The notes beneath the pieces are model-generated. The model had not been told where the DNA came from. It ran no database searches and saw only the letters and a program-made list of their open reading frames with translations. The position numbers and the translations under genes were made by a program. This document shows, one piece after another, positions 1-64,000 of a stretch of DNA of 64,000 bases (position 1 is its first letter; every line of letters starts with the position of its first letter). Location: positions 62,001-126,000 of the forward strand of contig CAIRYG010000003.1 in NCBI GenBank assembly GCA_903882745.1. The letters run 5' to 3'. Origin of the DNA: an uncultured Gemmatimonadota bacterium. Its GTDB lineage: Bacteria > Gemmatimonadota > Gemmatimonadetes > Gemmatimonadales > Gemmatimonadaceae.

Positions 1-182
1 CGAAGGCCCGAGTAGGCGCTGTCCGCCTGTTGGCGGCCGGTGCGAAGCAGGAACGGATCGTGCGCGCCGTCGCTGGTGGGCTGTGCGTTCAGCAGCCCGC
101 TGCGAAGGAGCGGATCGAGCATCGGAATCGAGATTCCGAGTCGTCCGGCGAGCGCGAGAAAGTCACGACGGTTCTGCGTCAC
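1..182 (-). CDS. Tat-leader exported protein, N-terminal fragment
   Basis: This is the first 60 codons of a gene that runs off the left edge. It starts at GTG 182, preceded by GAGG with 5 nt spacing, and a stop lies in frame further upstream. The protein opens MTQNRRDFLALAGRLGIS, a twin-arginine RRDFL leader followed by a short hydrophobic stretch, so export of a folded protein by Tat is likely. The visible part shows no catalytic motif and the family cannot be named. It lies about 100 bp downstream of the multicopper oxidase on the same strand, so the two may be cotranscribed. Confidence 0.6.
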   Translation of the reverse strand, partial: MTQNRRDFLALAGRLGISIPMLDPLLRSGLLNAQPTSDGAHDPFLLRTGRQQADSAYSGL

Positions 183-279
183 ATGAGCCTCAACGGTTGA
201 AGGCGATGGTTGAAGCTACAGCGCGTCGGCGCCGTCCACCATCTCCTGAACCCAGAGGTTCAAGCAGAGGTCGCGCGTA

Positions 280-1818
280 CTACGGAACCACCAGAAACTG
301 CCCCATCAGGCCAAGGTCTTCGTGGTTCGACATGTGGCAGTGGAACATGAACGCATCCGTACTGCTCGCGAAATCGGTGAATTTGGCGACCACCACCACC
401 GATTCTCCTTTCGGGATATAGAACGTGTCCTTCCACCCCGATTCGTAGGCTTCTACGGGACCGCCGCTGCGCGAGATGATTTTGAACTGAATGTCGTGCA
501 GGTGAATCGAGTGTCCGAAGATCTGGTTATTGACGATCGTCCATTTTTCGACCGCGTTCAGCTTGATGGTCTGATTGATGTAGCCGTGGTCGAAGAAGAC
601 GTTGTCGAAGGAAAAGTTTCCGCCGGCCTGCCCACCAGTGATGTTGATGGTGCGGCTGTTCGTGACGTCGGCGAGCGTCCAATAGCGATTCGTGGTGAGC
701 GCGCCCGGGAGCGTGGTGATGGCACCAGTGGTTGCCGCGGCGACATTGATGTGCAGAATGGGAAAGTCGGTGTTGTTGAGCAGACTGCCGTTAATCGGGC
801 CGGCATTTCCGGACGGCGTCACGGGGTTCCCTTCGTTTCCTGGAAAGCCGAAGGTCTGGCCAGAGTTGAACGCCTTCAGGTCAAGTGACGCACCGACGGC
901 GTCGCTTCCCAAGTTCACCAAGATTTCGACCCGTTCGCCGGGGAGCATGCGCACCCGCGTGACGCCAACCGGCGCATCGAGCAGCCCGCCATCGTTGGTG
1001 ATCACATAGAAGGTGCGATTGTCACTGAAGCCCAAGTTGAGCGCGCGCTCGATTTCCGCGTTGAGCAGCCGGAAGCGAACAAACTGCTTGGGGAGGCTCA
1101 CCTGCGCGTTCATCGTGCCGTTGGCGAGCATGTAGTCGCCGTAGTTGTCGATCACGATGTTCTTGGAGAACTGATTCGACGAGAGGAACCGCCGACTCGT
1201 CATCACGAGGGGGATGTCGTCGGTACCATAGGTGCGCGGCAGCTGCAGCGCCGACTCGATCGGATCCTTGATGATGATGAACCCGCCGGCCCCCATGGTG
1301 AGCTGGTCGTAGGTCTTCGTGTGCAGATGCGGGTGGTACCAATAGGTGCCGGCGTTGTTGCGCACGCGGAATGTCGGGCGCCAGGTTGTGGTAGGCGCGA
1401 TCGTCTGGTGCGGGCCGCCGTCCATCGAGGCGGGGATATGGAATCCGTGCCAGTGCACCGTGGTGGTGTCTGTCAGCGCGTTGGTCACATTCATCTGCAC
1501 GCTGTCGCCCTGATTCAGAATCAGAGTCGGGCCCCAGAACTGCTCCCCGTTGTAACCGTAGGTGTCGGTCGCCGTCCCGCTGCGAAACTGCTTGGTGGTT
1601 CGCGCGAGCGTGAGGTTGAAGCTCGTGCCCTGAAGCGTCGGCGGGATTCGCAGGTCGTTGTAGGTGCTGGAGCCTGCGTTCGTGCCGCCGTTCGTGGTGC
1701 CGTTCGTGTTGGTGGTATTGGTCAGCGTGTTTGCGCTGGTACTGCAGCTCATTGCGGTGGCAACCACGAGGATGCCAGCGCTGACAACGGCAAGCAGGGA
1801 ACGGGCAGTACGCAGCAT
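280..1818 (-). CDS. Multicopper oxidase, lipoprotein
   Basis: A 512-aa multicopper oxidase of the CotA/SufI type. All four copper-binding motifs are visible: HWHGFH (about residue 122), HPHLH (about 162), HSIHLHD near 440, and the C-terminal HCHMSNHEDLGLM (about 493), which carries the type 1 copper Cys with an axial Met. The chosen start at 1818 has GGAG 8 nt upstream and gives a lipoprotein signal ending ATAMSC (Cys 25). A longer reading to 1974 would put an unlikely 52-residue basic extension before the signal. A Thr/Asn/Gly linker follows the lipid site. The expected reaction is oxidation of a phenolic or metal substrate with reduction of O2 to water in the periplasm. The substrate cannot be read from the sequence. 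Confidence 0.93.
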   Translation of the reverse strand: MLRTARSLLAVVSAGILVVATAMSCSTSANTLTNTTNTNGTTNGGTNAGSSTYNDLRIPPTLQGTSFNLTLARTTKQFRSGTATDTYGYNGEQFWGPTLILNQGDSVQMNVTNALTDTTTVHWHGFHIPASMDGGPHQTIAPTTTWRPTFRVRNNAGTYWYHPHLHTKTYDQLTMGAGGFIIIKDPIESALQLPRTYGTDDIPLVMTSRRFLSSNQFSKNIVIDNYGDYMLANGTMNAQVSLPKQFVRFRLLNAEIERALNLGFSDNRTFYVITNDGGLLDAPVGVTRVRMLPGERVEILVNLGSDAVGASLDLKAFNSGQTFGFPGNEGNPVTPSGNAGPINGSLLNNTDFPILHINVAAATTGAITTLPGALTTNRYWTLADVTNSRTINITGGQAGGNFSFDNVFFDHGYINQTIKLNAVEKWTIVNNQIFGHSIHLHDIQFKIISRSGGPVEAYESGWKDTFYIPKGESVVVVAKFTDFASSTDAFMFHCHMSNHEDLGLMGQFLVVP

Positions 1819-1985
1819 CAACGAACTCCGGTACGGGGGGGGGACGAATGATAGGTATTCGACAGCGCGACCGGCAAAAGCATTCCATCTGAGGGGCACA
1901 CGGCGTCGCCAACGCCAGCGAAACAGCTCCGTCATGCATATTGGAAGTGAGGTCATCTCCGGATCCCCCTCCACCCCCGAGATTC

Positions 1986-4900
1986 ATGTCCGTCAAGTTC
2001 CCGCCCGCTCGCCTCGCCGTTGTGTTCGCGACCCTGCTGGCAGCACTCGCCCCGCTCGCCCACGCCCAGACCCCCGACGCCGCCACCCTCAAGGCCCTCA
2101 AGTGGCGCTCGATCGGCCCGGTCAACATGGCCGGCCGCATCACGGACGTCGAAGCCGAGCCCAAGAACCCCAAGGTGTTCTACGTCTCCGGCGCGGCCGG
2201 CGGCATCTGGAAGACGGTGAACGCGGGCACGACCTTCTTCCCCCTCTGGGATCAGGAAGCCAATGCCTCGATGGGCGACATCGCCATCGCGCCGAGCGAC
2301 ACCAAGATCATCTGGGCCGGCACGGGCGAGCAGAACTCGCGCAACACGGCCGCGCCGGGCTACGGCGTCTACAAGTCGCTCGACGGCGGGCTCACCTGGA
2401 AGTCGATGGGGCTGCAAAAGACGCAGCACATCGGCCGCATCATCATCCATCCGACCAACCCGAACATCGTCTACGTCGCCGCCCTGGGAGCGATGTGGAC
2501 CAGCAATCCGGAGCGCGGTCTGTACAAGACCACCGACGGCGGCAATACCTGGCAGCTGATCAAGTTCATCAGCGACAAAGCCGGCTTCGTCGACGTGACA
2601 ATGGATCCGCGCGATCCCAACACGCTCTACGCCGCGAGCTACGAGCGGCTCCGCAAGCCGGCCTTCCTCAAGTCGGGCGGCCCGGGCTCCGCGCTCTGGA
2701 AGTCCACCGACGCCGGCAAAACGTGGACGGAGATCAAGGGGGGCGGCTTCCCCGCCACCGAGAAGGGGCGCATGAATGTGGTGCTCGCGCCGAGCAACCC
2801 GAACATCGTGTATGTGATGGTCGAGGCCGACAGCGTGCGCGGCGCCAAGCCGCAGCAGCTCCTCTCCGGGCTCTATCGTTCGACCGACGCCGGCAAGAAC
2901 TGGAAGTGGATGAGCACGATCAACAATCGTCCCTTCTACTTCTCGCAGGTGCGTGTCGATCCCAAGAACCCAGACCGCATTTATCGCATGGCGGTGGACT
3001 TCGCCTTCAGTGATGACGGCGGCTACTCGTGGAAGCTCTCGATGGTCGGAAACCACGAGGACTATCACGCGATGTGGATCGACCCGAACGACGCCGAGCA
3101 CTTCATCATTGGCGGCGATGCCGGCGTGTTCCAGACCTGGGACAAGGGCGGCACGTACGACAACGTGAACAACATGCCGATGGGGCAGTTCTACAATGTC
3201 AGCTACAATTTTGAGGTCCCGTACCGTGTGTGCGGCGGCCTGCAGGACAACGGCACGAGCTGCGGTCTCTCGCGTCGCAAGAACGGCCAGTTGCAGATGA
3301 CGGATTGGTTCGCGCCGGGCTCCGCCGACGGCTTGCAGACCGCACAGGATCCGAAGGACGCAAACATCATCTACTACGAGTCGCAGGGCGGCAACATCTC
3401 TCGGCGCAACATCGCCACGGGAGAGAACGCGAACATTCGCCCGCGCACGGCGAACACCGCGACCTACACCAACCAGATTGCGGCCATCAAGGGCGACGGC
3501 ACCAAGCCGCTGACCGACGAACAGAAAAAGCAGATCGCCGATCTCGCGACCCGTATGCAGAAGGAGCTCGCCGATCCGAACTCGGCGGCGCGTTGGAACT
3601 GGAACACCCCATTTATTCTCTCGCAGCACGACAACAATGTCTTCTACTCGGGTGCCGACAAACTCTTCAAGTCGGTGCAGAAGGGGGCGAATGCGCGGGC
3701 GATCTCGGGCGATCTCTCGCGTGGTGACGCGACCTGGCTGCGGGTGTCGAGTGGCTACGATGTGAACGGGAATCTCGCGGCTGACGGCTCAGGCGGTATC
3801 ACCCGTGATGCGACCGGCGCCGAAGAGAACGCGACCATTGTGAACATCAATGAGTCGCCGATCCGTGCGGGGATCCTCTACGTCGGAACCGACGACGGGA
3901 AAGTGTGGCTCACGCGCAACGATGGCAGCACGTGGGAAGACCTGAGCGATCACTTCCCGGGCGCGCCCCCGATGTCGTACATCAGCAAGATCGACGCCTC
4001 GCACTTCGACTCAGCCACCGTCTACGTCACGCGCGACAACCATCGCGAGAACGACTTCACGCCGTACGTGTATGTGTCGAACGACTGGGGAAAGACCTTC
4101 AAGTCGATCGCCGCGAACCTCCCGAACGGTGGCGCGCCGAGCTCGGCGTATGTGATCCGCGAAGATCCCGTGAATCCGAACCTGCTGTACGTGGGAACGG
4201 AGACCGGCGTGTTTGCGTCGCTCAACAAGGGGCAGAGTTGGTTCCCGCTCAACAGCGGGTTGCCGACTGTGCCGGTGTTCGATCTGCAGATTCATCCGCG
4301 CGATCACGAGTTGATTGCCGCGACGCACGGCCGCGCCATCTGGATTGCCGATGTCGCACCGCTGCAGCAGATGACCCCTGAGGTGCTCGCCAAGAGCACG
4401 CATCTCTTTGCGCCGACGGTGGCCTTCCAGTACGCGCAGATGATTGTGGCCTCCGAGCCGCGCTCACAGCGTCAGTGGAAGGGCGAGGGTGGCCCGACGG
4501 GCGCCGAGATCGCGTATCGCCTTTCGGCGGCCGCGACCGGCACCGCGCGTGTGCTGATTGTGAATGCCGCCGGTGATACGATTGCGCGCCTCACGGGCGG
4601 CACGGCGGCGGGGATCAACAAAGTGTCGTGGAACCTGTCGGCATCGCCGTTCGGGGCCCCAGGCGGAGGCGGCATGGACTTCGCGGCCTTTGCGGGAGGC
4701 GGCGGCGGTCGTGGTGGCCGCGGTGGCTTTGCAGATACCACGCAGGTTGCGGGCTTCCCGCGCGGGTTCAACCCACGTCCCGCTGAAGCATCCGGTGCGC
4801 CAGACACCACCGGAAGTCCGTCGGCGGTAAAGCGTGCGCTCGAGACTCCGGCGCCTGCGGGCGGCGCTGGTGGGCGCGGCGGACGTGGAGGCGGCGGTGG

Positions 4901-5057
4901 TGGTGGCGGTGGATTCGGCGGCCGCGGTGCGGGCACGGTCGAGACGGGGAACTACCGCGTGGTGCTCGATGTCGGTGGACAGAAGCTCACCACCGTGCTC
5001 CGCGTCGTTGAAGTCGCGCCCGGGAACGGGAGTGTGATGACGCCGTTCAGCTGGTAA
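1986..5057 (+). CDS. Secreted sortilin/VPS10-type BNR propeller protein
   Basis: A 1023-aa exported protein. The signal peptide ends ALAPLAHA-Q (about residue 27). The first ~800 residues carry many Asp-box/BNR repeats (S-x-D-x-G-x-T-W variants such as STDAGKTWTEIKGG and SNDWGKTFKS), typical of multi-bladed sortilin-like propellers. The last ~200 residues include low-complexity Gly/Arg tracts (about residues 905-925 and 970-995) and end in a beta-rich tail. No hydrolase active site is obvious, so glycosyl hydrolase labels often given to this family are not supported here. It resembles the proteins at 58781-62143 and 62228-64000. The ATG at 1986 directly precedes the signal peptide. A strong hairpin follows the stop. 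Confidence 0.9.
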   Translation: MSVKFPPARLAVVFATLLAALAPLAHAQTPDAATLKALKWRSIGPVNMAGRITDVEAEPKNPKVFYVSGAAGGIWKTVNAGTTFFPLWDQEANASMGDIAIAPSDTKIIWAGTGEQNSRNTAAPGYGVYKSLDGGLTWKSMGLQKTQHIGRIIIHPTNPNIVYVAALGAMWTSNPERGLYKTTDGGNTWQLIKFISDKAGFVDVTMDPRDPNTLYAASYERLRKPAFLKSGGPGSALWKSTDAGKTWTEIKGGGFPATEKGRMNVVLAPSNPNIVYVMVEADSVRGAKPQQLLSGLYRSTDAGKNWKWMSTINNRPFYFSQVRVDPKNPDRIYRMAVDFAFSDDGGYSWKLSMVGNHEDYHAMWIDPNDAEHFIIGGDAGVFQTWDKGGTYDNVNNMPMGQFYNVSYNFEVPYRVCGGLQDNGTSCGLSRRKNGQLQMTDWFAPGSADGLQTAQDPKDANIIYYESQGGNISRRNIATGENANIRPRTANTATYTNQIAAIKGDGTKPLTDEQKKQIADLATRMQKELADPNSAARWNWNTPFILSQHDNNVFYSGADKLFKSVQKGANARAISGDLSRGDATWLRVSSGYDVNGNLAADGSGGITRDATGAEENATIVNINESPIRAGILYVGTDDGKVWLTRNDGSTWEDLSDHFPGAPPMSYISKIDASHFDSATVYVTRDNHRENDFTPYVYVSNDWGKTFKSIAANLPNGGAPSSAYVIREDPVNPNLLYVGTETGVFASLNKGQSWFPLNSGLPTVPVFDLQIHPRDHELIAATHGRAIWIADVAPLQQMTPEVLAKSTHLFAPTVAFQYAQMIVASEPRSQRQWKGEGGPTGAEIAYRLSAAATGTARVLIVNAAGDTIARLTGGTAAGINKVSWNLSASPFGAPGGGGMDFAAFAGGGGGRGGRGGFADTTQVAGFPRGFNPRPAEASGAPDTTGSPSAVKRALETPAPAGGAGGRGGRGGGGGGGGGFGGRGAGTVETGNYRVVLDVGGQKLTTVLRVVEVAPGNGSVMTPFSW

Positions 5058-5103
5058 TCGCGGAGCGGTCGCGTTTCGACCTACTGTTCGTTGTCGGTGA
5101 ATT

Positions 5104-5140
5104 CAGAACGGTCGCCACATGCGTTGTGGCGACCGTTCTG
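5104..5140 (+). terminator. Rho-independent-like terminator hairpin
   Basis: A perfect 16-bp stem (5104-5119 with 5125-5140) and a 5-nt loop lie 47 bp after the propeller gene stop, followed by TTGTGA. The stem is strong and symmetrical, so it could also act on transcripts from the minus strand. Confidence 0.8.
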
Positions 5141-5172
5141 TTGTGAGGTAGACGCCGCGCGTCAGTTCCGCT

Positions 5173-5412
5173 TCAGCGGCGCGCCGCAAAGAACAGCAGG
5201 AGTGCGCCGACCAGAATGCACCAGAGACTCAAGAGCCCACCGATCGCCAAAAAGAACCCGCTGCGAGGGCGCTCCGTAGCGCCTGGCTGAGGCGGGCTCG
5301 CCGGCGGCATGGCTCCTTGAATAAAAAGGCGCACGGTACGCCACACGCCGACCGCGCCGAGAAGCAGCATCGCGGCGCCAGTAACCGTGAGGAGTCGGTG
5401 TGGAGTTGGCAC
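5173..5412 (-). CDS. Small membrane protein, two predicted TM segments
   Basis: A 79-aa reading frame from GTG 5412. It has two hydrophobic stretches (about residues 8-31 and 53-76) separated by a Pro-rich hydrophilic loop (about 35-50), consistent with a two-pass inner-membrane protein. No family is recognised and the ribosome binding site is weak. It sits alone between a convergent gene and the VOC gene. It could be a chance frame, but the two clean hydrophobic segments argue for a real gene. Confidence 0.45.
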   Translation of the reverse strand: MPTPHRLLTVTGAAMLLLGAVGVWRTVRLFIQGAMPPASPPQPGATERPRSGFFLAIGGLLSLWCILVGALLLFFAARR

Positions 5413-5525
5413 GACAGGTATTCTAACGAGTCATGTGACAGTCCGCGATCCGGACCGTCGGATCAGGACCGCGCATACCCCTGCTCGGGGCGCGACGGGC
5501 AACACCCACCCCTCACACCCACCCC

Positions 5526-5981
5526 TCACCCCCAGCTCTGCAACTCCACCACATTCCCCTCAGGGTCCGTCACGTAACACCACGTGACGTGCCGCCCCGC
5601 GCGTGTCGTGAGCGTCACCACTTCGCCCACCGCCGTCCCACCGGCCGCCAACACCTGACGGCGCGCGTCAGCAACATCGGTCACCTCAAACGCGATGTGC
5701 CCGAACCCAGGGCGGTTCACCGCAGTAGGCATGCGCTCGAGTTGCTCCGAATAATTATAGATCTCGAGCGTTGGCCCAGTGGGCCCATGACCGGGCATGC
5801 GCAGATGCACCCCGGTCATCCGCGCCCCAGGCACGCCAGTGCCACGATCGAGCTCCGGACCGACATAGTCCCGCTCCGGTGGCACCAACTGGCACCCAAA
5901 CAGCTCCTCATAAAAACGGGCCAGCGCGCGCCAATCGGCCGCGATCAAATTCGTGTGGCCGTAGCGCGCGCCCTCAATCAT
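5526..5981 (-). CDS. VOC (glyoxalase/bleomycin-resistance fold) protein
   Basis: A 151-aa single-chain VOC metalloprotein with paired beta-alpha-beta-beta-beta modules. The first begins GHTNLIAADWRALARFYEEL and the second GFGHIAFEVTDVADA. The end DPEGNVVELQSW is the usual VOC closing strand with its metal Glu. Substrates differ widely in this superfamily and cannot be inferred. The start overlaps the flotillin stop by 4 bp (ATGA), so it is the last gene of the OB-fold/flotillin/VOC operon. Confidence 0.85.
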   Translation of the reverse strand: MIEGARYGHTNLIAADWRALARFYEELFGCQLVPPERDYVGPELDRGTGVPGARMTGVHLRMPGHGPTGPTLEIYNYSEQLERMPTAVNRPGFGHIAFEVTDVADARRQVLAAGGTAVGEVVTLTTRAGRHVTWCYVTDPEGNVVELQSWG

Positions 5982-7291
5982 GTGTTGCCCTTCGTGCTGT
6001 CGTCCGTGCCCAGCAGATTGCCCTTCGCGAACATCTGCGCGGCCAGCACGGTCTGAATGACCTGCGTGATGTTGTTCGTGGTTGTTTCCGCTGCGCCATC
6101 ACCGTTCCCACCGGTGATGGTGATCATCTTGCTCTGCGCCAGCGCCGCCGCAATGGCCGGCCCGATCGTCGGCAACATTTCAATCTGACGATAGCGGAAG
6201 TACGCTTCCCCGCCCGCCTGGATTGCCGCATTCACCTTCTGAATGCTCTCCGCGGTCGCATCGGCCACTCGGCGAATCCGAATGGCGTCAGCATCGGCGC
6301 TGGCTTCGGCTTCAAGACGCACCTTGGCGGCATCGGCGCGTGCCTGCGCGATCTGCGTGGCATCAAGTTCGGCGGTCCGCTGCAACCCGGCGGCTTCCTG
6401 TCGCTTGGCTTCGGCCTGCGCGATGAGCGCGGCGTTGCTCGCCTTGGTCTGCTCCAGTTCACGCTGCTTGTCGCTGATCGCACGTTCGGCTTCGAGCTGG
6501 GCTTCTTTCGCGCGACGGCTCTGCATCGCTGCCACGATCTCGGCGTTGGCCTGCGCTTCCGCCGCCGACTGCCGACGACGCGCTTCGGCTACTTCGCTCT
6601 GCACGATCTTAATGTTGAGCGAGTTGAAGATCAGGCCGAGGTCGGTGAGTTCGCGCGAGCACGCTTTGCGAATGATCACGGCGAGTGGATCGTCCTCGTC
6701 TTCCATGGCAGCGGCCGTCGCTGGATCATGCACCGCCACCTGCGCTGGCGCAGCCTTCACGAGCGTGGACGAGCCGCCCTGCCCCGGCAACAGCGAGCGC
6801 GACGCACTCGGCGTGGCCTTGGCACTGAACAGCTGATCGTGGGTCAGCAAGTTGATGGCGCGGCGCCCCGAGCTGCTGAGCAGGTCGGTGAGCGTGCTGA
6901 TCTGATCGGCGTCGCGCTTGGAGAAGAAGCGGTTCGCCGCGGTCTTGATCAGCACGTCGGTATCACCCACCGAGACGATCGCACTCGCGAGGACACGCAC
7001 CTTGATCGGGCGTGGTGTGCCGGTCTCGTCGATATCTGCCGTTTGATCGGTGATGTCGAGATCGACGTTGATGACTTTGCTGCTGATGGTGGTGCCGGTG
7101 GTGAGGAGTGGAATCTCCTTGGACTTTCCGGGCCCACGATAAATCAGCGTGGTGCCGGCGAGCCAGCTCACGAGCCGGATTTCACCAGCTTCGACATTTC
7201 GCAGAAACTTGGCGACCACCGCCGGAATCACGACGATAACAAACGCTACGACACCAACAATGACCATCCCGCTGGACATGAACGCATCCAT
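5978..7291 (-). CDS. Flotillin-like SPFH/band-7 protein
   Basis: A 437-aa flotillin-type protein. One N-terminal membrane segment (about residues 6-28) is followed by an SPFH domain (about 30-230) containing the TLTDLLSSSGRRAINLL region. A long Ala/Glu/Gln-rich coiled coil covers about 235-360 with AEAQANAEI-type repeats, and a short C-terminal domain follows. Flotillins form ring-like membrane scaffolds. The gene lies 48 bp after an OB-fold membrane protein, the same pairing as E. coli yqiJ-yqiK and nfeD-flotillin clusters. The insert at about 155-200 (Ser/Pro/Gln-rich) is longer than I expect for the family. Confidence 0.9.
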   Translation of the reverse strand: MDAFMSSGMVIVGVVAFVIVVIPAVVAKFLRNVEAGEIRLVSWLAGTTLIYRGPGKSKEIPLLTTGTTISSKVINVDLDITDQTADIDETGTPRPIKVRVLASAIVSVGDTDVLIKTAANRFFSKRDADQISTLTDLLSSSGRRAINLLTHDQLFSAKATPSASRSLLPGQGGSSTLVKAAPAQVAVHDPATAAAMEDEDDPLAVIIRKACSRELTDLGLIFNSLNIKIVQSEVAEARRRQSAAEAQANAEIVAAMQSRRAKEAQLEAERAISDKQRELEQTKASNAALIAQAEAKRQEAAGLQRTAELDATQIAQARADAAKVRLEAEASADADAIRIRRVADATAESIQKVNAAIQAGGEAYFRYRQIEMLPTIGPAIAAALAQSKMITITGGNGDGAAETTTNNITQVIQTVLAAQMFAKGNLLGTDDSTKGNT

Positions 7292-7339
7292 ATGTGTTGA
7301 CGACTCCGAATCGGAGAGAGGAAAAGTGCGGTGCGGCGG

Positions 7340-7969
7340 CTAGACGAGCGAGACCGTGCACCGATTGCGTGCAGCATCGACATCGTCAATGCGCACACGA
7401 GTTCCGACGACCACACGCCCACTGAGGGCGTGGCTGTCGGGATGCAGCGTGCCGAGCACTTGCAACAACTGCCCATCGACTTCAATCGAGATGAGCCCTT
7501 GGCCGTTACGATCGAAGGTGCTGACGACGGTCGCTTCGCCAGCGACTGAACTTTCGAGCGTCAGCGCGGGCGCGGACTCGAACTTGAAGCCGAGGTTCCA
7601 GAGCGGCGTGACGATCAGCCGCTCAAAGAGGATGCCACCGCCAATGGCGACGGTAAACAGGAGAATGCCGCTGAACAGTGGCCGTGCGACGAGTCCGCTT
7701 GCGCCGAGCCCAAGGGCGAGGCTGAAGAGAATGCGCGGCGACATGAGGGCGAGCAGCGAGTTCGTCGCGGTGTCTTTGACGCCGTGGGAATGCCCGTGGG
7801 AATGCCCGTGGGAATGCCCGTGGGAATGCCCGTGACTGTGTGAACCGCTGTGGCTGTGCGATCCCCCGTGGCCGTGGCCGTGCGAACTGCTGTGCCGACC
7901 GCCGCCTCCAACTGCCATCGCCGCGAGTCCTACCGCGCCGAGTGCGAGCGAGGTCAGATAGATATCCAT
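7340..7969 (-). CDS. NfeD/YqiJ-like OB-fold membrane protein with His-rich tract
   Basis: A 209-aa protein starting at ATG 7969. Order: a membrane segment (about residues 5-20); a Gly/His/Ser-rich hydrophilic stretch (about 22-65) with an HGHS repeat; further hydrophobic segments (about 70-125); and a C-terminal beta-rich OB-fold-like domain (about 140-209). The OB domain plus flotillin gene order marks it as the partner of the SPFH protein. The HGHS tract comes from a 12-bp tandem repeat at 7782-7829 and could bind metal. A longer start at 8074 would add an unlikely basic leader. Confidence 0.8.
   Translation of the reverse strand: MDIYLTSLALGAVGLAAMAVGGGGRHSSSHGHGHGGSHSHSGSHSHGHSHGHSHGHSHGHSHGVKDTATNSLLALMSPRILFSLALGLGASGLVARPLFSGILLFTVAIGGGILFERLIVTPLWNLGFKFESAPALTLESSVAGEATVVSTFDRNGQGLISIEVDGQLLQVLGTLHPDSHALSGRVVVGTRVRIDDVDAARNRCTVSLV
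7782..7829 (+). repeat. 12-bp tandem repeat encoding HGHS
   Basis: Four perfect copies of CCGTGGGAATGC plus a partial fifth. They lie inside the OB-fold gene and read as His-Gly-His-Ser on the minus strand. The 12-bp period keeps frame, so copy-number change would alter protein length without breaking it. Confidence 0.95.
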
Positions 7970-8159
7970 CGAGAAGAAGCGCCTTACCGCGAGAAGTGGT
8001 GCGGGCGTCGACCCAATGCCCGTATCTCTAACGGTATGGGGTGTGCGGGCGGCGGCAATAGTGGGACGCAGCACGACTGCGGGACCGAGGCAATGCGCCT
8101 ATGCATTTTTGGTGCCGCATATTTCATGACGTAACCCATTGACCAGCATACAGTTACCC

Positions 8160-8177
8160 TTGCACCTTTTGGTGCAA
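8160..8177. promoter_or_regulatory. Perfect inverted repeat upstream of GH18-like gene
   Basis: TTGCACC-TTTT-GGTGCAA is a perfect 7-bp inverted repeat with a 4-nt centre, 42 bp before the ATG at 8219, in the divergent gap between the OB-fold gene and the GH18-like gene. A related half-site (GGTGC) lies at 8111-8115. It could be a repressor operator or a small RNA hairpin in the leader. Confidence 0.45.
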
Positions 8178-8218
8178 AGTAGCCTCCGTGCGTGCCCCAT
8201 CGTAGCTTCTGGAGACCT

Positions 8219-9307
8219 ATGCCGCGCATCTGCCGCCCCCTTCGGATCGCCCGCGTGACCACCTCCGCCGCTCTCGCCGCGGTCCTCGCGATCGCCCTTT
8301 CTGTGACCGCCGCGCAGGCGCAGAAGCTCGAGGGGCTCTGGTACGCGCGCAATAACGAAGGAAGTGTGCAGAGCTTCGTGGCAAATGCGGCGCGCATCTC
8401 CGTGGTGTCACCACAAGTGTTTTCGATGGATAGCACTGGGGTGATCCGCGGATCAATCTCGCCGTTGATTGTGGAGGCCGCACGCAAGCACGGCGTCAAG
8501 CTGGTGCCGCTCGTGATGAACCCGGGGTTCGATCTCGCCTCGCTGCATCGCGTGCTGACCGTGCCTGAGGCGCGCGCCGCGGCCACGCACAATTTGGCGG
8601 CGCTGTGCCGTGAGCAACATCTCGATGGGATCCAGTTTGATTTCGAGAATCTCTTTGTCGGCGACCGTGACGCCTTTACGGCCTTCACGCGCGAAGCATC
8701 CGACTCAGTACATCGCGCCGGCTGCACCCTCTCGGCGGCCGTGGTACCGCGCACCGACGATGACCGCGGACCGCTGCCGTATCATCAATGGATGTACGAC
8801 TATTGGCGTGGCGCGTACGACTACAAAGCGCTCGCCGACACGCTCGACTTCTTGTCGTACATGACCTACGCGCAACACACGGCGGGCTCGACGCCGGGGC
8901 CAGTCGCGGGGTATCCCTGGATAGAGGCGTCGCTCAAATACGTGCTCGCCGCCGGTGTGCCACCGCAGAAGATTTCGCTCGGGATCCCGAGTTACTCCGA
9001 CTATTGGTTCCCGGGCTACGATCCCAAGAACGGCGCACGCTCGCGCGCGAGCGATATCGAATACACGCGACTCATGGCGATCCTCGACTCGGCGCACGTG
9101 AAACCGCAGTGGGACAACACGCAGAAGGCCTGGTTTGCGCAATGGCCGCGCAACGGCGTGTTCGAACTCGCCTGGGTCGAAGATGCGCGCGCCTTCAAAG
9201 CGAAACTGGAACTCGTGCGTAAGTACAAGTTGCGCGGCTACTCGGTGTGGTTGATCGGCACCGAGGATCCGGCGACCTGGAATATTCTGGGACCCATTGC
9301 CAAGTGA
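8219..9307 (+). CDS. Secreted GH18-like glycoside hydrolase (YaaH/spore-lytic type)
   Basis: A 362-aa protein with a signal peptide ending AAQAQ (about residue 35). The GH18 signature appears as DGIQFDFE (Asp 136, Asp 141, Glu 143). The acid/base Glu and preceding Asp are kept, but the usual third Asp is Gln, as in peptidoglycan-acting YaaH-like members that vary here. Later strands include LSYMTYAQH (the M-Y-D/A motif) and GIPSYSDYW. The barrel supports a TIM fold. Likely action is on a beta-1,4-GlcNAc-containing polymer outside the cytoplasm. Start 8219 has GGAG 4 nt upstream. It is followed 7 bp later by the isomerase-like gene. Confidence 0.82.
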   Translation: MPRICRPLRIARVTTSAALAAVLAIALSVTAAQAQKLEGLWYARNNEGSVQSFVANAARISVVSPQVFSMDSTGVIRGSISPLIVEAARKHGVKLVPLVMNPGFDLASLHRVLTVPEARAAATHNLAALCREQHLDGIQFDFENLFVGDRDAFTAFTREASDSVHRAGCTLSAAVVPRTDDDRGPLPYHQWMYDYWRGAYDYKALADTLDFLSYMTYAQHTAGSTPGPVAGYPWIEASLKYVLAAGVPPQKISLGIPSYSDYWFPGYDPKNGARSRASDIEYTRLMAILDSAHVKPQWDNTQKAWFAQWPRNGVFELAWVEDARAFKAKLELVRKYKLRGYSVWLIGTEDPATWNILGPIAK

Positions 9308-9314
9308 GGATGCG

Positions 9315-10181
9315 ATGAAGCGGCGTGACTTTGTGGGAACGATTGGCGCGGTCGCAGCGGGGACTTCGGTCCTGCCGTCGCTCGCGCGGGCGATTGAGTT
9401 CCTGCCTTCGAACGCGGGTGCGGCCTCGCTCAAGCGGATCGGACTCGAGACGTACTCCGTGCGCGATCGCATGAAGATCGATCCTGACGGCACGCTGCGC
9501 GCGGTGCGCGCGATGGGCTACACCGACGTCGAACTCCTCTGGCAGTTCGACAACTTCGGACGCACCACGGCGCAGGTGAAGGCCGTGCTCGCAAGCACCG
9601 GGCTCAAGGCGCCGTCGGCGCACATCGCGCCAGAGATTCTGCTCAAGGACTGGAACAAGAGTCTCGACACCGCCAAGGAACTTGGACATGAGTACTTGAT
9701 CGTGCCGAGTTTGCCGGCGGAGACGGATACATCACTCGACGCCTGGCGGGTGTGGGCCGATCGCTTCAATACCGCCGGCGACGCGGCACGGCGCGCGGGT
9801 CTTTGGCTCGCGTTTCATAATGAGCCGAGTCATGTAAAGGCGATCGCGCATCAGGTGCCGTACGATCTCTTCATCTCGCTCACCGATCCGAGCACGGTGC
9901 GGTTGCAGCTCGACGTCGGCAACATGTTGCAGGGGGGCGGCGACCCGATGGCGTATCTCACTAAACATGAGGCGCGTTATCACTCATTTCATATCAAGGA
10001 CGTCGTGGCCGACCGCTCGCATGATACGGAGCTGGGCGCGGGAATCTTTGATATCACGACGTTTCTCGGCGCGGTCAAGAACCTGGACACGAAACCCGTC
10101 TACGTGGAGCAGGAATCACCGAAGGATTCGCTGGCGAGCGCGAAGCGGAATCTGGAGTATCTCAGAAAGCTGAGCTTCTAG
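9315..10181 (+). CDS. Tat-exported sugar phosphate isomerase/epimerase-like protein
   Basis: A 288-aa xylose-isomerase-like TIM barrel. It starts MKRRDFVGTIGAVAAG, a twin-arginine leader with cleavage likely near residue 26. Conserved barrel pieces include GLETYSVRDRM, LAFHNEPSH (metal-binding His/Glu region), QLDVGNML (Asp), YHSFHIKD (His) and YVEQES (Glu), so the divalent-metal site looks complete. The start at 9315 has GAGG upstream and lies 7 bp after the GH18-like gene, so the pair is probably one operon. The substrate is unknown. Confidence 0.85.
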   Translation: MKRRDFVGTIGAVAAGTSVLPSLARAIEFLPSNAGAASLKRIGLETYSVRDRMKIDPDGTLRAVRAMGYTDVELLWQFDNFGRTTAQVKAVLASTGLKAPSAHIAPEILLKDWNKSLDTAKELGHEYLIVPSLPAETDTSLDAWRVWADRFNTAGDAARRAGLWLAFHNEPSHVKAIAHQVPYDLFISLTDPSTVRLQLDVGNMLQGGGDPMAYLTKHEARYHSFHIKDVVADRSHDTELGAGIFDITTFLGAVKNLDTKPVYVEQESPKDSLASAKRNLEYLRKLSF

Positions 10182-10301
10182 TCCTGCTTCTCACCACTTC
10201 TCCAAGCCGACAATCGGAGGCAAGAGTTTCAGCGACGAAGCGCTCCACTCATCGCTTCCACCAAGCGCAACAGTGCAAGGAGTTGAAGCAGGCTGACAGC
10301 G

Positions 10302-10844
10302 CTATGGCTTATCGTCAGATCGGCGAAAGCGGACAGCGATTGAAGTTGCCGAGGTATCTGGGCGGCTTCGACTCATTACGACGGAAATAGTCCGTCCCGT
10401 GGCCACGAAGCGTACTTTGCGCGAAGACGTCCCGAGCGCGTCCATGCTTGAATCGATGGGGAGTTCCTTTCCGGCCTCGGCGCGCCGCAGGTTCCCCAGC
10501 TGCCGCGCCCATTCGGATTCTGCTTCTGCGCGTCCGGAAAAATGTCGAACCGCAGCGACGGAAGTGAGCCTGTCCGAGGCACGCATCGTGGTATCAATGC
10601 TGTTGGATATGTAGAAGAACACCTCATAGCCGTCAGGGCCGGTTTCGGTGAGACCGGTGTAAGGAAGGGGCCGAGCTTGCGTACGGAGTTGCCTCAGGTC
10701 AACACCAGACATTCCAAGCCGGACTCCGCCTAGTTCTGCGAATGGGGCAAACTGCTTGATTTCAGCTGGCTCGAGGCGTGCAGCCTTCACGCAGCCGCCG
10801 ACGACGATAAGCGCTGAGAGTAGTAGGCGATTTAGGGCGTGCAT
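10302..10844 (-). CDS. Small lipoprotein, second gene of locus A
   Basis: A 180-aa lipoprotein; the signal MHALNRLLLSALIVVGGC places the lipid Cys at 18. The mature part is mixed alpha/beta with no recognised family. The ATG lies inside the last codons of the upstream gene (13-bp overlap), with no good Shine-Dalgarno sequence, so its translation is probably coupled to that gene. By position it parallels the lipoprotein at 37872-38558 in the related locus B. If the upstream protein is an exported effector, this could be its periplasmic protector, but nothing in the sequence proves that. Confidence 0.75.
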   Translation of the reverse strand: MHALNRLLLSALIVVGGCVKAARLEPAEIKQFAPFAELGGVRLGMSGVDLRQLRTQARPLPYTGLTETGPDGYEVFFYISNSIDTTMRASDRLTSVAAVRHFSGRAEAESEWARQLGNLRRAEAGKELPIDSSMDALGTSSRKVRFVATGRTISVVMSRSRPDTSATSIAVRFRRSDDKP

Positions 10845-12052
10845 GTTTGGGTCTTGAGTTGGTTGTTGCCTAAGGCAGCGATTACCAGCTGCTGGAGCGC
10901 GTAGTTGAACCAGCCTTGCCGATTGGCGCCGATTGAAGCTCCGACATTGTTGTTGTACCGATCCATGCAACCTTCGGTGGCCTCGATCTCTGGACTGTTT
11001 TCGCTTTCGTGAGCGGATCCCCACACGAGCGCACGACCACCTCCGATATCGCGCGCCAACATCGCCATGAAGTACGCATGTCGCATCGCGTCCCATGCGT
11101 CGTTGTGCCCCGCACCGTCTGGAGCCGCTTCTCGGACCCAATCGAACGCGTTGTTGCCGTCCAAGAGATACATAGCGCATTCATAATTGTGTTCGTGGCA
11201 TAAGGTCTTTTCGGTTGGATTCAAGTGCTCGTAGAGGCCCTGATCGATGCCTTCGGGCGCTGCAGCAGGAACACTGCCGCTCGAAGATCCGGTGGAGCCA
11301 CCCCCGCCTCCGTCCACAGGCCCGCCGAATACTCCAGAGCCTCCCCCGCACGAGATTGTAGCCCAATTGGCCACGACACAGTCGTTGGCGCAGAGAAACA
11401 CGTCACCATCCCCGAGGTTCGACATTATGCTCGAGGAGCCAACGATCGATGCAGTTCGAAGTTGCGCATACACACGCGCGCATGTCACCCCGCCGCAGTC
11501 GACGGAGTCTTCGGCGGGGTCATACCAGCACTGCATGGTCTCAATGAGGTTGGAATAGCCAGGCTGTACCCGGAGGTTCGAACCCTGAGACACACCGAGA
11601 TCATTTGCGGCGGACGAAAGATAGCGTCGCGTGAAGGCCACAGCCTCCTTGGTCGCTGGAATCGCGCAGGACGCGTCAAGAATCTTGGCTCCTGTTGCCC
11701 GATCCCAGCGAACGAGACGTGCGACTCCGATGGGTGCTTTCGACTCTACGACTTGCCCTTCCTCGACGGGGTCGACTGTCCGGACACGCTTTCGACCAGC
11801 TAGCTGCGCGGGTAGCGCAAGCACCACGCGCGTCTTACGGGCCTTTTCAGGGGGGTCCGTCGGTCGTCGGGACACTACGTCACAGGAGTTAGTCCCCGCT
11901 AGCGCGAGCGCGATAATCGAGGAATGATCATCGTGCTTGCCAGGCACAGTTAGAGACAGCTCGCCGGTCGGAGCGAGAATGCTTAAATCGCGGGAGCAAG
12001 CTCCGGCGAGCATCACAGCACACAGTAGTCCTCGACGAATCCGCTTCGACAT
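10832..12052 (-). CDS. Cys-rich lipoprotein with DUF6973-like C-terminal domain (locus A)
   Basis: A 406-aa lipoprotein. The start at 12052 (MSKRIRRG) has GGAG 6 nt upstream, and the lipobox is LAGAC. Order: N-domain with a R-x-D-(x)5-K-x-L-x-A-x-C-x-x-P region (about residues 115-132); a Cys-rich module (about 175-235) with VDCGG and LCANDC...WATISC; a Gly/Ser linker (about 236-262); and a C-terminal domain with HNDAWDAMRHAYFMAMLARD and GSAHE. That His/Asp/Arg pattern matches what I recall of DUF6973. The protein ends QTCTP. The N-terminal and Cys modules are also found split over 38546-39993. No enzymatic role is established. Confidence 0.78.
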   Translation of the reverse strand: MSKRIRRGLLCAVMLAGACSRDLSILAPTGELSLTVPGKHDDHSSIIALALAGTNSCDVVSRRPTDPPEKARKTRVVLALPAQLAGRKRVRTVDPVEEGQVVESKAPIGVARLVRWDRATGAKILDASCAIPATKEAVAFTRRYLSSAANDLGVSQGSNLRVQPGYSNLIETMQCWYDPAEDSVDCGGVTCARVYAQLRTASIVGSSSIMSNLGDGDVFLCANDCVVANWATISCGGGSGVFGGPVDGGGGGSTGSSSGSVPAAAPEGIDQGLYEHLNPTEKTLCHEHNYECAMYLLDGNNAFDWVREAAPDGAGHNDAWDAMRHAYFMAMLARDIGGGRALVWGSAHESENSPEIEATEGCMDRYNNNVGASIGANRQGWFNYALQQLVIAALGNNQLKTQTCTP

Positions 12053-12367
12053 TCTCATCTCCGGTTCGAGCGCAGGGTGGATGGTAGAGTCAGTCGCGAG
12101 TGTAGCAGTTCCCGTATTCACGCGCTAGACGTTTTTGCGCCAAGCCCCGGACACCCTGCCTACCGGCCGTACCTTCAACGCGCTTGCGATACCCCTTCAA
12201 CCCATTTCTCTCAGGCGCTTGAGTCTTCGCCCCCGCGGGGGGAACTGGTCCATTGCGACAGGGAATGGAATGACGGGCGCTTTGCCGATGTCCATAGGCA
12301 CAAGGACGCGGGATCGCCGAGTCGGCCCCAGGAAGGCAGCGAGGCGATCCCCAGGCAAGGAGGGAGT
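12053..12367. other. Divergent intergenic region, 315 bp
   Basis: This gap separates locus A (minus) from the broken secreted-protein gene (plus). Both promoters should lie here, but I see no convincing -35/-10 pair. The only local structure is a GC-only palindrome at 12230-12241. The AGGAGG ribosome binding site of the plus-strand gene ends the region (12358-12364). Confidence 0.5.
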
Positions 12368-12410
12368 ATGCGGAGACTCATGGTTGCAGCGGGACTCCTG
12401 GTGGTCGCGG

Positions 12411-12430
12411 TGGCGCAGGCTGGCGCAGGC
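12411..12430 (+). repeat. 10-bp tandem duplication causing a frameshift
   Basis: Two identical adjacent copies of TGGCGCAGGC in the signal-peptide region of the gene starting at 12368. Since 10 is not a multiple of 3, one copy restores and two copies destroy the reading frame. Confidence 0.9.
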
Positions 12431-12777
12431 TGGCGCGCAGGGTGATCCCGGTCGCGGTGGTCCGCCCGATGGGCGCGGTGGTGGCCGCGGCGGGCGAGGT
12501 GGCCCCGAGGGTGCGCAGATGCAGGCGTGCCGTGTGGGCGCCGATTCGCTGACCGATGTGCAGAAGAAGCAGGTCGATCAGTTGGCGCAGCAGTTCGAGA
12601 CGGCAAACAAACTCACGCTCGACAGCCTCAAGGCACTCAGCAAGGAACCGCGACAAGCGCGGATGGCCGCGGTGCGTTCGCTCCAAGAATCGCTGAAGCC
12701 AGCGCTCGATGGATGGCACGCGTCGATAGCCTCCGTGCTGACTAAGAGCCAGCTCGACAAGGGATGCGTGCCCCCTC

Positions 12778-12825
12778 CTCCGGGAGGTCCTCCGGGAGGT
12801 CCTCCGGGAGCTCCTCCGGGAGCTC
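12778..12825 (+). repeat. 12-bp tandem repeats (Gly-Pro-Pro-Gly/Ala)
   Basis: Four near-identical 12-bp units (CTCCGGGAGGTC/CTCCGGGAGCTC) encode the C-terminal Gly-Pro-rich tail of the frameshifted secreted protein. The period keeps frame. Confidence 0.9.
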
Positions 12826-12857
12826 CTCCACGAGGACGCCGCGGTGGCCCGCCGCCG

Positions 12858-12912
12858 CGCGATTACTAAGACGCGATTACGAAGACGCGATTACGAAGAC
12901 GCGATCACGAAG
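12858..12912 (+). repeat. 14-bp tandem repeat spanning a stop codon
   Basis: Units of CGCGATTACKAAGA begin in the last codons and stop codon of the secreted-protein gene and run into the 3' untranslated region: 12858-12871, 12872-12885, 12886-12899 and a near-complete fourth with one change. In the first unit TACTAA supplies the stop; the later copies read TACGAA. Confidence 0.9.
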
Positions 12913-12945
12913 CCGCCGTAACTCACACCGCTGGCTTCATGTACC

Positions 12946-12979
12946 GAACGCCGCTCCCGGAAATTCGGAAGCGGCGTTC
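12946..12979 (+). terminator. Hairpin terminator
   Basis: A 10-bp outer stem (GAACGCCGCT with AGCGGCGTTC) encloses a CCG/CGG inner stem, 77 bp after the stop of the frameshifted gene and before the amidase gene. The tail is only weakly T-rich. Confidence 0.55.
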
Positions 12980-13096
12980 CTGCGTTCAGTACCTGTCGCG
13001 GGGGCGCTGCCCCGTTTGTACGTTTGACTACAGCCGGACGCGACGACACATCGGCTCCGATTGCGCCTCGCGAATATTCCCATTCCTCGCCCTCTC

Positions 13097-14683
13097 ATGC
13101 GCTCACGTCTTCTGCTCGTCGCTCTCGCCGGTCTCTCGGCCGCGCCGCTCGCTGCCCAGCGCCCCGCGCGCACGCCGAGTACGCCGGCTACGCCGAGTAC
13201 GCCGCGGTCCTCATTCCGTGTCGAGGAGACGACGATCGCCGAGGTGCACGCAGCGTTCGCGAGCAAGCGGTTGACCTGCCATGACCTGGTCGCCGCCTAT
13301 CTCGACCGCATCGCGCGCTACGACAAGCGCGGCCCTGCGATCAACGCGCTCGTCACGGTCAATGCACAGGCTTTGCTCGTGGCCGACTCGCTCGACCGAC
13401 GCTACGCCGCCAGCGGTCCTGTGGGACCGCTGCACTGTATTCCAATGATCGTGAAGGACAACTACGAGACGCGTGACCTGCAGACCACCGCCGGTTCGCT
13501 CGCACTCAAGGGGTGGATCCCAACCCGCGACGCGACCTTTGTGCGACGTGTGCGCGAGGCGGGCGCCATCATCTTGGCGAAGTCGAATCTCGCCGAGTGG
13601 GCGTTCACGCCGTATGAGACAGTGAGTTCGATACTTCCCGGGTATACGAAGAACCCATACGCGCTTGATCGCGTGACTGCCGGATCCAGTGGTGGTACTG
13701 CAGCCGCTGTTGCCGCAAACGAAGGGGAGGTCGGACTCGGTACCGATACGGGGAACTCGATCCGTGGCCCGTCGGCGCATCAAGCGCTCGTGGGAATCCG
13801 CTCGACGATGGGGCTGACCTCGCGCGCTGGTGTGGTGCCGCTCAACAATGGCAGCGACATCGCCGGACCGATGGCGCGCACCGTGGCCGATGCCGTGGCG
13901 GTGTTTCAGGTGGTGGCGGGGGTGGATGCGGATGATCCCGTCACAGCGCCGGCGCGCGACCATCGCGAGGCCGATTACCGGACCTTTGTGAAGCCTGGCT
14001 CTCTGAAGGGGGCGCGGATCGGCGTGCTCCGGCAGGCGTACGAGCGGGCCGGGCTCGACAGCGAAGTGGTGACGGTGTTCGGTCGCGCTGTGGCCGCGCT
14101 GAAAGCACAGGGTGCCACGATCGTGGACCCCGCGGGGATCGACTCGCTGGCGTCGGTTACACGCGCGGGCGGTGGCGGGTGCAATCCGTTCAAGTACGAC
14201 CTCGAGCGGTATCTCGCCGCGCGCGGCGAAGGCGCTCCGGTGCACACGATTCGCGAAGTGCTGCGGAGCGGGAACTACCACCCCACGGTGCAGTTGCGTC
14301 TGCAGGCGGCAGACAGCGTGTCCGTGCCGCCCGAGGACGCCCCAGGGTGCAAATCGCGGGAGGCAATGCGCGTGCGTTTCCGCGCGGCGGTTGTGGCCAT
14401 GATGGACTCGCTGAAACTCGACGCGCTGGTGTATCCGACCTGGAGCAATCCTCCTCGGTTGATTGGAGACCTCAACACGCCAGCGGGCGACAACAGTCAG
14501 CTGTTCTCGCCCACCACCGGGTTCCCGGCGATCACCGTGCCGATGGGCTACACCCGAGAGAACACCCTCCCTGCGGGGATGACCTTCTTCGGTCGTCCGT
14601 GGAGCGAGGGGCGGTTGATCGGGCTCGCATATGGATTTGAGCAGGCCACACATCACCGTAAAGCGCCGACGTCCACGCCATGA
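13097..14683 (+). CDS. Secreted amidase (amidase-signature family)
   Basis: A 528-aa amidase-signature hydrolase with signal peptide MRSRLLLVALAGLSAAPLAAQ. The Ser-cisSer-Lys triad is visible: Lys in IVKDNYET (about residue 120), cis-Ser in TAGSSGGTA (about 197), and nucleophile Ser in GTDTGNSIRGPS (about 221), with Asn replacing the common Gly before it. It should hydrolyse an amide bond outside the cytoplasm; the substrate is unknown. The gene ends in a 4-bp ATGA overlap with the P450, suggesting cotranslation. A start at 13061 would precede the signal peptide with a short basic extension and is less likely. Confidence 0.9.
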   Translation: MRSRLLLVALAGLSAAPLAAQRPARTPSTPATPSTPRSSFRVEETTIAEVHAAFASKRLTCHDLVAAYLDRIARYDKRGPAINALVTVNAQALLVADSLDRRYAASGPVGPLHCIPMIVKDNYETRDLQTTAGSLALKGWIPTRDATFVRRVREAGAIILAKSNLAEWAFTPYETVSSILPGYTKNPYALDRVTAGSSGGTAAAVAANEGEVGLGTDTGNSIRGPSAHQALVGIRSTMGLTSRAGVVPLNNGSDIAGPMARTVADAVAVFQVVAGVDADDPVTAPARDHREADYRTFVKPGSLKGARIGVLRQAYERAGLDSEVVTVFGRAVAALKAQGATIVDPAGIDSLASVTRAGGGGCNPFKYDLERYLAARGEGAPVHTIREVLRSGNYHPTVQLRLQAADSVSVPPEDAPGCKSREAMRVRFRAAVVAMMDSLKLDALVYPTWSNPPRLIGDLNTPAGDNSQLFSPTTGFPAITVPMGYTRENTLPAGMTFFGRPWSEGRLIGLAYGFEQATHHRKAPTSTP

Positions 14684-16014
14684 CCCCGTCGAATTTCCCA
14701 CCGGGCCCACGTGCGCGCTTCCCCGGTGCGCTCCTCCTGCAGACGCAGGGGGATCTCCTCGGATTCTTCCGGCGCAACGTCGAGACCTTTGGCGATATCT
14801 TCGGATTTTCGCCATTCGGGCGTCGCGTGGTCTATCTGCAGCATCCGGACATGATTCGCGATGTCCTCGTCACCAATCAGCGACTCTTCGCCAAGGGGCG
14901 CGCGCTCGAGCGTGCACGCCCACTCCTCGGCAACGGTCTGCTCACGAGCGAGGGAGATTTTCACCTTCGCCAGCGTCGGCTCGCACAGCCCGCCTTCCAT
15001 CGTGATCGTATCACGCAGTACGCGACCGCGATGGTGTCGCTCACCGAACGGATGAGCGCGACCTGGCACGACGGAATGTCGATGGACGTGCACGAACAGA
15101 TGATGTCGCTGACACTGCATATCGTCGCGTCGACACTCTTTGGCACGACCGTCGATGACGAAGCCAAGGAGCTGCACGACGCGCTGGACGGCGCCCTGGA
15201 ATCGTTCAACATGCGTATGCTCCCGGGATCGGAGCTGATGGAGCGACTTCCGCTCCCCTGGGTGCGACGCTTCAATCGCTCGCGCGCACGGCTCGATGCC
15301 ACCGTCTACCGGATTATCCGCGAACGACGCGCGAGCAGCGAGGATCGCGGCGACCTCCTCTCTATGCTCCTCTCGGCGACTGACGCCGAAGGGGACGGCA
15401 CGGGAATGTCCGACGAGCAACTCCGCGATGAGGTGATGACCCTCTTCCTCGCCGGACACGAGACCACGGCGAATGCCCTCACCTGGGTCTGGTACCTGCT
15501 CTGCCGGAACCCGAAGGCTGAGGAACGCCTGCACGCTGAAGTCGATGCCCTAGGGCACACCCCAACCATCGCCGATCTGCCGCGCCTAGAATACACACGG
15601 CGGGTCGTCATGGAAGCGATGCGACTCTACCCCCCGGCGTACGCCATCGGCCGACGGGTGCTGGAAGATTACGAAGTCGGCGGGTACACCATCCCTGCCG
15701 ACAGCATGGTGGTGGTGAGCCAGTTCCTCGTGCACCGCGACCCCCGGTGGTTTCCCAAGCCGGATGTGTTCGATCCCGACCGCTGGTTGCCCGAGATCGC
15801 GGCCACGCGCCCCAAGTTCTCCTATTTCCCATTCGGCGCGGGCACCCGGATTTGCATCGGCGAGCAGTTCGCCTGGACGGAAGCGATTCTCGTCGTCGCG
15901 ACCCTCGCGCAACGCTGGCGCTTTTGGCTGGCCCCAAAACAACGGATCTCGGTGCAGCCACGCATCACCCTCCGGCCCAAGTACGGAATCAAAATGGTGG
16001 TGCGGGACCGCTAA
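14680..16014 (+). CDS. Cytochrome P450
   Basis: A 444-aa P450. The I-helix oxygen-activation motif is AGHETTA, the K-helix ExxR is EAMRLYPP, the PERF-like region is FDPDRWLP, and the haem loop is FPFGAGTRICIG with the Cys ligand at about residue 392. Length and motifs are complete. There is no membrane anchor, so the enzyme is cytoplasmic. No ferredoxin or reductase gene is adjacent, so the electron donor must be elsewhere. It overlaps the amidase gene by 4 bp. Substrate not inferable. Confidence 0.95.
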   Translation: MTPSNFPPGPRARFPGALLLQTQGDLLGFFRRNVETFGDIFGFSPFGRRVVYLQHPDMIRDVLVTNQRLFAKGRALERARPLLGNGLLTSEGDFHLRQRRLAQPAFHRDRITQYATAMVSLTERMSATWHDGMSMDVHEQMMSLTLHIVASTLFGTTVDDEAKELHDALDGALESFNMRMLPGSELMERLPLPWVRRFNRSRARLDATVYRIIRERRASSEDRGDLLSMLLSATDAEGDGTGMSDEQLRDEVMTLFLAGHETTANALTWVWYLLCRNPKAEERLHAEVDALGHTPTIADLPRLEYTRRVVMEAMRLYPPAYAIGRRVLEDYEVGGYTIPADSMVVVSQFLVHRDPRWFPKPDVFDPDRWLPEIAATRPKFSYFPFGAGTRICIGEQFAWTEAILVVATLAQRWRFWLAPKQRISVQPRITLRPKYGIKMVVRDR

Positions 16015-16047
16015 CGTCGGGACCCGTTTTGGCAGTAGCTTAAGCCG

Positions 16048-19000
16048 ATGCCATTCCTGCTGACTCTCGTCTTCGTCCTGTCAGGGGCCGCCGGCCTGAT
16101 GTACGAGTCCATTTGGAGCCGCTACCTCGGGCTCTTTGTCGGACACTCCGCGTACGGACAGGTCATCGTCCTCGTGATTTATCTGGGCGGAATGTCCGCC
16201 GGTGCAGCACTCGCCGCCCGGCGCTCCGAGCGCATCAAAGAACCGCTCGTCGCCTACGCGATTGTTGAGGTGCTGGTTGGGTTAATCGGGCTCGTCTTCC
16301 ACGACGCCTTCCTCGCCACCACGAACTTCGCCTACCACACGCTCTTTCCGGCAGTCGCCGGAGGCGCGCTCCTCCCGATTCTGAAGTGGGCCCTGGCGAG
16401 TGCCCTGATTCTCCCGCAGTCGCTCCTGCTCGGCGCCACCTTCCCGCTGATGACGGCGGGACTCCTTCGGCGTGCGCGCGGCTCTGGCGTCGGCACAGGA
16501 CGGCTGATCTCGCTGCTCTATTTCGCCAACTCGATCGGAGCCGCGATCGGCGTGCTCGTCGCCGGCTTCTACCTGATCCAGTTCGTGGGACTCCCGGGCA
16601 CGCTGGCGACCGCGGCAATCATCAACATCCTGGCTGGACTCGTGGTTTTCGGGGCGGTGCGCCTCAACCAAGAGGCCGAGTCTGAGGGCAGTGTGGCGGC
16701 GAGTGCGCCGGAAGCCGCAGCGGGGTCCGTGGAGCCCCACCCCGAGCTCCCCATGCTCTGGCGTGTGCTCCTGATTGTGAGCTTAGGCACCGCGCTCTCG
16801 AGTTTCATCTATGAGATCAGCTGGGTGCGCATGCTCTCGCTCGTACTGGGCAGTGCAACGCATTCGTTCGAACTGATGCTCTCGGCGTTCATCCTTGGGC
16901 TCGCGCTCGGCGCCTTCTGGGTACGCACCCGCGCGGATCATTTCCGCGATCCACTGCGGACGTTGGCGGTCACCCAATGGGCGATGGGTGCGCTCGCCCT
17001 TGGCACGCTGACGGCGTATATGGCCTCGTTCCAGTGGATGGCGACGCTGATTGGTGGCCTCGATCAAACCGTGGAAGGGTACCACTTCTTTACAATCGCC
17101 AAGTACGGTATCGCCTTGACCGTGATGCTTCCGGCGACGTTCTGCGCGGGGATCACGCTCCCACTCATCACGCACATGCTGATGCAGGCAGGTGGTGGTG
17201 AGAAGTCGATTGGCGCGGTGTACAGCGTGAACACACTGGGCTCGATTGTTGGAGCGGCACTCGCTGCCCTCCTGTTGCTTCCGCTGCTCGGACTCAAGAC
17301 ACTGCTCATTACCGGCGGTGTGATTGATATGGGGATCGGCGTGTGGCTGATGCGGATGGCCGGCGACAAACAGGTGGAACTGCGACGCTTCGGCACCGCG
17401 CTACTGGGCGCAACGGTGCTTGTGGTCTTCTCCGTGGTGGCCAATGTGCAACTCGACCGCTCGATCTTGATCAGCGGCGTATTCCGCTACGGCCGCGTAC
17501 CGAAGCCGGGGACGCGCGACGTGGTGTTCTACAAAGACGGACGCACCGCCACCGTCAGCGTCGTCAAAGCCGAGGACGGCGGATACTCGCTGGCCACAAA
17601 CGGCAAGCCCGACGCCTCGCTCTCGCCGCGGTGGTTCGAGGCGCCCTCTGAGGGCACGGTGCGCGTGCCCTTTGACGGTGACGAGAGCACCCAGGTGCTG
17701 CTCCCCATGATCACCTTGGCCCACGCGCCCAACGCCAAACAGGGCGCCGTGATCGGGAATGGCTCCGGCATGAGCTCGCACCTGCTGCTGGGCAGCCCAA
17801 CGCTCCAAAAGCTCGTGACTATCGACATCGAGCCCGAGATGATCAATGGGTCGCATCTGTTTTATCCGGCAAACAAGCGCGTCTTTGATGATCCGCGCGC
17901 GCAGTATGTGCACGACGACGCCAAGAGCTATTTCGCATCACAGAATCGGAAGTTCGATCTGATCCTCAGTGAGCCGTCGAATCCGTGGGTGAGCGGTGTC
18001 AGCGGACTCTTCACCGACGAGTTCTACCAGCGCGTGCGGACCTTCCTGACGCCGGATGGTGTCTTCGGGCAGTGGCTGCACCTCTATGAGATTGACGACG
18101 GGCTCGTGCTCAGCGTGATCCGTGCCGTCCATAAGAACTTCCCGTCGTACACGATCTACATGACGGCCGATTTAGACATTTTGATTGTGGCGTCGAACCG
18201 CGCCACACTCCCGACGCCAGACTGGAACGTCTTCACCCTGCCTGAAGTCGCGCAGGATCTGCGGCATTTCTTCCCGATTACGCCGCAGGCGCTGGAATCG
18301 ATTCGTCTCGTCTCGCGCGACGCCCTCGCCCCATTGATGGAAAGTAAGAGCGACGTCGGCGCCAACAGCGACTTCTACCCGACGCTCGATCTTCTCAGCG
18401 AGCAGACGCGATATATGAAGGACCACGCCTTTGGGTTTCAGGGACTCAACCAAGGGCGCTACGATGTTGGCGCCGCATTGATGGAACACCGCATTCTCCC
18501 AACGACCGCCACCACGAGCGTCCTCGATATCGGGCGTGTGAATGGGCTCGCACTCGGCGCTGCGCTCCGCGCGCCCATGGGCACGGTCGTTCCTGACGGT
18601 ACGCTCGAGCCGACACCGTTGCGTGAAGCGCGGTCGCGCCTGTCGCAGTTGCAGTCGGTGATAGCCACCGGACACAGCCCGCCGGACTGGCCGATCTTTT
18701 TCCGTTTAGCATCGGAAGTGGAGTCGGACCTGCACAGTGGGACCATGGGATGGGCGGACGAACCGTTCTATGCGAGCGTCGCGACCTTTATGGACCGCCA
18801 GAACGCACCGCGGAACGCGCGCGATGCATGGCGTTTTCTGCACGCAATTTCAGTCTATGATTGGCCCGTTGCTGCCGAGTTGGCCGATGTGCAAATCAAG
18901 TCACGCGTGTCGGGGGTGGGCTGGATCAGCCCCGACTTACTGCGGACTGGTGCGGTCATTGCATACATGCGCACCGGTGAATTCCTGAAGGCGCGCGACG

Positions 19001-19110
19001 CCTTTGATCGACTCGCTGAGTTCGCACATTGGACGAACACAGATCTCCGGGTCCGTCTGCTCGGCGCACATCTGGCTGCAGCAACGAAGAAGGCGAAAGT
19101 TAAATCCTGA
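16048..19110 (+). CDS. Membrane transporter-like / spermidine synthase-like fusion
   Basis: A 1020-aa protein. The N-terminal half (about residues 1-470) has a dozen or more hydrophobic segments in two similar halves; both begin with the motif pair seen in GAAGLMYESIWSRYLGLF (residue 13) and SSFIYEISWVRMLSLVLG (about 250). The next part (about 500-790) is a spermidine-synthase-like Rossmann domain with IGNGSGMSSHLLL, VTIDIEPEM and LILSEPSNPWVSGVSGLFT. The acidic Asp after the cofactor strand is kept, but the aminopropyl-transfer Asp motif appears as SEPSNP. A helical C-terminal region (about 800-1020) follows. These fused proteins are widespread and mostly uncharacterised; polyamine synthesis is not demonstrated. 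Confidence 0.85.
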   Translation: MPFLLTLVFVLSGAAGLMYESIWSRYLGLFVGHSAYGQVIVLVIYLGGMSAGAALAARRSERIKEPLVAYAIVEVLVGLIGLVFHDAFLATTNFAYHTLFPAVAGGALLPILKWALASALILPQSLLLGATFPLMTAGLLRRARGSGVGTGRLISLLYFANSIGAAIGVLVAGFYLIQFVGLPGTLATAAIINILAGLVVFGAVRLNQEAESEGSVAASAPEAAAGSVEPHPELPMLWRVLLIVSLGTALSSFIYEISWVRMLSLVLGSATHSFELMLSAFILGLALGAFWVRTRADHFRDPLRTLAVTQWAMGALALGTLTAYMASFQWMATLIGGLDQTVEGYHFFTIAKYGIALTVMLPATFCAGITLPLITHMLMQAGGGEKSIGAVYSVNTLGSIVGAALAALLLLPLLGLKTLLITGGVIDMGIGVWLMRMAGDKQVELRRFGTALLGATVLVVFSVVANVQLDRSILISGVFRYGRVPKPGTRDVVFYKDGRTATVSVVKAEDGGYSLATNGKPDASLSPRWFEAPSEGTVRVPFDGDESTQVLLPMITLAHAPNAKQGAVIGNGSGMSSHLLLGSPTLQKLVTIDIEPEMINGSHLFYPANKRVFDDPRAQYVHDDAKSYFASQNRKFDLILSEPSNPWVSGVSGLFTDEFYQRVRTFLTPDGVFGQWLHLYEIDDGLVLSVIRAVHKNFPSYTIYMTADLDILIVASNRATLPTPDWNVFTLPEVAQDLRHFFPITPQALESIRLVSRDALAPLMESKSDVGANSDFYPTLDLLSEQTRYMKDHAFGFQGLNQGRYDVGAALMEHRILPTTATTSVLDIGRVNGLALGAALRAPMGTVVPDGTLEPTPLREARSRLSQLQSVIATGHSPPDWPIFFRLASEVESDLHSGTMGWADEPFYASVATFMDRQNAPRNARDAWRFLHAISVYDWPVAAELADVQIKSRVSGVGWISPDLLRTGAVIAYMRTGEFLKARDAFDRLAEFAHWTNTDLRVRLLGAHLAAATKKAKVKS

Positions 19111-19123
19111 CCTCGGTGACGTG

Positions 19124-21232
19124 ATGCGTCGTGCGCTGACTCCTGTATTACTCGCCTTCCTTGCTGCGCCTCTCACCGGGGGCGCGCAGAGCGCGACGTC
19201 GACGCTGCTGGATCGCGTATTGCGTGCAGAAGACACGCGCGCATCCGACCCCACGGCGATGCTGCCGTTGCTCGAGGCGCTTCGCGGCACTGATCTCACG
19301 ACCCGACTCGTCGCGATCCGTGCGCTGGGTCGCCTGCAGCGTCCGGATCTTGTACCCCGTCTGGCGTTGATGCTCGACGACGCGGTTTCCATGCGCTCGG
19401 AAGCCGCAAATGCGATTGCACAGTCGGTGGCGTCGGTTCCGACCAGTGGCCGCGGTCTCGATTCGGCGCGCACGGTTGTACGCCTCGCACGCGCGGTGCT
19501 GCTCATGCGTTTGTCCACCGAGACAGCTCCCGAGGTCGTTGGGGTGCTCGCCCGGTCGTTGGGACGCATCCCCTACATGGACGCCGAGCAACCGGCAGCA
19601 GATGAAGGGGCGATTCTCGCGGCCATGAAGCGTGTGGGTGGCTTTCCCGCCCTCCCAGACGACGCTGCTTTCAACGTCCTGCACGGCCTGAATGACATCG
19701 CCAAGTCTCGACGGACTCGGCGCGAGCCATCGCCGGCGATGTATGAGGTGTTACGCCGAGCGGTTGCGACATCTCGCGACGCCAAGGTGCGGCGTCTCGC
19801 CATCACGGCACTCGCGCCCGCTGCTGGGTTCGACAGCGCAACGCTTGCAATCGCGCGGCGCGATGCGGATCCCGAGGTACGCCGTGGCGTGCTCACAGGC
19901 GCCACCAGCCTCACGGCAGTGCAGCACGATTCCCTGCTCCAGTGGGCGCTTCAGGATCCCAGCCCGATTGTTCGACTCGATGCGTTCCGTTTTTGGCGTC
20001 AGGGGGTGACCGCTCCCGACTGTGCTCCAGTGATCGCGGCGACACACGATCGTTCTCCTGCCGTCGCGTTGGCTGCTATCGACGCACTCGGCGGGCTGTG
20101 CGCTCCCGTCAGGGATCGCATCGCGACGCTGCGCACCTTGGCAGACGCCCTCCCGATGGGTGAAACCGGGCGTGACGCTGGTCAGATGTCCTGGCACCCG
20201 GCGGCGCACGCGCTGGTCGCGCTCGCCCGCGCGGATCGAGCATTGGCGCTCCCACTGCTCCCGCGCTTTGCTGGTCATCGACGCCCGCAGGTTCGAGAAT
20301 ACGCCGCCCGAGCCGCAACCGTGTTGCGCGACACCGTCGCACTGTCGGCGTTGCTGACGGACGGGAACCACAATGTGCAGGCGGAGGCGATTGCTGGCAT
20401 GTCGCAGGTGCGCGGGCACGGTAGTGATGCCGCGTATGTGGGGCTGCTCAGCTCCACTGGGCATCAGGTCGTCATGGCGGCGGCGACTGCCCTTGCCGGC
20501 TCGCGCAGCCCGGCCGCACCGAATGCGTTGCTCGATGCGCTTGCTCGCCTGACCGCGGGTCAGCGTGAAAACACGCGCGATGCACGCGTGGCGCTCCTAT
20601 TGCGCATCCAGGAGCTAGGATCGCAATCGCTTGCAGCACGCGTCACACCGTATCTCGTGGACTTCGACAGTACCGTGGCGAAGAAAGCAGCAGCGATCTT
20701 GGGAGGGTGGAGTGGTCAGTCGGTGCAGGCAGCACCGAAGGCGCTCGCAATCCGAGAGGAGCCGTTGGGGAAGACGTATACCACGCGCGGACTTCAGCTT
20801 CGCATCACCATGAGCCCCACGAGTGGTGGCGGCGTCATACTCATTGCGTTGTTCCCAACGGAGGCCCCCGCGACGGTGGCGCGCCTCGTGCGTCTTGCGC
20901 GCGAACATTACTTCGATGGGCTCACCATTCATCGCATTGTGCCGAACTTTGTGATTCAGGGCGGAAGTCCCGACGCGAACGAATACGTTGGCGACGCCGC
21001 GTTTATGCGCGATGAGCTGAGCATGCGTAGCCACACGCGCGGAACGATTGGTATTTCGACCCGCGGGCGTGATACCGGCGACGCGCAGTTCTTTGTAAAT
21101 CTCGTCGACAATATCCGCCTCGATCACGATTACACGGTCGTGGGTGAAATCTTGCAGGGACTCGCGGTTGCCGATGGCATTTTGGAAGGCGATGTAATGG
21201 CGAAGGTCGAGGTTATCGAACGCAGCAACTGA
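19124..21232 (+). CDS. Secreted HEAT-repeat / cyclophilin fusion (PPIase)
   Basis: A 702-aa exported protein. The signal peptide ends APLTGGAQS. About 500 residues of alpha-helical HEAT-like repeats follow, with typical pieces such as TTRLVAIRALGRL and DPEVRRGVLTGATSL. The last ~150 residues are a cyclophilin domain with IHRIVPNFVIQGGSP (catalytic Arg and the Phe/Gln core) and DAQFFVNL. It should catalyse prolyl cis-trans isomerisation in the periplasm, with the HEAT array as a client-binding scaffold. GTG at 19121 precedes ATG 19124; either could be used. It lies 13 bp after the fusion transporter gene. Confidence 0.88.
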   Translation: MRRALTPVLLAFLAAPLTGGAQSATSTLLDRVLRAEDTRASDPTAMLPLLEALRGTDLTTRLVAIRALGRLQRPDLVPRLALMLDDAVSMRSEAANAIAQSVASVPTSGRGLDSARTVVRLARAVLLMRLSTETAPEVVGVLARSLGRIPYMDAEQPAADEGAILAAMKRVGGFPALPDDAAFNVLHGLNDIAKSRRTRREPSPAMYEVLRRAVATSRDAKVRRLAITALAPAAGFDSATLAIARRDADPEVRRGVLTGATSLTAVQHDSLLQWALQDPSPIVRLDAFRFWRQGVTAPDCAPVIAATHDRSPAVALAAIDALGGLCAPVRDRIATLRTLADALPMGETGRDAGQMSWHPAAHALVALARADRALALPLLPRFAGHRRPQVREYAARAATVLRDTVALSALLTDGNHNVQAEAIAGMSQVRGHGSDAAYVGLLSSTGHQVVMAAATALAGSRSPAAPNALLDALARLTAGQRENTRDARVALLLRIQELGSQSLAARVTPYLVDFDSTVAKKAAAILGGWSGQSVQAAPKALAIREEPLGKTYTTRGLQLRITMSPTSGGGVILIALFPTEAPATVARLVRLAREHYFDGLTIHRIVPNFVIQGGSPDANEYVGDAAFMRDELSMRSHTRGTIGISTRGRDTGDAQFFVNLVDNIRLDHDYTVVGEILQGLAVADGILEGDVMAKVEVIERSN

Positions 21233-21283
21233 TACCGGGACCTGCGCGTACAGATAGTAGATCTCTTAAACGGAGTACAGATC

Positions 21284-24274
21284 GTGCCTCTCGCACTTGT
21301 CGTGTCGCTGTTGGTACAAGCGACGGCCGTCGCCGTTCCTGATTCCACGCTGTCAGGCACGCGCTCGCCGAGTTATACCGCGGATGGTCGTTTGGTGGTG
21401 GCGTCGGAGGGGCATCTCTACCTGCGGACCCTCACTGGTTCGTGGGTGCAGGTCACGAAGGGGAGCGGCTGGGATCGTGATCCCGCTGTGGCTCGTGACG
21501 GAAAGTCGATCGTGTTTGCGTCGGATCGTGGGGGGAACTACGATCTGTATCGACTCCGATTGACTGGCGATGTTACAACGGGCGAGCCAGAACAGCTGAC
21601 CAACACGCCGGACGCCGAGACGATGCCTAGTGTTGCATCGGATGGTCGGATTGCATTTGTCCGCGGCTTTGGCGGGGCATCGCGCGTGTGGATTCGCGGA
21701 ACAGACGGCTCAGACAAGCGCCTTACCGACCACGAGCTGGCGGAGATTTCACCGGCCTTCTCGCCGGACGGGGCGCGCGTGGCCTACGTGGGGGTGAATG
21801 AGCTACAGCGAAGGGTGATCGTACGTACGGTGTCCGACGGACGCGAAGCTGTGGTGAACGCGGACAAGAATGCGGAGCGACTCGCCTGGTCGCCTACCGG
21901 AGATCGCCTGGCATTCACGAGCATCACCGGACGCTCGCCGATTTTCGTTGCATCGCCTGACGGGCGGTGGACCAATACCGTGGCCACTGTGCACGGCGAT
22001 CTTGCGTGGTCGCCCGACGGTCGGACGCTTGCTGTCGCTGAACACGACGAGAATGTCCCCGCCTACAATGGGGACCCTGACCGACTCGGGGATCGTTCGG
22101 CTGCTGAGAACTTTGCGGCCTCTCGTGATCGCTTACTGCTGCTGAGCGCTCCGCTGCCGGTCGACGCTGGCCTCGCACCGGTCTCGCTTGCTGCCGCGCG
22201 CGATCGCGCGGCGCGAAATGCCGATGCATACGACCGCGCCTGGGCGCGCTCGACGTCGCTCTATTTTAGCGCGGCGAACGCGAGCGATCGCCGTGCGCAG
22301 TGGGAGGCCGTTAAGGCTAAGCATCGTGGCGACGCGATGGCTGCCAAGAACGACGACGAGCTTGAACGTGCGATTCACGCGATGCTCCGCGAGCGCCCAC
22401 CACTCAAGGTCGCGGCCACAGGACGTGCGGCGGTTTCCAGTGCGAATCCGGTCAGCACGGAGGCGGGACTCGAGATCTTCCGCGCTGGCGGCAATGTGGT
22501 CGATGCGGCCGTTGCGGTCAGCTTTGCACTTGGCGTGGTCGAACCCGATGCCAGTGGCGTTGGCGGCTACGGTCAGATGGTGCTCTATCTGAACACGATG
22601 GACAAGCCAACGTTGTTTGAGTTCATGTCGCGTGTGCCCGAGGACGCGGGGCTCTCAAATACCTCGTTGATGGTCAACGGCCGCTATCCCAACGACGGTC
22701 CGGTGCTTCCCAACATCCCGGGCACCGTGGCCGGGATGCACTCCGCGTGGAAGAAATACGGCAGTGGCAAGGTGGCCTGGAAGGACATTCTCGCCCCGGC
22801 GATTCGTGCGGCGCGCAACGGGTATGTGGTCACCGAGGGGCTCGCCACGACACTCAGTACGGAGCGCGAGCACTTCTTGAAGTACGAGGGGAGTCGCGCG
22901 CTCTTCTTCCGAAATGGCAAGCCGCTGGTGGCCGGCGACACGCTCAAGAATCCAGATCTCGCGTGGGTGCTTACGCAGATCGCCGACAAGGGCGCCGACG
23001 GATTTTACCGTGGCGATGTGGCCAAGAAGTATGTGGACGATCTCCACGGGAAGGGCAATGCGATGAAGCTGTCGGACATGTCGCGCTACTTCGCGCCGGA
23101 GCGCGAGCCTGTTACTGGGAGCTATCGCGGCTTCACCCTGTTCTCGAGTGCGCCGCCAGTGAGCGGCGGGGCTGACTTGGTTGGCAAGCTCAACTTGCTC
23201 GAGCAGTTCGAGAAGCCGAAGATGTATGCAGAGGACGCCGCGACGTTCCACGCCATGCTCGCCTCTTGGTCGCTTGTGGCCGGCGGGCGGGTGGCAGATC
23301 CAGGACTGTGGCCGGTCTCGCTCGACGGCTACCTGAGCAAGGATACCGCGAAGGTTCGGTGGCGCTGCTATTCACCGGAGCATGCGGTTCGCCCGGGTGA
23401 TGTTCGCACCGATTCTGGGGGCTGCGCCTCGGCGAATCCGGCAGCGGCGCGCGCGTCGTCGCCGCCACTCGAGCTGGCGTCCGCGAGTCTCGTCGCGAAG
23501 CTTGCGTCGATCCCACCAGAAGGTCCGTGCGGCGCCGAGCATGCAATGGAAGTGGAGTTCTGCCACGCGGCGGGCACGACGGCGTTTACTGTGGCCGATG
23601 CCGACGGGAATGTTGTGGCCGTGACGCAGACCTTAGGCACCTGGGGCGGAAACTTCTACGTGACCCCGGGACTCGGCTTCTTGAGTAACGATAAACTGAC
23701 CAGCTACGGTACGGATCCGACGCAGTACGGCTCGCGGCTTCCCTTCGCACGCCATGGGAGCACACTCGCTCCGACGATTGCGTTCAAAGGAAAGAAGCCA
23801 GTGTTCGCAGTGGGCGCGGCCGGGAACTCGTGGATCACGAGTGCGGTGTACCAGACGCTTGTCGGTGCACTCGATTTCGGTCTCGACCCGCAGCGTGCGC
23901 TTGAACTGCCCCGATTCCTGCCAGGTGGCCGCGGCGCTGGAGCAGCGCCCGCGGGTGGTGCGGTTGGTGGTGGGGCGGCCCCAACAGGTGGACGAGGTGG
24001 AGCCGGCGGGCGTGGCGGTGCCGGCGGGGGTGCTGGCGGGGGTGCTAGCGGGGGCAATGGCGGCGCGAGCAGCGGTGCCGTGGTCGTGACGATTGAAGAT
24101 GGCTTCAACCCCGACGTGCTCCGCCGCATGCGCGCGATGGGCTACGACTTCAATATCGTGTCGCTCAAGGGCGAGCTGCGTGAAGGCTACGGCGCGGCGG
24201 TGTCGCTCGACGGCAAGAAGGTCACCGCTGGTGCCGATCCGCGGCGCGCGGGTGCGGCGGGCGCCGTCCCCTGA
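21284..24274 (+). CDS. TolB-like propeller / gamma-glutamyltranspeptidase fusion
   Basis: A 996-aa exported protein starting at GTG 21284 (GGAG 8 nt upstream). Residues 1-18 form a short signal peptide. About 25-290 are WD40-like/TolB-type blades with SPDGARVAYVG and SPDGRTLAVAEH. From about 370 to the end is a gamma-glutamyltranspeptidase domain: GGNVVDAAVAVSFALGVVEP, then the autocleavage region GTTAFTVADADGNVVAVTQT, whose first Thr would be the N-terminal nucleophile of the small subunit, and GLGFLSND. A Gly/Ala-rich insert lies at about 885-930. Expected activity is hydrolysis or transfer of gamma-glutamyl groups. Confidence 0.9.
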   Translation: MPLALVVSLLVQATAVAVPDSTLSGTRSPSYTADGRLVVASEGHLYLRTLTGSWVQVTKGSGWDRDPAVARDGKSIVFASDRGGNYDLYRLRLTGDVTTGEPEQLTNTPDAETMPSVASDGRIAFVRGFGGASRVWIRGTDGSDKRLTDHELAEISPAFSPDGARVAYVGVNELQRRVIVRTVSDGREAVVNADKNAERLAWSPTGDRLAFTSITGRSPIFVASPDGRWTNTVATVHGDLAWSPDGRTLAVAEHDENVPAYNGDPDRLGDRSAAENFAASRDRLLLLSAPLPVDAGLAPVSLAAARDRAARNADAYDRAWARSTSLYFSAANASDRRAQWEAVKAKHRGDAMAAKNDDELERAIHAMLRERPPLKVAATGRAAVSSANPVSTEAGLEIFRAGGNVVDAAVAVSFALGVVEPDASGVGGYGQMVLYLNTMDKPTLFEFMSRVPEDAGLSNTSLMVNGRYPNDGPVLPNIPGTVAGMHSAWKKYGSGKVAWKDILAPAIRAARNGYVVTEGLATTLSTEREHFLKYEGSRALFFRNGKPLVAGDTLKNPDLAWVLTQIADKGADGFYRGDVAKKYVDDLHGKGNAMKLSDMSRYFAPEREPVTGSYRGFTLFSSAPPVSGGADLVGKLNLLEQFEKPKMYAEDAATFHAMLASWSLVAGGRVADPGLWPVSLDGYLSKDTAKVRWRCYSPEHAVRPGDVRTDSGGCASANPAAARASSPPLELASASLVAKLASIPPEGPCGAEHAMEVEFCHAAGTTAFTVADADGNVVAVTQTLGTWGGNFYVTPGLGFLSNDKLTSYGTDPTQYGSRLPFARHGSTLAPTIAFKGKKPVFAVGAAGNSWITSAVYQTLVGALDFGLDPQRALELPRFLPGGRGAGAAPAGGAVGGGAAPTGGRGGAGGRGGAGGGAGGGASGGNGGASSGAVVVTIEDGFNPDVLRRMRAMGYDFNIVSLKGELREGYGAAVSLDGKKVTAGADPRRAGAAGAVP

Positions 24275-24299
24275 CGCGTATCGATGGACGACGGTTGGA

Positions 24300-24932
24300 C
24301 TACGGTGTGCGCGCGGCGCTCGAGGTGGAGCGCCGCGCGACGTTAACGGGCGCCGAGAGCTCGCCCGACTTCACCCAACGCTCGTCAGGACGGTAGACCG
24401 TCAGCAGTGAGGGACCGAACGAAGCGGGGAGTTGCAGCCGAACGGCGGCGATCTCGTGCCCAGTGGTGACTTCAGCGGTGACCGAGAGGCGCGAGCTGTG
24501 TTCGAATCGCACGCCGTCGGCAAGCCGTGACATGAGTTCGCGCTTGAGCGCGTCGTAGACCTCGTCGGCGGTGGCACCTTGCCAACGACCAAAGGCCACC
24601 GGCGCGGAGGCGTCCGCGACTAATCGGGTGCCGCGCTGAATGGTCTGCTCGACCGTCGCGAACTGCTTGGCAAAGTCCGAGCGCGACTTGCTCGTTGCGA
24701 CGACGAGAAACTCCTGCATCGGCCGCCCCGGCATCCAGGCAGTGTGCAACACATCCGCCCATGGAATCTGCAACCGGAGCTGTACGTAGCCACCGTCGCG
24801 CACGACAAGCGTCGCACTGGCCTCGGACAGTTCGTGGGCGGCGATCGGCGTTGCGGCCAACAGCGTCGCGACCAACAGTGCCGCGGCGCCGCACACTCCG
24901 AGCCCCACGCGTCGCTTCCGCGAATTCAACAT
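24300..24932 (-). CDS. Exported protein of unknown function
   Basis: A 210-aa protein with a clear signal peptide (hydrophobic core about residues 11-29, cleavage after PIAA-H). The start at 24932 has GGAG 5 nt upstream. The mature protein begins HELSEASATLVVRDGG and is mostly beta strands; no catalytic motif is seen. It lies 8 bp after the PEBP-YHYH lipoprotein gene, so the two are probably one operon and may work together outside the cytoplasm. No family recognised with confidence. Confidence 0.75.
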   Translation of the reverse strand: MLNSRKRRVGLGVCGAAALLVATLLAATPIAAHELSEASATLVVRDGGYVQLRLQIPWADVLHTAWMPGRPMQEFLVVATSKSRSDFAKQFATVEQTIQRGTRLVADASAPVAFGRWQGATADEVYDALKRELMSRLADGVRFEHSSRLSVTAEVTTGHEIAAVRLQLPASFGPSLLTVYRPDERWVKSGELSAPVNVARRSTSSAARTP

Positions 24933-24940
24933 CGGACTCC

Positions 24941-26443
24941 TTAGAACGAGCGACAGTAGTTCGACGTCGAGGTCTGCGCGCCGTTGGTATAGAACGTGAA
25001 CGTCCAGCAGAGCGCCGTGGTACGCACGTACTTGATTTGATAACTGGTGGCGCCGGACTGCCACGCCATCGTTGTGGTGCCACCGATCGCGAGCGACGCA
25101 GTGGTTGCATCGAGCGTCATGTTGCTCGCTGTGATTGGGGCACCCGGCGGGCGGATGGGCGCATATTTCGCCCCCTGCCCGGCGAGGTCAGGGCTCGGAT
25201 TCCCGTAGAAGCAGCTGAGCACATACGGGCTCACATCGGTCACATGGTAGGCGTAGCCCGCAGGCGCATTCTGGTGCGTGAGGGTGTTCCCGCCGCAGAT
25301 GTTATCACGCGTCGCGGTGGTGCCGTCCGGATTTCGATACCCGAAAATCGCATAGCCGTCGAGTGCCCAGCCCAACGGGTGTGAGTCCCAGTAGGCCGTG
25401 GGTTGATCACTCATCATGCAAATCGGGGCGGCGTGATAGTGATAGTCATCCGCTCGCCCTGCGTGCCCGTTACAGAGGTCGAGTTCACCCAAGACCTTGG
25501 TATCGTTGCCCCCTGGGGTGGAGTCGCACCCGCCCTGTTTGCAGGGATTGAAAATCGGCACGCCATTCACGGCCACACCAATCGGGCCGTCGACGGCCGC
25601 TGTCTTGGTCGTCGCAACGGTCGGGACCAATGGAATTTTCCAGGCGTTCGTGCCGGTGAAGTTCTGCGCGATCGGCACCTGCTGATTGGTGGCAGTGATG
25701 CCGTTCATCATCGCGTGCTTCATCTGAATGCCGTAGGTACTGAAGTAGCCGTAGGTCGAATCGCAGGTGATGGCCAAACTATTCGTCGTGGAATAACTGC
25801 CCAGCGACGTGCGGAGGGACGCGCAGTTGATCATGGCCTGCGTTCGGTTCACCCCGAGGGTGAGCGTGGCCGATGCCAGGGTCACCGGGGCGAGCGCGGC
25901 CGTCAGCACAGCGCCGGTCACCTGATTCGCGCTGAGCCCGGTGAGACTGGGGGTGCCGGAGAGCGCATAGATCGTGAAGATGTAGTTCTTGAGTCCCGGC
26001 CCCTGCGAGCAGGGGGGCGCGTAGGCGAGCCCGCCGCCATCGTCGGCAAAGCCGGCCGTGCCAACGCCTGTCGCACCGGCGGCGATACTGGTCGCGGTCG
26101 GTGGAATATTGTACAGAATCCAGTTGTACTTAACTGTCCCGGGACCTGGGATCGTGGTCATGATCATCGCGTATCCGGTCGTACCGGTGGGCGCGCCGGA
26201 CCACGAAATGGGTGGCGATTGGGAGCCCCCGTCGCAGGTATAGGTCGTCGGCAGGGTGCCATTGCTCGCGCCCGAGCTCGCCACCGTGAGCGTGCCGCTC
26301 CCACCCGTCCCTCCGGTGCCCCCGGTATTGCCAGTGTTGCCCCCCGACCCGCTCGTGTTCGTGTCTGGGGCTGTGCTCTTCGCACTGCAGGCAGCCATGA
26401 GCGTGATCATCATGGCCATTACCGAAAGAATCCGAATTCGCAT
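24941..26443 (-). CDS. Lipoprotein with PEBP (YbhB/YbcL) and YHYH domains
   Basis: A 500-aa lipoprotein with lipobox LMAAC (about Cys 19). A Gly/Thr/Ser linker follows (about 25-55). A PEBP-type domain (about 60-215) shows SPPISWSGAPTGT, YNWILYNIP and the late NYIFTIYALS strand. The next region (about 225-420) contains the namesake motif DDYHYHAAP and a calcium-like NPDGTTATRDNICGG loop. A short C-terminal beta region follows. PEBP domains bind anionic ligands; YHYH domains are poorly characterised. The start at 26443 is directly before the signal peptide. Confidence 0.85.
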   Translation of the reverse strand: MRIRILSVMAMMITLMAACSAKSTAPDTNTSGSGGNTGNTGGTGGTGGSGTLTVASSGASNGTLPTTYTCDGGSQSPPISWSGAPTGTTGYAMIMTTIPGPGTVKYNWILYNIPPTATSIAAGATGVGTAGFADDGGGLAYAPPCSQGPGLKNYIFTIYALSGTPSLTGLSANQVTGAVLTAALAPVTLASATLTLGVNRTQAMINCASLRTSLGSYSTTNSLAITCDSTYGYFSTYGIQMKHAMMNGITATNQQVPIAQNFTGTNAWKIPLVPTVATTKTAAVDGPIGVAVNGVPIFNPCKQGGCDSTPGGNDTKVLGELDLCNGHAGRADDYHYHAAPICMMSDQPTAYWDSHPLGWALDGYAIFGYRNPDGTTATRDNICGGNTLTHQNAPAGYAYHVTDVSPYVLSCFYGNPSPDLAGQGAKYAPIRPPGAPITASNMTLDATTASLAIGGTTTMAWQSGATSYQIKYVRTTALCWTFTFYTNGAQTSTSNYCRSF

Positions 26444-26517
26444 GCGCGGGTTCGAGTAGGGGGGAATCCGAGATATGACGCTCATCGCATACCCCGCGTT
26501 AACAGCATCGGACGCCT

Positions 26518-26546
26518 TTCACAGAACACAAACTAACACGCATATT
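26518..26546 (+). promoter_or_regulatory. Candidate promoter of D-aminoacylase-like gene
   Basis: TTCACA (26518-26523), 17 bp, then CATATT (26541-26546) gives a good match to a housekeeping -35/-10 pair about 40 bp before ATG 26585. Confidence 0.45.
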
Positions 26547-26584
26547 GGGAGAGTCTGCTCCCCTCCACGCCCGCCGAGTTGCTT

Positions 26585-28177
26585 ATGTCGCCGATTGCCG
26601 CCCTGCTCCTGCTGCTTGCCACTGCTCGCCCGGACGTGCGCCCGTTGGTGCGCACTGGCGTTCGCGCCGACTCGGTCGACGTGCTGATTCGTCGCGGAAC
26701 GGTCTATGACGGCTCCGGCGCCGCCGCCCGGGTGACCGATGTTGGGCTGCGAGGCGACCGCATCGCGTTTGTGGGCGACGCGGCAGCGGCACACCTGACG
26801 GCCACCCGGACAATCGATGCCCAAGGGCTGATTGTCGCCCCGGGATTCATTGACCCGCATACCCATGCCTACGAAGGACTCCCGAACCTCAGTGAGACGC
26901 GCCGCAAGAATGTAAGCGCCCTTATGCAGGGGGTCACCACCGTGGTGCTGGGCGCCGACGGTCGCGGCCCGGTGAATGTGGCCAGCGTACTCGCCGAATC
27001 TGAGTCCCGCGGCCTTGGCACGAACACCTACGCCCTCACCGGCTTCGGCACGGTGCGCACTAGTGTGATGGGCGCCTCGTCCGCCCCGGCGAACGCATCG
27101 CAGATCGAGGCCATGCGCGCCCTGGTCACGAACGCCATGCGCGAAGGCGCGTACGGCGTTGGCTCCGGACTCTTCTACGCTCCGCAGAGTTATGCGACCA
27201 CCGAGGAAGTCATCGCGGTGCTCAAGGGCGCCACTCCGTTCGGCGGCGTGTATGACACACACCAGCGTGACGAGAGCTCCTACACGATCGGCCTGCTGAA
27301 CTCCACGCGTGAAATCCTCCGCATTGCGCGCGAAACGGGGCTCACCGCGAATGTTGGCCATATCAAAGCACTCGGCGTCGACGTGTGGGGCTACGCCGAC
27401 AGCTTGATTCGCATCATGAACGACGCGCGCGCAACAGGGCAGAAGGTGGTGGCCGATCAGTACCCGTGGACCGCCAGTGGCACGAGCCTCGCGGCCGCCC
27501 TGCTCCCGCGGTGGGCGCAGGCGGGCGGGCGCGATTCGCTCCTGCTTCGCATCGCCGATCCGTCGACGCGCGCGAAGATGCTCAACGAGATGCGCGACAA
27601 CCTGCGCCGTCGTGGCGGGGACAGCACCCTCCTGCTCACGAGCGGCGGCGCGGCGGCCAAGCCCTACATTGGCAAGACGCTCAAGGACGTCGCAACCACC
27701 AAGGGAACGCCCGCCGTCGAAACGGCGCTGGAGATCATTCGCACCATCGGCGACATCAGCATCGCGTCCTTCAACATGATTGAGTCGGACATCGAGACGC
27801 TCATGAAGGATCCCTATGTCATGACAAGCTCCGACGGCTCCGAGGGGCACCCGCGCCTCTTCGGCACCTACCCACGAAAGATTCGTCGCTATGTGCTCGA
27901 CAAGCCGGTCATCACGATGGCCCGCATGATTCAAAGCTCGTCGACCCAAGTCGCCACCGTGTACGGGCTCACCGATCGCGGTGCACTCGCGACCGGCACG
28001 TTCGCCGATGTGATTGTCTTTGATCCACGCACGATCCGCGACCAAGCGACCTACACCGAACCCGAGAAACTCTCGACGGGAATGCGCTGGGTGTTCGTGA
28101 ATGGAAAGCCCGCCGTGGCCAACGGCACGCCGACCGGCGCGATGGCCGGCCGCGCGCTCCGCAAACCCGTCAACTAA
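26585..28177 (+). CDS. Secreted D-aminoacylase-like amidohydrolase
   Basis: A 530-aa amidohydrolase of the N-acyl-D-amino-acid deacylase group. A short signal peptide (MSPIAALLLLLATARP) is followed by the beta-sandwich start DVLIRRGTVYDGSG, the metal motif PGFIDPHTHAYEG, VGHIKALG (His), SSDGSEGHPR (Asp) and the closing GTFADVIVFDP. It should remove acyl groups from D-amino-acid or dipeptide substrates outside the cytoplasm. ATG 26585 is preferred over the TTG two codons earlier. It is followed 15 bp later by a convergent gene. Confidence 0.88.
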   Translation: MSPIAALLLLLATARPDVRPLVRTGVRADSVDVLIRRGTVYDGSGAAARVTDVGLRGDRIAFVGDAAAAHLTATRTIDAQGLIVAPGFIDPHTHAYEGLPNLSETRRKNVSALMQGVTTVVLGADGRGPVNVASVLAESESRGLGTNTYALTGFGTVRTSVMGASSAPANASQIEAMRALVTNAMREGAYGVGSGLFYAPQSYATTEEVIAVLKGATPFGGVYDTHQRDESSYTIGLLNSTREILRIARETGLTANVGHIKALGVDVWGYADSLIRIMNDARATGQKVVADQYPWTASGTSLAAALLPRWAQAGGRDSLLLRIADPSTRAKMLNEMRDNLRRRGGDSTLLLTSGGAAAKPYIGKTLKDVATTKGTPAVETALEIIRTIGDISIASFNMIESDIETLMKDPYVMTSSDGSEGHPRLFGTYPRKIRRYVLDKPVITMARMIQSSSTQVATVYGLTDRGALATGTFADVIVFDPRTIRDQATYTEPEKLSTGMRWVFVNGKPAVANGTPTGAMAGRALRKPVN

Positions 28178-28192
28178 GCCACGTCCTGCAAC

Positions 28193-29407
28193 TCAGGGCC
28201 GACGGTGTGCTGACCGCCCTTCGTCCTTGCGATCGTCGTCTTTCTTGGATGGTGAATTGTCGTGTGGCCTCGGCCTGCCAGGAGCGGGGTTGGCCGCTGC
28301 CGGGGCCGCTGGCGGAGCCGGCGGCGCGGCGGCAATGACCGGGCGTTGCCGCACCACCACCGTCGGACGCCGCGTCATGTAGACCGGCGGGCGGTACATG
28401 CGTGAGGCCACCACAATCGTATAGCCATCGTGCCATCCATAGCACGAGCGGCGCTCGTAGCGTACGTACGCCACTTCGCGGTCGCCCAAAAAGAAGCGTA
28501 AAGGTCCCACGCGCGCAGCAACAAAGACATGTGACCCACGACCTCCGACCTGCATCATCCCCCCCCAACCAGCGCCGACGACTTCATACCGCAAGCTCAT
28601 GAGCGCGGGCGACTGATTCAACACAATGAAACGTCCGTCGCATTCGTAGCGCACTTCAATCGGCTCAATCACCGTGATCGGCGGCGGGCCCGTGTTGATG
28701 ACCGTCTGATTGATGACAGTTGGAGCGGCCTCGACGCGATCATTATCAGTCCCGGTGGCGCCACCGCTGTTCAGTGCGCCGGCATTCACGCGACCACCGA
28801 CCACATCGCTCCAGCAACGCGCCGTTCCGCGCACCGCATCGGTCGCGGTCGGATCGCTCGCGGCGCGCGCGAACGCGAGTCGCGCGTCGTCGTACGCCTG
28901 CTGCGGTAAACCATTCGGCGCGCCGCGCAGCGATGTCACGCGCTGCGTCGCCCCGCACGACAGGGCCGTGTAGCCCTGCAGCGGGCCGGCGACCTCCGTA
29001 TTCGGCGCCAGCAGACCCGCGAGCAGCCACATGCTCCGCAAGCGCATCGCTGGCGATGACTCCGGCGCCGCAACCACCGACTCATACGCACTCACCAGCG
29101 GTGGTGCGAACCACCCATCCAGCATCCCCGCCAACGCATCAAGACGCGCGGGATCCATCTCCGCACGCACCCGTGGCGACTGAATCACACCGGCCATCAC
29201 CGTTGCGCCGCGCGATCCGCACGAGGTGAGTTCCATAAAATAATTCCAGCCCTCCGTACCCGGCGCAGGCAACGGCTTCTCGAGCACACCGCGCGCGGCA
29301 CGGTCGCAGTTGGCACCAGGACTTTCCTGCGCCGTCAGAGAAATCGCAGTGAGCGCGAGCATCAGCGTCGCCGCACGAACCGTACGAAACATCGTCGAAG
29401 CAGTCAT
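28193..29407 (-). CDS. Exported protein of unknown function, Pro/Ala-rich tail
   Basis: A 404-aa protein starting at ATG 29407 with a GGAGG site 7 nt upstream. The signal peptide ends ISLTAQ (about residue 26). An N-terminal helical region with paired cysteines (about 30-190) is followed by a beta-rich region (about 235-330) containing YECDGRFIVLNQSP and SCYGWHDGYTIVV. The tail is Pro/Ala-rich and then strongly charged (Lys/Asp/Arg). No family recognised. It is divergent from the APC permease across a region with a palindrome. Confidence 0.75.
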   Translation of the reverse strand: MTASTMFRTVRAATLMLALTAISLTAQESPGANCDRAARGVLEKPLPAPGTEGWNYFMELTSCGSRGATVMAGVIQSPRVRAEMDPARLDALAGMLDGWFAPPLVSAYESVVAAPESSPAMRLRSMWLLAGLLAPNTEVAGPLQGYTALSCGATQRVTSLRGAPNGLPQQAYDDARLAFARAASDPTATDAVRGTARCWSDVVGGRVNAGALNSGGATGTDNDRVEAAPTVINQTVINTGPPPITVIEPIEVRYECDGRFIVLNQSPALMSLRYEVVGAGWGGMMQVGGRGSHVFVAARVGPLRFFLGDREVAYVRYERRSCYGWHDGYTIVVASRMYRPPVYMTRRPTVVVRQRPVIAAAPPAPPAAPAAANPAPGRPRPHDNSPSKKDDDRKDEGRSAHRRP

Positions 29408-29469
29408 AGTGAGCCTCCAGGGTCTGTATTCGGTACCCCGGGGTTCCGTCCCTGTGCCGTGCTGCATTT

Positions 29470-29499
29470 GGACACAGTGTGTCCTCTTTCTAGGACACC
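29470..29499. promoter_or_regulatory. Palindromic operator candidate GGACACA-G-TGTGTCC plus half-site
   Basis: A perfect 7-bp inverted repeat with 1-nt centre at 29470-29484, followed by a further AGGACACC half-site at 29492-29499. It lies in the 203-bp divergent gap between an exported-protein gene (minus) and the permease (plus), 63 bp before the minus-strand start. This layout suits a dimeric repressor. Confidence 0.5.
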
Positions 29500-29610
29500 C
29501 GCCATTGTGCATTTCGCGCTTTGGCCACAACGTTGCCTCAGTCCTAACCCGCCTGCACTGCGCAGCCTGCCCGCAGTTCCAACTTCAGCTCCCCCTTCAG
29601 CTCCCCCTCC

Positions 29611-30942
29611 GTGACTGACTCGAAACACTCGCTGTTGCGCGTCCTCGGCGTTGCCTTCGGGGTCGCGATTCTCGTCGGGAACACCATCAGCGTCGGGATC
29701 CTCCGCACACCGGGTGAAATCGCCGCCGCCCTCCCGAGCACCCCCTGGTTCCTGGGCGTCTGGATCGCCGGCGGACTCTACGCGATGCTCGGCGCGCTCA
29801 CCCTCGCCGAGCTCGCGGTGATGATCCCGCAGTCAGGGGGGAACTATGTATTTGCCCGCCGCGCCATGGGAGAGTACCCCGGATTTTTGATTGGATGGAC
29901 CGACTGGCTGAGCTGCTCCGCCGCTGTGGCCGCATCGGCTATCGCGTTCGGGGAGGTCGTAGCGCTCAGCATTCCGAGGCTAGGCGTTCCCCAATCCGTG
30001 ATCAGCGTACTCGCCGTGCTCTTTTTCACCGCGATCCAGTGGCCGGGGGTCAAGCAGAGTGACCGCTCACAACAGCTGCTGAGTGTCGTAAAGATTGCCG
30101 CATTGCTGACCGTGGCGATCGCGGGCATTTCGAGTACCGGCGCAGTGAGCGGGCCGAGTACCGCGCCTGCGGCACTCCCGACGGGCATGGCTTTTGTGAC
30201 GGCGCTTATCGTCGTCTTTCAGAGCGTGCTGTTCACATACGATGGGTGGAATGGGGTAACATATTTTGGCGGCGAAATCAGTGACCCCGGCAAACAGATT
30301 CCGCGCGCGATGGCCTATGGTGTCCTCGCGGTAGTCGTCGTGTACTTGGGGCTCAATGTGGCCTTTGTCCACGTCCTCGGAATCCACGGACTCGCCGGCG
30401 CAAAGTTCGCGGCCTCTGATGCCGCGCAGGTGATGTTCGGCACGCGCGGCGAACTGATTGTGCAAGTGGTCACCGCGATCAGCGCACTGGGCGGAATCAA
30501 CGCCATTCTGATGCTCACCTCGCGCATCCCCTACGCGATGGCGCGCGACGGACTCCTCCCACGTGCCGTGGCCCGCGTGAATGTCGGGGGGACCCCGGTT
30601 GGTGCGCTCGCGGTCACCTCGCTCGTGTGCATTGGTCTCATCGTGTCGGGGAGCTTCAATACGGTCCTGGCACTCGCGGCTTTCTTTTACGTGCTGCAAT
30701 ACGCGGTGAACTTCAGCGCGGTGTTCATGTTGCGGCGCTCCGAACCGGATACCCCCCGCCCCTACCGGGCTTGGGGGTATCCGGTGGTCCCCGCCATCGT
30801 GCTGATCGGCGCGATGGCCTTCCTGATTGGGAGTTTCAAGGGGGATTACGAGAACACCATGCGCTCGGTCGCCGTGATTGCGATAAGCGTCCCGGTGTAT
30901 CTGGTTGCGCGCCGGCTCCTGCGCGGGAGTCCCGCGATCTAA
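29611..30942 (+). CDS. APC-family amino acid permease
   Basis: A 443-aa integral membrane protein with about 12 hydrophobic segments. The start region VLVAFG-like reads GVAFGVAILVGNTISVGILRTPG, the G-(x)n-G-I-(F/L) helix-break motif of APC transporters, and GGNYVFARRAMG follows. It should be a proton- or substrate-coupled amino acid transporter in the inner membrane. The start is GTG 29611 without an evident Shine-Dalgarno sequence. A strong hairpin follows the stop. Confidence 0.9.
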   Translation: MTDSKHSLLRVLGVAFGVAILVGNTISVGILRTPGEIAAALPSTPWFLGVWIAGGLYAMLGALTLAELAVMIPQSGGNYVFARRAMGEYPGFLIGWTDWLSCSAAVAASAIAFGEVVALSIPRLGVPQSVISVLAVLFFTAIQWPGVKQSDRSQQLLSVVKIAALLTVAIAGISSTGAVSGPSTAPAALPTGMAFVTALIVVFQSVLFTYDGWNGVTYFGGEISDPGKQIPRAMAYGVLAVVVVYLGLNVAFVHVLGIHGLAGAKFAASDAAQVMFGTRGELIVQVVTAISALGGINAILMLTSRIPYAMARDGLLPRAVARVNVGGTPVGALAVTSLVCIGLIVSGSFNTVLALAAFFYVLQYAVNFSAVFMLRRSEPDTPRPYRAWGYPVVPAIVLIGAMAFLIGSFKGDYENTMRSVAVIAISVPVYLVARRLLRGSPAI

Positions 30943-30946
30943 GCAA

Positions 30947-30991
30947 CCGCGAGGGGGCCATTCCCTGCGAGATTGGCCCCCACCCTCGCGG
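30947..30991 (+). terminator. Hairpin terminator after permease
   Basis: A 9-bp perfect outer stem (CCGCGAGGG with CCCTCGCGG), extended by GG/CC and CCA/TGG pairs around small bulges, begins 5 bp after the permease stop. Confidence 0.65.
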
Positions 30992-31069
30992 ACGCCGTGT
31001 CCTCACCCCATTTTCCAGTGGTTGCGCCCTACGTTGCGCAGCGCCCGAGACCCCACCGGAGAATGCCCG

Positions 31070-32731
31070 ATGACCCTGTCGCACCTGATTCGTCGCACCG
31101 CCGCCGCTGTCGCGGTTGTGGCCGCGCTCGCCCCATCGCTGTCGGCCCAGGGCCGTGGCGGTTCCGGCGCTGCCGATTCCATCAAGTACAAGTACGCCAC
31201 CACTGCGCAGCTCGATAAGTACAAAGACGAGATCACGCGCGAGGTCGACGCCAAGGCCAAGATGATCCAGGAGATGGTGGATCAGGTCTTCTCCTTCGGC
31301 GAACTCGGCATGCAGGAGTTCGAGACCAGCAAGTATCTCACCGGCATCCTCGAGCAAAACGGCTTCAAGGTCGAGCGCGGCGTGGCAGGAATCCCCACGG
31401 CCTTCGTCGCCCGCTGGAGCAGTGGTAGCGGCAAGCCGGTCATCTCGCTCGGCTCCGACATCGACGACATCCCGCAGGCGAGCAACAAGCCCGCCGTCGG
31501 CTCGCACGAGCCGCTCGTGGCTGGCGCGCCTGGACATGGCGAAGGCCATAACGCCGGCGTTCCGCTCAACATCGCCGCCGCGCTGGTGGTGAAGAAGATC
31601 ATGGAGCGCGACCACCTCAGCGGCACCATCGAACTCTGGCCGGGCGTCGCCGAAGAACAGATGGCGGGCAAGGCGTTCCTGGTTCGCGCTGGTGTTTTCA
31701 AGAATGTGGACGCGGTGCTTTTCACGCACGTCGGCAACGATCTCGGCGTCAGCTGGGGTCAGAGCAGCAGCAACGCGCTCATCTCCGCGATCTTCAAGTT
31801 CAAGGGCGAGAGCGCCCACGCCGCTGGCGCCCCGTGGCGCGGCAAGAGCGCGCTCGACGCCGTGATGCTTATGGCTAACGCGTGGGAGTTCCACCGCGAA
31901 CACATGGAACTGCCCCAGCGCTCGCACTACGTGATTCCCGACGGCGGCGACCAGCCGAACGTCGTGCCGATCACGAGCAGTATCTGGTTCTATTTCCGTG
32001 AGCGCGACTACGACCGCACCATGAAGATGTTCGACGACGCCAAGAAGATGGCGCAGGGTGCCACAATGATGACCGGCACCAAGCTCGACACGGTCATGAT
32101 GGTTGGCTCGGGCTGGAGCGGTCACTTCAGCCGTCCGATCGCCGAGGCCATGTACGCCAACATTCAGAAAGTCGGGATGCCCAAGTGGGACGAGAACGAC
32201 CAAGCGCTCGCCAAGGGCTTGCAGCGTGAACTCGGCGTTCGCGAAACGGGGCTCTCCTCCACCGGCGGCCGCCTCGGCGGCCCCGTGAACGAAGCCACCC
32301 GCATGGGCGGTGGCTCCGACGACATTGGCGACGTGGCGTGGACCGTTCCGACGATCACGCTGAACTTCCCGTCGAACATCCCAGGTACCCCGGGGCATAA
32401 CTGGGCCAACGCGATTGCGATGGCCACGCCGATCGCGCACAAGGGCGTTGTAGCTGGCGCCAAGGTTCAGGCGATGACGATGATCGACCTGATCCTGACG
32501 CCGCAGATCGTGGTCGACGCAAAGGACTACTTCGACAACGTCCAGACCAAGGAGATCAAGTACAAGCCCTTCATCGCGCCGACCGACCTGCCGCCGATTT
32601 GGCTGAACGCCGAGATCATGGCGAAGTACCGCGAGCAGATGAAGAAGTTCTACTACGATCCCAAGAAGTACAAGACGTACCTCGAGCAGCTCGGGATCAC
32701 CTATCCGACGGTGAAGAAGATCCTGCAGTAG
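31070..32731 (+). CDS. Secreted M20 amidohydrolase (AbgB-like)
   Basis: A 553-aa M20-family enzyme of the aminobenzoyl-glutamate hydrolase B-like group. The signal peptide is MTLSHLIRRTAAAVAVVAALAPSLSAQ. Metal-binding pieces include LGSDIDDIP, GHGEGHNAG, GVAEEQMAG and the late TPGHNWAN. It should hydrolyse an N-acyl amino acid bond in the periplasm. The start at 31070 has GGAG 9 nt upstream; upstream extension would remove the signal peptide from the N-terminus. A strong terminator hairpin follows 21 bp after the stop. Confidence 0.9.
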   Translation: MTLSHLIRRTAAAVAVVAALAPSLSAQGRGGSGAADSIKYKYATTAQLDKYKDEITREVDAKAKMIQEMVDQVFSFGELGMQEFETSKYLTGILEQNGFKVERGVAGIPTAFVARWSSGSGKPVISLGSDIDDIPQASNKPAVGSHEPLVAGAPGHGEGHNAGVPLNIAAALVVKKIMERDHLSGTIELWPGVAEEQMAGKAFLVRAGVFKNVDAVLFTHVGNDLGVSWGQSSSNALISAIFKFKGESAHAAGAPWRGKSALDAVMLMANAWEFHREHMELPQRSHYVIPDGGDQPNVVPITSSIWFYFRERDYDRTMKMFDDAKKMAQGATMMTGTKLDTVMMVGSGWSGHFSRPIAEAMYANIQKVGMPKWDENDQALAKGLQRELGVRETGLSSTGGRLGGPVNEATRMGGGSDDIGDVAWTVPTITLNFPSNIPGTPGHNWANAIAMATPIAHKGVVAGAKVQAMTMIDLILTPQIVVDAKDYFDNVQTKEIKYKPFIAPTDLPPIWLNAEIMAKYREQMKKFYYDPKKYKTYLEQLGITYPTVKKILQ

Positions 32732-32752
32732 TCACTGCGAGTTGGATGTACG

Positions 32753-32792
32753 ACAGAAGCGCCGCTGCCCATATGGGCTGCGGCGCTTCTGT
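32753..32792 (+). terminator. Strong hairpin terminator
   Basis: A 13-bp stem (ACAGAAGCGCCGC with GCGGCGCTTCTGT), a single T/T mismatch, then GCCC/GGGC around an ATAT loop, followed by TTC. It ends the M20 transcript and may also serve the convergent cupredoxin gene. Confidence 0.85.
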
Positions 32793-32826
32793 TTCACGCA
32801 CCGAAAATTCAGTGACCTGACCAACC

Positions 32827-33345
32827 TCACGGCGTCTTGGCTACGGCTGAAGACGTTGCCGCAGCTTTCGCGACCACCTTCGTTTTTCCAACCACCGTGA
32901 CATACTGGTACATCCCCTTCTCCACGTGCGAGCGTCCGTCCTTGGCCGGGATCATGCACGAGAGCACGTACTTCCCTGGCGCCAAGCGTACGGTCAGAAA
33001 CGTTTCGGCGTTTGTTGTGATCGTGCCAGTGATGCCGACCGTCGTCGTCCATGGCGGTGGCGCCCCATTCTTCGCTCGAATGAAGTCGAAGAACTCCTTG
33101 ATCGAGTGCCCCGCACCGAGCTCCACCACCGAGAGCTGATGCACATCGCTTCCCTGATTCACCAAATGGAAGGTGACAATTCCCTCGTGGATCGTGGCCG
33201 GCGCATCGAAGGCATAGTCGCGCGCGGTGATCCGCGCGTACTGGATCTGCTCACTGGCACTCGCGATCTGTGCACGGGCTGCCCTCGGCGCGATCGCGCC
33301 AACACACACCGTGGCTAACACGAACGTCCTGAGCGACCGACGCAT
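32827..33345 (-). CDS. Exported cupredoxin-like protein
   Basis: A 172-aa protein with signal peptide ending PRAARAQ (about residue 28). The start at 33345 has GGAGG 8 nt upstream. The mature domain has a plastocyanin/azurin-like layout: TFHLVNQGSDVHQLSVVE (first His), then LAPGKYVLSCMIP (Cys) and GRSHVEKGM (His and Met), a full type 1 copper ligand set. It probably carries electrons or copper in the periplasm. An Ala/Lys-rich tail closes the protein. It is monocistronic between two terminator-like hairpins. Confidence 0.8.
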   Translation of the reverse strand: MRRSLRTFVLATVCVGAIAPRAARAQIASASEQIQYARITARDYAFDAPATIHEGIVTFHLVNQGSDVHQLSVVELGAGHSIKEFFDFIRAKNGAPPPWTTTVGITGTITTNAETFLTVRLAPGKYVLSCMIPAKDGRSHVEKGMYQYVTVVGKTKVVAKAAATSSAVAKTP

Positions 33346-33470
33346 AACCAGACCTCCCGAAATGGCGTGACCCGTACCCCTGACGTACGGTGTGAATCCT
33401 TGGCGAGAGGCGCAATAAGGGTTACGCCGACAACGGCGGTGAATAACCCTCACCGTGGTTGTAAAACGCA

Positions 33471-33504
33471 ATGCGGGCTCCCTCGTCGCCGAGGGAGCCC
33501 GCAT
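33471..33504 (-). terminator. Hairpin terminator of amidohydrolase operon
   Basis: A perfect 14-bp stem (33471-33484 with 33491-33504) and 6-nt loop, 14 bp after the stop of the minus-strand amidohydrolase; on that strand it is followed by TGCGTTTT. Confidence 0.85.
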
Positions 33505-33518
33505 GTCCTTGGTCCTGA

Positions 33519-34817
33519 TTACTTCCGGTACGTCGGCGGCTTCGTCTTGTAGCGCGCCGTCAGCTCCTCCTCGCGCGTCATCCCGCTGTTTTCTACCCCG
33601 CGAATGAACACATGCTCCGCCTGCGACGCGAACTCAAACGGATCGCCGCTCCACACGACCACGTTTCCTTCGCGTCCTGCGACGAGCGAGCCCACCTTGT
33701 CCGCCACACCGAACGTCTCCGCCGGCGCCAGCGTGATGGCGCGCAACGCATCGTCCCACGACATCCCATACGCCACGGCATTCCCCGCCTCGTAGCGAAT
33801 GTTGCGCGCATTGAAGTTGTTCTCTCCGCCGCCGGCATTTCCGATAAGCGACACATGCACCCCCGCCGCGCGCAGGATGGCGGCATTTTCCTGCCGGCTT
33901 CCGAGCGTGTTGAACGAGGTCGGAATGTTGTTCATCGCGCCCACCATCACGGGCACCTTAGCCGCGGCAAGCTCCTTGGCCACCTGCCACGCCTCCGCAC
34001 CGCCCACGATCACAATCTTGATCGCCAGTTCCTGCGCCAGCGCAACTGCTGCGCGAATATCAGACGCGCGGTCGGCATCAATCGCGAGCGGCATCTTACC
34101 ACTCATCACAGGTTGAAGGGCCTCAAGCTCCGCGCGCGACGCAACAAAGGCGCGCGTCGCCCCGTTCTCGTAGGCAGCCTTCCGCGCTGCAAACGACTTT
34201 GCGTCTGCCAAGAGCTCCCGCAGCTTCCCCTGCACCTCGGCGCGTGACTCCGAACCGCCGCCGATATCGGCGAGCATTGCAACCGGCCCACGCACGGTCA
34301 TCGCGGCCACACTTTCACCGGCGAGATCAACAACTCCTGCTCGCCCACTCACCAGCAATCCACTCCCTGGCCACACAACGGCAGTCGTCACGCCATCACG
34401 ACGCGTTTGCGCAATGAAGGTCGAGGCAGGGTTCATTCCCATCCACGCGCTGAAGCTCGCGGCGATCCCTTTCTCCCCTTTGGCGCGCGCATCGTTGTAG
34501 CCGCCGCTTTGCGCAGGCACATTGCCTTCGGAGAGTCCGAGGGCTGTGGATGCGTTGAAGAGTCCAGGCGTTACCCACTTGCCCGTCGCGTCAATGCGCG
34601 TGGCACCAGCGGGCACTGCGACATTCGCCCCAACGGCGATAATCTTCCCGTCGCGGATGACCACGGTTCCTTTCTCAATCTTCGGACCACTCACCGGGTA
34701 GACCGTTCCACCGACAATCGCGATAGTCTGCGCGTCTGCGCTCCTCGCAACCGTCGCAGCCGTCGCACCGATCATCGCGAGCCCCGCTACCGATGATAGC
34801 ATCTGAGAGATACGCAT
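33519..34817 (-). CDS. Amidohydrolase-like protein lacking metal ligands (probable pseudoenzyme)
   Basis: A 432-aa exported protein (signal peptide ending RSADAQ) with the amidohydrolase fold layout: IAIVGGTVYPVSG at the start and LVAGREGNVVVWSGDP at the end. The metal-binding positions are replaced when compared with its partner gene: the HSH of strand 1 is NAS (PGLFNASTALG), HNH is DAD, and HHG is GGA. Catalysis of the usual type is therefore unlikely. The start overlaps the partner stop (TAATG), so the two are made together. It may be a structural or regulatory subunit. Confidence 0.85.
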   Translation of the reverse strand: MRISQMLSSVAGLAMIGATAATVARSADAQTIAIVGGTVYPVSGPKIEKGTVVIRDGKIIAVGANVAVPAGATRIDATGKWVTPGLFNASTALGLSEGNVPAQSGGYNDARAKGEKGIAASFSAWMGMNPASTFIAQTRRDGVTTAVVWPGSGLLVSGRAGVVDLAGESVAAMTVRGPVAMLADIGGGSESRAEVQGKLRELLADAKSFAARKAAYENGATRAFVASRAELEALQPVMSGKMPLAIDADRASDIRAAVALAQELAIKIVIVGGAEAWQVAKELAAAKVPVMVGAMNNIPTSFNTLGSRQENAAILRAAGVHVSLIGNAGGGENNFNARNIRYEAGNAVAYGMSWDDALRAITLAPAETFGVADKVGSLVAGREGNVVVWSGDPFEFASQAEHVFIRGVENSGMTREEELTARYKTKPPTYRK

Positions 34818-36283
34818 TAGCGGTTCCCTCCCATGTTGGCCGGTACGAAGCCCAGTTCAAAATCGGTGCGCCATTGTTGTTTGGGATCGGTTCGATCAAA
34901 GAGCATCGCGCCATCAATCCAGACTTTTTCCGCGCGTGTGTAAATGCTGAAGGGGTTCCCGCTCCACAGCACGAGATCTGCGTTCTTCCCTGGCACGAGC
35001 GAACCGATTTTGTCGTCGAGGCCGAGTGCCCACGCCGGATTGATCGTGAGCCAGCGGATCGCGTCCTCATCGCTCACGTTGATCCCCGCCGCGCGCCCCG
35101 CCGCGATGGCCTTGGCCGCTTCCTGATTCAACCGCTGCGAGCCGCTCGGGTCGTCAGAGTGCACGATCGCCTTGCCACCCGCCGCCTGCACGATCGCGAG
35201 GTTGGCGCGGATGCCGTCCATCATCTCCATCTTGCCACCGCCCCAATCGGCCCAGAGCGAGGCGCCGATTCCCTCTTTTGCAAGCACATCAGCAACCTTG
35301 AACGCTTCGACTCCATGATGGAACGATCGAATCTGGTAGCCGAACTCCTTGGCCACATCGATCATCTGCAACATCTCGTCCGCCATATAGCAGTGATTGT
35401 GCACGAGGATGTTCCCTCGCAGCACCTCGGCCAACGTCTCGAGCCCCAGATCGCGCTGCGGCGGATCCCCGGCGCGAGTGGTCAGCCAGTTGTCCCAGCG
35501 GCGACGATACGCCTCGGCGTTGATCCACGCTGCGCGATCGCCCGCGATGTTCCCCATCCGCGTCGCCGGACCGCGCGCCTGATACACGCGCATCGGGTTC
35601 TCGCCGCACGCCATCTTGAGCCCGTACTTCGCGCCGGGGAACTTCATCTCCTGCACTGAGCGCCCCGGCACGACTTTCAGCACGACGCTGCGTCCGCCGA
35701 TCAGGTTGCCGGAGCCCGGCAACACCTGGATCGTCGTCACGCCGCCCGCCAAGTCACGCGGGAACTGTGGATCCTGCGGCCACACCGAATGCTCCACCCA
35801 CACATTCGCCGTCACCGGATTCGTGAGCTCGTTGGCACCGGTTCGCGCGAATCCACCGGGCGCCGCGTTCGCGCCGAGGTGCGAGTGATCGTCCACGATC
35901 CCCGGGGTCACGTACTTCCCGGAGCCGTCGATCACCACCGCATCACTCGGCGCATTCACCGTCGCGCCCACCTCGGCGATCTTGCCATCACGGAACAGGA
36001 TCGCGCCATTCCTGATGAGTGGCCCCGTCGCCGTATAGATATTCACATTGCGGATCACCGTGGTCCGCGACGCGAACGGCTTGTAGGTACTCGGGAAGGG
36101 ATCTGCGTTCGGGATCGACAGCGCACCTGCACCGGGCGATGTGGTGACGCGAGCCGGCGCGGCTGGAGCCGTAGCGGCGGGAGTCGCGGTCGCCGGCGGC
36201 GCGTTCTGTGCCGCGACCCGAGTCGCGACCGGAGTCGCGACGAACGCGAACAACAATGGAGAGAGACGGAAGCGCATAGTCAT
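34817..36283 (-). CDS. Secreted imidazolonepropionase-like amidohydrolase
   Basis: A 488-aa exported amidohydrolase. The signal peptide ends TRVAAQ and an Ala/Pro/Thr-rich linker follows (about residues 27-50). Ligands are intact: TPGIVDDHSHLG (HxH), LVHNHCYMAD, RSFHHGVEAF and IVHSDDPSG (Asp). The closing strand is LVPGKNADLVLWSGNP. It should be a metal-dependent hydrolase of a cyclic amide or dipeptide, as in the imidazolonepropionase/prolidase-like group; the substrate is unknown. ATG 36283 (MTMRFRL) and 36277 are both possible. It is translationally coupled to the ligand-less homologue downstream. Confidence 0.88.
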   Translation of the reverse strand: MTMRFRLSPLLFAFVATPVATRVAAQNAPPATATPAATAPAAPARVTTSPGAGALSIPNADPFPSTYKPFASRTTVIRNVNIYTATGPLIRNGAILFRDGKIAEVGATVNAPSDAVVIDGSGKYVTPGIVDDHSHLGANAAPGGFARTGANELTNPVTANVWVEHSVWPQDPQFPRDLAGGVTTIQVLPGSGNLIGGRSVVLKVVPGRSVQEMKFPGAKYGLKMACGENPMRVYQARGPATRMGNIAGDRAAWINAEAYRRRWDNWLTTRAGDPPQRDLGLETLAEVLRGNILVHNHCYMADEMLQMIDVAKEFGYQIRSFHHGVEAFKVADVLAKEGIGASLWADWGGGKMEMMDGIRANLAIVQAAGGKAIVHSDDPSGSQRLNQEAAKAIAAGRAAGINVSDEDAIRWLTINPAWALGLDDKIGSLVPGKNADLVLWSGNPFSIYTRAEKVWIDGAMLFDRTDPKQQWRTDFELGFVPANMGGNR

Positions 36284-36358
36284 TCGCTCGTGGTGAGTGG
36301 TGAAGGGGAATAACATATCCCGCCTCGCCGCACTCCGCGAACATCGCGTCGCGACCGC

Positions 36359-36688
36359 TCAGTCCACGATGAACAACCGCGCCCCGGTCGCCGTCGTGGA
36401 CCGATGCGCCAACGCCCCGTCCGCGACCTGGTAGCTCATCCCGGCCGTGAGTCGCACCGTCCGCCCATCGGCGAGTTCGGTGTCGAGCACCCCGTCGAGC
36501 ACGAGCAGCACATGCCCCTTCTGGCACCAATGGTCGGCCAGGTAGTTGGCGGAGTAGTCGACCATCCGCACGCGGATCGCCCCGAACTGCTGCGTCCGCC
36601 AATGGGCGATCCCCGTCTCGCCCGGGTGGACGGTCGGCGTGACCGCGCTCCAGTCCACAGTCTCGAAGGGTATGTCGGTCATCTGCAT
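36359..36688 (-). CDS. DHCW-motif cupin protein
   Basis: A 109-aa small cupin. It contains ADHWCQKGHVLLVLDG, the hallmark of DHCW-motif cupin proteins, and the order of strands fits a single beta-barrel. There is no signal peptide. Starts at 36688 (MQMTD) and 36682 (MTD) are possible; a longer frame to 36784 would read through the neighbouring repeat and is rejected. The biochemical role of this family is not known to me. It marks the intact side of the accessory-segment boundary. Confidence 0.8.
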   Translation of the reverse strand: MQMTDIPFETVDWSAVTPTVHPGETGIAHWRTQQFGAIRVRMVDYSANYLADHWCQKGHVLLVLDGVLDTELADGRTVRLTAGMSYQVADGALAHRSTTATGARLFIVD

Positions 36689-36758
36689 GTGAAGAACGTT
36701 ACAGCCCGCGTCGTGAAGAGGGGAGCCTGGAACCGTCGTTACCTTTCCGTGAAGGTTC

Positions 36759-36816
36759 CCTAAAATCCCACGACACCCCTGCACTCGGCAACCTCCCCAA
36801 CTGCGGAGCCACCGTG
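36759..36816 (-). repeat. Distal copy of the TonB-receptor 3' end (direct repeat)
   Basis: This 58-bp stretch matches 41241-41299 with two substitutions and one 1-bp indel. On the minus strand it encodes TVAPQLGRLPSAGVSWDF, the receptor C-terminus, but the missing base removes the stop codon from frame. It has no upstream receptor sequence. The two copies, in the same orientation, bracket the 36.8-41.2 kb accessory segment. Confidence 0.9.
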
Positions 36817-36915
36817 ACCAAGGAGCAGCGCGACGCCGCGGCGGCGACCGGCGCGAAGGACGGGATGGAGATGGGGTTCAAGCGGCTTGAGGAGTACGCG
36901 GCGACGATGGGGTGA
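36814..36915 (+). pseudogene. C-terminal fragment of an SRPBCC/AHSA1-like protein
   Basis: An open stretch of 33 residues beginning TKEQRDAAAATGAKDGMEMG and ending RLEEYAATMG resembles the last helix of SRPBCC (AHSA1-type) proteins, where a TGMxxGxxxSxxRLxELL pattern is usual. The rest of the domain is absent: the sequence directly before it is the TonB-receptor repeat. It is therefore a truncated remnant joined at the repeat edge. Confidence 0.6.
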
Positions 36916-36940
36916 GGCAGAACATCGATCGACGTGGAAA

Positions 36941-36969
36941 GCGGCACCGCACGAGCCGTGCGGTGCCGC
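36941..36969. terminator. Hairpin, 12-bp stem
   Basis: GCGGCACCGCAC-GAGCC-GTGCGGTGCCGC lies 25 bp after the SRPBCC fragment. The T-richer tail (TTTCC) is on the minus strand. It probably once ended the SRPBCC gene and survives with it. Confidence 0.6.
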
Positions 36970-37151
36970 GTGCGTATGATGTTGCCTCAGTCTTGATCTC
37001 GCGTGCTCAGAGTGTCAGCCTCCGAGCCTCGTCACGAACTACTGTGGTTCAAGTTCACCGGAAGATTATGAGCCGTCCGAACGGTGGCTTGACCTACGCG
37101 ACGACCCTGAAACGCGAATGAGATCTAAGCCACCGAAGGCCTCGACTTCCC

Positions 37152-37424
37152 CTACGACGGCCCCGCGGAATCGATCTTCCGGCGAGCACGTTCTTCAGCG
37201 ACGATGAAAGCTAGACTCCCGAGAAGGAGAACAGAGATCGATCCGTACATCACGAAACCGCTAGGGAAAAGTGCGCCGATCAGAACCGCACTGGTCGACA
37301 GAATCACAGCGAAGCCGCCTAAGACGCGAGAATTTCGCTGCCGCACGGGCATCTCGGCTGCCTTGATCGCTAGAATCAGGCAAATCACTATCAAGGCCAA
37401 TCCAGACCCAACAAGATAAGACAT
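37152..37424 (-). CDS. Small membrane protein, three predicted TM segments
   Basis: A 90-aa protein with three hydrophobic stretches (about residues 3-21, 35-53 and 57-76) and a charged C-terminus with EERARRK. No family is recognised. It lies in the accessory segment among gene fragments, with A+T content higher than its surroundings. The clear membrane pattern supports a real gene. Confidence 0.6.
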   Translation of the reverse strand: MSYLVGSGLALIVICLILAIKAAEMPVRQRNSRVLGGFAVILSTSAVLIGALFPSGFVMYGSISVLLLGSLAFIVAEERARRKIDSAGPS

Positions 37425-37553
37425 ATCTCACCTTTCGAATGTCAGACGACTGGTGTGGTGAAGATGCTCGTCACGGTTCTAGCAGGACGTTTGAATACGT
37501 AGCAATCATTGATTGTAGACGCAATAGAGGTAGCCACCACCAGCGACGAGGAA

Positions 37554-37790
37554 TGCTCCGGTAGCACGTGCAGCCGCTTCAACAGCTGGGCCAAGCTCAG
37601 CGCGATGCTGGAGCCGGAGAACCTGACGCGCCGCGTCTACGGATTCGATACCTTCGCCGGCTTCCCTTCGGTCTCCGAGCAGGACCGCTTTCTCGGTCAC
37701 GTGGACAAGGCGCACCTGGTGAAGGGCGACGTCTGCGAATCGATCCCCCGGTTCGTCGCCGAGCATCCGCACCTGCTCGTCAGCCTGCTG
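37554..37790 (+). pseudogene. Fragment of a TylF-like methyltransferase
   Basis: The stretch FNSWAKLSAMLEPENL, RRVYGFDTFAGFPSVSEQD and VKGDVCESIPRFVAEHPHLL matches the middle of TylF/macrocin O-methyltransferase-like proteins. The N-terminal cofactor region and everything after VSLL are missing. The join between SEQDR and FLGHV is shorter than I expect, suggesting an internal deletion as well. No plausible start exists. This is a relic of a secondary-metabolism or glycan-modifying gene. Confidence 0.65.
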
Positions 37791-37871
37791 TTGGGCGGTG
37801 CGGCCAGCGCACCGCCCCCCGCTCATATCTAAGAGTGCTCCTAGTTTCCAATCGGCAATACCCGCATCGCA

Positions 37872-38558
37872 CTATCGCGCCAACGGCAACCCGCGGGCCT
37901 TGCGAACAGAGTCAACCAAGCCCAACGCTCTAACACGACTTGCCCCGCTGGGAGACCATCCAATCTCCTTGGGGCCGATCGCGATCACGTCGAAGCCCTC
38001 GCGAGTGTCGCCGCAGACTCGCCAGTTTGGATTGCCGGCAAGGGACCGAACTAGAGTCCAGGTCGCCGTATCCTCGCGGGCACCCAACGTAGCCACGTAC
38101 TTCGAAGCATGTGCCAGGGACTCTCTTTGATCCGCGACGCTCGTAAGTATCGATTGAATCACGACGGTGTCGCCAATGGTTCGACCGCCGGGCAGAACAC
38201 GGAAGTCCGCAACCCAGAGCGCTCGCATGAAGTTCAAAGCAGGGCCGCAGATCGAGTCTTCGCGCACACTTGCGTACGCGCCGACTTTCAATCGTCGACC
38301 GGCAATCGCGAGATCGAGATAACGCTCCAGCTGCTGCCGCGCAGAGTCCACTGACAAGGGTTGCGCGATTGCGGCCGACGACTTCGTTCCGGCGCCCCCC
38401 GAGGGTTGTCGGACATCGCCGGAAGGTTGACCCGTGCACGCGGTCGCGACGATCAGCGTCAGGGAGAACATACCGAGCATCCCGCTTCGATTTGAGGATC
38501 GTGCATTTGCTAGCGCCCTTCCTAGACCGAAACGTCGAATCTGCACTATGGATTGCAT
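37872..38558 (-). CDS. Lipoprotein, last gene of locus B
   Basis: A lipoprotein of 228 aa from ATG 38558 or 202 aa from ATG 38480. The lipobox is TLIVATAC in either case. The longer start lies within the last codons of the upstream gene at the same 13-bp overlap seen in locus A (10844/10832), which argues for coupled translation; the shorter start gives a more usual signal peptide. The mature part has a helical region (about 70-180 of the long form) with paired Cys (SICGP, RVCGD). It is not clearly similar in sequence to the locus A lipoprotein. Family unknown. Confidence 0.72.
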   Translation of the reverse strand: MQSIVQIRRFGLGRALANARSSNRSGMLGMFSLTLIVATACTGQPSGDVRQPSGGAGTKSSAAIAQPLSVDSARQQLERYLDLAIAGRRLKVGAYASVREDSICGPALNFMRALWVADFRVLPGGRTIGDTVVIQSILTSVADQRESLAHASKYVATLGAREDTATWTLVRSLAGNPNWRVCGDTREGFDVIAIGPKEIGWSPSGASRVRALGLVDSVRKARGLPLAR

Positions 38559-39415
38559 GGGACGAGTTGCCGGAAGAAGAGTGGTTGGCTCGCGTTAAGA
38601 GGGTCGAAAGAGATCACACCGGTGACGCCGTCGTGGTTCGCTGTGTTCTCCGTCGCGGGCGTCCCGTTATTCGCAAGCCCCAAGATCCGGCCGTTTGTGG
38701 AAGGTCCGATGAACAGGCCAGCATGGCCGCCACGAACCACCACGTCGCCCTGTCTCGCTTCCGCAGCAGATACCGCCACGTAGCCGTTGGCCGCAATGAG
38801 CCCCGCTGAATAGGTCCGAAACTGGGTAGTGGTAAGGTACTTGGCTAGCGACTTCCAGCCAGTCGAATCGAGGGCAACCTGTGAGGCCGCGAAAACGTAG
38901 TCGGTGCAGTCTCCCCACTTGGCAGCGCGGTCCTTGGCGTGCTCACTGCCACCCTTCGCACCGCCTTGCGTGTAGTTCCACTCGCCCGACGCCTTGGCCG
39001 CGTCGAACATCTTTCTTGACTCGGCTTCGTTTGCAGAACGCGTACACTCTTCGAACGCAATGCATGCCGTACTGACCTCCGCAGAAGGTCCGCCAATAGC
39101 TCGTTCGTCTGAGGAATAGACTCGCTCAGGATGAAAGAGTATCGCCTCTTGCTCAGGCCACAGCCGTGGCCCACTTTCGAGCCCTTGAGGATCGCATCCT
39201 CCCAGCAGATCGAGAGGATCTTCGTCGATGGTTGGCACCCATCCGCCGCCGGACTCGCCACCATCGATGACCGTACCGGTTCCGTCGTTGCAATAGTAGC
39301 TTGCCCACGAATAGATGTAGCAACCATTGTCACATTGCAACACCTCGTTTCCCCATAGATTGGACGACGCGGCCTGCCCATCCGCGCCCGCGCGATGAGC
39401 TGACTGCGCATTCAC
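38546..39415 (-). CDS. Cys-rich protein with NlpC/P60-like C-terminal domain (locus B, second half)
   Basis: A 289-residue frame starting at GTG 39415, which overlaps the upstream stop as GTGA. It has no signal peptide. Residues 20-45 carry the Cys module (QCDNGCYIYSWASYYC) also found in the locus A lipoprotein. The C-terminal part has WGDCTDYVFAAS (candidate nucleophile Cys) and GDVVVRGGHAGLFIG (candidate His), as in NlpC/P60 or CHAP amidases. It ends QLVPCNP, matching the locus A tail QTCTP. Alignment with locus A suggests this is the second half of one protein, separated from 39412-39993 by a frameshift. Confidence 0.75.
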   Translation of the reverse strand: MNAQSAHRAGADGQAASSNLWGNEVLQCDNGCYIYSWASYYCNDGTGTVIDGGESGGGWVPTIDEDPLDLLGGCDPQGLESGPRLWPEQEAILFHPERVYSSDERAIGGPSAEVSTACIAFEECTRSANEAESRKMFDAAKASGEWNYTQGGAKGGSEHAKDRAAKWGDCTDYVFAASQVALDSTGWKSLAKYLTTTQFRTYSAGLIAANGYVAVSAAEARQGDVVVRGGHAGLFIGPSTNGRILGLANNGTPATENTANHDGVTGVISFDPLNASQPLFFRQLVPCNP

Positions 39416-39993
39416 AATGCGTGTACGTTTCCGTCACAGTCGGCATGTGCATATCCATCGCCGACGCACGCGACGTAGCTCGAGGTCCAGACATTCGCGG
39501 AACCAGTCGAGCGGAACAGAGAGTCCGGAACGCCTGGCGCACTCAGATGCCCCGCACGTGAGTCGGGCAACGCCATTGTCGCGAGTTGCCCGAGAAGTGC
39601 CCGACCCGTCGAGTCGTTCTTCGGGACGACGCACTCGGCCTGCAGTGTCTTCACGCGTGATCTTGCATCGAGGCGAATATAGGACATCGCCTTCACAATC
39701 GTAGAATCACGCGCAAGGCCAGTGAGCGCGAGTGCGCGGCGCGAGCGCCCAACGCTGGCCCTCCATTCAGGAGAGGCGACATCGTATCGTACCGGCACCC
39801 CGACCCGAAGTCCACTCGCGTCGAATACTGTGACTGTGCAGAGGTACAGGTTGCTCTCTGTGACCTTGAGTTCGGACGTAGAAACCAAGCCCTCAGGCTC
39901 TGCTTCACGAGCCAACGGTGCAGCGCGCTCCGAATGGCAGGCTGCCGTTACGAGAATGGCGATCGCCAGCCATGCACGAATTGATCGTCTCAA
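39412..39993 (-). CDS. Lipoprotein, first half of locus B Cys-rich protein
   Basis: A 193-aa lipoprotein. The start is TTG 39993 with GAGG 5 nt upstream, giving signal LRRSIRAWLAIAILVTAAC. The longer open frame upstream is Arg/Pro-rich and lies over the transposase remnant, so it is rejected. The region RLDARSRVKTLQAECVVP aligns with RWDRATGAKILDASCAIP in the locus A lipoprotein, and ADCDGN near the end aligns with VDCGGV. The remainder of the locus A architecture continues in the next frame after the stop. It may be a broken gene, or a split gene relying on GTGA reinitiation or -1 frameshifting. Confidence 0.7.
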   Translation of the reverse strand: MRRSIRAWLAIAILVTAACHSERAAPLAREAEPEGLVSTSELKVTESNLYLCTVTVFDASGLRVGVPVRYDVASPEWRASVGRSRRALALTGLARDSTIVKAMSYIRLDARSRVKTLQAECVVPKNDSTGRALLGQLATMALPDSRAGHLSAPGVPDSLFRSTGSANVWTSSYVACVGDGYAHADCDGNVHAL

Positions 39994-40063
39994 GATGTCC
40001 TCGAAAGTAGTGTGCCGAACGGGATAGGAATTTCGATCTGGGTCGGTTGAGTGTACGACACGA

Positions 40064-40441
40064 TCACCGCCCGCACGAGCACCGACTGGCGGGTGGCGGC
40101 GGGCCCGCCGACTCGTTCGTGCGCCTCGAGGGCCGTGGGAACGGCGGTTGGGAACGGCGGGCACCGTGGGGGGCGCGATGCCGGCGGGGGCCAATCCGTC
40201 GCGCCGATGGGGGGCTCCGCGGCCCGGCGTGCGCCTCACGGGAGGCGTGGGTCCGGAGGTGGGTGAGGATCTGGTCGATCACCGACGTCTGCGTGATGAT
40301 GGCGACGATGCGCATCGCGCCGTGGCAGCTGGGACACGCGAGCGGGTCGACCTCGAAGATCTGCTGAAGCAGGGTCGCCCACCGGCGGGACGCCTCGGTC
40401 GGGGCCAGCGGTCGCGCGATCTCTGTCAGACGCTTGTTGAA
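40064..40441 (-). pseudogene. C-terminal remnant of an IS91/ISCR-like transposase
   Basis: The reading WATLLQQIFEVDPLACPSCH, GAMRIVAIIT and SVIDQILTHL matches the C-terminal end of IS91/IS801-type transposases, with its CPxCxGxMR zinc-like motif. The catalytic HUH and tyrosine region is absent. A Pro/Arg-rich tail follows. No terminal sequences of the element are recognisable. It implies past rolling-circle transposon activity in this segment. Confidence 0.7.
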
Positions 40442-40485
40442 CCAAGATGCGGTGCGAAACGTATTGTTTCGCACCGCATCGCCCC

Positions 40486-41028
40486 TTAAGGGCGCTTTGG
40501 CGCTGCGCCGATGATGCTGTGCCCCAACTCGACTTCCCCTTGGCCCTCGGCCCGCCAGACCCCTCGATCGAGGCGTACGGTTACCGTGGTGCTCGCTACC
40601 TCGTATGAGCCCGTCGCACTAGGGGGCGAAATCAATTGCACGTGCACACGCTGCGCCCCATCTGCCTGCGGAACCGGGAGGGACACGCGCAACACGGAAA
40701 GCCGTCCACGCGTGACGCATCCGGCCTCGCAGGTCAGCGCGTCGTTGTGTGCTTTGACATGTGCCACCTTGAGATGCCGAGCGATCGCCTCCGCCTCTGC
40801 CCGATCCTGCGTCATCGTGCCACGTCCGCGCGCCGGCTGATTCTCGCCGGCATTCCACGCCTCAGGGACGATGTCGAGCTCCCTGGCCTCCGCACGAAGA
40901 GCCTTCAGCGCATCGACTGCCGCCGCCTCGCGCGCTGACTTTCCGGAGCCGCGCTCGGCTTTTCCGGTCTGCGCCTCAAGGCCGACGGTCGCGGTGACAA
41001 GTAGCGTTACTACCATCGCGATTCTCAT
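40486..41028 (-). CDS. Exported protein of unknown function
   Basis: A 180-aa protein with signal peptide MRIAMVVTLLVTATVGLEAQ; the start at 41028 has GGGGAG 7 nt upstream. A helical charged stretch (about residues 22-80) precedes a beta-rich part (about 90-175) with LTCEAGCVTRG (a possible disulfide) and repeated V-x-V strands. No family recognised. It lies between the transposase remnant and the TonB receptor, inside the accessory segment. Confidence 0.7.
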   Translation of the reverse strand: MRIAMVVTLLVTATVGLEAQTGKAERGSGKSAREAAAVDALKALRAEARELDIVPEAWNAGENQPARGRGTMTQDRAEAEAIARHLKVAHVKAHNDALTCEAGCVTRGRLSVLRVSLPVPQADGAQRVHVQLISPPSATGSYEVASTTVTVRLDRGVWRAEGQGEVELGHSIIGAAPKRP

Positions 41029-41240
41029 GTGAGACTCCCCAGTGAATGAATTCAAAACCACACGCAATGTGATCCCGCTAGTTGCCGGTACACGCCCTAC
41101 CCATTCGCTCAGCTTCAGCGTCATCAGTACCAAGACCAAACGCGGCATGATAGGCCTCGTGCGCCCGCGTCACGCGGTGTTGGCCTCGAAGCTCGCGCGG
41201 TCGCTCAAATCACTCACAGCGCACTCCGTTGATCGGGTCT

Positions 41241-41299
41241 CCTAAAACTCCCACGATACCCCCGCACTCGGCAACCTCCCCAACTGCGGAGCCACCGTG
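41241..41299 (-). repeat. Proximal copy of the direct repeat, at the TonB-receptor 3' end
   Basis: The last 59 bp of the receptor gene (TVAPQLGRLPSAGVSWEF and stop) recur, slightly diverged, at 36759-36816 in the same orientation. This copy is in the intact gene. Confidence 0.9.
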
Positions 41300-43554
41300 T
41301 GCGTGAAGCTCAACACGTTGTTCCGCACCGACGCCCGGTAGATGTACGCCGCCGCGTTCTCCGTGTCGAACACATTGAACAGATCCACGAAGAACGCGAA
41401 CTTCCCGCGCGACGTCTCCACCTCGCGCGTCGCCCGCAAGTCCGCGCGGTGATACCACGGCAACCGACTCGCGCCGAGCGCGGTGATCGGTCCGTACTCC
41501 GTCAGGATCACCACCTGGCGTCCCGTGCGTCCCACGCGCACCGTGTCCGCCACCGCGTGCACCGGTGACTCGGGCCACCCGCTGTGCACCTGCCACGCGC
41601 CGGAGAATCTCCATCCGGAACCGACCGGCTTGTACGAGAGGTCCACGTACGCCGTGTGCTGCTGATCGAAGGTGCGAGGCACGAGCACACCGCTCACTTT
41701 GTCCGCGACATACGACTGCGCATAACTCGCCGACACATCCCAGCCGATCTTCGACGTGACCTGCGTGCTCAGCTCCACACCGCGCGCCACCCCTTCGGTC
41801 GCATTGCGGAAGGTGCGATCCAGATTCAGCTCCGGAAAGACGATCACGTCCGACCGCAGATTCACGTAGCGCGGCCGCTCCTGCGTCGTGATCCGCTCGT
41901 ACCCCTCCACGCGCATCGTCGTGTTCGACCAGGGATGATACTCGACGCCGAGCACGCGATGCTCCGCGATGTCCGCGGCGGCGAATGTCGTCACCGCGTC
42001 CTGCACCTGGAGCCCGAAGATCTGCTGCGGCTGCACGTAGCGCCCCGTCGCCAATCGCAGCGAGAGTTTGGGCGTGATGGTGATGAGCGCATTCGCACGC
42101 GGACTCACCAGCGCATCCTTCGTCCAGCTCGCCTGGTCATACCGCGCGCCGATCTCCGTCACCAGCCAACTGAACGGCTTGAAACGTGGCGCCAAATACG
42201 CGCTCGCCTGCGTGCCGTTCGTCTGCATCTTCGTCAGATAGGGCACGATATCATCCACGAGCGTATCCGCCTGCACGCGCCGGATCGAGCGCTGTGCGGA
42301 ATAGTCGTACGTCCCCTTCTGCGGCTTGAGCTCCGCGCCCCAGCGCCACGCCCATCGGTCGCCGAGTGAGAGCGTCCAGTCGCTGCGCACACCCACGAAG
42401 TTGAACTCACGGATATCGTGTACCTTGCTGCGCACGGGCGCCGACCCCTGCTCGTCCCCTTGTCGTTGCCAGGTCAGCTTCCCGCTCGAGAGCACGGTGC
42501 GCGCCACGAGCTTGTCGCCGAACTGCCCGTCCCACGTGAGCCAGCCATAGTTGCTGCCGTAGCTGCTCGCGATCGAGCCGTCCTTGATCGCGTATTGCGT
42601 CTTGTCCCCCGCGAGCAACAGCTGCGCGGAGAGCGTGTGATGCGCCGAGAGTTCGTACTGCGTCTTGGCGAACACATCGCTGTAGGTGGGGTTCAGCGAG
42701 TCCGCGCGCCCAGCGAGTTTGAGCGCCAAGTCCAAGTAGCCGCGTCGTGCCGACACGAGCCAGCTCCCGCGCCCGTTGTCAAACCCACCCTGCGTCTGCG
42801 CACGCAAGTTCGTCACGCTCACACCAACCGCCGTTCGCACGCGATCGGTCTTGGGGTCCGTTGATTTCAATGCGAGCACCGAGCCCAACCGCCCACCATG
42901 ATCGGCAGTGAAACCACTCGTTGTCAGCTCAACCCCGCCAATACTCTGCACATCAAGAATAGAGATGGCGTTATCGAAGTCCTTCATATGAAAGGGTTCG
43001 TACAACTCCATCCCATCCAACGTCACGAGCGTCTGATCCACCTCCGCGCCGCGCACATGGAAGCCGGCGCTGAAATCACCACTCGTCACACCGGGCAATC
43101 GATTGATGGACCGAAAGAGATCCTCGCCTAACTGCGGGCGTGTCATCAGCTGCTCACGCCCGATGGATTGCATGGACGGCGTCGTCTGCGTCATCAACCC
43201 AAAGAACCCAGGGGAAACGACAACCGCCGAGAGCGGGAGGGGAGCGCGCGTCAGTTGCGTGCGGAGCGTGGCAGCAGTGCTGTCACCCCCCACCAAGAGC
43301 GCGCTCTGCACGAGCGGCAAAAATCCGAGTCGGGTAAACCGGAGCTGCGCCTCCCCAGCTGGGACGCGTTCCAGCACATACACGCCGTCCTCGCCCGTCA
43401 CCGTGCGGCGCCCCGCCCCAACGAGCTCCACCCGAACGCCAGAAATCGGCACATGCGCGGAATCGCTCACGACCCCCCTGATCCGAACGAGCCCCTGCGC
43501 CTCGACTACTGTCGTAATAAGCGACAATATGGCGATACTAAAGAGCCACTGCAA
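41242..43554 (-). CDS. TonB-dependent receptor with carboxypeptidase-regulatory domain
   Basis: A 770-aa outer-membrane receptor. It starts at TTG 43554, preceded by GGAG; a CTG start 42 nt further upstream with GAGGAG is an alternative. The signal peptide ends TTVVEAQ. A CarboxypepD_reg-like domain (about residues 22-105, IRGVVSDSAHVPISGVRVELV) is followed by the plug (about 115-230, INRLPGVTSGDFSAGFHVRGA and QTLVTLDGMELYEPFHM) and a beta-barrel ending in aromatic SWEF. It should import a siderophore, glycan or peptide with TonB energy; there is no clear ligand clue. Its 3' end is duplicated 4.4 kb downstream. Confidence 0.92.
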   Translation of the reverse strand: MQWLFSIAILSLITTVVEAQGLVRIRGVVSDSAHVPISGVRVELVGAGRRTVTGEDGVYVLERVPAGEAQLRFTRLGFLPLVQSALLVGGDSTAATLRTQLTRAPLPLSAVVVSPGFFGLMTQTTPSMQSIGREQLMTRPQLGEDLFRSINRLPGVTSGDFSAGFHVRGAEVDQTLVTLDGMELYEPFHMKDFDNAISILDVQSIGGVELTTSGFTADHGGRLGSVLALKSTDPKTDRVRTAVGVSVTNLRAQTQGGFDNGRGSWLVSARRGYLDLALKLAGRADSLNPTYSDVFAKTQYELSAHHTLSAQLLLAGDKTQYAIKDGSIASSYGSNYGWLTWDGQFGDKLVARTVLSSGKLTWQRQGDEQGSAPVRSKVHDIREFNFVGVRSDWTLSLGDRWAWRWGAELKPQKGTYDYSAQRSIRRVQADTLVDDIVPYLTKMQTNGTQASAYLAPRFKPFSWLVTEIGARYDQASWTKDALVSPRANALITITPKLSLRLATGRYVQPQQIFGLQVQDAVTTFAAADIAEHRVLGVEYHPWSNTTMRVEGYERITTQERPRYVNLRSDVIVFPELNLDRTFRNATEGVARGVELSTQVTSKIGWDVSASYAQSYVADKVSGVLVPRTFDQQHTAYVDLSYKPVGSGWRFSGAWQVHSGWPESPVHAVADTVRVGRTGRQVVILTEYGPITALGASRLPWYHRADLRATREVETSRGKFAFFVDLFNVFDTENAAAYIYRASVRNNVLSFTHTVAPQLGRLPSAGVSWEF

Positions 43555-43787
43555 CAGGCTCCGGCCAAGGCGCGCGCAACCGATCAGAAAGACTCCTCCT
43601 CAGATACGTCCACAATAAATACGAAACCAACGGCTCGTTACCTCAGACCGACCCCCGCGCGTCACCCCTCGGCGGAGAGGACACGAATAACCGTCTCCCT
43701 ACTATAAGATACCGCACGCCCTTCGCCCGCCTTGCCATTCCACCGTCCAATGAACAGACTCACCCATACCCGTAAAAACGAGGAATC

Positions 43788-45590
43788 GTGAGCGTGAGGC
43801 CCACTGACGTTGGCACGCCTCTCCACTACCACAAGGTGGTGGACTGCCAGTATGCATGCCCGGCACATACCAATGTGCCTGAGTATCTGCGACTGATCGC
43901 CCAAGGAGAATACTCCGAGTCCTACCTCCTCAACCGGGAGTCTAATGTTTTTCCAGGGATCCTCGGCCGCACCTGCGACCGCCCCTGCGAGCCGGCCTGC
44001 CGACGCGGGCGCGTAGACGGAACGCCGGTCGCCATCTGCCGCCTCAAACGGGTCGCCGCTGATCTCCGCGACGACATCACCGATCGCCTCCCCACCGCGC
44101 CCGCCGTCAAAAACGGCAAGCGCATCGCGATGATTGGCTGCGGCCCCTCCTCGCTCACCGTCGCCAACGACCTGCTCCCACTCGGCTACGACGTCACGAT
44201 CTACGAAAAGCACTCGCAGGCCGGCGGCCTGATGCGGTTCAACATCCCCGCCTTCCGTCTCCCCGCGCAGGTGCTTGATGACGAAACCGGCTACGTGATC
44301 AACATGGGCGCCACCGTGAAATACAACACATCGGTGGACTCGCTCAAGTCACTACTCAATGAGGGATACGACGCGGTGTATGTTGGCAGCGGCGCCCCCA
44401 AAGGAAAAGAGCTCGACATCCCGGGCCGCTGGGACGGCAACGCGAAAGACGCCGTCCACATCGGCATCGAATGGCTTGGCTCGGTGCACTTCGGCCATAT
44501 CGAAAAAATCGAACCGCGCGTGCTCATTATTGGCGTCGGCAATACCGCAATGGATTGCTGCCGCACCTCCAAGCGACTCGGTGCCACTGACGTAAAAGTC
44601 ATCGCCCGTCGCTCCCGCAAATATTTCAAAGCGTCGCCGTGGGAGCTTGAGGACGCCGAGGAAGAGCAGGTCGAGATTGTTGAGAACCACGCCCCCAAGC
44701 GCTTCGTGTACGAGAACGGCACCCTCGTCGGCATGGAGTTCGAAGTACTCGAGTGGACAGAATCGGGCGGCAAGCAGAAGAGCACGGTGAAGAGCACGGT
44801 GATCATCCCCTGTGACTCCGTGATCCTCGCGATTGGGCAGGACAACGCCTTCCCTTGGATCGAGCGCGATATCGGCATCACCTTCGGCGAGTGGGACATG
44901 CCGGAAGTGGACAAGATCACGCACCAAAGTACGAACCCGAAAGTGTTCTTCGGCGGCGACGCTGCCTGGGGCCCGCAGAATATCATCTGGGCCGTGGAGC
45001 ATGGACATCAAGCGGCCGTGAGCATCCATCAGTTCTGCCAAGAGCTGAGCCCCGCCGAACGGCTTCCCTTCGGCATGAACTTGGTGAGCGTCAAAAACGG
45101 CATGCAGTCGTGGGCGTATAGCAACGACTTCAATCCGAGCCCGCGCGCCAAAATGACGCACGAGGAGCTCGTGAAGCGCTTCTCTGGTGTCGGCGTCGAA
45201 GTGGAACTTGGCTTCTCCGCCGAGCAGACGGCGACCGAAGTACAGCGCTGCCTGAACTGTGACATCGAGACGCACTTCGAGAGCAAGTTGTGCATTGAGT
45301 GCGACGCGTGCGTGGACGTCTGCCCCACGAGCTGCCTCACAATCGCGCCAGCAACCGAAACGCTCGACGAGCTCCGCGCAAAGCTCAGCGCGCCAGCCGT
45401 GAATCTCACGCAAGACATCTACACCTCGAATCCACTCCCACAGACGAAGCGTCTGATGGTGAAGGACGAAGACATCTGCTTGCATTGCGGGCTCTGCGCC
45501 GAACGTTGTCCAACGGCCGCGTGGGACATGCGCAAGTTTGAGCTCGTCGTCCCGTATGCCTTCGCCCATAGCGCACAGGCCACCGCATGA
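43788..45590 (+). CDS. NAD(P)H/FAD oxidoreductase with two C-terminal 4Fe-4S clusters
   Basis: A 600-aa protein of the glutamate-synthase small-subunit type. Order: N-terminal Fe-S domain with CQYACPAHTN and CDRPCEPACRRG; FAD-binding IGCGPSSLTVANDL (about residue 120); NAD(P)-binding IGVGNTAMDCCRTSKRLG (about 245); then two ferredoxin motifs, CIECDACVDVCPTSC (about 505) and CLHCGLCAERCP (about 565). It should pass electrons between NAD(P)H and ferredoxin-type centres. Start GTG 43788 has GAGG 4 nt upstream. It overlaps korA by 4 bp, so it is likely the electron-transfer subunit of the 2-oxoacid oxidoreductase. Confidence 0.9.
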   Translation: MSVRPTDVGTPLHYHKVVDCQYACPAHTNVPEYLRLIAQGEYSESYLLNRESNVFPGILGRTCDRPCEPACRRGRVDGTPVAICRLKRVAADLRDDITDRLPTAPAVKNGKRIAMIGCGPSSLTVANDLLPLGYDVTIYEKHSQAGGLMRFNIPAFRLPAQVLDDETGYVINMGATVKYNTSVDSLKSLLNEGYDAVYVGSGAPKGKELDIPGRWDGNAKDAVHIGIEWLGSVHFGHIEKIEPRVLIIGVGNTAMDCCRTSKRLGATDVKVIARRSRKYFKASPWELEDAEEEQVEIVENHAPKRFVYENGTLVGMEFEVLEWTESGGKQKSTVKSTVIIPCDSVILAIGQDNAFPWIERDIGITFGEWDMPEVDKITHQSTNPKVFFGGDAAWGPQNIIWAVEHGHQAAVSIHQFCQELSPAERLPFGMNLVSVKNGMQSWAYSNDFNPSPRAKMTHEELVKRFSGVGVEVELGFSAEQTATEVQRCLNCDIETHFESKLCIECDACVDVCPTSCLTIAPATETLDELRAKLSAPAVNLTQDIYTSNPLPQTKRLMVKDEDICLHCGLCAERCPTAAWDMRKFELVVPYAFAHSAQATA

Positions 45591-47386
45591 GCCAGATCAA
45601 CGATTTCGCCTTCAAGATGGGCACGGTCAATGGCACGGGGAGCGCGAGTGCCAACTCGATCCTCATGCAAGCCATCTTCCGCATGGGAATCCCCGTCACG
45701 GGAAAGAACATCTTCCCGTCGAACATTCAGGGGCTCCCCACCTGGTATGAGATCCGCGTCAGCAAGGACGGCTACACCGCGCGTCCGCCGGAGATCGACC
45801 TGATGGTCGCCATCAACCCCGCCACCTACAAAAAGGACGTCGCCTGTGTGCGCCCCGGCGGCTACCTGATGTACGACTCGAGCTGGCCGATGCCCGAGGA
45901 GTTGCAGCGTGACGACATCACGATCCTCGGCGTTCCGTTCGGCACGATGTGCGTTGAGACCTTCGAACGCGACCGTGATCGCACACTGCTCCGCAACATT
46001 GCCTACGCCGGCGCGCTCGCCGCACTCCTCGAGATCGACATGGACGTCGTCCACGAGATGCTCAACGAGAAGTTCGGCAAGAAAAAAGCGCTCCTCGATT
46101 TGAACTTCACGGCCATCCGACTCGGCTACGACTACGCCAAGGCGAACTTCGAGTGCCCGCTCCCCTTCCACCTCAAGCGGATGGATGAGACGAGTGGCCA
46201 TATCCTGATGGACGGCAACACCGCCTGCGGCTTGGGCGCGGTGTTTGCGGGTGCAACAGTTGGGGCCTGGTATCCGATCACGCCGAGTACGTCGCTGATG
46301 GAGGCGTTCAAGGCGTTCTGTGAGGAGTATCGCGTAGACAAGGCGACTGGACTCAACAACTACTGCATCATCCAAGCGGAAGATGAGTTGTCGGCGGCCG
46401 GTATTGCGATTGGCGCCAACTGGGCGGGCGCGCGTGCTTTCACGAACACCTCGGGCCCCGGCATTTCGCTGATGCAAGAGTTCATTGGGCTTGCCTACTT
46501 CACGGAAATTCCCTGCGTCTTCTTTGACGTACAGCGCGTAGGCCCGGCGACCGGCATGCCGACGCGCACGCAGCAGGGGGATCTCTTCTCGCTTGCGTAC
46601 GCCTCGCATGGCGACACCAAGCACATCGTGCTCTTCCCGGCGAATCCAGAAGATGCGTTCTATTTGAGCATCACCGCGTTCGACCTGGCGGATCGTTTCC
46701 AGACGCCGGTGTTCGTCGCGACCGATCTCGACATCGGAATGAACGACTGGATGGTCAAGCGTCTGCAGTGGGACGACACGCGGACATGGGATCGCGGCAA
46801 GGTGTTGAACGCCGAGGAGCTGGAGAAGGTGAAGAGTTTCTCCCGCTACCTCGATGTGGATGGCGACGGGATCGCCGCGCGCACGTTGCCGGGCGTGGGA
46901 GCGAAGGGTGCGTATTTTGTGCGCGGCTCGGGGCATAACAAGCACGGCGCGTACACCGAGGATTCTGCCGAATATCAGGAAGTGTTAGATCGACTGGCGC
47001 TCAAGTTCCATACCGCGGCCAGCGTCGTCCCTGCACCTGAGTTCTTCGTACAGCCCGATGCAGAGATTGGCATCGTGTCGATCGGCGGCTGTCACGCGGC
47101 AGTGCTCGAAGCCGTCGATCGCTTGAAGGATCAGGGGATCGTGGCCGACTACATGCGCATCAAAGCCTTCCCCTTCTGCGATGATGTGCAGGAGTTCTTG
47201 GTGAAGCATCCCGTGACTTTTGTCGTGGAGCAGAACCGCGATGCACAGTTACGTGCCATGCTCGCGATCGAAACCGGTGTCGCGCGCGATCGTATGACCG
47301 CTGTGCTGGATTACGGCGGCGAGCCGCTGACTGCTCGCGGGGTGGTGAGCGCGGTAACCACGCATCTTCAGGGGGCCATGGTATGA
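45587..47386 (+). CDS. korA: 2-oxoacid:ferredoxin oxidoreductase, alpha (gamma-alpha fused) subunit
   Basis: A 599-aa KorA-type subunit. The N-terminal gamma-like domain (about residues 10-190, GTGSASANSILMQAIFRMG) is fused to the alpha domain (about 205-595, GNTACGLGAVFAGATVGAWY and PITPSTSLMEAF). With KorB it would oxidise 2-oxoglutarate or another 2-oxoacid to the acyl-CoA, reducing ferredoxin. It starts in an ATGA overlap with the FAD/Fe-S gene and ends in an ATGA overlap with korB. Substrate specificity (2-oxoglutarate versus pyruvate or branched-chain acids) is not certain. Confidence 0.9.
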   Translation: MSQINDFAFKMGTVNGTGSASANSILMQAIFRMGIPVTGKNIFPSNIQGLPTWYEIRVSKDGYTARPPEIDLMVAINPATYKKDVACVRPGGYLMYDSSWPMPEELQRDDITILGVPFGTMCVETFERDRDRTLLRNIAYAGALAALLEIDMDVVHEMLNEKFGKKKALLDLNFTAIRLGYDYAKANFECPLPFHLKRMDETSGHILMDGNTACGLGAVFAGATVGAWYPITPSTSLMEAFKAFCEEYRVDKATGLNNYCIIQAEDELSAAGIAIGANWAGARAFTNTSGPGISLMQEFIGLAYFTEIPCVFFDVQRVGPATGMPTRTQQGDLFSLAYASHGDTKHIVLFPANPEDAFYLSITAFDLADRFQTPVFVATDLDIGMNDWMVKRLQWDDTRTWDRGKVLNAEELEKVKSFSRYLDVDGDGIAARTLPGVGAKGAYFVRGSGHNKHGAYTEDSAEYQEVLDRLALKFHTAASVVPAPEFFVQPDAEIGIVSIGGCHAAVLEAVDRLKDQGIVADYMRIKAFPFCDDVQEFLVKHPVTFVVEQNRDAQLRAMLAIETGVARDRMTAVLDYGGEPLTARGVVSAVTTHLQGAMV

Positions 47387-48438
47387 CGTCCATTGCGAAG
47401 CCACCAGTCCGGCACCCCGGTCTCCCCAAGAACGCGCTCGGCCTCACCAAGCGCGACTACGAAGGGGCCATGAGCACGCTGTGCGCGGGCTGCGGACACG
47501 ATTCCGTGACCGCCGCACTTGTGCAAGCGTTCTGGGAGAGTGATTGCCCGCCGCATCGCGCCGCCAAGATGAGCGGCATCGGCTGCTCGTCCAAGACGAC
47601 CGCTTACTTTATGAAGCATTCGCACGGGTTCAACTCCGTGCACGGGCGCATGCCCAGCGTAACCAGTGGTGCCAACGCCGCGAACCGCGACCTGATGTAC
47701 ATCGGTATCTCCGGCGACGGTGATTCGTTAAGCATCGGACTCGGCCAGATGAGCCACGCCATCCGCCGCAATGTGCGGATGCTCTACATGCTCGAGAACA
47801 ATGGCGTGTACGGACTCACCAAAGGGCAGTTCTCTGCCGCGTCGGACATTGGAAGCACGAGCAAGAAGGGGGAGGCGAATGTGCAGCCGCCCATTGATCC
47901 CTGTTTGTTAGCGCTCACCCTTGGCGCAACATTTGTCGCGCGTTCGTTCAGTGGCGACAAGGATCAGCTTGTGCCGATTATCAAGGCGGGGCTCGCGCAT
48001 AACGGCTTCGCGCTGATCGATGTGATTTCCCCCTGTGTGAGCTTCAACGACCACGAGGGAAGCACCAAGAGCTACAAGTACACCCGTGCGCATGAAGTCG
48101 AGCTCACGTCGTCGGACTTCGTGCCGCTTCGCCGCGAGATCACCACGCCGAATGCGGATACGGAGATGACGGCCGTGACGATGCACGACGGCAGCACCGT
48201 GCGGTTCCGGAAGACGCACGAAGGCTACGATCCCACGAACCGCGAGCAGGCCTGGCTGCATGTGCGCGAATGCCAGAAGCGAGGCGAGGTCGCGACCGGG
48301 ATTCTGTATATCGAGGAAGGAGGAAAGGACATGCACGCTCTGGCCAAGACGGTGGAGACGCCGCTGGTGGATCTGCCCTACAGCGTGCTGTGCCCGGGGT
48401 CGAAGGCGCTGGATGCGTTGATGGAGGAGTACCGTTGA
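47383..48438 (+). CDS. korB: 2-oxoacid:ferredoxin oxidoreductase, beta subunit
   Basis: A 351-aa thiamine-pyrophosphate subunit. CAGCGHDSVTAAL near the N-terminus and IGCSSKTTAY are typical, and the TPP/Mg motif is GISGDGDSLSIGLGQ...LENNGVYGLTKGQFS. It carries the Cys residues CAGCGH and GCSS expected for a cluster or TPP pocket. It is cotranslated with korA (4-bp overlap) and followed by a TGATG overlap with a mini-plug lipoprotein. Confidence 0.92.
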   Translation: MTSIAKPPVRHPGLPKNALGLTKRDYEGAMSTLCAGCGHDSVTAALVQAFWESDCPPHRAAKMSGIGCSSKTTAYFMKHSHGFNSVHGRMPSVTSGANAANRDLMYIGISGDGDSLSIGLGQMSHAIRRNVRMLYMLENNGVYGLTKGQFSAASDIGSTSKKGEANVQPPIDPCLLALTLGATFVARSFSGDKDQLVPIIKAGLAHNGFALIDVISPCVSFNDHEGSTKSYKYTRAHEVELTSSDFVPLRREITTPNADTEMTAVTMHDGSTVRFRKTHEGYDPTNREQAWLHVRECQKRGEVATGILYIEEGGKDMHALAKTVETPLVDLPYSVLCPGSKALDALMEEYR

Positions 48439-48785
48439 TGCGGCGTTCGCTCACCCATCGCGCTGGCTCCCTCGCGGGAGTGGCGTCGCTCCTGCTTGCC
48501 AGCGCCTGCAGTGCCGCGCATACAACGCAGAAGCCCGCGGAGGTTGTCGCGCCGGTGCAGCCAGCCGCAGTACAATCAGTCCGAGCGCAGGCTGCCGCTC
48601 CGCGCGCCGATTCAGCAACTATGACACCCCTGTTTTTCTTGAATGGGGTGCGGATTACGCAGGAGAAAATGCAGCAGATCCCCAAGGAGAGCATTGCCTC
48701 GGTGGAGGTACTCAAGGGGAAGACGGCGATCGATAAGTATGGGGCCGACGCGATCGGCGGCGTGGTGCTGATCGTGACCAAGTAG
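48438..48785 (+). CDS. Mini-plug lipoprotein (stand-alone TonB-receptor plug-like)
   Basis: A 115-aa protein starting in the korB stop (TGATG). The signal ends LLLASAC, so it is a lipoprotein. After an Ala/Pro/Gln linker (about residues 28-60) comes PLFFLNGVRITQEKMQQIPK, then SIASVEVLKGKTAIDKYG and ADAIGGVVLIVT. This is the end of a TonB-receptor plug (target-sequence loop, VEVLKG, then G-x-x-G-x-V) with no barrel. Such short plug proteins exist in other high-GC and Bacteroidota-like genomes; their role is unknown to me. Coupling to a cytoplasmic ferredoxin enzyme operon is surprising. Confidence 0.78.
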   Translation: MRRSLTHRAGSLAGVASLLLASACSAAHTTQKPAEVVAPVQPAAVQSVRAQAAAPRADSATMTPLFFLNGVRITQEKMQQIPKESIASVEVLKGKTAIDKYGADAIGGVVLIVTK

Positions 48786-48833
48786 CGGTCAGCGGATGTT
48801 GAAGGTGATCGCGCCGTAGCGTCGCAGTCGACG

Positions 48834-49238
48834 TTACGGCGCGATCACATCCAGCCCCGGGAAGTACTCGCGGTACAACCGCCCGTCGCGCGTGAGGAGC
48901 CGCATGCGCTTCACCATCGCATGCGCGCCGATGTAAAAGTCGGGGAACGGAGATCGACGCGTGCCCCCGGCGCGTCGGTAGCGGGCGAAGGCCTTGCCCG
49001 CGAGGAAAGCGGCCTCCCACGGCAGCGTCTCTCGACGGAGCGAGGGGCGTGGAAGCGCCGCCTCAAGCGCATTGATGTCTGGGAATGGCACCGAGACCTC
49101 GGCATAAATGATCGGATTGATCACCAGCACTGAGCTCTGACTGAGCAAGTGCAGCTGGTCGAACGACCACCGATACCACTCCGACTCCTCACGAAAGATG
49201 TCGATCAGCACATTGCTGTCGACCAATACGCGGCTCAT
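48834..49238 (-). CDS. PIN-domain toxin, VapC-like
   Basis: A 134-aa PIN nuclease. Conserved acids: MSRVLVDSNVLIDIF (first Asp), NPIIYAEV (Glu), SPFPDFYIGAHA (Asp) and LLTRDGRLYREYFP (Asp), so the Mg-dependent RNase site looks complete. The start at 49238 overlaps the antitoxin stop by 4 bp. As a VapC-type toxin it would cleave RNA when released from its partner. Confidence 0.88.
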   Translation of the reverse strand: MSRVLVDSNVLIDIFREESEWYRWSFDQLHLLSQSSVLVINPIIYAEVSVPFPDINALEAALPRPSLRRETLPWEAAFLAGKAFARYRRAGGTRRSPFPDFYIGAHAMVKRMRLLTRDGRLYREYFPGLDVIAP

Positions 49239-49486
49239 ATCCGCTTCTTCGGCGGCGGCTCCCAGTCCCGGGTCATTGCCATGATTTCGTCCGTCGTCAT
49301 CCCACAGTCCTTGAGCGCTCCGGACATGCGCGCCAACAACTCGTCCGCCCGCCGCGCGGCCGATGTCTTCGTCATAACCACGGAATCCCCGTCGATCCGG
49401 AACTCGACATCCGTGTTCGGATGCATCCCGAGTTGATCCCGGATCTCCTGAGGAATCGTGACCTGCCCCTTGGTCGTGATACGCAT
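49235..49486 (-). CDS. AbrB-type antitoxin, VapB-like
   Basis: An 83-aa protein. The N-terminal swapped-hairpin AbrB domain reads MRITTKGQVTIPQEIRDQLG, the usual DNA-binding opening, and the C-terminal helix (about residues 45-83) would wrap the toxin. GAGG lies 5 nt before the ATG. Two direct repeats in the promoter are a likely autoregulatory operator. Confidence 0.88.
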   Translation of the reverse strand: MRITTKGQVTIPQEIRDQLGMHPNTDVEFRIDGDSVVMTKTSAARRADELLARMSGALKDCGMTTDEIMAMTRDWEPPPKKRI

Positions 49487-49507
49487 GGAACCTCTTCTGA
49501 AAGGCTG

Positions 49508-49535
49508 GTAATACTTTCAATTGTAATACTCCCAA
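49508..49535 (-). promoter_or_regulatory. VapBC promoter and direct-repeat operator
   Basis: On the minus strand TTGGGA (49530-49535), 16 bp, TATTAC (49508-49513). The 8-bp element GTAATACT occurs twice in direct orientation (49508-49515 and 49523-49530), 15 bp apart and overlapping both promoter boxes, as expected for autorepression by an AbrB-type antitoxin. Confidence 0.5.
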
Positions 49536-49610
49536 CTGGCTGAGCAAGTGAGACGGGAAGTACCGCGGGCTACATTATCGGGCGTGACCCCCCGCTCACC
49601 GAACTCAAAA

Positions 49611-51044
49611 ATGCGCAGCCCCAACCGTTCTATTGCCGGCCCCCGCGCCCTCTCACTCCGCGCCCTCTCACTCCGCGCCCTCTCACTCCGCGCCCTGTCG
49701 CGCTGCGCGCTCCTCGGCCTCAAGACCGCCCTCGCGGCCGCCCTCACCGCCGCCCCAGCCGCGCTCGCGGCGCAAAGCCCAGCCGCCGCGCCACCGCTCT
49801 CCGACGCCGAGCGCCGCGTCTCCCGCGCCGTCGACCAGCGCACCCCGGCCGCGATCGCACTCCTTGAGCGCCTGGTCAACATCAACAGCGGCACCCACAA
49901 CCTCGCCGGCGTCCGCGCCGTGGGCGCTGTGCTCCGCGCACAGTTCGACTCCCTGGGTTTCACTACGCGATGGGTCGACCAATCCGCGGTAAAACGCGCT
50001 GGTCACCTGGTCGCCGAACATCCGGGGCCGGGACCCAAGCTCGTGCTCATCGGACACCTCGACACAGTCTTCGAACCGTCGAGTCCGTTCCAAAAGTTCG
50101 AGAAGCTCGCCGACTCCACCGCACGCGGCCCCGGCATTATCGACATGAAAGGCGGCGACGTCATCATCGTCACCGCCCTACGGGCCCTCAAAGACGCGAA
50201 CCTGCTCGCCCCAATGAACATCACCGTCGTCTTTGACGGCGACGAAGAAGATGCCGGACGCCCACTCTCCGACGCGCGACGCACCCTGATCGACGCCGCG
50301 CAAGGCGCGGCCGCCGCCATCGGATTTGAGGACGGCCCAGGAGATCCCACCAAAGGCGTGATCTCGCGGCGCGGCGCCACCAACTGGACCATCCGCACGA
50401 GCGGCACTCCGGGGCACGCCTCGCAGATCTTCCGCGACGACATCGGGGCCGGCGCCATCTTTGAGGCCGCGCGCATTCTGCGCGAGTTTCAGTCCACGCT
50501 CGCAGGTGAGCGATACCTTGCCTTCAGCCCGGGTCTCATTGCCGGCGGCTCCCAGGTCTCCGTGGACAGCTCCGGCGACGGCGCGACGGCCGCTGGCAAA
50601 CACAACGTGATCGCCGGCACCGCTGTGGTCACCGGCGACATGCGCACCGTCAGCCCCGATCAACTCGCGCGCACCAAAACGGCCATGCGCGAGATCGTCG
50701 CCCAGCATCTCCCCCTCACTAAGGCAGAGATCAGCTTCGACGAAGGCTACCCGCCGATGGCCCCCACCGACGGCAATCGCCGCCTCCTCGGCATCTTCGA
50801 CGCCGCAGCCCGCGCACTGGGCACGGGGCCCGTCGACGCCGTCGACCCCTCGCGCGCCGGCGCCGCTGACGTGGCATTCATTGCCGATATCGTCCCCATG
50901 AACATCGACGGGATCGGACTCTCAGGGCACGACGACCACAGCGATAAGGAAACCGCAGATCTGCGGATGCTCAGTGTGCAGGCCAAGCGCGCTGCGTTGC
51001 TGTTGCACCGACTCAGCGTGGCACAGTCCGCACCGCGACCGTAA
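49611..51044 (+). CDS. Secreted M20 peptidase (glutamate carboxypeptidase-like)
   Basis: A 477-aa protein if started at ATG 49611. Its leader contains three repeats of RALSL before the hydrophobic core, ending AALAAQ. The M20 motifs are LVLIGHLDTVFEP (His, Asp), GPGIIDMKGG (Asp), VVFDGDEEDAG (Glu pair), GTPGHAS and a late LSGHDDHSDKE. The order fits CPG2-type enzymes with two zinc ions and a dimerisation domain, so it should remove C-terminal Glu or a similar residue outside the cytoplasm. An upstream start at 49584 (GTG) is possible but less likely. Confidence 0.85.
   Translation: MRSPNRSIAGPRALSLRALSLRALSLRALSRCALLGLKTALAAALTAAPAALAAQSPAAAPPLSDAERRVSRAVDQRTPAAIALLERLVNINSGTHNLAGVRAVGAVLRAQFDSLGFTTRWVDQSAVKRAGHLVAEHPGPGPKLVLIGHLDTVFEPSSPFQKFEKLADSTARGPGIIDMKGGDVIIVTALRALKDANLLAPMNITVVFDGDEEDAGRPLSDARRTLIDAAQGAAAAIGFEDGPGDPTKGVISRRGATNWTIRTSGTPGHASQIFRDDIGAGAIFEAARILREFQSTLAGERYLAFSPGLIAGGSQVSVDSSGDGATAAGKHNVIAGTAVVTGDMRTVSPDQLARTKTAMREIVAQHLPLTKAEISFDEGYPPMAPTDGNRRLLGIFDAAARALGTGPVDAVDPSRAGAADVAFIADIVPMNIDGIGLSGHDDHSDKETADLRMLSVQAKRAALLLHRLSVAQSAPRP
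49646..49690 (+). repeat. 15-bp tandem repeat encoding RALSL
   Basis: Three perfect copies of CGCCCTCTCACTCCG and a partial fourth in the leader region of the M20 peptidase gene. Each copy adds five residues (Arg-Ala-Leu-Ser-Leu) to the signal peptide without changing frame. Confidence 0.92.
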
Positions 51045-51169
51045 CGTAGCGCTACCTGCCCTAGCGGTTACGGCCCCAAGCGGTCAAGTTTTTGGTAGTT
51101 GCTCTGCGCGGTTCGCTTCCCTCCACGGGAGCACGAGCCGAGTTCGTACACTCCGTACCCCCCAACGAA

Positions 51170-51649
51170 GTGTCCACAGATTCGCGCACCACGGCGGATT
51201 CGCGCCAGACGATTCTCAGTCAGATTCGCGTGCTCGTCGCGCAGCTGCATCGCTCGGCGCGGACCGTCGAACGAAAAACCGGCATCACCAACGCGCAGCT
51301 TTTTCTGTTGCGACAGCTTGGCGAAGTCGACGGACTCTCGATCAACGATCTCGCCGCACGGGCGCGCACGAGTCAGAGCACGGCATCGATTGTTGCCAAG
51401 CGACTCGCCGTGGCGGGGCTCGTCGCGCGCGCGCAATCGACCGCCGATGGCAGGAGCACGATTCTGTCGCTCACGCCGGCGGGACGTCGTATGCTCCGCA
51501 AAGCACCGCCCCCACCGGCGCAGTCGCTCTTTGACGGCATCGACGCGTTGACCGACGCCGAAGCCCGCGCGCTCGCCAAAGCGCTTCGGCCGCTCATTCG
51601 AAAACTGCATCTCGAATCAGAACAACCGACGGTCCTGTTCGAGGAATAG
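51170..51649 (+). CDS. MarR-family transcriptional regulator
   Basis: A 159-aa winged-helix protein starting at GTG 51170 (MSTDSRTTADSRQT). The core has NAQLFLLRQLGEVDGLSINDLA, the recognition helix TSQSTASIVAKRLAVAGLV and the wing RAQSTADGRSTILSLTPAG, as in MarR proteins. A coiled dimer helix closes it. The nearest targets are the M20 peptidase upstream and itself. The ligand is unknown. Confidence 0.88.
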   Translation: MSTDSRTTADSRQTILSQIRVLVAQLHRSARTVERKTGITNAQLFLLRQLGEVDGLSINDLAARARTSQSTASIVAKRLAVAGLVARAQSTADGRSTILSLTPAGRRMLRKAPPPPAQSLFDGIDALTDAEARALAKALRPLIRKLHLESEQPTVLFEE

Positions 51650-51673
51650 CGGTATGCGATGCGCGTGCGTCGC

Positions 51674-52456
51674 TTAGAAGCGCAGCGACAAGCAGCTCAG
51701 CCCGCCGTCCATTTTTTCGAACTCCCACATGTCGAGTTCGATCGGGTCGAATCCCATCCACTGGAGGTTCGCCAGGAGATAGGGGAATCCCGTGGCAATC
51801 AGCACGCGGTCGTTCACCCGCACGCAGTTCGCTGCATACTCCTCACCGGGGATAATCGGCACCACTTTATATCCCGCAAATTCCGGACGTTCGGCAATCT
51901 CCGGCGCGGCAACGAGCGCTTTGTTGCCAAGCGAGGTGAGGCCGCTCTTGAGGTGTAGCAGTCCGGGAATCTTGCGAATGTCGATCGTACGCGCGGGAAT
52001 CCCGACAGTAGCGAGCAACGCGGTCAGCTGTCGCGCCCCCTCTGCGTTCGTGCGCTCTGAGATCCCGATAAACACTTCGTCTTCGGCCTCACAGATGTCG
52101 CCACCGTCGACCGTGCCGGGCGCGACAATCTCGTGCAGCGACGGGAAGAATTCCGCGAGCGAACGCTTCATGCTCACAATCTCGCCCGCGCGACTCGCCG
52201 CACCGGGGCGCGTGAGCACGGCACACCCGCGCGCGATCACCGCAGTGTCCTCGACAAATGTCGAGTCCGGATAGGCGTCATCAGGAGGAAGCGTGCTGAG
52301 CGTGAGCCCACAGTTCACAAGTGCCTCGCAGTACGCCGCGTGCTGTTGCGCAGCGAGAGCAAGATCGGGGGCCCCAAGGGCGGAGTGCGACGTGATCCCT
52401 TGAGTGAACGTCGCACTCGGGGGACGAACGATCGCGCGCGTAAAGGTGTGAGACAC
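51674..52456 (-). CDS. ddaH: Dimethylarginine dimethylaminohydrolase (DDAH)
   Basis: A 260-aa member of the guanidino-modifying pentein family. Features: TFVEDTAVIA, GTVDGGDICEAEDEVFIG, LLHLKSGLTSLG (active-site His) and the C-terminal GLSCLSLRF with catalytic Cys about 255, which match Pseudomonas-type DDAH. The expected reaction is methylated arginine to citrulline plus methylamine. No signal peptide. It is convergent with the MarR gene with a 24-bp gap. Confidence 0.88.
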   Translation of the reverse strand: MSHTFTRAIVRPPSATFTQGITSHSALGAPDLALAAQQHAAYCEALVNCGLTLSTLPPDDAYPDSTFVEDTAVIARGCAVLTRPGAASRAGEIVSMKRSLAEFFPSLHEIVAPGTVDGGDICEAEDEVFIGISERTNAEGARQLTALLATVGIPARTIDIRKIPGLLHLKSGLTSLGNKALVAAPEIAERPEFAGYKVVPIIPGEEYAANCVRVNDRVLIATGFPYLLANLQWMGFDPIELDMWEFEKMDGGLSCLSLRF

Positions 52457-52474
52457 AGGTCTGAGTCGGTGAAA

Positions 52475-53038
52475 TCAGCGGGTGAGCTTGGCGCGCACCA
52501 GTGCTTCGATGCGTCCTTCGGTATAGCCACTAGTGCCGCAGGGAACAGGATCCTTTGATGCACCCTGCACATCCTGTGCACTGCCCACGAGCGCCACACC
52601 CACACGTGAGTTGCCATTGGGGAGTGCTTCAATCATCACGACCGCGGCGATGGTCAGTCGGTAGGCATCGGCATTGGGGCCGGTCATGCCGCTCCCGCAG
52701 TTGAACGACGTGGACATCGTCTTTCCTGCGAGCTGGCGCAATTTGATCCAGCCGAGGTTTCCAACGGTGCCGTGAATCGAATCGCGCACGGTCACGGGAA
52801 TGTCCAGCGTCTTAAAGGCCTCGACCGCAGCGCTAAACACGACGCCTGGCGCGGCCTTCATCTCCGTGTAGTTCGCGACGGTGTCGAGCGCGATCGGATC
52901 GGGATAGCCCGGGAGTGCGGTGCGCAGTCGCACCGTCGGTTGTTGTGAACGTGTCTGACCGGGAAGCTGCGCCTCCGCGACGGTGGCACCGACAACGAGG
53001 ATCACGACAACTCGAAAGGCGCGGGCGAGTGAGATCAT
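52475..53038 (-). CDS. Exported protein, paralogue 1 of a tandem pair
   Basis: A 187-aa protein with signal peptide ending VAEAQ. The sequence PDPIALDTVANYTEM, FKTLDIPVTVRDSIHGTVGN and the C-terminal PCGTSGYTEGRIEALVRAKL all have counterparts in the next gene (53089-53625), so the two arose by duplication. Two Cys (NCGSG, PCGTS) could pair. Family not recognised. Confidence 0.75.
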   Translation of the reverse strand: MISLARAFRVVVILVVGATVAEAQLPGQTRSQQPTVRLRTALPGYPDPIALDTVANYTEMKAAPGVVFSAAVEAFKTLDIPVTVRDSIHGTVGNLGWIKLRQLAGKTMSTSFNCGSGMTGPNADAYRLTIAAVVMIEALPNGNSRVGVALVGSAQDVQGASKDPVPCGTSGYTEGRIEALVRAKLTR

Positions 53039-53088
53039 GGATGAGTCAAGGAAGTGGGTCGCGAATCGTACACGTGACTGCGCGTGTG

Positions 53089-53625
53089 TTACCGGAGTTG
53101 TTTGGCGAGGAGCGCGCTGATTTTATCTTCGAGCACCCCGGTTGTGCCACACATCGTGGACTCTTTGGTCGCGCCAGCCGGATCAGCAGCACCCGCCGAA
53201 AGGGCCACGCGCACGCGGGTGCGATTGGGGCCGAGTGAATCCACAAAGGTCATGAGCGCCATATGCACCTTCCAGCTGTTGGCGTTCGGCCCAAGCACGC
53301 CGAGCCCACATTCCACATAGCGTGACAGCTGTGATCCGGCAAAAAACGCGCGAAGTTGCAACGTCGCATTCCCAATCGTGCCGAACGCCACGTCATCGTG
53401 ATCGAGTGGAATCTTCAAATCCTTCATCACCAGAGCGACCGCGTCGTAGACGCGCGCCTTGGGGGCATCGACCTCGTACGGAGTACCAATCGTATCGAGT
53501 GCAATCGGGAGCCGATTGCCGCCAGGCAGCGTGACCCGCGCGCGGTAATCCTGCGCGTGCGCCGTCGCTACGATCGCGCCCGATAGCACGCCGACGGTCA
53601 GCGCCTGCATCATCACTCGTCGCAT
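53089..53625 (-). CDS. Exported protein, paralogue 2 of a tandem pair
   Basis: A 178-aa protein with signal peptide ending ATAHAQ. LPIALDTIGTPYEVDAPKAR, LKIPLDHDDVAFGTIGNATL and MCGTTGVLEDKISALLAKQL align with the neighbouring paralogue, including the Cys pair (ECGLG, MCGTT). The start at 53625 has AGGA 8 nt upstream. Function unknown; shared operon with paralogue 1 is likely (50-bp gap). Confidence 0.75.
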   Translation of the reverse strand: MRRVMMQALTVGVLSGAIVATAHAQDYRARVTLPGGNRLPIALDTIGTPYEVDAPKARVYDAVALVMKDLKIPLDHDDVAFGTIGNATLQLRAFFAGSQLSRYVECGLGVLGPNANSWKVHMALMTFVDSLGPNRTRVRVALSAGAADPAGATKESTMCGTTGVLEDKISALLAKQLR

Positions 53626-53752
53626 TCGGATTTCCTGAGAGAGGGTCATCCCACCGGTCGCTCGTTCTGGTACGCTACCTGAAGGATGCACCCGATGCGC
53701 CGCGCACGCGAGTCCGTACTCGGGAGACCCTACTCTCGAGTCCGTCATCCGT

Positions 53753-54292
53753 TCAGCGGAGCGACGTCAGAAGTTCGTACCCCTTCGGCCACGGTCCGTG
53801 GCCGCTGGCCACATTGATGTGCCCCGCACCAGCAAGAATCTCGAGCTCGCTCCCCCACGCCTGGGCGTATTCAATCGCGCGCGCGAGATCCACATAGGGG
53901 TCGTTGTCGCTGGTCACGATAATCGATCGAAACGGGAGTCGCTCGTCGGGGACCGGGCCGAACCCTGTCGGGCCCGACGGATACGCCGGCGCATCCGGAT
54001 CACTCGGCGCTACCAGCAACGCGCCCTTCACCCGGAAAATGTCGCCGAGATCGGCTTCCGTGGCCCAGTGCGCGATCATTGCGCACGCGGAGCTATGGCC
54101 GACGAGCACAAACTTTCCGACCATGTTCTGGATGGTCTGATTGAGGCGCGCCACCCAATCCTCGCAGCGCGGCGCATCCCATTCCGCTTGGATCACGCGC
54201 AGACAGGTGTCGTCGCGCCGCTCCCAATGTGACTGCCAGTGGTCGGGACCGGAATTGTTGAGCCCCGGAAGAATCAGCGTCGTCACTGTCAT
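53753..54292 (-). CDS. RBBP9/YdeN-type alpha/beta serine hydrolase
   Basis: A 179-aa small hydrolase. It has TLILPGLNNSGPDHWQSHWE at the start, VLVGHSSACAMIAHW with the nucleophile Ser, SDNDPYVD (Asp) and AGHINVASGHGPWP (His). These match RBBP9/YdeN proteins, small cytoplasmic serine hydrolases. It begins in a TGATG overlap with the cupin gene. Confidence 0.88.
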   Translation of the reverse strand: MTVTTLILPGLNNSGPDHWQSHWERRDDTCLRVIQAEWDAPRCEDWVARLNQTIQNMVGKFVLVGHSSACAMIAHWATEADLGDIFRVKGALLVAPSDPDAPAYPSGPTGFGPVPDERLPFRSIIVTSDNDPYVDLARAIEYAQAWGSELEILAGAGHINVASGHGPWPKGYELLTSLR

Positions 54293-54681
54293 CACATGCC
54301 TCGCAGTTGCTCGTCGATACTCCGCGTCTGCGCGGTCACCACATCGCCGGTGTGCAGCGTGCTCTTCTTCTCGATCAGCATCACGTGGCACTCCTCGAGC
54401 GCCACCGGATTGTGTCGCATTCCCTTCGGCACGACGAACACATCACCGGCACGCAGATCCACGGGCCCCGATTCGAATTCGATGCGCAACCGCCCCGTGA
54501 GGATATGAAAGAGTTCGTCCTCGTGCTCGTGCGCATGCCAGGTAAAACTCCCCAACACCTTCGCAACCTTCACGTAGTAGTCGTCAAACTCCGCGACCAC
54601 ACGCGGCGACCAGAGCTCCGTGAGAGCAGCGGCGGCCGTCGCTGGGTGTACCGGGGCCTTGATCAACGATGGCACATCCAT
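54292..54681 (-). CDS. Cupin-domain protein
   Basis: A 129-aa protein starting at ATG 54681 in a TGATG overlap with the acetyltransferase stop; a start nine codons earlier is possible. Core motifs are FTWHAHEHEDELFHILTGRLRIEF (two His, Glu) and GDVFVVPKGMRHNPVA (His), a complete metal-binding cupin set. It resembles small single-domain cupins of unknown substrate. Confidence 0.85.
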   Translation of the reverse strand: MDVPSLIKAPVHPATAAAALTELWSPRVVAEFDDYYVKVAKVLGSFTWHAHEHEDELFHILTGRLRIEFESGPVDLRAGDVFVVPKGMRHNPVALEECHVMLIEKKSTLHTGDVVTAQTRSIDEQLRGM

Positions 54682-55232
54682 CAGCGGCTCTCCACTGCGC
54701 TGTTCCATGGTCCCGGAGGATCGGCGGGCAGTTGTTTGCGAATTGTTTCGGCACGGATCTCTGTGAATCCGCGCGCGAGATAGTTCCCGAGCGCCGCCGG
54801 GTGATCCAAGCTGCAGGTGTTGAGTACCACGCGCGTCGCTCCCATCGCCCAGGCGCGGTCAACCGCTTCGGTGAGCAGATGCGCGCCGAACCCTGCGCCA
54901 ACGTAGGGCGCGAGGAGTCCGAAGTAGTTGAGCTCCACCGCGCCATCGTCCAGCCGTTTGAGCTCGGTATAGCCTGCCGGGATCCCGTCGACGGAGAGCA
55001 CCCATGTTTCCAGCTCGGGACCCATCGCCGTCGCCCACTGCGCGAGGGTCCACGACCGGCGTTCATACCAGGTCCACGCGGCGCCCACCGCGCAGTAAAA
55101 GAAGCGATTGAGCTCCGGCATTGGCACCGGGACCATTGCAAACCGGACCCCGGCACGCCCTGACCGCTTGGGGCGGAAATCGGCCGGCTGTACGAGTTCG
55201 AGATAATGGATGGTCACGTCGACGGTGCGCAT
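54681..55232 (-). CDS. GNAT-family N-acetyltransferase
   Basis: A 183-aa protein starting at ATG 55232. The acetyl-CoA-binding strand/loop reads YFGLLAPYVGAGFGAHLL, with GAGFGA in the place of the Q/R-x-x-G-x-G/A P-loop, followed by GATRVVLNTCSLDHPAALGNYLARGF, the standard motif-B region. The acceptor is unknown. First gene of a three-gene overlapping operon with a cupin and a small hydrolase. Confidence 0.85.
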   Translation of the reverse strand: MRTVDVTIHYLELVQPADFRPKRSGRAGVRFAMVPVPMPELNRFFYCAVGAAWTWYERRSWTLAQWATAMGPELETWVLSVDGIPAGYTELKRLDDGAVELNYFGLLAPYVGAGFGAHLLTEAVDRAWAMGATRVVLNTCSLDHPAALGNYLARGFTEIRAETIRKQLPADPPGPWNSAVESR

Positions 55233-55310
55233 AGGTGCAAGATATCGCCTGCGTGCGCCGCGGCTACTACCGGGCGTTATCTTGCGATGCGCCTTCTTCC
55301 GGGACCCGAT

Positions 55311-56480
55311 ATGACCGAGCGCCTCTACTACACCGACGCCTATACGACCCAGTTCACCGCGACCGTTATTGAGGTCGCTGGCGACCGCGTCTATCTCGAC
55401 CGCACGCTCTTCTACCCCACGAGCGGGGGCCAGCCCCACGACCTCGGCACCTTGGGTGGCGAGCCGATTGCAGATGTCGTGGACGAAGACGATCGCATTG
55501 CGCACGTCGTGGCGCGGCCATCGCGGCTCACCGTTGGGCAGCAGATCACCGGCACCATCGACTGGACACGCCGCCACGATCACATGCAGCAGCACACGGG
55601 GCAACACCTGCTCTCGGCGGTGTTTGAGGATCTGTTTGGCCACAAGACGGTAAGCGTGCACTTCGGCGACGAATATGCGACGCTCGACCTCGATGTCGAT
55701 ATGCTCTCGGCTGATCGCACCGCGCGCGCCGAACGCCGCGCGAACGAGTTGGTGATGGAAGGGCATTTGGTGCATGTCAGTTTCGAGAACGCCGCCACTG
55801 CCACGGGATTGCGGAAGCCGAGTGATCGTGAGGGGGAGATCCGGATTGTGGAGATCGCGGGGATCGATCGGAGTGCGTGCGGTGGTACCCACGTGCGGAA
55901 CACCGCAGAGATTGGCCCCGTGACAATCCGCCGCGTGGAGAAGAGTAAGAAGCAGGTGCGGGTCGAGTTTCTCTGTGGGTGGCGCGGGTTGCAACGCGCG
56001 CGCGCGGACTTTGATGCGCTGCAGAAGATGGCCGCGCAGCTCACCTGCGCAGTGGACGAGCTGCCGACATTGGTGGCGAACGCGAGTGAATCGGCGAAAG
56101 CCGCGGATAGCGAGCGTCGGAAGCTCGCGGAGCGACTGGCCGTGTATCAGGTGCGTGAGATGCGCGCGGCCGTGGAAGCTGCAGCCGATGGTGTGGTGCG
56201 GATTCACGATGCGACCGCGACGGTGGATGAACTGCGCGCGCGCGCACAGGCCGCGTCGCTTGAACCGCGGACCGTGTATGCCGGTGCGGCAGGCAATCCG
56301 GCGACGGTGGTGTTCGCGGCGAGCGAGGACAGCGGCGTGAATGCAGGGGCGGTGCTCAAACCGGTGCTCGCCGCCGCTGGCGGTCGTGGCGGCGGTTCGC
56401 CGCGCGTGGCACAGGGGAGTGTGCCCAGCGTAGCGCTGGCGGCAGAGGTCGTGGCAACGATCCTTCAGGTGACCACATGA
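55311..56480 (+). CDS. AlaX-type alanyl-tRNA editing protein
   Basis: A 389-aa protein resembling the editing and C-terminal parts of AlaRS. HTGQHLLSAVFEDLFGH carries the HxxxH zinc motif and SACGGTHVRNTAEIG the CxxxH part. A coiled helical stretch and a DHHA1-like Gly-rich domain (about residues 290-389) follow, so it is the long AlaX class. It should deacylate mischarged Ser- or Gly-tRNA(Ala). ATG 55311 is chosen; ATG 55287 is an alternative. It overlaps the YhhN gene by 4 bp. Confidence 0.88.
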   Translation: MTERLYYTDAYTTQFTATVIEVAGDRVYLDRTLFYPTSGGQPHDLGTLGGEPIADVVDEDDRIAHVVARPSRLTVGQQITGTIDWTRRHDHMQQHTGQHLLSAVFEDLFGHKTVSVHFGDEYATLDLDVDMLSADRTARAERRANELVMEGHLVHVSFENAATATGLRKPSDREGEIRIVEIAGIDRSACGGTHVRNTAEIGPVTIRRVEKSKKQVRVEFLCGWRGLQRARADFDALQKMAAQLTCAVDELPTLVANASESAKAADSERRKLAERLAVYQVREMRAAVEAAADGVVRIHDATATVDELRARAQAASLEPRTVYAGAAGNPATVVFAASEDSGVNAGAVLKPVLAAAGGRGGGSPRVAQGSVPSVALAAEVVATILQVTT

Positions 56481-57172
56481 GCGCGAGCGCACCGCGATCG
56501 CACATTCCAAGCGCGGCCTTCTACCTGACCCCAGTCATCTGGGTGCTCGGCATTTCGCTGATCTGTGTGGACATTTTGCACGTAGTGCCAGCGGTGTATG
56601 TGCTTAAACCGCTGGTGTGCCTGCTGTTAGTGGCACTTGGCGCAGCCGGGACGAGCGCCGACGCACCGCGCTACAGATTGCTGATTATTGCGGGATTGTC
56701 GGTATCCTGTATTGGTGATGTCTTATTGATGTTGCCATATAAGCTGTTTTCTTTCGGTTTATTCGCGTTTCTTATTGCGCACCTGTTCTACATCTCGGCC
56801 TTTGCCACCCACGGCGGCGGGCGGCGCGCGAGCAAGGGGGCGCTGGTCGTGTTCGCGGGCTTTGCTGGCGTCATACTCGCCTACCTCTGGCCGTCACTCG
56901 GCGCCATGCGGATTCCCGTGGTGCTCTACGTGGGCGTGATCTCCACCATGGCCTGGCAGGCATGGGGACGCGCTGGCCTGGTGCAGACCGCGGCGGCGCG
57001 ACGCGCGGCACTTGGCGCCGTGCTCTTTCTGATCTCCGACAGCACCCTCGCCATCAACAAGTTCCACGGACCCGAGGGGAGCCCCATCGGGAGTCCCGAG
57101 TTCGGGCGCTTTCTGGTGATGTCCACCTACCTGCTCGCGCAGTGGCTGATCGCGCGCTCGGTCGGGGAGTAG
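56477..57172 (+). CDS. YhhN/lysoplasmalogenase-family membrane protein
   Basis: A 231-aa protein with eight or so hydrophobic segments. SVSCIGDVLLMLPYKLFSFGLFAFLIAHLFYISAF-like regions (about residues 78-112) and FLISDSTLAINKF (about 180) are the two conserved Asp-containing motifs of the YhhN family. Some members hydrolyse the vinyl ether of lysoplasmenyl lipids. It is translationally coupled to the AlaX gene. Confidence 0.85.
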   Translation: MSASAPRSHIPSAAFYLTPVIWVLGISLICVDILHVVPAVYVLKPLVCLLLVALGAAGTSADAPRYRLLIIAGLSVSCIGDVLLMLPYKLFSFGLFAFLIAHLFYISAFATHGGGRRASKGALVVFAGFAGVILAYLWPSLGAMRIPVVLYVGVISTMAWQAWGRAGLVQTAAARRAALGAVLFLISDSTLAINKFHGPEGSPIGSPEFGRFLVMSTYLLAQWLIARSVGE

Positions 57173-57232
57173 CCACAGACACGACGCGCCGCCGCGTCGG
57201 ACGCGGCGGCGCTCTGGGTACCACATCGCGCC

Positions 57233-58042
57233 CTATTTCTTTGCGACCTTCGCGTCTTCGATGATCATCGGGTAGCTGTACCCCGCCCCGAAGTTCTTGT
57301 CGAGATGCACCACGCCGGTCACGGTAATCGTCGCGTTCAACGCGGCGCCGTCCATCGCCGTGATCGTGATGTCGTGCGTGCCCTTGGCCGCGTCGCCGCT
57401 GCCGTCCTGCAAATGGATCCAGTTCTTTCCCATCACGCCAGGGTTGTACTTCACGACTACACCGCGAATGGTGACCGTCTTGCCGGCGAGCGCGCCCCGC
57501 TGCGCCCACAACTCGGCGACCGTGCGCGCATCGGCACCACTCGCCTTCTCCACCTTCCCAACTTTGGCGTCTACGGCCGGTGGCGTGCCCACCGACTGAG
57601 GTGCAGCACCACCAGCAGCACCACCAGCAGCACCAGCACCCGCCACATCTGCCGGCGGTGCGTCCGGTGGCGTGAGATTGCCGAAGTACACTTCGTCGAA
57701 GGTGCGGTTGAGCGTCTTGGACTCAAACTTTCCCATCGCGAGGGCGCCGTACACCGTGACCTGCGTCCCGACGGCGATCTTCGCTTCGGGCACCGCGACC
57801 CACACATCGCCCTTCGCCGTCTTCAGTTTGAGATAGACGTACGGCGAGGCTGGAAGCTGCTCCAACACTGAGCCGCTGATGGTATTGAGATCCATCGAGA
57901 CTGCAGAAGCAGGCGCTTCACTCGAGGCCTGACCGGTGGCCTGACCGGTAGCCTGGCCAAGCGGCCGCTTCTCCGGCTCCTTGGTTGTCGTGCAAGCCAC
58001 AGCGGTAGCAGCCAATGAGAGCAGCGCGATAGAACGACGCAT
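57233..58042 (-). CDS. OB-fold-like lipoprotein
   Basis: A 269-aa lipoprotein with lipobox TAVAC (about Cys 17). A short GQAT repeat (about residues 29-39) is followed by a beta-rich region (about 50-125) and, after an Ala/Gly linker (about 130-150), a second beta-barrel-like region (about 170-269) with TVTIRGVVVKYNPGVMGKNW, IHLQDGSG and ITVTGVVHLDKNFG. These look like nucleic-acid-binding-type OB folds but sit in an exported protein. Function unknown. Confidence 0.75.
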   Translation of the reverse strand: MRRSIALLSLAATAVACTTTKEPEKRPLGQATGQATGQASSEAPASAVSMDLNTISGSVLEQLPASPYVYLKLKTAKGDVWVAVPEAKIAVGTQVTVYGALAMGKFESKTLNRTFDEVYFGNLTPPDAPPADVAGAGAAGGAAGGAAPQSVGTPPAVDAKVGKVEKASGADARTVAELWAQRGALAGKTVTIRGVVVKYNPGVMGKNWIHLQDGSGDAAKGTHDITITAMDGAALNATITVTGVVHLDKNFGAGYSYPMIIEDAKVAKK

Positions 58043-58180
58043 AGAGAACTCTGCTGGAAAGGGTCGAGGTGGGCCAACCGCTGGGCCCGCGCGGTGGTAC
58101 CGGTTACTGCTCGTATGGTAACCGAATGACCGTGAGGCTCGAAATGGCAGAATCCCTGACGCGGGTGCGGGGAAACCCGA

Positions 58181-58438
58181 TCAGCCGTGCGCTGTTGGCG
58201 GTGCGGACGGGCGAGCCCATGCGTTCTGCGCGAGTCGATCACCAATCCAAACTTTGATAATCGATTGGCGCGTGACGCCGAGTCGCGCAGCCTCTTGATC
58301 GAGTGCCTCGATGACCCAGGTCGGGAAGTCGACGTTGATGCGTCGAATCGCGTTTGGACGACGTACGGTGGACAGATCGACATGATCAACCATGTCTTCG
58401 CCGTTATCGAATCTGCGATCGAATTCTTCAGCGTCCAT
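58181..58438 (-). CDS. brnA: BrnA-type antitoxin (orphan)
   Basis: An 85-aa ribbon-helix-helix protein. MDAEEFDRRFDNGEDMVDHVD is the charged BrnA N-terminus and RRINVDFPTWVIEALDQEAARLGVTRQSIIKVWI is the CopG/BrnA DNA-binding fold. AAGGAG lies 10 nt before ATG 58438. The toxin partner directly upstream is only a fragment, so this antitoxin now stands alone under what was the operon promoter. Confidence 0.82.
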   Translation of the reverse strand: MDAEEFDRRFDNGEDMVDHVDLSTVRRPNAIRRINVDFPTWVIEALDQEAARLGVTRQSIIKVWIGDRLAQNAWARPSAPPTAHG

Positions 58439-58477
58439 AGAGCGCAATCTCCTTTGGCCGCGCACGTCGCACGGAGA

Positions 58478-58540
58478 TGCGAAGTCGATGCCGTGCTTGA
58501 GCAAGTTCGCCTCACTCTTCGCCGTATCAAACTCAAATAC
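58478..58540 (-). pseudogene. BrnT toxin remnant
   Basis: The 21-codon stretch VFEFDTAKSEANLLKHGIDF is the N-terminus of BrnT toxins, but it has no start codon and the other two thirds of the toxin are gone: 38 bp later the antitoxin begins. This is a deletion relic of the brnTA operon. Confidence 0.7.
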
Positions 58541-58564
58541 TGTTCGATTGCCGAATGAGTCTAA

Positions 58565-58592
58565 AATATACCCTAAGTATTCCATTTTACAA
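58565..58592 (-). promoter_or_regulatory. Promoter of the brnTA relic
   Basis: TTGTAA (58587-58592), 16 bp, TATATT (58565-58570) on the minus strand, in an A+T-rich patch unlike the surroundings. It fires toward the toxin relic and antitoxin. Confidence 0.55.
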
Positions 58593-58696
58593 CCTTCTTG
58601 GGTCCCTTGTGCGATTCACGGGCCCAAAAATTTGGCGCTAAATCCCGAATAAAGCCGCATCGATCCCGCGCCTGACACATCAAATCGCCGCAACGC

Positions 58697-58737
58697 GAGC
58701 GGCGGTGGCACCCGACCCTCGGGCACCACCGCCGCTC
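58697..58737 (-). terminator. Hairpin terminator
   Basis: A 12-bp stem (GAGCGGCGGTGG with CCACCGCCGCTC) with an inner CCCGA/TCGGG stem, 43 bp after the stop of the large propeller gene. Confidence 0.75.
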
Positions 58738-58780
58738 TATCTACCTGCCCACCCGCAGGCGGGCTTAGCCCTACTTCGCC

Positions 58781-61700
58781 CTACTTCGCCACCGCCGGCA
58801 CGGTGAGCGTAATATCCGCCGCCTTCAGCGCGGCGCTCACCTTGGCGGCACTCGCGAGCACCGCGTTCGCCTCCGCAATGGCCTTGGGCAGCCCGGCCTT
58901 CGCCTCCGCAGCCTGCTTCAGCGTGCTGGCACTCGGCGATTCCCAGAAGGCAATGATGTTGTTCTTCGCCGAGCTCACCTTGCCAAGCACGTTCGCCGGA
59001 TCGGCGCCGCCGCGGCCACCGCCGCCGCCCGCTCCGCCTGCTCCGCCGCGACCACCACCGGTTCCCGGAGCAACCGCAGCCGCCACACCGAACTTCACAC
59101 GCACAGAGTCGAACTGCTTGCCAAGTGCGTCAACCTGCGCCTTCACGGCATCGGAGACGTTCGTGGCGGCCTTCACCTTGCCTTGCACGGTGAGCAACTG
59201 CATGCCGAGGGCCGTGAGCGCGCTCGCCACCTGCTGACCACGACGCTGCGTCTCGTGCAAATCCGTCGCGACGGTGTTGTAGGCCACGCGCGCCGCAGCG
59301 GTGAGCTTCACTTCGGGGTCCATCACAATCGTCATCGGCTTGCTGTCGAGCACCGTGGTCCCGGCCAGCAACTCCACGGTGTAGCTCCCTGGCACGACAT
59401 ACGGGCCCGCGGCTCCACCGCCGCCGCCAAAGCCACCACCACGTACGCTACCGCCACCTGCGCCCTCAGTGGCTGCGCACTGATCCTGCGGCAGATAGCC
59501 GGCCGAGGGAACCGGGCTTGGCACGCCCGGCACCGCCGGTGCGCCGCCGCCACGTCCACCCCGACCACCACCGGCTCCGCCACCTGCTCCGCCGCCGGCA
59601 CCACCCACCGCGCCAGAGTCGGCCGCGATCGGCTCAACCCGCATGTCCCAGCACACGGTCTGAATACCCGCGACGTTGCGATTCGCCGGCACGGTCAGCG
59701 TGCGCACCACCTTGCCCGCGGCGCGAATGCGCATGCCGAGTCCGGTCACGGGCTTGTTGACCTGGAACTGGATCATGGCATCGGCCGGCGGATTCTCGCC
59801 GACGAAATACTGGTGTCCCCAGAACTCGGCGTTGCGTTCGTTCTTGCGCTTGAGCTGTAGCGCGGTCGGCACGCTGTAGAGCTTGGCGTCCGCCACCGCC
59901 TTGGCAGCGGTGTACTCCTGAATCGGCTCGAGGTGATCGAGAATCCAGAGCGCGCGGCCATGCGTGGCCACGAGCATCGCATTATCGCGCGGGTGCAGCG
60001 TGATCTCGTCGACGCGCACGGTCGGGAAGTTGGCCTTGAGGCGCTTCCAGTTCTTGCCACGATCGAGCGAGAGGAAGATCCCCGTCTCGGTGCCGAGGTA
60101 GAGCACGTCGCGGTTCTTCTGATCTTCGGTGATGGTGCGTGCGATTTCTGGACCGAGGTTGTTGACGGTCGCGGTAAACGTTTTGCCGAAATCGGTGCTG
60201 ACCCAGATGTACGGGGCGTAGTCGTTGAGGCGGTGGTTGTCGACGGTGATGTACACCGTGCCCGCGTCGAACGCCGAGGGCACCACGCGGCTGATGTAGC
60301 CCCCCGCGGGGAAGCCCGGAAGATTCTTGGTGATGTTCTCCCACGTCTTGCCACCGTCGCGCGTCACGCTGAGCACGCCGTCGTCGCTGCCGGCGTAGAG
60401 CACGCCGGGCTGTTTCTTGCTTTCGCCAATCGCGACGATCGTCGAGTAGCTGACAATCCCGTCGTTCTTGCTGATGGTGATGTCGGCGCCCTTGAGCCCC
60501 ATCGTCACGATGGTGTCGCGATTGGTGTTGGTGGTGAGGTCTGGGCTGATGACCGTCCACGAGTCGCCGCGATCGGTGCTCTTGAAGAGGCGATTGCCCG
60601 CCACATAGAGCACGCTCGGATCGCTGGGCGAGAGCATAATCGGGGTGTCCCACATGAAGCGATACGTCTCGTCCTTCGCCGGCGCAGGGCTCACGTTGAG
60701 CGCATTCGGGCGGATCGACTTGGACTCGCCGGTCACCTTGTTGCGGCGGATAATGTTGCCGTCCTGCGATTCGGAATACACGATGCGCGAGTCCCGGAGA
60801 TCCTGCACGGCTTCAAAGCCATCGCCGCCCTGAATCTGGAAGAACTCGTGGTTGTAGATCCCCTGCTGCGCGCGCGACTGCGAGGGTCCGCACCAGTCGT
60901 AGTTGTCCTGCATGCCGCCGCACACGTTGTACGGGCGCTCCATGTCGAAGCTCACATGGTAGAACAGACCGACGGGCATGTTCGCGTGGAAGATCCAGGT
61001 CTTCGCGCCGTCGTACGAGGCGCCGAGTCCGCCGTCGCCACCGATCAGCACATGATCGGGGTTCGAGGGGTCGAGCCAGATCGCGTGGATGTCGTCGTGA
61101 ATCACGAGCGATGCGTCGGTGGCGAACGTTTTGCCGCCGTCGATCGTGAGCTGCATCTTCACGCCGCCCATGTACACCCGCTCGGGGTTCTTGGGATCAA
61201 TACGCACCTGCGAGAAGTACATCGGGCGCGGGTTGGCGCCGCTCGCCTTGGTCCACGTGGCACCGCCGTCATTGGAGCGGAACAGGCCGTTCGCGTCGGT
61301 AGCGCCTTCGACCGCGGCGTACACCGTGTTCACATTCCCGCGGAACACATCGACCGCAATACGGCCGAGCGAACCACCCGGGAATCCGCCGCCGGTGACC
61401 TTGGTCCACGTGTCGCCGCCATCTTTCGACTTGAAGAGCGCGCTGCCGGGTCCGCCGCCATTCATGCAGCAGGCCGTGCGACGACGCTGGTACATGGACG
61501 CATAGAGCGTCTTGGGGTCAGTGAACGACTGCGCGAGATCATTGGCGCCGGTGTCCTGATCGCCCTTGAGCACGAGCTTCCAGCTCTTGCCGCCGTCGGT
61601 CGTCTTGTAGACGCCACGGTCACCACCGGGGCCAAAGAGCGGGCCCGTCGCAGCAACGAGTGCGACGTCGTTGTTGCTGGGATCGAGAATAATGCGATTG

Positions 61701-62143
61701 ATGTGCTTGGAGTCCTTGAGTCCCACATTGGCAAAGGTCTTGCCGCCGTCGGTGGACTTCCACACGCCGTCGCCCCAGCTCGTGGACTGGCGATTGTTCG
61801 ACTCACCGGTGCCGACCCAAACGATGTCAGGGTTGGTCTGCGACACGGCGACGTCGCCGATGCTGAGCAGTCCGCGATCCTGAAGCAGTGGCGTGAAGGT
61901 CGCGCCATTACTGGTGGTCTTCCACACGCCACCGTGCGCGGTTCCGACATACCAAATCGCCGGATTCGCCTCGTAGACGGCAAGATCGGAGATGCGTCCC
62001 GACATGATGGCGGGTCCAATCGACCGGAAGTGAAGCTTATTGAATTCCTCGGCCACCGGTGCGCTCTGCGCGCTGAGCGATGCGGTGACGAGGGCGAATG
62101 CCGAGGCGAGGCTCAGCCAAGCGCGAGATGCTGGGACGTGCAT
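58781..62143 (-). CDS. Secreted sortilin/VPS10-type BNR propeller protein
   Basis: A 1120-aa exported protein; the start at 62143 has GGAG 8 nt upstream and the signal ends ASLSAQ. About 760 residues of Asp-box repeats (STDGGKTFANVG, TTDGGKSWKLVL, STDFGKTFTA) form propeller blades. A Gly-rich linker (about 855-900) and a helical C-terminal region (about 970-1120) with a further Gly/Arg tract follow. It is a paralogue of the 1986-5057 and 62228-64000 proteins; the helical tail is specific to this one. Enzymatic activity not evident. Confidence 0.9.
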   Translation of the reverse strand: MHVPASRAWLSLASAFALVTASLSAQSAPVAEEFNKLHFRSIGPAIMSGRISDLAVYEANPAIWYVGTAHGGVWKTTSNGATFTPLLQDRGLLSIGDVAVSQTNPDIVWVGTGESNNRQSTSWGDGVWKSTDGGKTFANVGLKDSKHINRIILDPSNNDVALVAATGPLFGPGGDRGVYKTTDGGKSWKLVLKGDQDTGANDLAQSFTDPKTLYASMYQRRRTACCMNGGGPGSALFKSKDGGDTWTKVTGGGFPGGSLGRIAVDVFRGNVNTVYAAVEGATDANGLFRSNDGGATWTKASGANPRPMYFSQVRIDPKNPERVYMGGVKMQLTIDGGKTFATDASLVIHDDIHAIWLDPSNPDHVLIGGDGGLGASYDGAKTWIFHANMPVGLFYHVSFDMERPYNVCGGMQDNYDWCGPSQSRAQQGIYNHEFFQIQGGDGFEAVQDLRDSRIVYSESQDGNIIRRNKVTGESKSIRPNALNVSPAPAKDETYRFMWDTPIMLSPSDPSVLYVAGNRLFKSTDRGDSWTVISPDLTTNTNRDTIVTMGLKGADITISKNDGIVSYSTIVAIGESKKQPGVLYAGSDDGVLSVTRDGGKTWENITKNLPGFPAGGYISRVVPSAFDAGTVYITVDNHRLNDYAPYIWVSTDFGKTFTATVNNLGPEIARTITEDQKNRDVLYLGTETGIFLSLDRGKNWKRLKANFPTVRVDEITLHPRDNAMLVATHGRALWILDHLEPIQEYTAAKAVADAKLYSVPTALQLKRKNERNAEFWGHQYFVGENPPADAMIQFQVNKPVTGLGMRIRAAGKVVRTLTVPANRNVAGIQTVCWDMRVEPIAADSGAVGGAGGGAGGGAGGGRGGRGGGAPAVPGVPSPVPSAGYLPQDQCAATEGAGGGSVRGGGFGGGGGAAGPYVVPGSYTVELLAGTTVLDSKPMTIVMDPEVKLTAAARVAYNTVATDLHETQRRGQQVASALTALGMQLLTVQGKVKAATNVSDAVKAQVDALGKQFDSVRVKFGVAAAVAPGTGGGRGGAGGAGGGGGRGGADPANVLGKVSSAKNNIIAFWESPSASTLKQAAEAKAGLPKAIAEANAVLASAAKVSAALKAADITLTVPAVAK

Positions 62144-62227
62144 GAAGAGCTCCAAGGGGGATGGAGAGGAGGACCAACACTCAAAAGTACGAAGAATCGA
62201 GGGACGACGTTGGACGGACGGCCGCGA

Positions 62228-64000
62228 CTACGGAGACTTGGTGCTCGGCCCGGTTTCCGGCCACACGACCGCAATACGACGCGCACGCTCGTTGCCGAGT
62301 TGCACCTCAACGCTGTACGTGCCGGTCGGGGCGTCATCAAGACGGCCACCGGGGACCTGCACCTGCAAATCCCAGAACAGGGTGTTCATCCCCGCCGTGA
62401 CACTTGTCTCGATACGCCGCAGCTCACGTCCCGAGACGTCAGTCACGGTAATGGTCGCCATGCCCGCTGTCGCACTGGTCAGTTGCATACGCACCGCGCG
62501 ACGTCCCCGACGACTCCCGGGGACCGTCTCCCACGGGAAGGGATCGGCGTTCACGGGACGGATCGGATACAGAAAGAGCCCGGTCGGATGCGCGCTGCGA
62601 TCGCGGATGGGGTCGAGATCGAGCACCCACGCACCGCGCCCATATGTTCCAATCACCAACTCACGCTCGCGCGTTTGGATCGTGAGATCCATCACCGCGG
62701 TCGTCGGCAGCAAAGCGCTGAGCGATTCCCATCGCGCACCGCGGTCGCGCGACACGTACACGCCAAGGTCGGTTCCCACATAGAGAATCGCCGAATCGGT
62801 GGGATCCTCCTTGATCACATTCACCGCTTCCTGTGGCAGATTCCCGGCAATCGAGCGCCAGGTGCGCCCAGTGTCGGTCGACGCGTACACATAGGGACGC
62901 GTGTCGTCTTCGCGGAACCCGGTAAGGCTCGCGTAAATCGTCCCTGCGTTCTTCGCGGAAAATGTCACGCGGCTCACCCACTTTCGGGGGAGGCCACTGT
63001 CGATCGCGCGCCAGTTCGCCCCGTCGTCCGTAGACAGCCAGAGATGTCCCCCTTCGGTGCCGCCGGCCAGCATACCGCGCACGAGCGGGGACTCGGTGAG
63101 CATCGTAAACGCACCGGTCGGCACGGTCGCGCGATCGCCACCGGCGGGATCGCCGAGGTCGGGGCTCACGACAGTCCAGTTGTCGCCACGATCGGTGGAC
63201 TTGAGCACCTCATTTCCCGCGGCGTACAGCGTGCGCGGATTATGCGGCGAGATAAAGAACGGTGTGTACCAGCTGAAGCGCACCGACGGAGCACCGCGCG
63301 GCGCACGAGGGCGGATGTCCACCGTCGACGGTCCACTGGTGAGCACCGAGCTGCCGGTAATATCCATGCGCATCATCGCGCCGTTTTGATGCTCGTAATA
63401 GACGATCCGGTCGTCGGTGGGATCGATCAGCGTCACGTAGCTGTCGCCGCCCGTCCACCGATCGAGGTAGACGCTCTTCCACTGATCAGGGATCGCGTCG
63501 TCGAGCGAATTCGTGCTTGGCCCGTACACCGCCGCGTCATCCTGCGTGCCGGCGAAGATCCGGTACGGCGAGTGGTCGTCCGTCGACACAAAGTACATCT
63601 GCGCGACGGGGATGTTGTTGAGATGCAACCAACTCTCGCCCGCATCGTACGACATGAACAGTCCGCCGTCGTTGCCGAGCAGGAGGCGGTCGGGGTTCGC
63701 AGGATCGATGACCAGTTCGTGGTGATCGAGATGCAGCGCGCGCCCTGGGGTGTCTTGCACGCGGAGGATTTTATCGCCCAGTCGCCGCCAGGTGGCACCG
63801 CCGTCAAACGACTGGAAGGCGCGATTGCCGAGAATGTAGAGGTGCTTGGCGTTGCGCGGATCGACGCGAACATCGGCAAACTTCCATCCGAACACGCCGA
63901 AAACCTCGTAGAGATCTTCCGTGTTGGCTTTGCGCCAATGCGCACCGCGATCATCGGAGCGATACACTTCGCCGCCAATGTAGGGACGGCCCGTGACGTT
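62228..64000 (-). CDS. Sortilin-type BNR propeller protein, C-terminal part (cut by window edge)
   Basis: The last 590 codons of a gene that starts beyond the right edge; the frame is open to base 64000. Asp-box repeats are visible (SDDRGAHWRK, STDRGDNWTVV, STDTGRTWRS, SRDRGARWES), followed by the closing RELVIGTYGRGAWVLD and a beta-domain ending in DVSGRELRR... and a short charged tail. It is a tandem neighbour of the 58781-62143 paralogue, 84 bp upstream of it, probably in one transcript. Confidence 0.88.
   Translation of the reverse strand, partial: NVTGRPYIGGEVYRSDDRGAHWRKANTEDLYEVFGVFGWKFADVRVDPRNAKHLYILGNRAFQSFDGGATWRRLGDKILRVQDTPGRALHLDHHELVIDPANPDRLLLGNDGGLFMSYDAGESWLHLNNIPVAQMYFVSTDDHSPYRIFAGTQDDAAVYGPSTNSLDDAIPDQWKSVYLDRWTGGDSYVTLIDPTDDRIVYYEHQNGAMMRMDITGSSVLTSGPSTVDIRPRAPRGAPSVRFSWYTPFFISPHNPRTLYAAGNEVLKSTDRGDNWTVVSPDLGDPAGGDRATVPTGAFTMLTESPLVRGMLAGGTEGGHLWLSTDDGANWRAIDSGLPRKWVSRVTFSAKNAGTIYASLTGFREDDTRPYVYASTDTGRTWRSIAGNLPQEAVNVIKEDPTDSAILYVGTDLGVYVSRDRGARWESLSALLPTTAVMDLTIQTRERELVIGTYGRGAWVLDLDPIRDRSAHPTGLFLYPIRPVNADPFPWETVPGSRRGRRAVRMQLTSATAGMATITVTDVSGRELRRIETSVTAGMNTLFWDLQVQVPGGRLDDAPTGTYSVEVQLGNERARRIAVVWPETGPSTKSP

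Follow-up and report, generated by a model that had tools for sequence, protein, structure and literature searches.

In the genome of an uncultured Gemmatimonadota bacterium (G000), the last bases of a TonB-dependent receptor gene occur twice, on either side of a 4.4-kb patch of accessory DNA. How did the second gene end come to be there, and does the pair mark the borders of a live mobile element? The locus was analysed in a window of 64,000 nucleotides, which is the whole stretch of DNA considered here. The repeats resemble the scar of an ordinary rearrangement more than the termini of a functioning mobile element. Our tentative preference is for a single past insertion at the receptor 3' end, of which the repeats are the scar, followed by exchange of the filled allele between sister species.

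The repeat pair and the DNA between its copies

The receptor is a protein of 770 aa with CarboxypepD_reg and Plug domains, encoded on the minus strand at 41242-43554. The proximal repeat copy (41240-41299, minus strand) is its functional 3' end and completes the gene, as one repeat does in integrative elements. The distal copy (36757-36816) lies on the same strand. A repeat search of the window found the two in the same orientation, 4483 bp apart and with 92% ungapped identity. In a DNA search of the whole 3.06-Mb genome they aligned with a single gap at 95% (E 2.7e-19), and a third copy is absent.

The repeat consists of the last codons of the receptor and a few bases past the stop. The preliminary description had reported that the last ~58 bp of the gene recur distally in the same orientation with two substitutions and one indel, and this was confirmed. 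The indel is a 1-bp deletion in the distal copy, which puts the stop codon there out of frame; similarity may start a few bases further left. In the closest relative (G010) it extends about 9 bases beyond the stop codon, so that the repeat measures 64 bp at 93.8%.

Three other relatives (G011, G017, and G015) have receptors that match the proximal copy at the deleted base and at one of the two substituted positions. Because of this agreement, and because the deletion shifts the stop out of frame, the distal copy with its derived changes is, on this comparison, a decayed relic. A search of the patch found no further receptor traces between the two copies, and the idea of a second receptor that decayed in place was rejected for that reason.

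The distal copy adjoins a DHCW-motif cupin gene (36359-36691, minus strand). At its inner edge begins the tail of an AHSA1-like gene (36817-36915, plus strand), of which the last 32 codons and the stop remain, cut mid-frame exactly at the repeat edge. A hairpin (36941-36969) lies 3' of this tail. It is followed by a gene for a small unassigned protein of 90 aa (37152-37424, minus strand), in a region identical in G010, and by a gene fragment (37509-37832, plus strand), which has relatives in five further genomes of the family. By a motif only, the fragment may be methyltransferase-like.

Next come the gene for a lipoprotein-like protein of 228 aa (37872-38558) and, directly upstream of it, locus B, both on the minus strand. 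Locus B is split by a frameshift near 39420 into an N-terminal half (39412-39993) with a lipoprotein signal and an N-terminal module, and a C-terminal half (38546-39415) with a Cys-rich linker and a CHAP-like domain. The remaining features, also on the minus strand, are the 3' remnant of an IS91-family element (40020-40418) with an oriIS-like end near 40020, and a gene for a secreted protein of 220 aa (40486-41148). IS91 copies of 1.78 kb occur in two other genomes (G057 and G054).

Each of the two genomes has its own deletions. The window has lost 90 bp from the gene fragment, between 8-bp repeats AGGACCGC, and 144 bp inside the IS91 remnant; G010 has lost 229 bp of the secreted protein gene, including its start, likewise between short direct repeats. 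The AHSA1-like tail, IS91 3' remnant, gene fragment, frameshift-split gene, and small unassigned proteins agree broadly with the accessory content first described. Neither the patch of G000 nor that of G010 has a Phage_integrase or Resolvase match, as an integrative and mobilizable element (IME) would; a CIME is by definition without one. Neither the patch nor its lipoprotein matched anything in plasmid, phage, and viral collections.

The patch in related genomes

G010 (JAPLKT010000151.1, a metagenome bin from Lac Pavin) has the same layout, with both repeat copies and the same joint to the AHSA1-like tail. The whole patch is absent from the other 16 genus genomes examined, 5 of which match its IS91-type pieces only. 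The preliminary description had named a complete second receptor at 36.8 kb as the finding that would speak against integration; none was seen in relatives. Five other receptor loci in other relatives likewise have no duplicated receptor end.

The receptors of G011, G017, and G015 are about 55% identical to that of the window. In all three, a gap of 240-700 bp separates the receptor 3' end from the end of an M20-like peptidase gene (window counterpart 30905-32731), and in G011 and G017 an oxidoreductase gene (43788-45590 in the window) stands on the receptor's other side. A cupredoxin, two amidohydrolases, and the cupin are all absent from this site, as is the patch; other genomes have cupin and amidohydrolase genes at different places and in different settings. 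Judged from this gene order, the patch adjoins a second accessory block (cupredoxin, amidohydrolases, and cupin). Since the receptor-bearing relatives lack both the patch and the neighbouring block, the genomes examined offer no clean empty site of the kind that the preliminary description had proposed as a check.

Two other starting points were considered and rejected. TonB receptors stand beside 4 of 28 family cupins, as candidate empty sites, but they lie downstream of the cupin and are only 32% identical to the window receptor. An ancestral neighbourhood of cupin and AHSA1 genes, with the 60 bp as the insert, found no counterpart, as none of the 28 cupins has an AHSA1 gene within 1.5 kb.

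Between G000 and G010, one genome per species and the latter a metagenome bin, the stretch 36597-41355 differs at 18 of 4541 positions (0.4%, against 7.0% elsewhere in the window). No other stretch of this length in the window is as low; the minimum is 35 mismatches, at 10.1-14.7 kb. The tract overshoots the repeats, starting 153 bp to the left of the distal copy and stopping 56 bp to the right of the proximal one. Outside it, a cupin stretch (36452-36596) differs by 18% and a receptor stretch (41356-42640) by 14%.

An island exchanged by homologous recombination is expected to show such a low-divergence tract reaching into common flanks, whereas a patch that had inserted itself in each species should stop at the repeats. 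The patch was thus probably passed between the two related species, and the overshoot points to homologous recombination in the flanks as the route by which the filled allele was exchanged. Divergence is likewise just 0.9% at 42641-44998, so that a larger exchange may have been overlaid later by divergent tracts.

Two details of the flanks deserve mention. The receptor gene is 14% divergent in its 3' half and under 1% in its 5' part, which could reflect an imported tract or strong diversification. The 145-bp cupin stretch, at 18%, lies between far more similar sequence.

Locus B belongs with two other loci of this genome. In G010 it is a single lipoprotein ORF of about 479 aa, which in the window a 1-nt frameshift divides in two. 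The C-terminal domain has a weak CHAP match (E 0.0083). In two class-level relatives, G341 and G356, VgrG proteins carry a C-terminal extension with 41% identity to this domain (the VgrG genes with such an extension lie at L138 4637-7516 and L139 1969-4836). Its N-terminal module resembles, weakly (about 30%), those of a locus at 10.8-12.0 kb and of one on contig C13, and each of the three loci has a small gene directly downstream. Sister locus A (10302-12049) encodes a modular lipoprotein with a DUF6973 C-terminus; its island (10171-12810) shows zero substitutions between G000 and G010. The third locus (L096 512-2156, on C13) combines the same module, its N-terminal part in another frame, with a different C-terminus that contains an HEAAH motif.

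Beyond these two genomes, a search of 177 family genomes found the module only in G070, as a weak match. In G070 (L147 5998-6355, L142 1381-3209), this relative of the module is a DUF6973 protein with a downstream gene, and an IS91 fragment sits no more than about 2 kb away. No IS91 copies lie near the sister loci, either elsewhere in the window or on C13. A common N-terminal module with varied C-termini (CHAP-like, DUF6973, and unassigned) is the pattern of a polymorphic effector locus, here with weak similarity between the modules. Locus B and its sisters may be effector-immunity pairs, and a role in immunity for the 228-aa partner of locus B would be our guess.

Origin of the duplicated gene end

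In the insertion model, incoming DNA, perhaps a circle, would have brought with it a related receptor's final ~60 bp. A Campbell-type single crossover with the resident gene end, through this ~60-bp homology, would leave one complete receptor and, fused to a truncated AHSA1-like gene, an orphan gene end. Homologous recombination in the flanks would later have carried the filled allele, with locus B, from one sister species to the other, while the remainder of the patch decayed by deletions. The observations in favour are that there are only two copies, the distal one decayed, with identical joints in G010; that the tract of low divergence is wider than the repeats; that deletions mark the patch; and that it holds neither an integrase or resolvase nor other receptor remnants. 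The initial crossover, the circle, and the later exchange with its direction are inferred. The mid-frame cut of the AHSA1-like gene at the left joint is what an illegitimate joint closing the insertion should look like. Our reading of the founding event rests on a single structure, and one deletion in a second receptor would give the same joint.

Such a receptor, duplicated or imported, would once have ended at 36757 before the cupin; a single deletion, spanning from within the receptor's final 60 bp to a point inside an AHSA1-like gene, would have removed the rest. This is a simple step in a patch where deletions are frequent, and the distal copy stands at a natural distance from the co-directional cupin gene and retains a few bases beyond the stop. 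No relative has a second receptor here, however, and insertion is narrowly preferred because the patch holds no trace of one; the deletion model is possible, and the less probable of the two. Less likely again is an integrase-bearing element that inserted at the receptor 3' end, regenerated the gene end and has since lost its integrase. Elements of this kind use the 3' ends of protein genes, one repeat restoring the gene, and their repeats are generally 8-60 bp long; CIMEs lack an integrase and retain both att sites (PMC5704250). The layout and the repeat length fit elements of this type. Neither species' patch has an integrase or resolvase, however, and the inner edge of the distal repeat cuts a gene mid-frame, unlike the usual att edge, so that the element could be present only as a remnant. 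Nor do the five other receptor loci have a second insertion at the gene end, and the targets listed for integrative elements are mainly tRNA and housekeeping genes (PMC5704250). As recombinase arms, inverted repeats inside the 60-bp repeat amount to just a weak fold, and no RNA family or tRNA gene was found as an att site. Of the integration at a gene end proposed in the preliminary description, one part stands, namely accessory DNA between two copies of a gene end; the recombinase is missing and the inner edge does not fit. It is more doubtful still that receptor 3' ends serve as a landing site for small integrase-less cassettes (a modular lipoprotein, its C-terminus CHAP-like or DUF6973, paired with a partner gene) moving between Gemmatimonadota species.

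The other mechanism first proposed, one-ended transposition of an IS91-like element that carried the patch and made the duplication, has in its favour a genuine IS91-family remnant with an oriIS-like end inside the patch. A one-ended event starts from the oriIS end (PMC13023784), which should therefore mark a border of the moved DNA. Here the intact oriIS-like end near 40020 lies at distances of 3.2 and 1.2 kb from the two repeats. Since this end is interior, the patch does not owe its borders to one-ended transposition, and nothing in the IS91 mechanism copies a receptor 3' end. Its position largely refutes the proposal, to which we give hardly any credence.

Comparison with known systems

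The locus resembles integrative and mobilizable elements and CIMEs at the 3' ends of protein genes such as guaA and trmE (PMC5704250): a gene 3' end is directly repeated, one copy makes the gene whole, and accessory cargo lies between the two. The patch differs in that it has no integrase or mobilization genes, its inner edge cuts a gene, and no excised circle or second site is known. With IS91/ISCR elements it shares a 3' remnant with an oriIS-like end, but this remnant is truncated, interior, and away from the borders.

The CHAP-like domain of locus B recalls evolved VgrG effectors with a peptidoglycan-hydrolase-like C-terminus, to whose extension it has the 41% identity given above. In locus B, however, the domain rides on a lipoprotein-type N-terminal module rather than on VgrG, and hydrolase activity is putative. 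A wider lead is the family of modular secreted-protein loci, two of which sit in the window's two most similar islands.

The mechanism is ordinary, and the case tells a rearrangement scar from a live mobile element. A small accessory patch is found nearly unchanged across a species boundary, and its modular secreted-protein locus is a possible reason for the spread. In this respect the patch is like replacement islands exchanged via conserved flanks (PMC10872708), which also combine near-identical accessory DNA with divergent surroundings and edges in common flanks. Unlike them, it is only 4.4 kb long, consists largely of debris, and is flanked by the two copies of a gene end.
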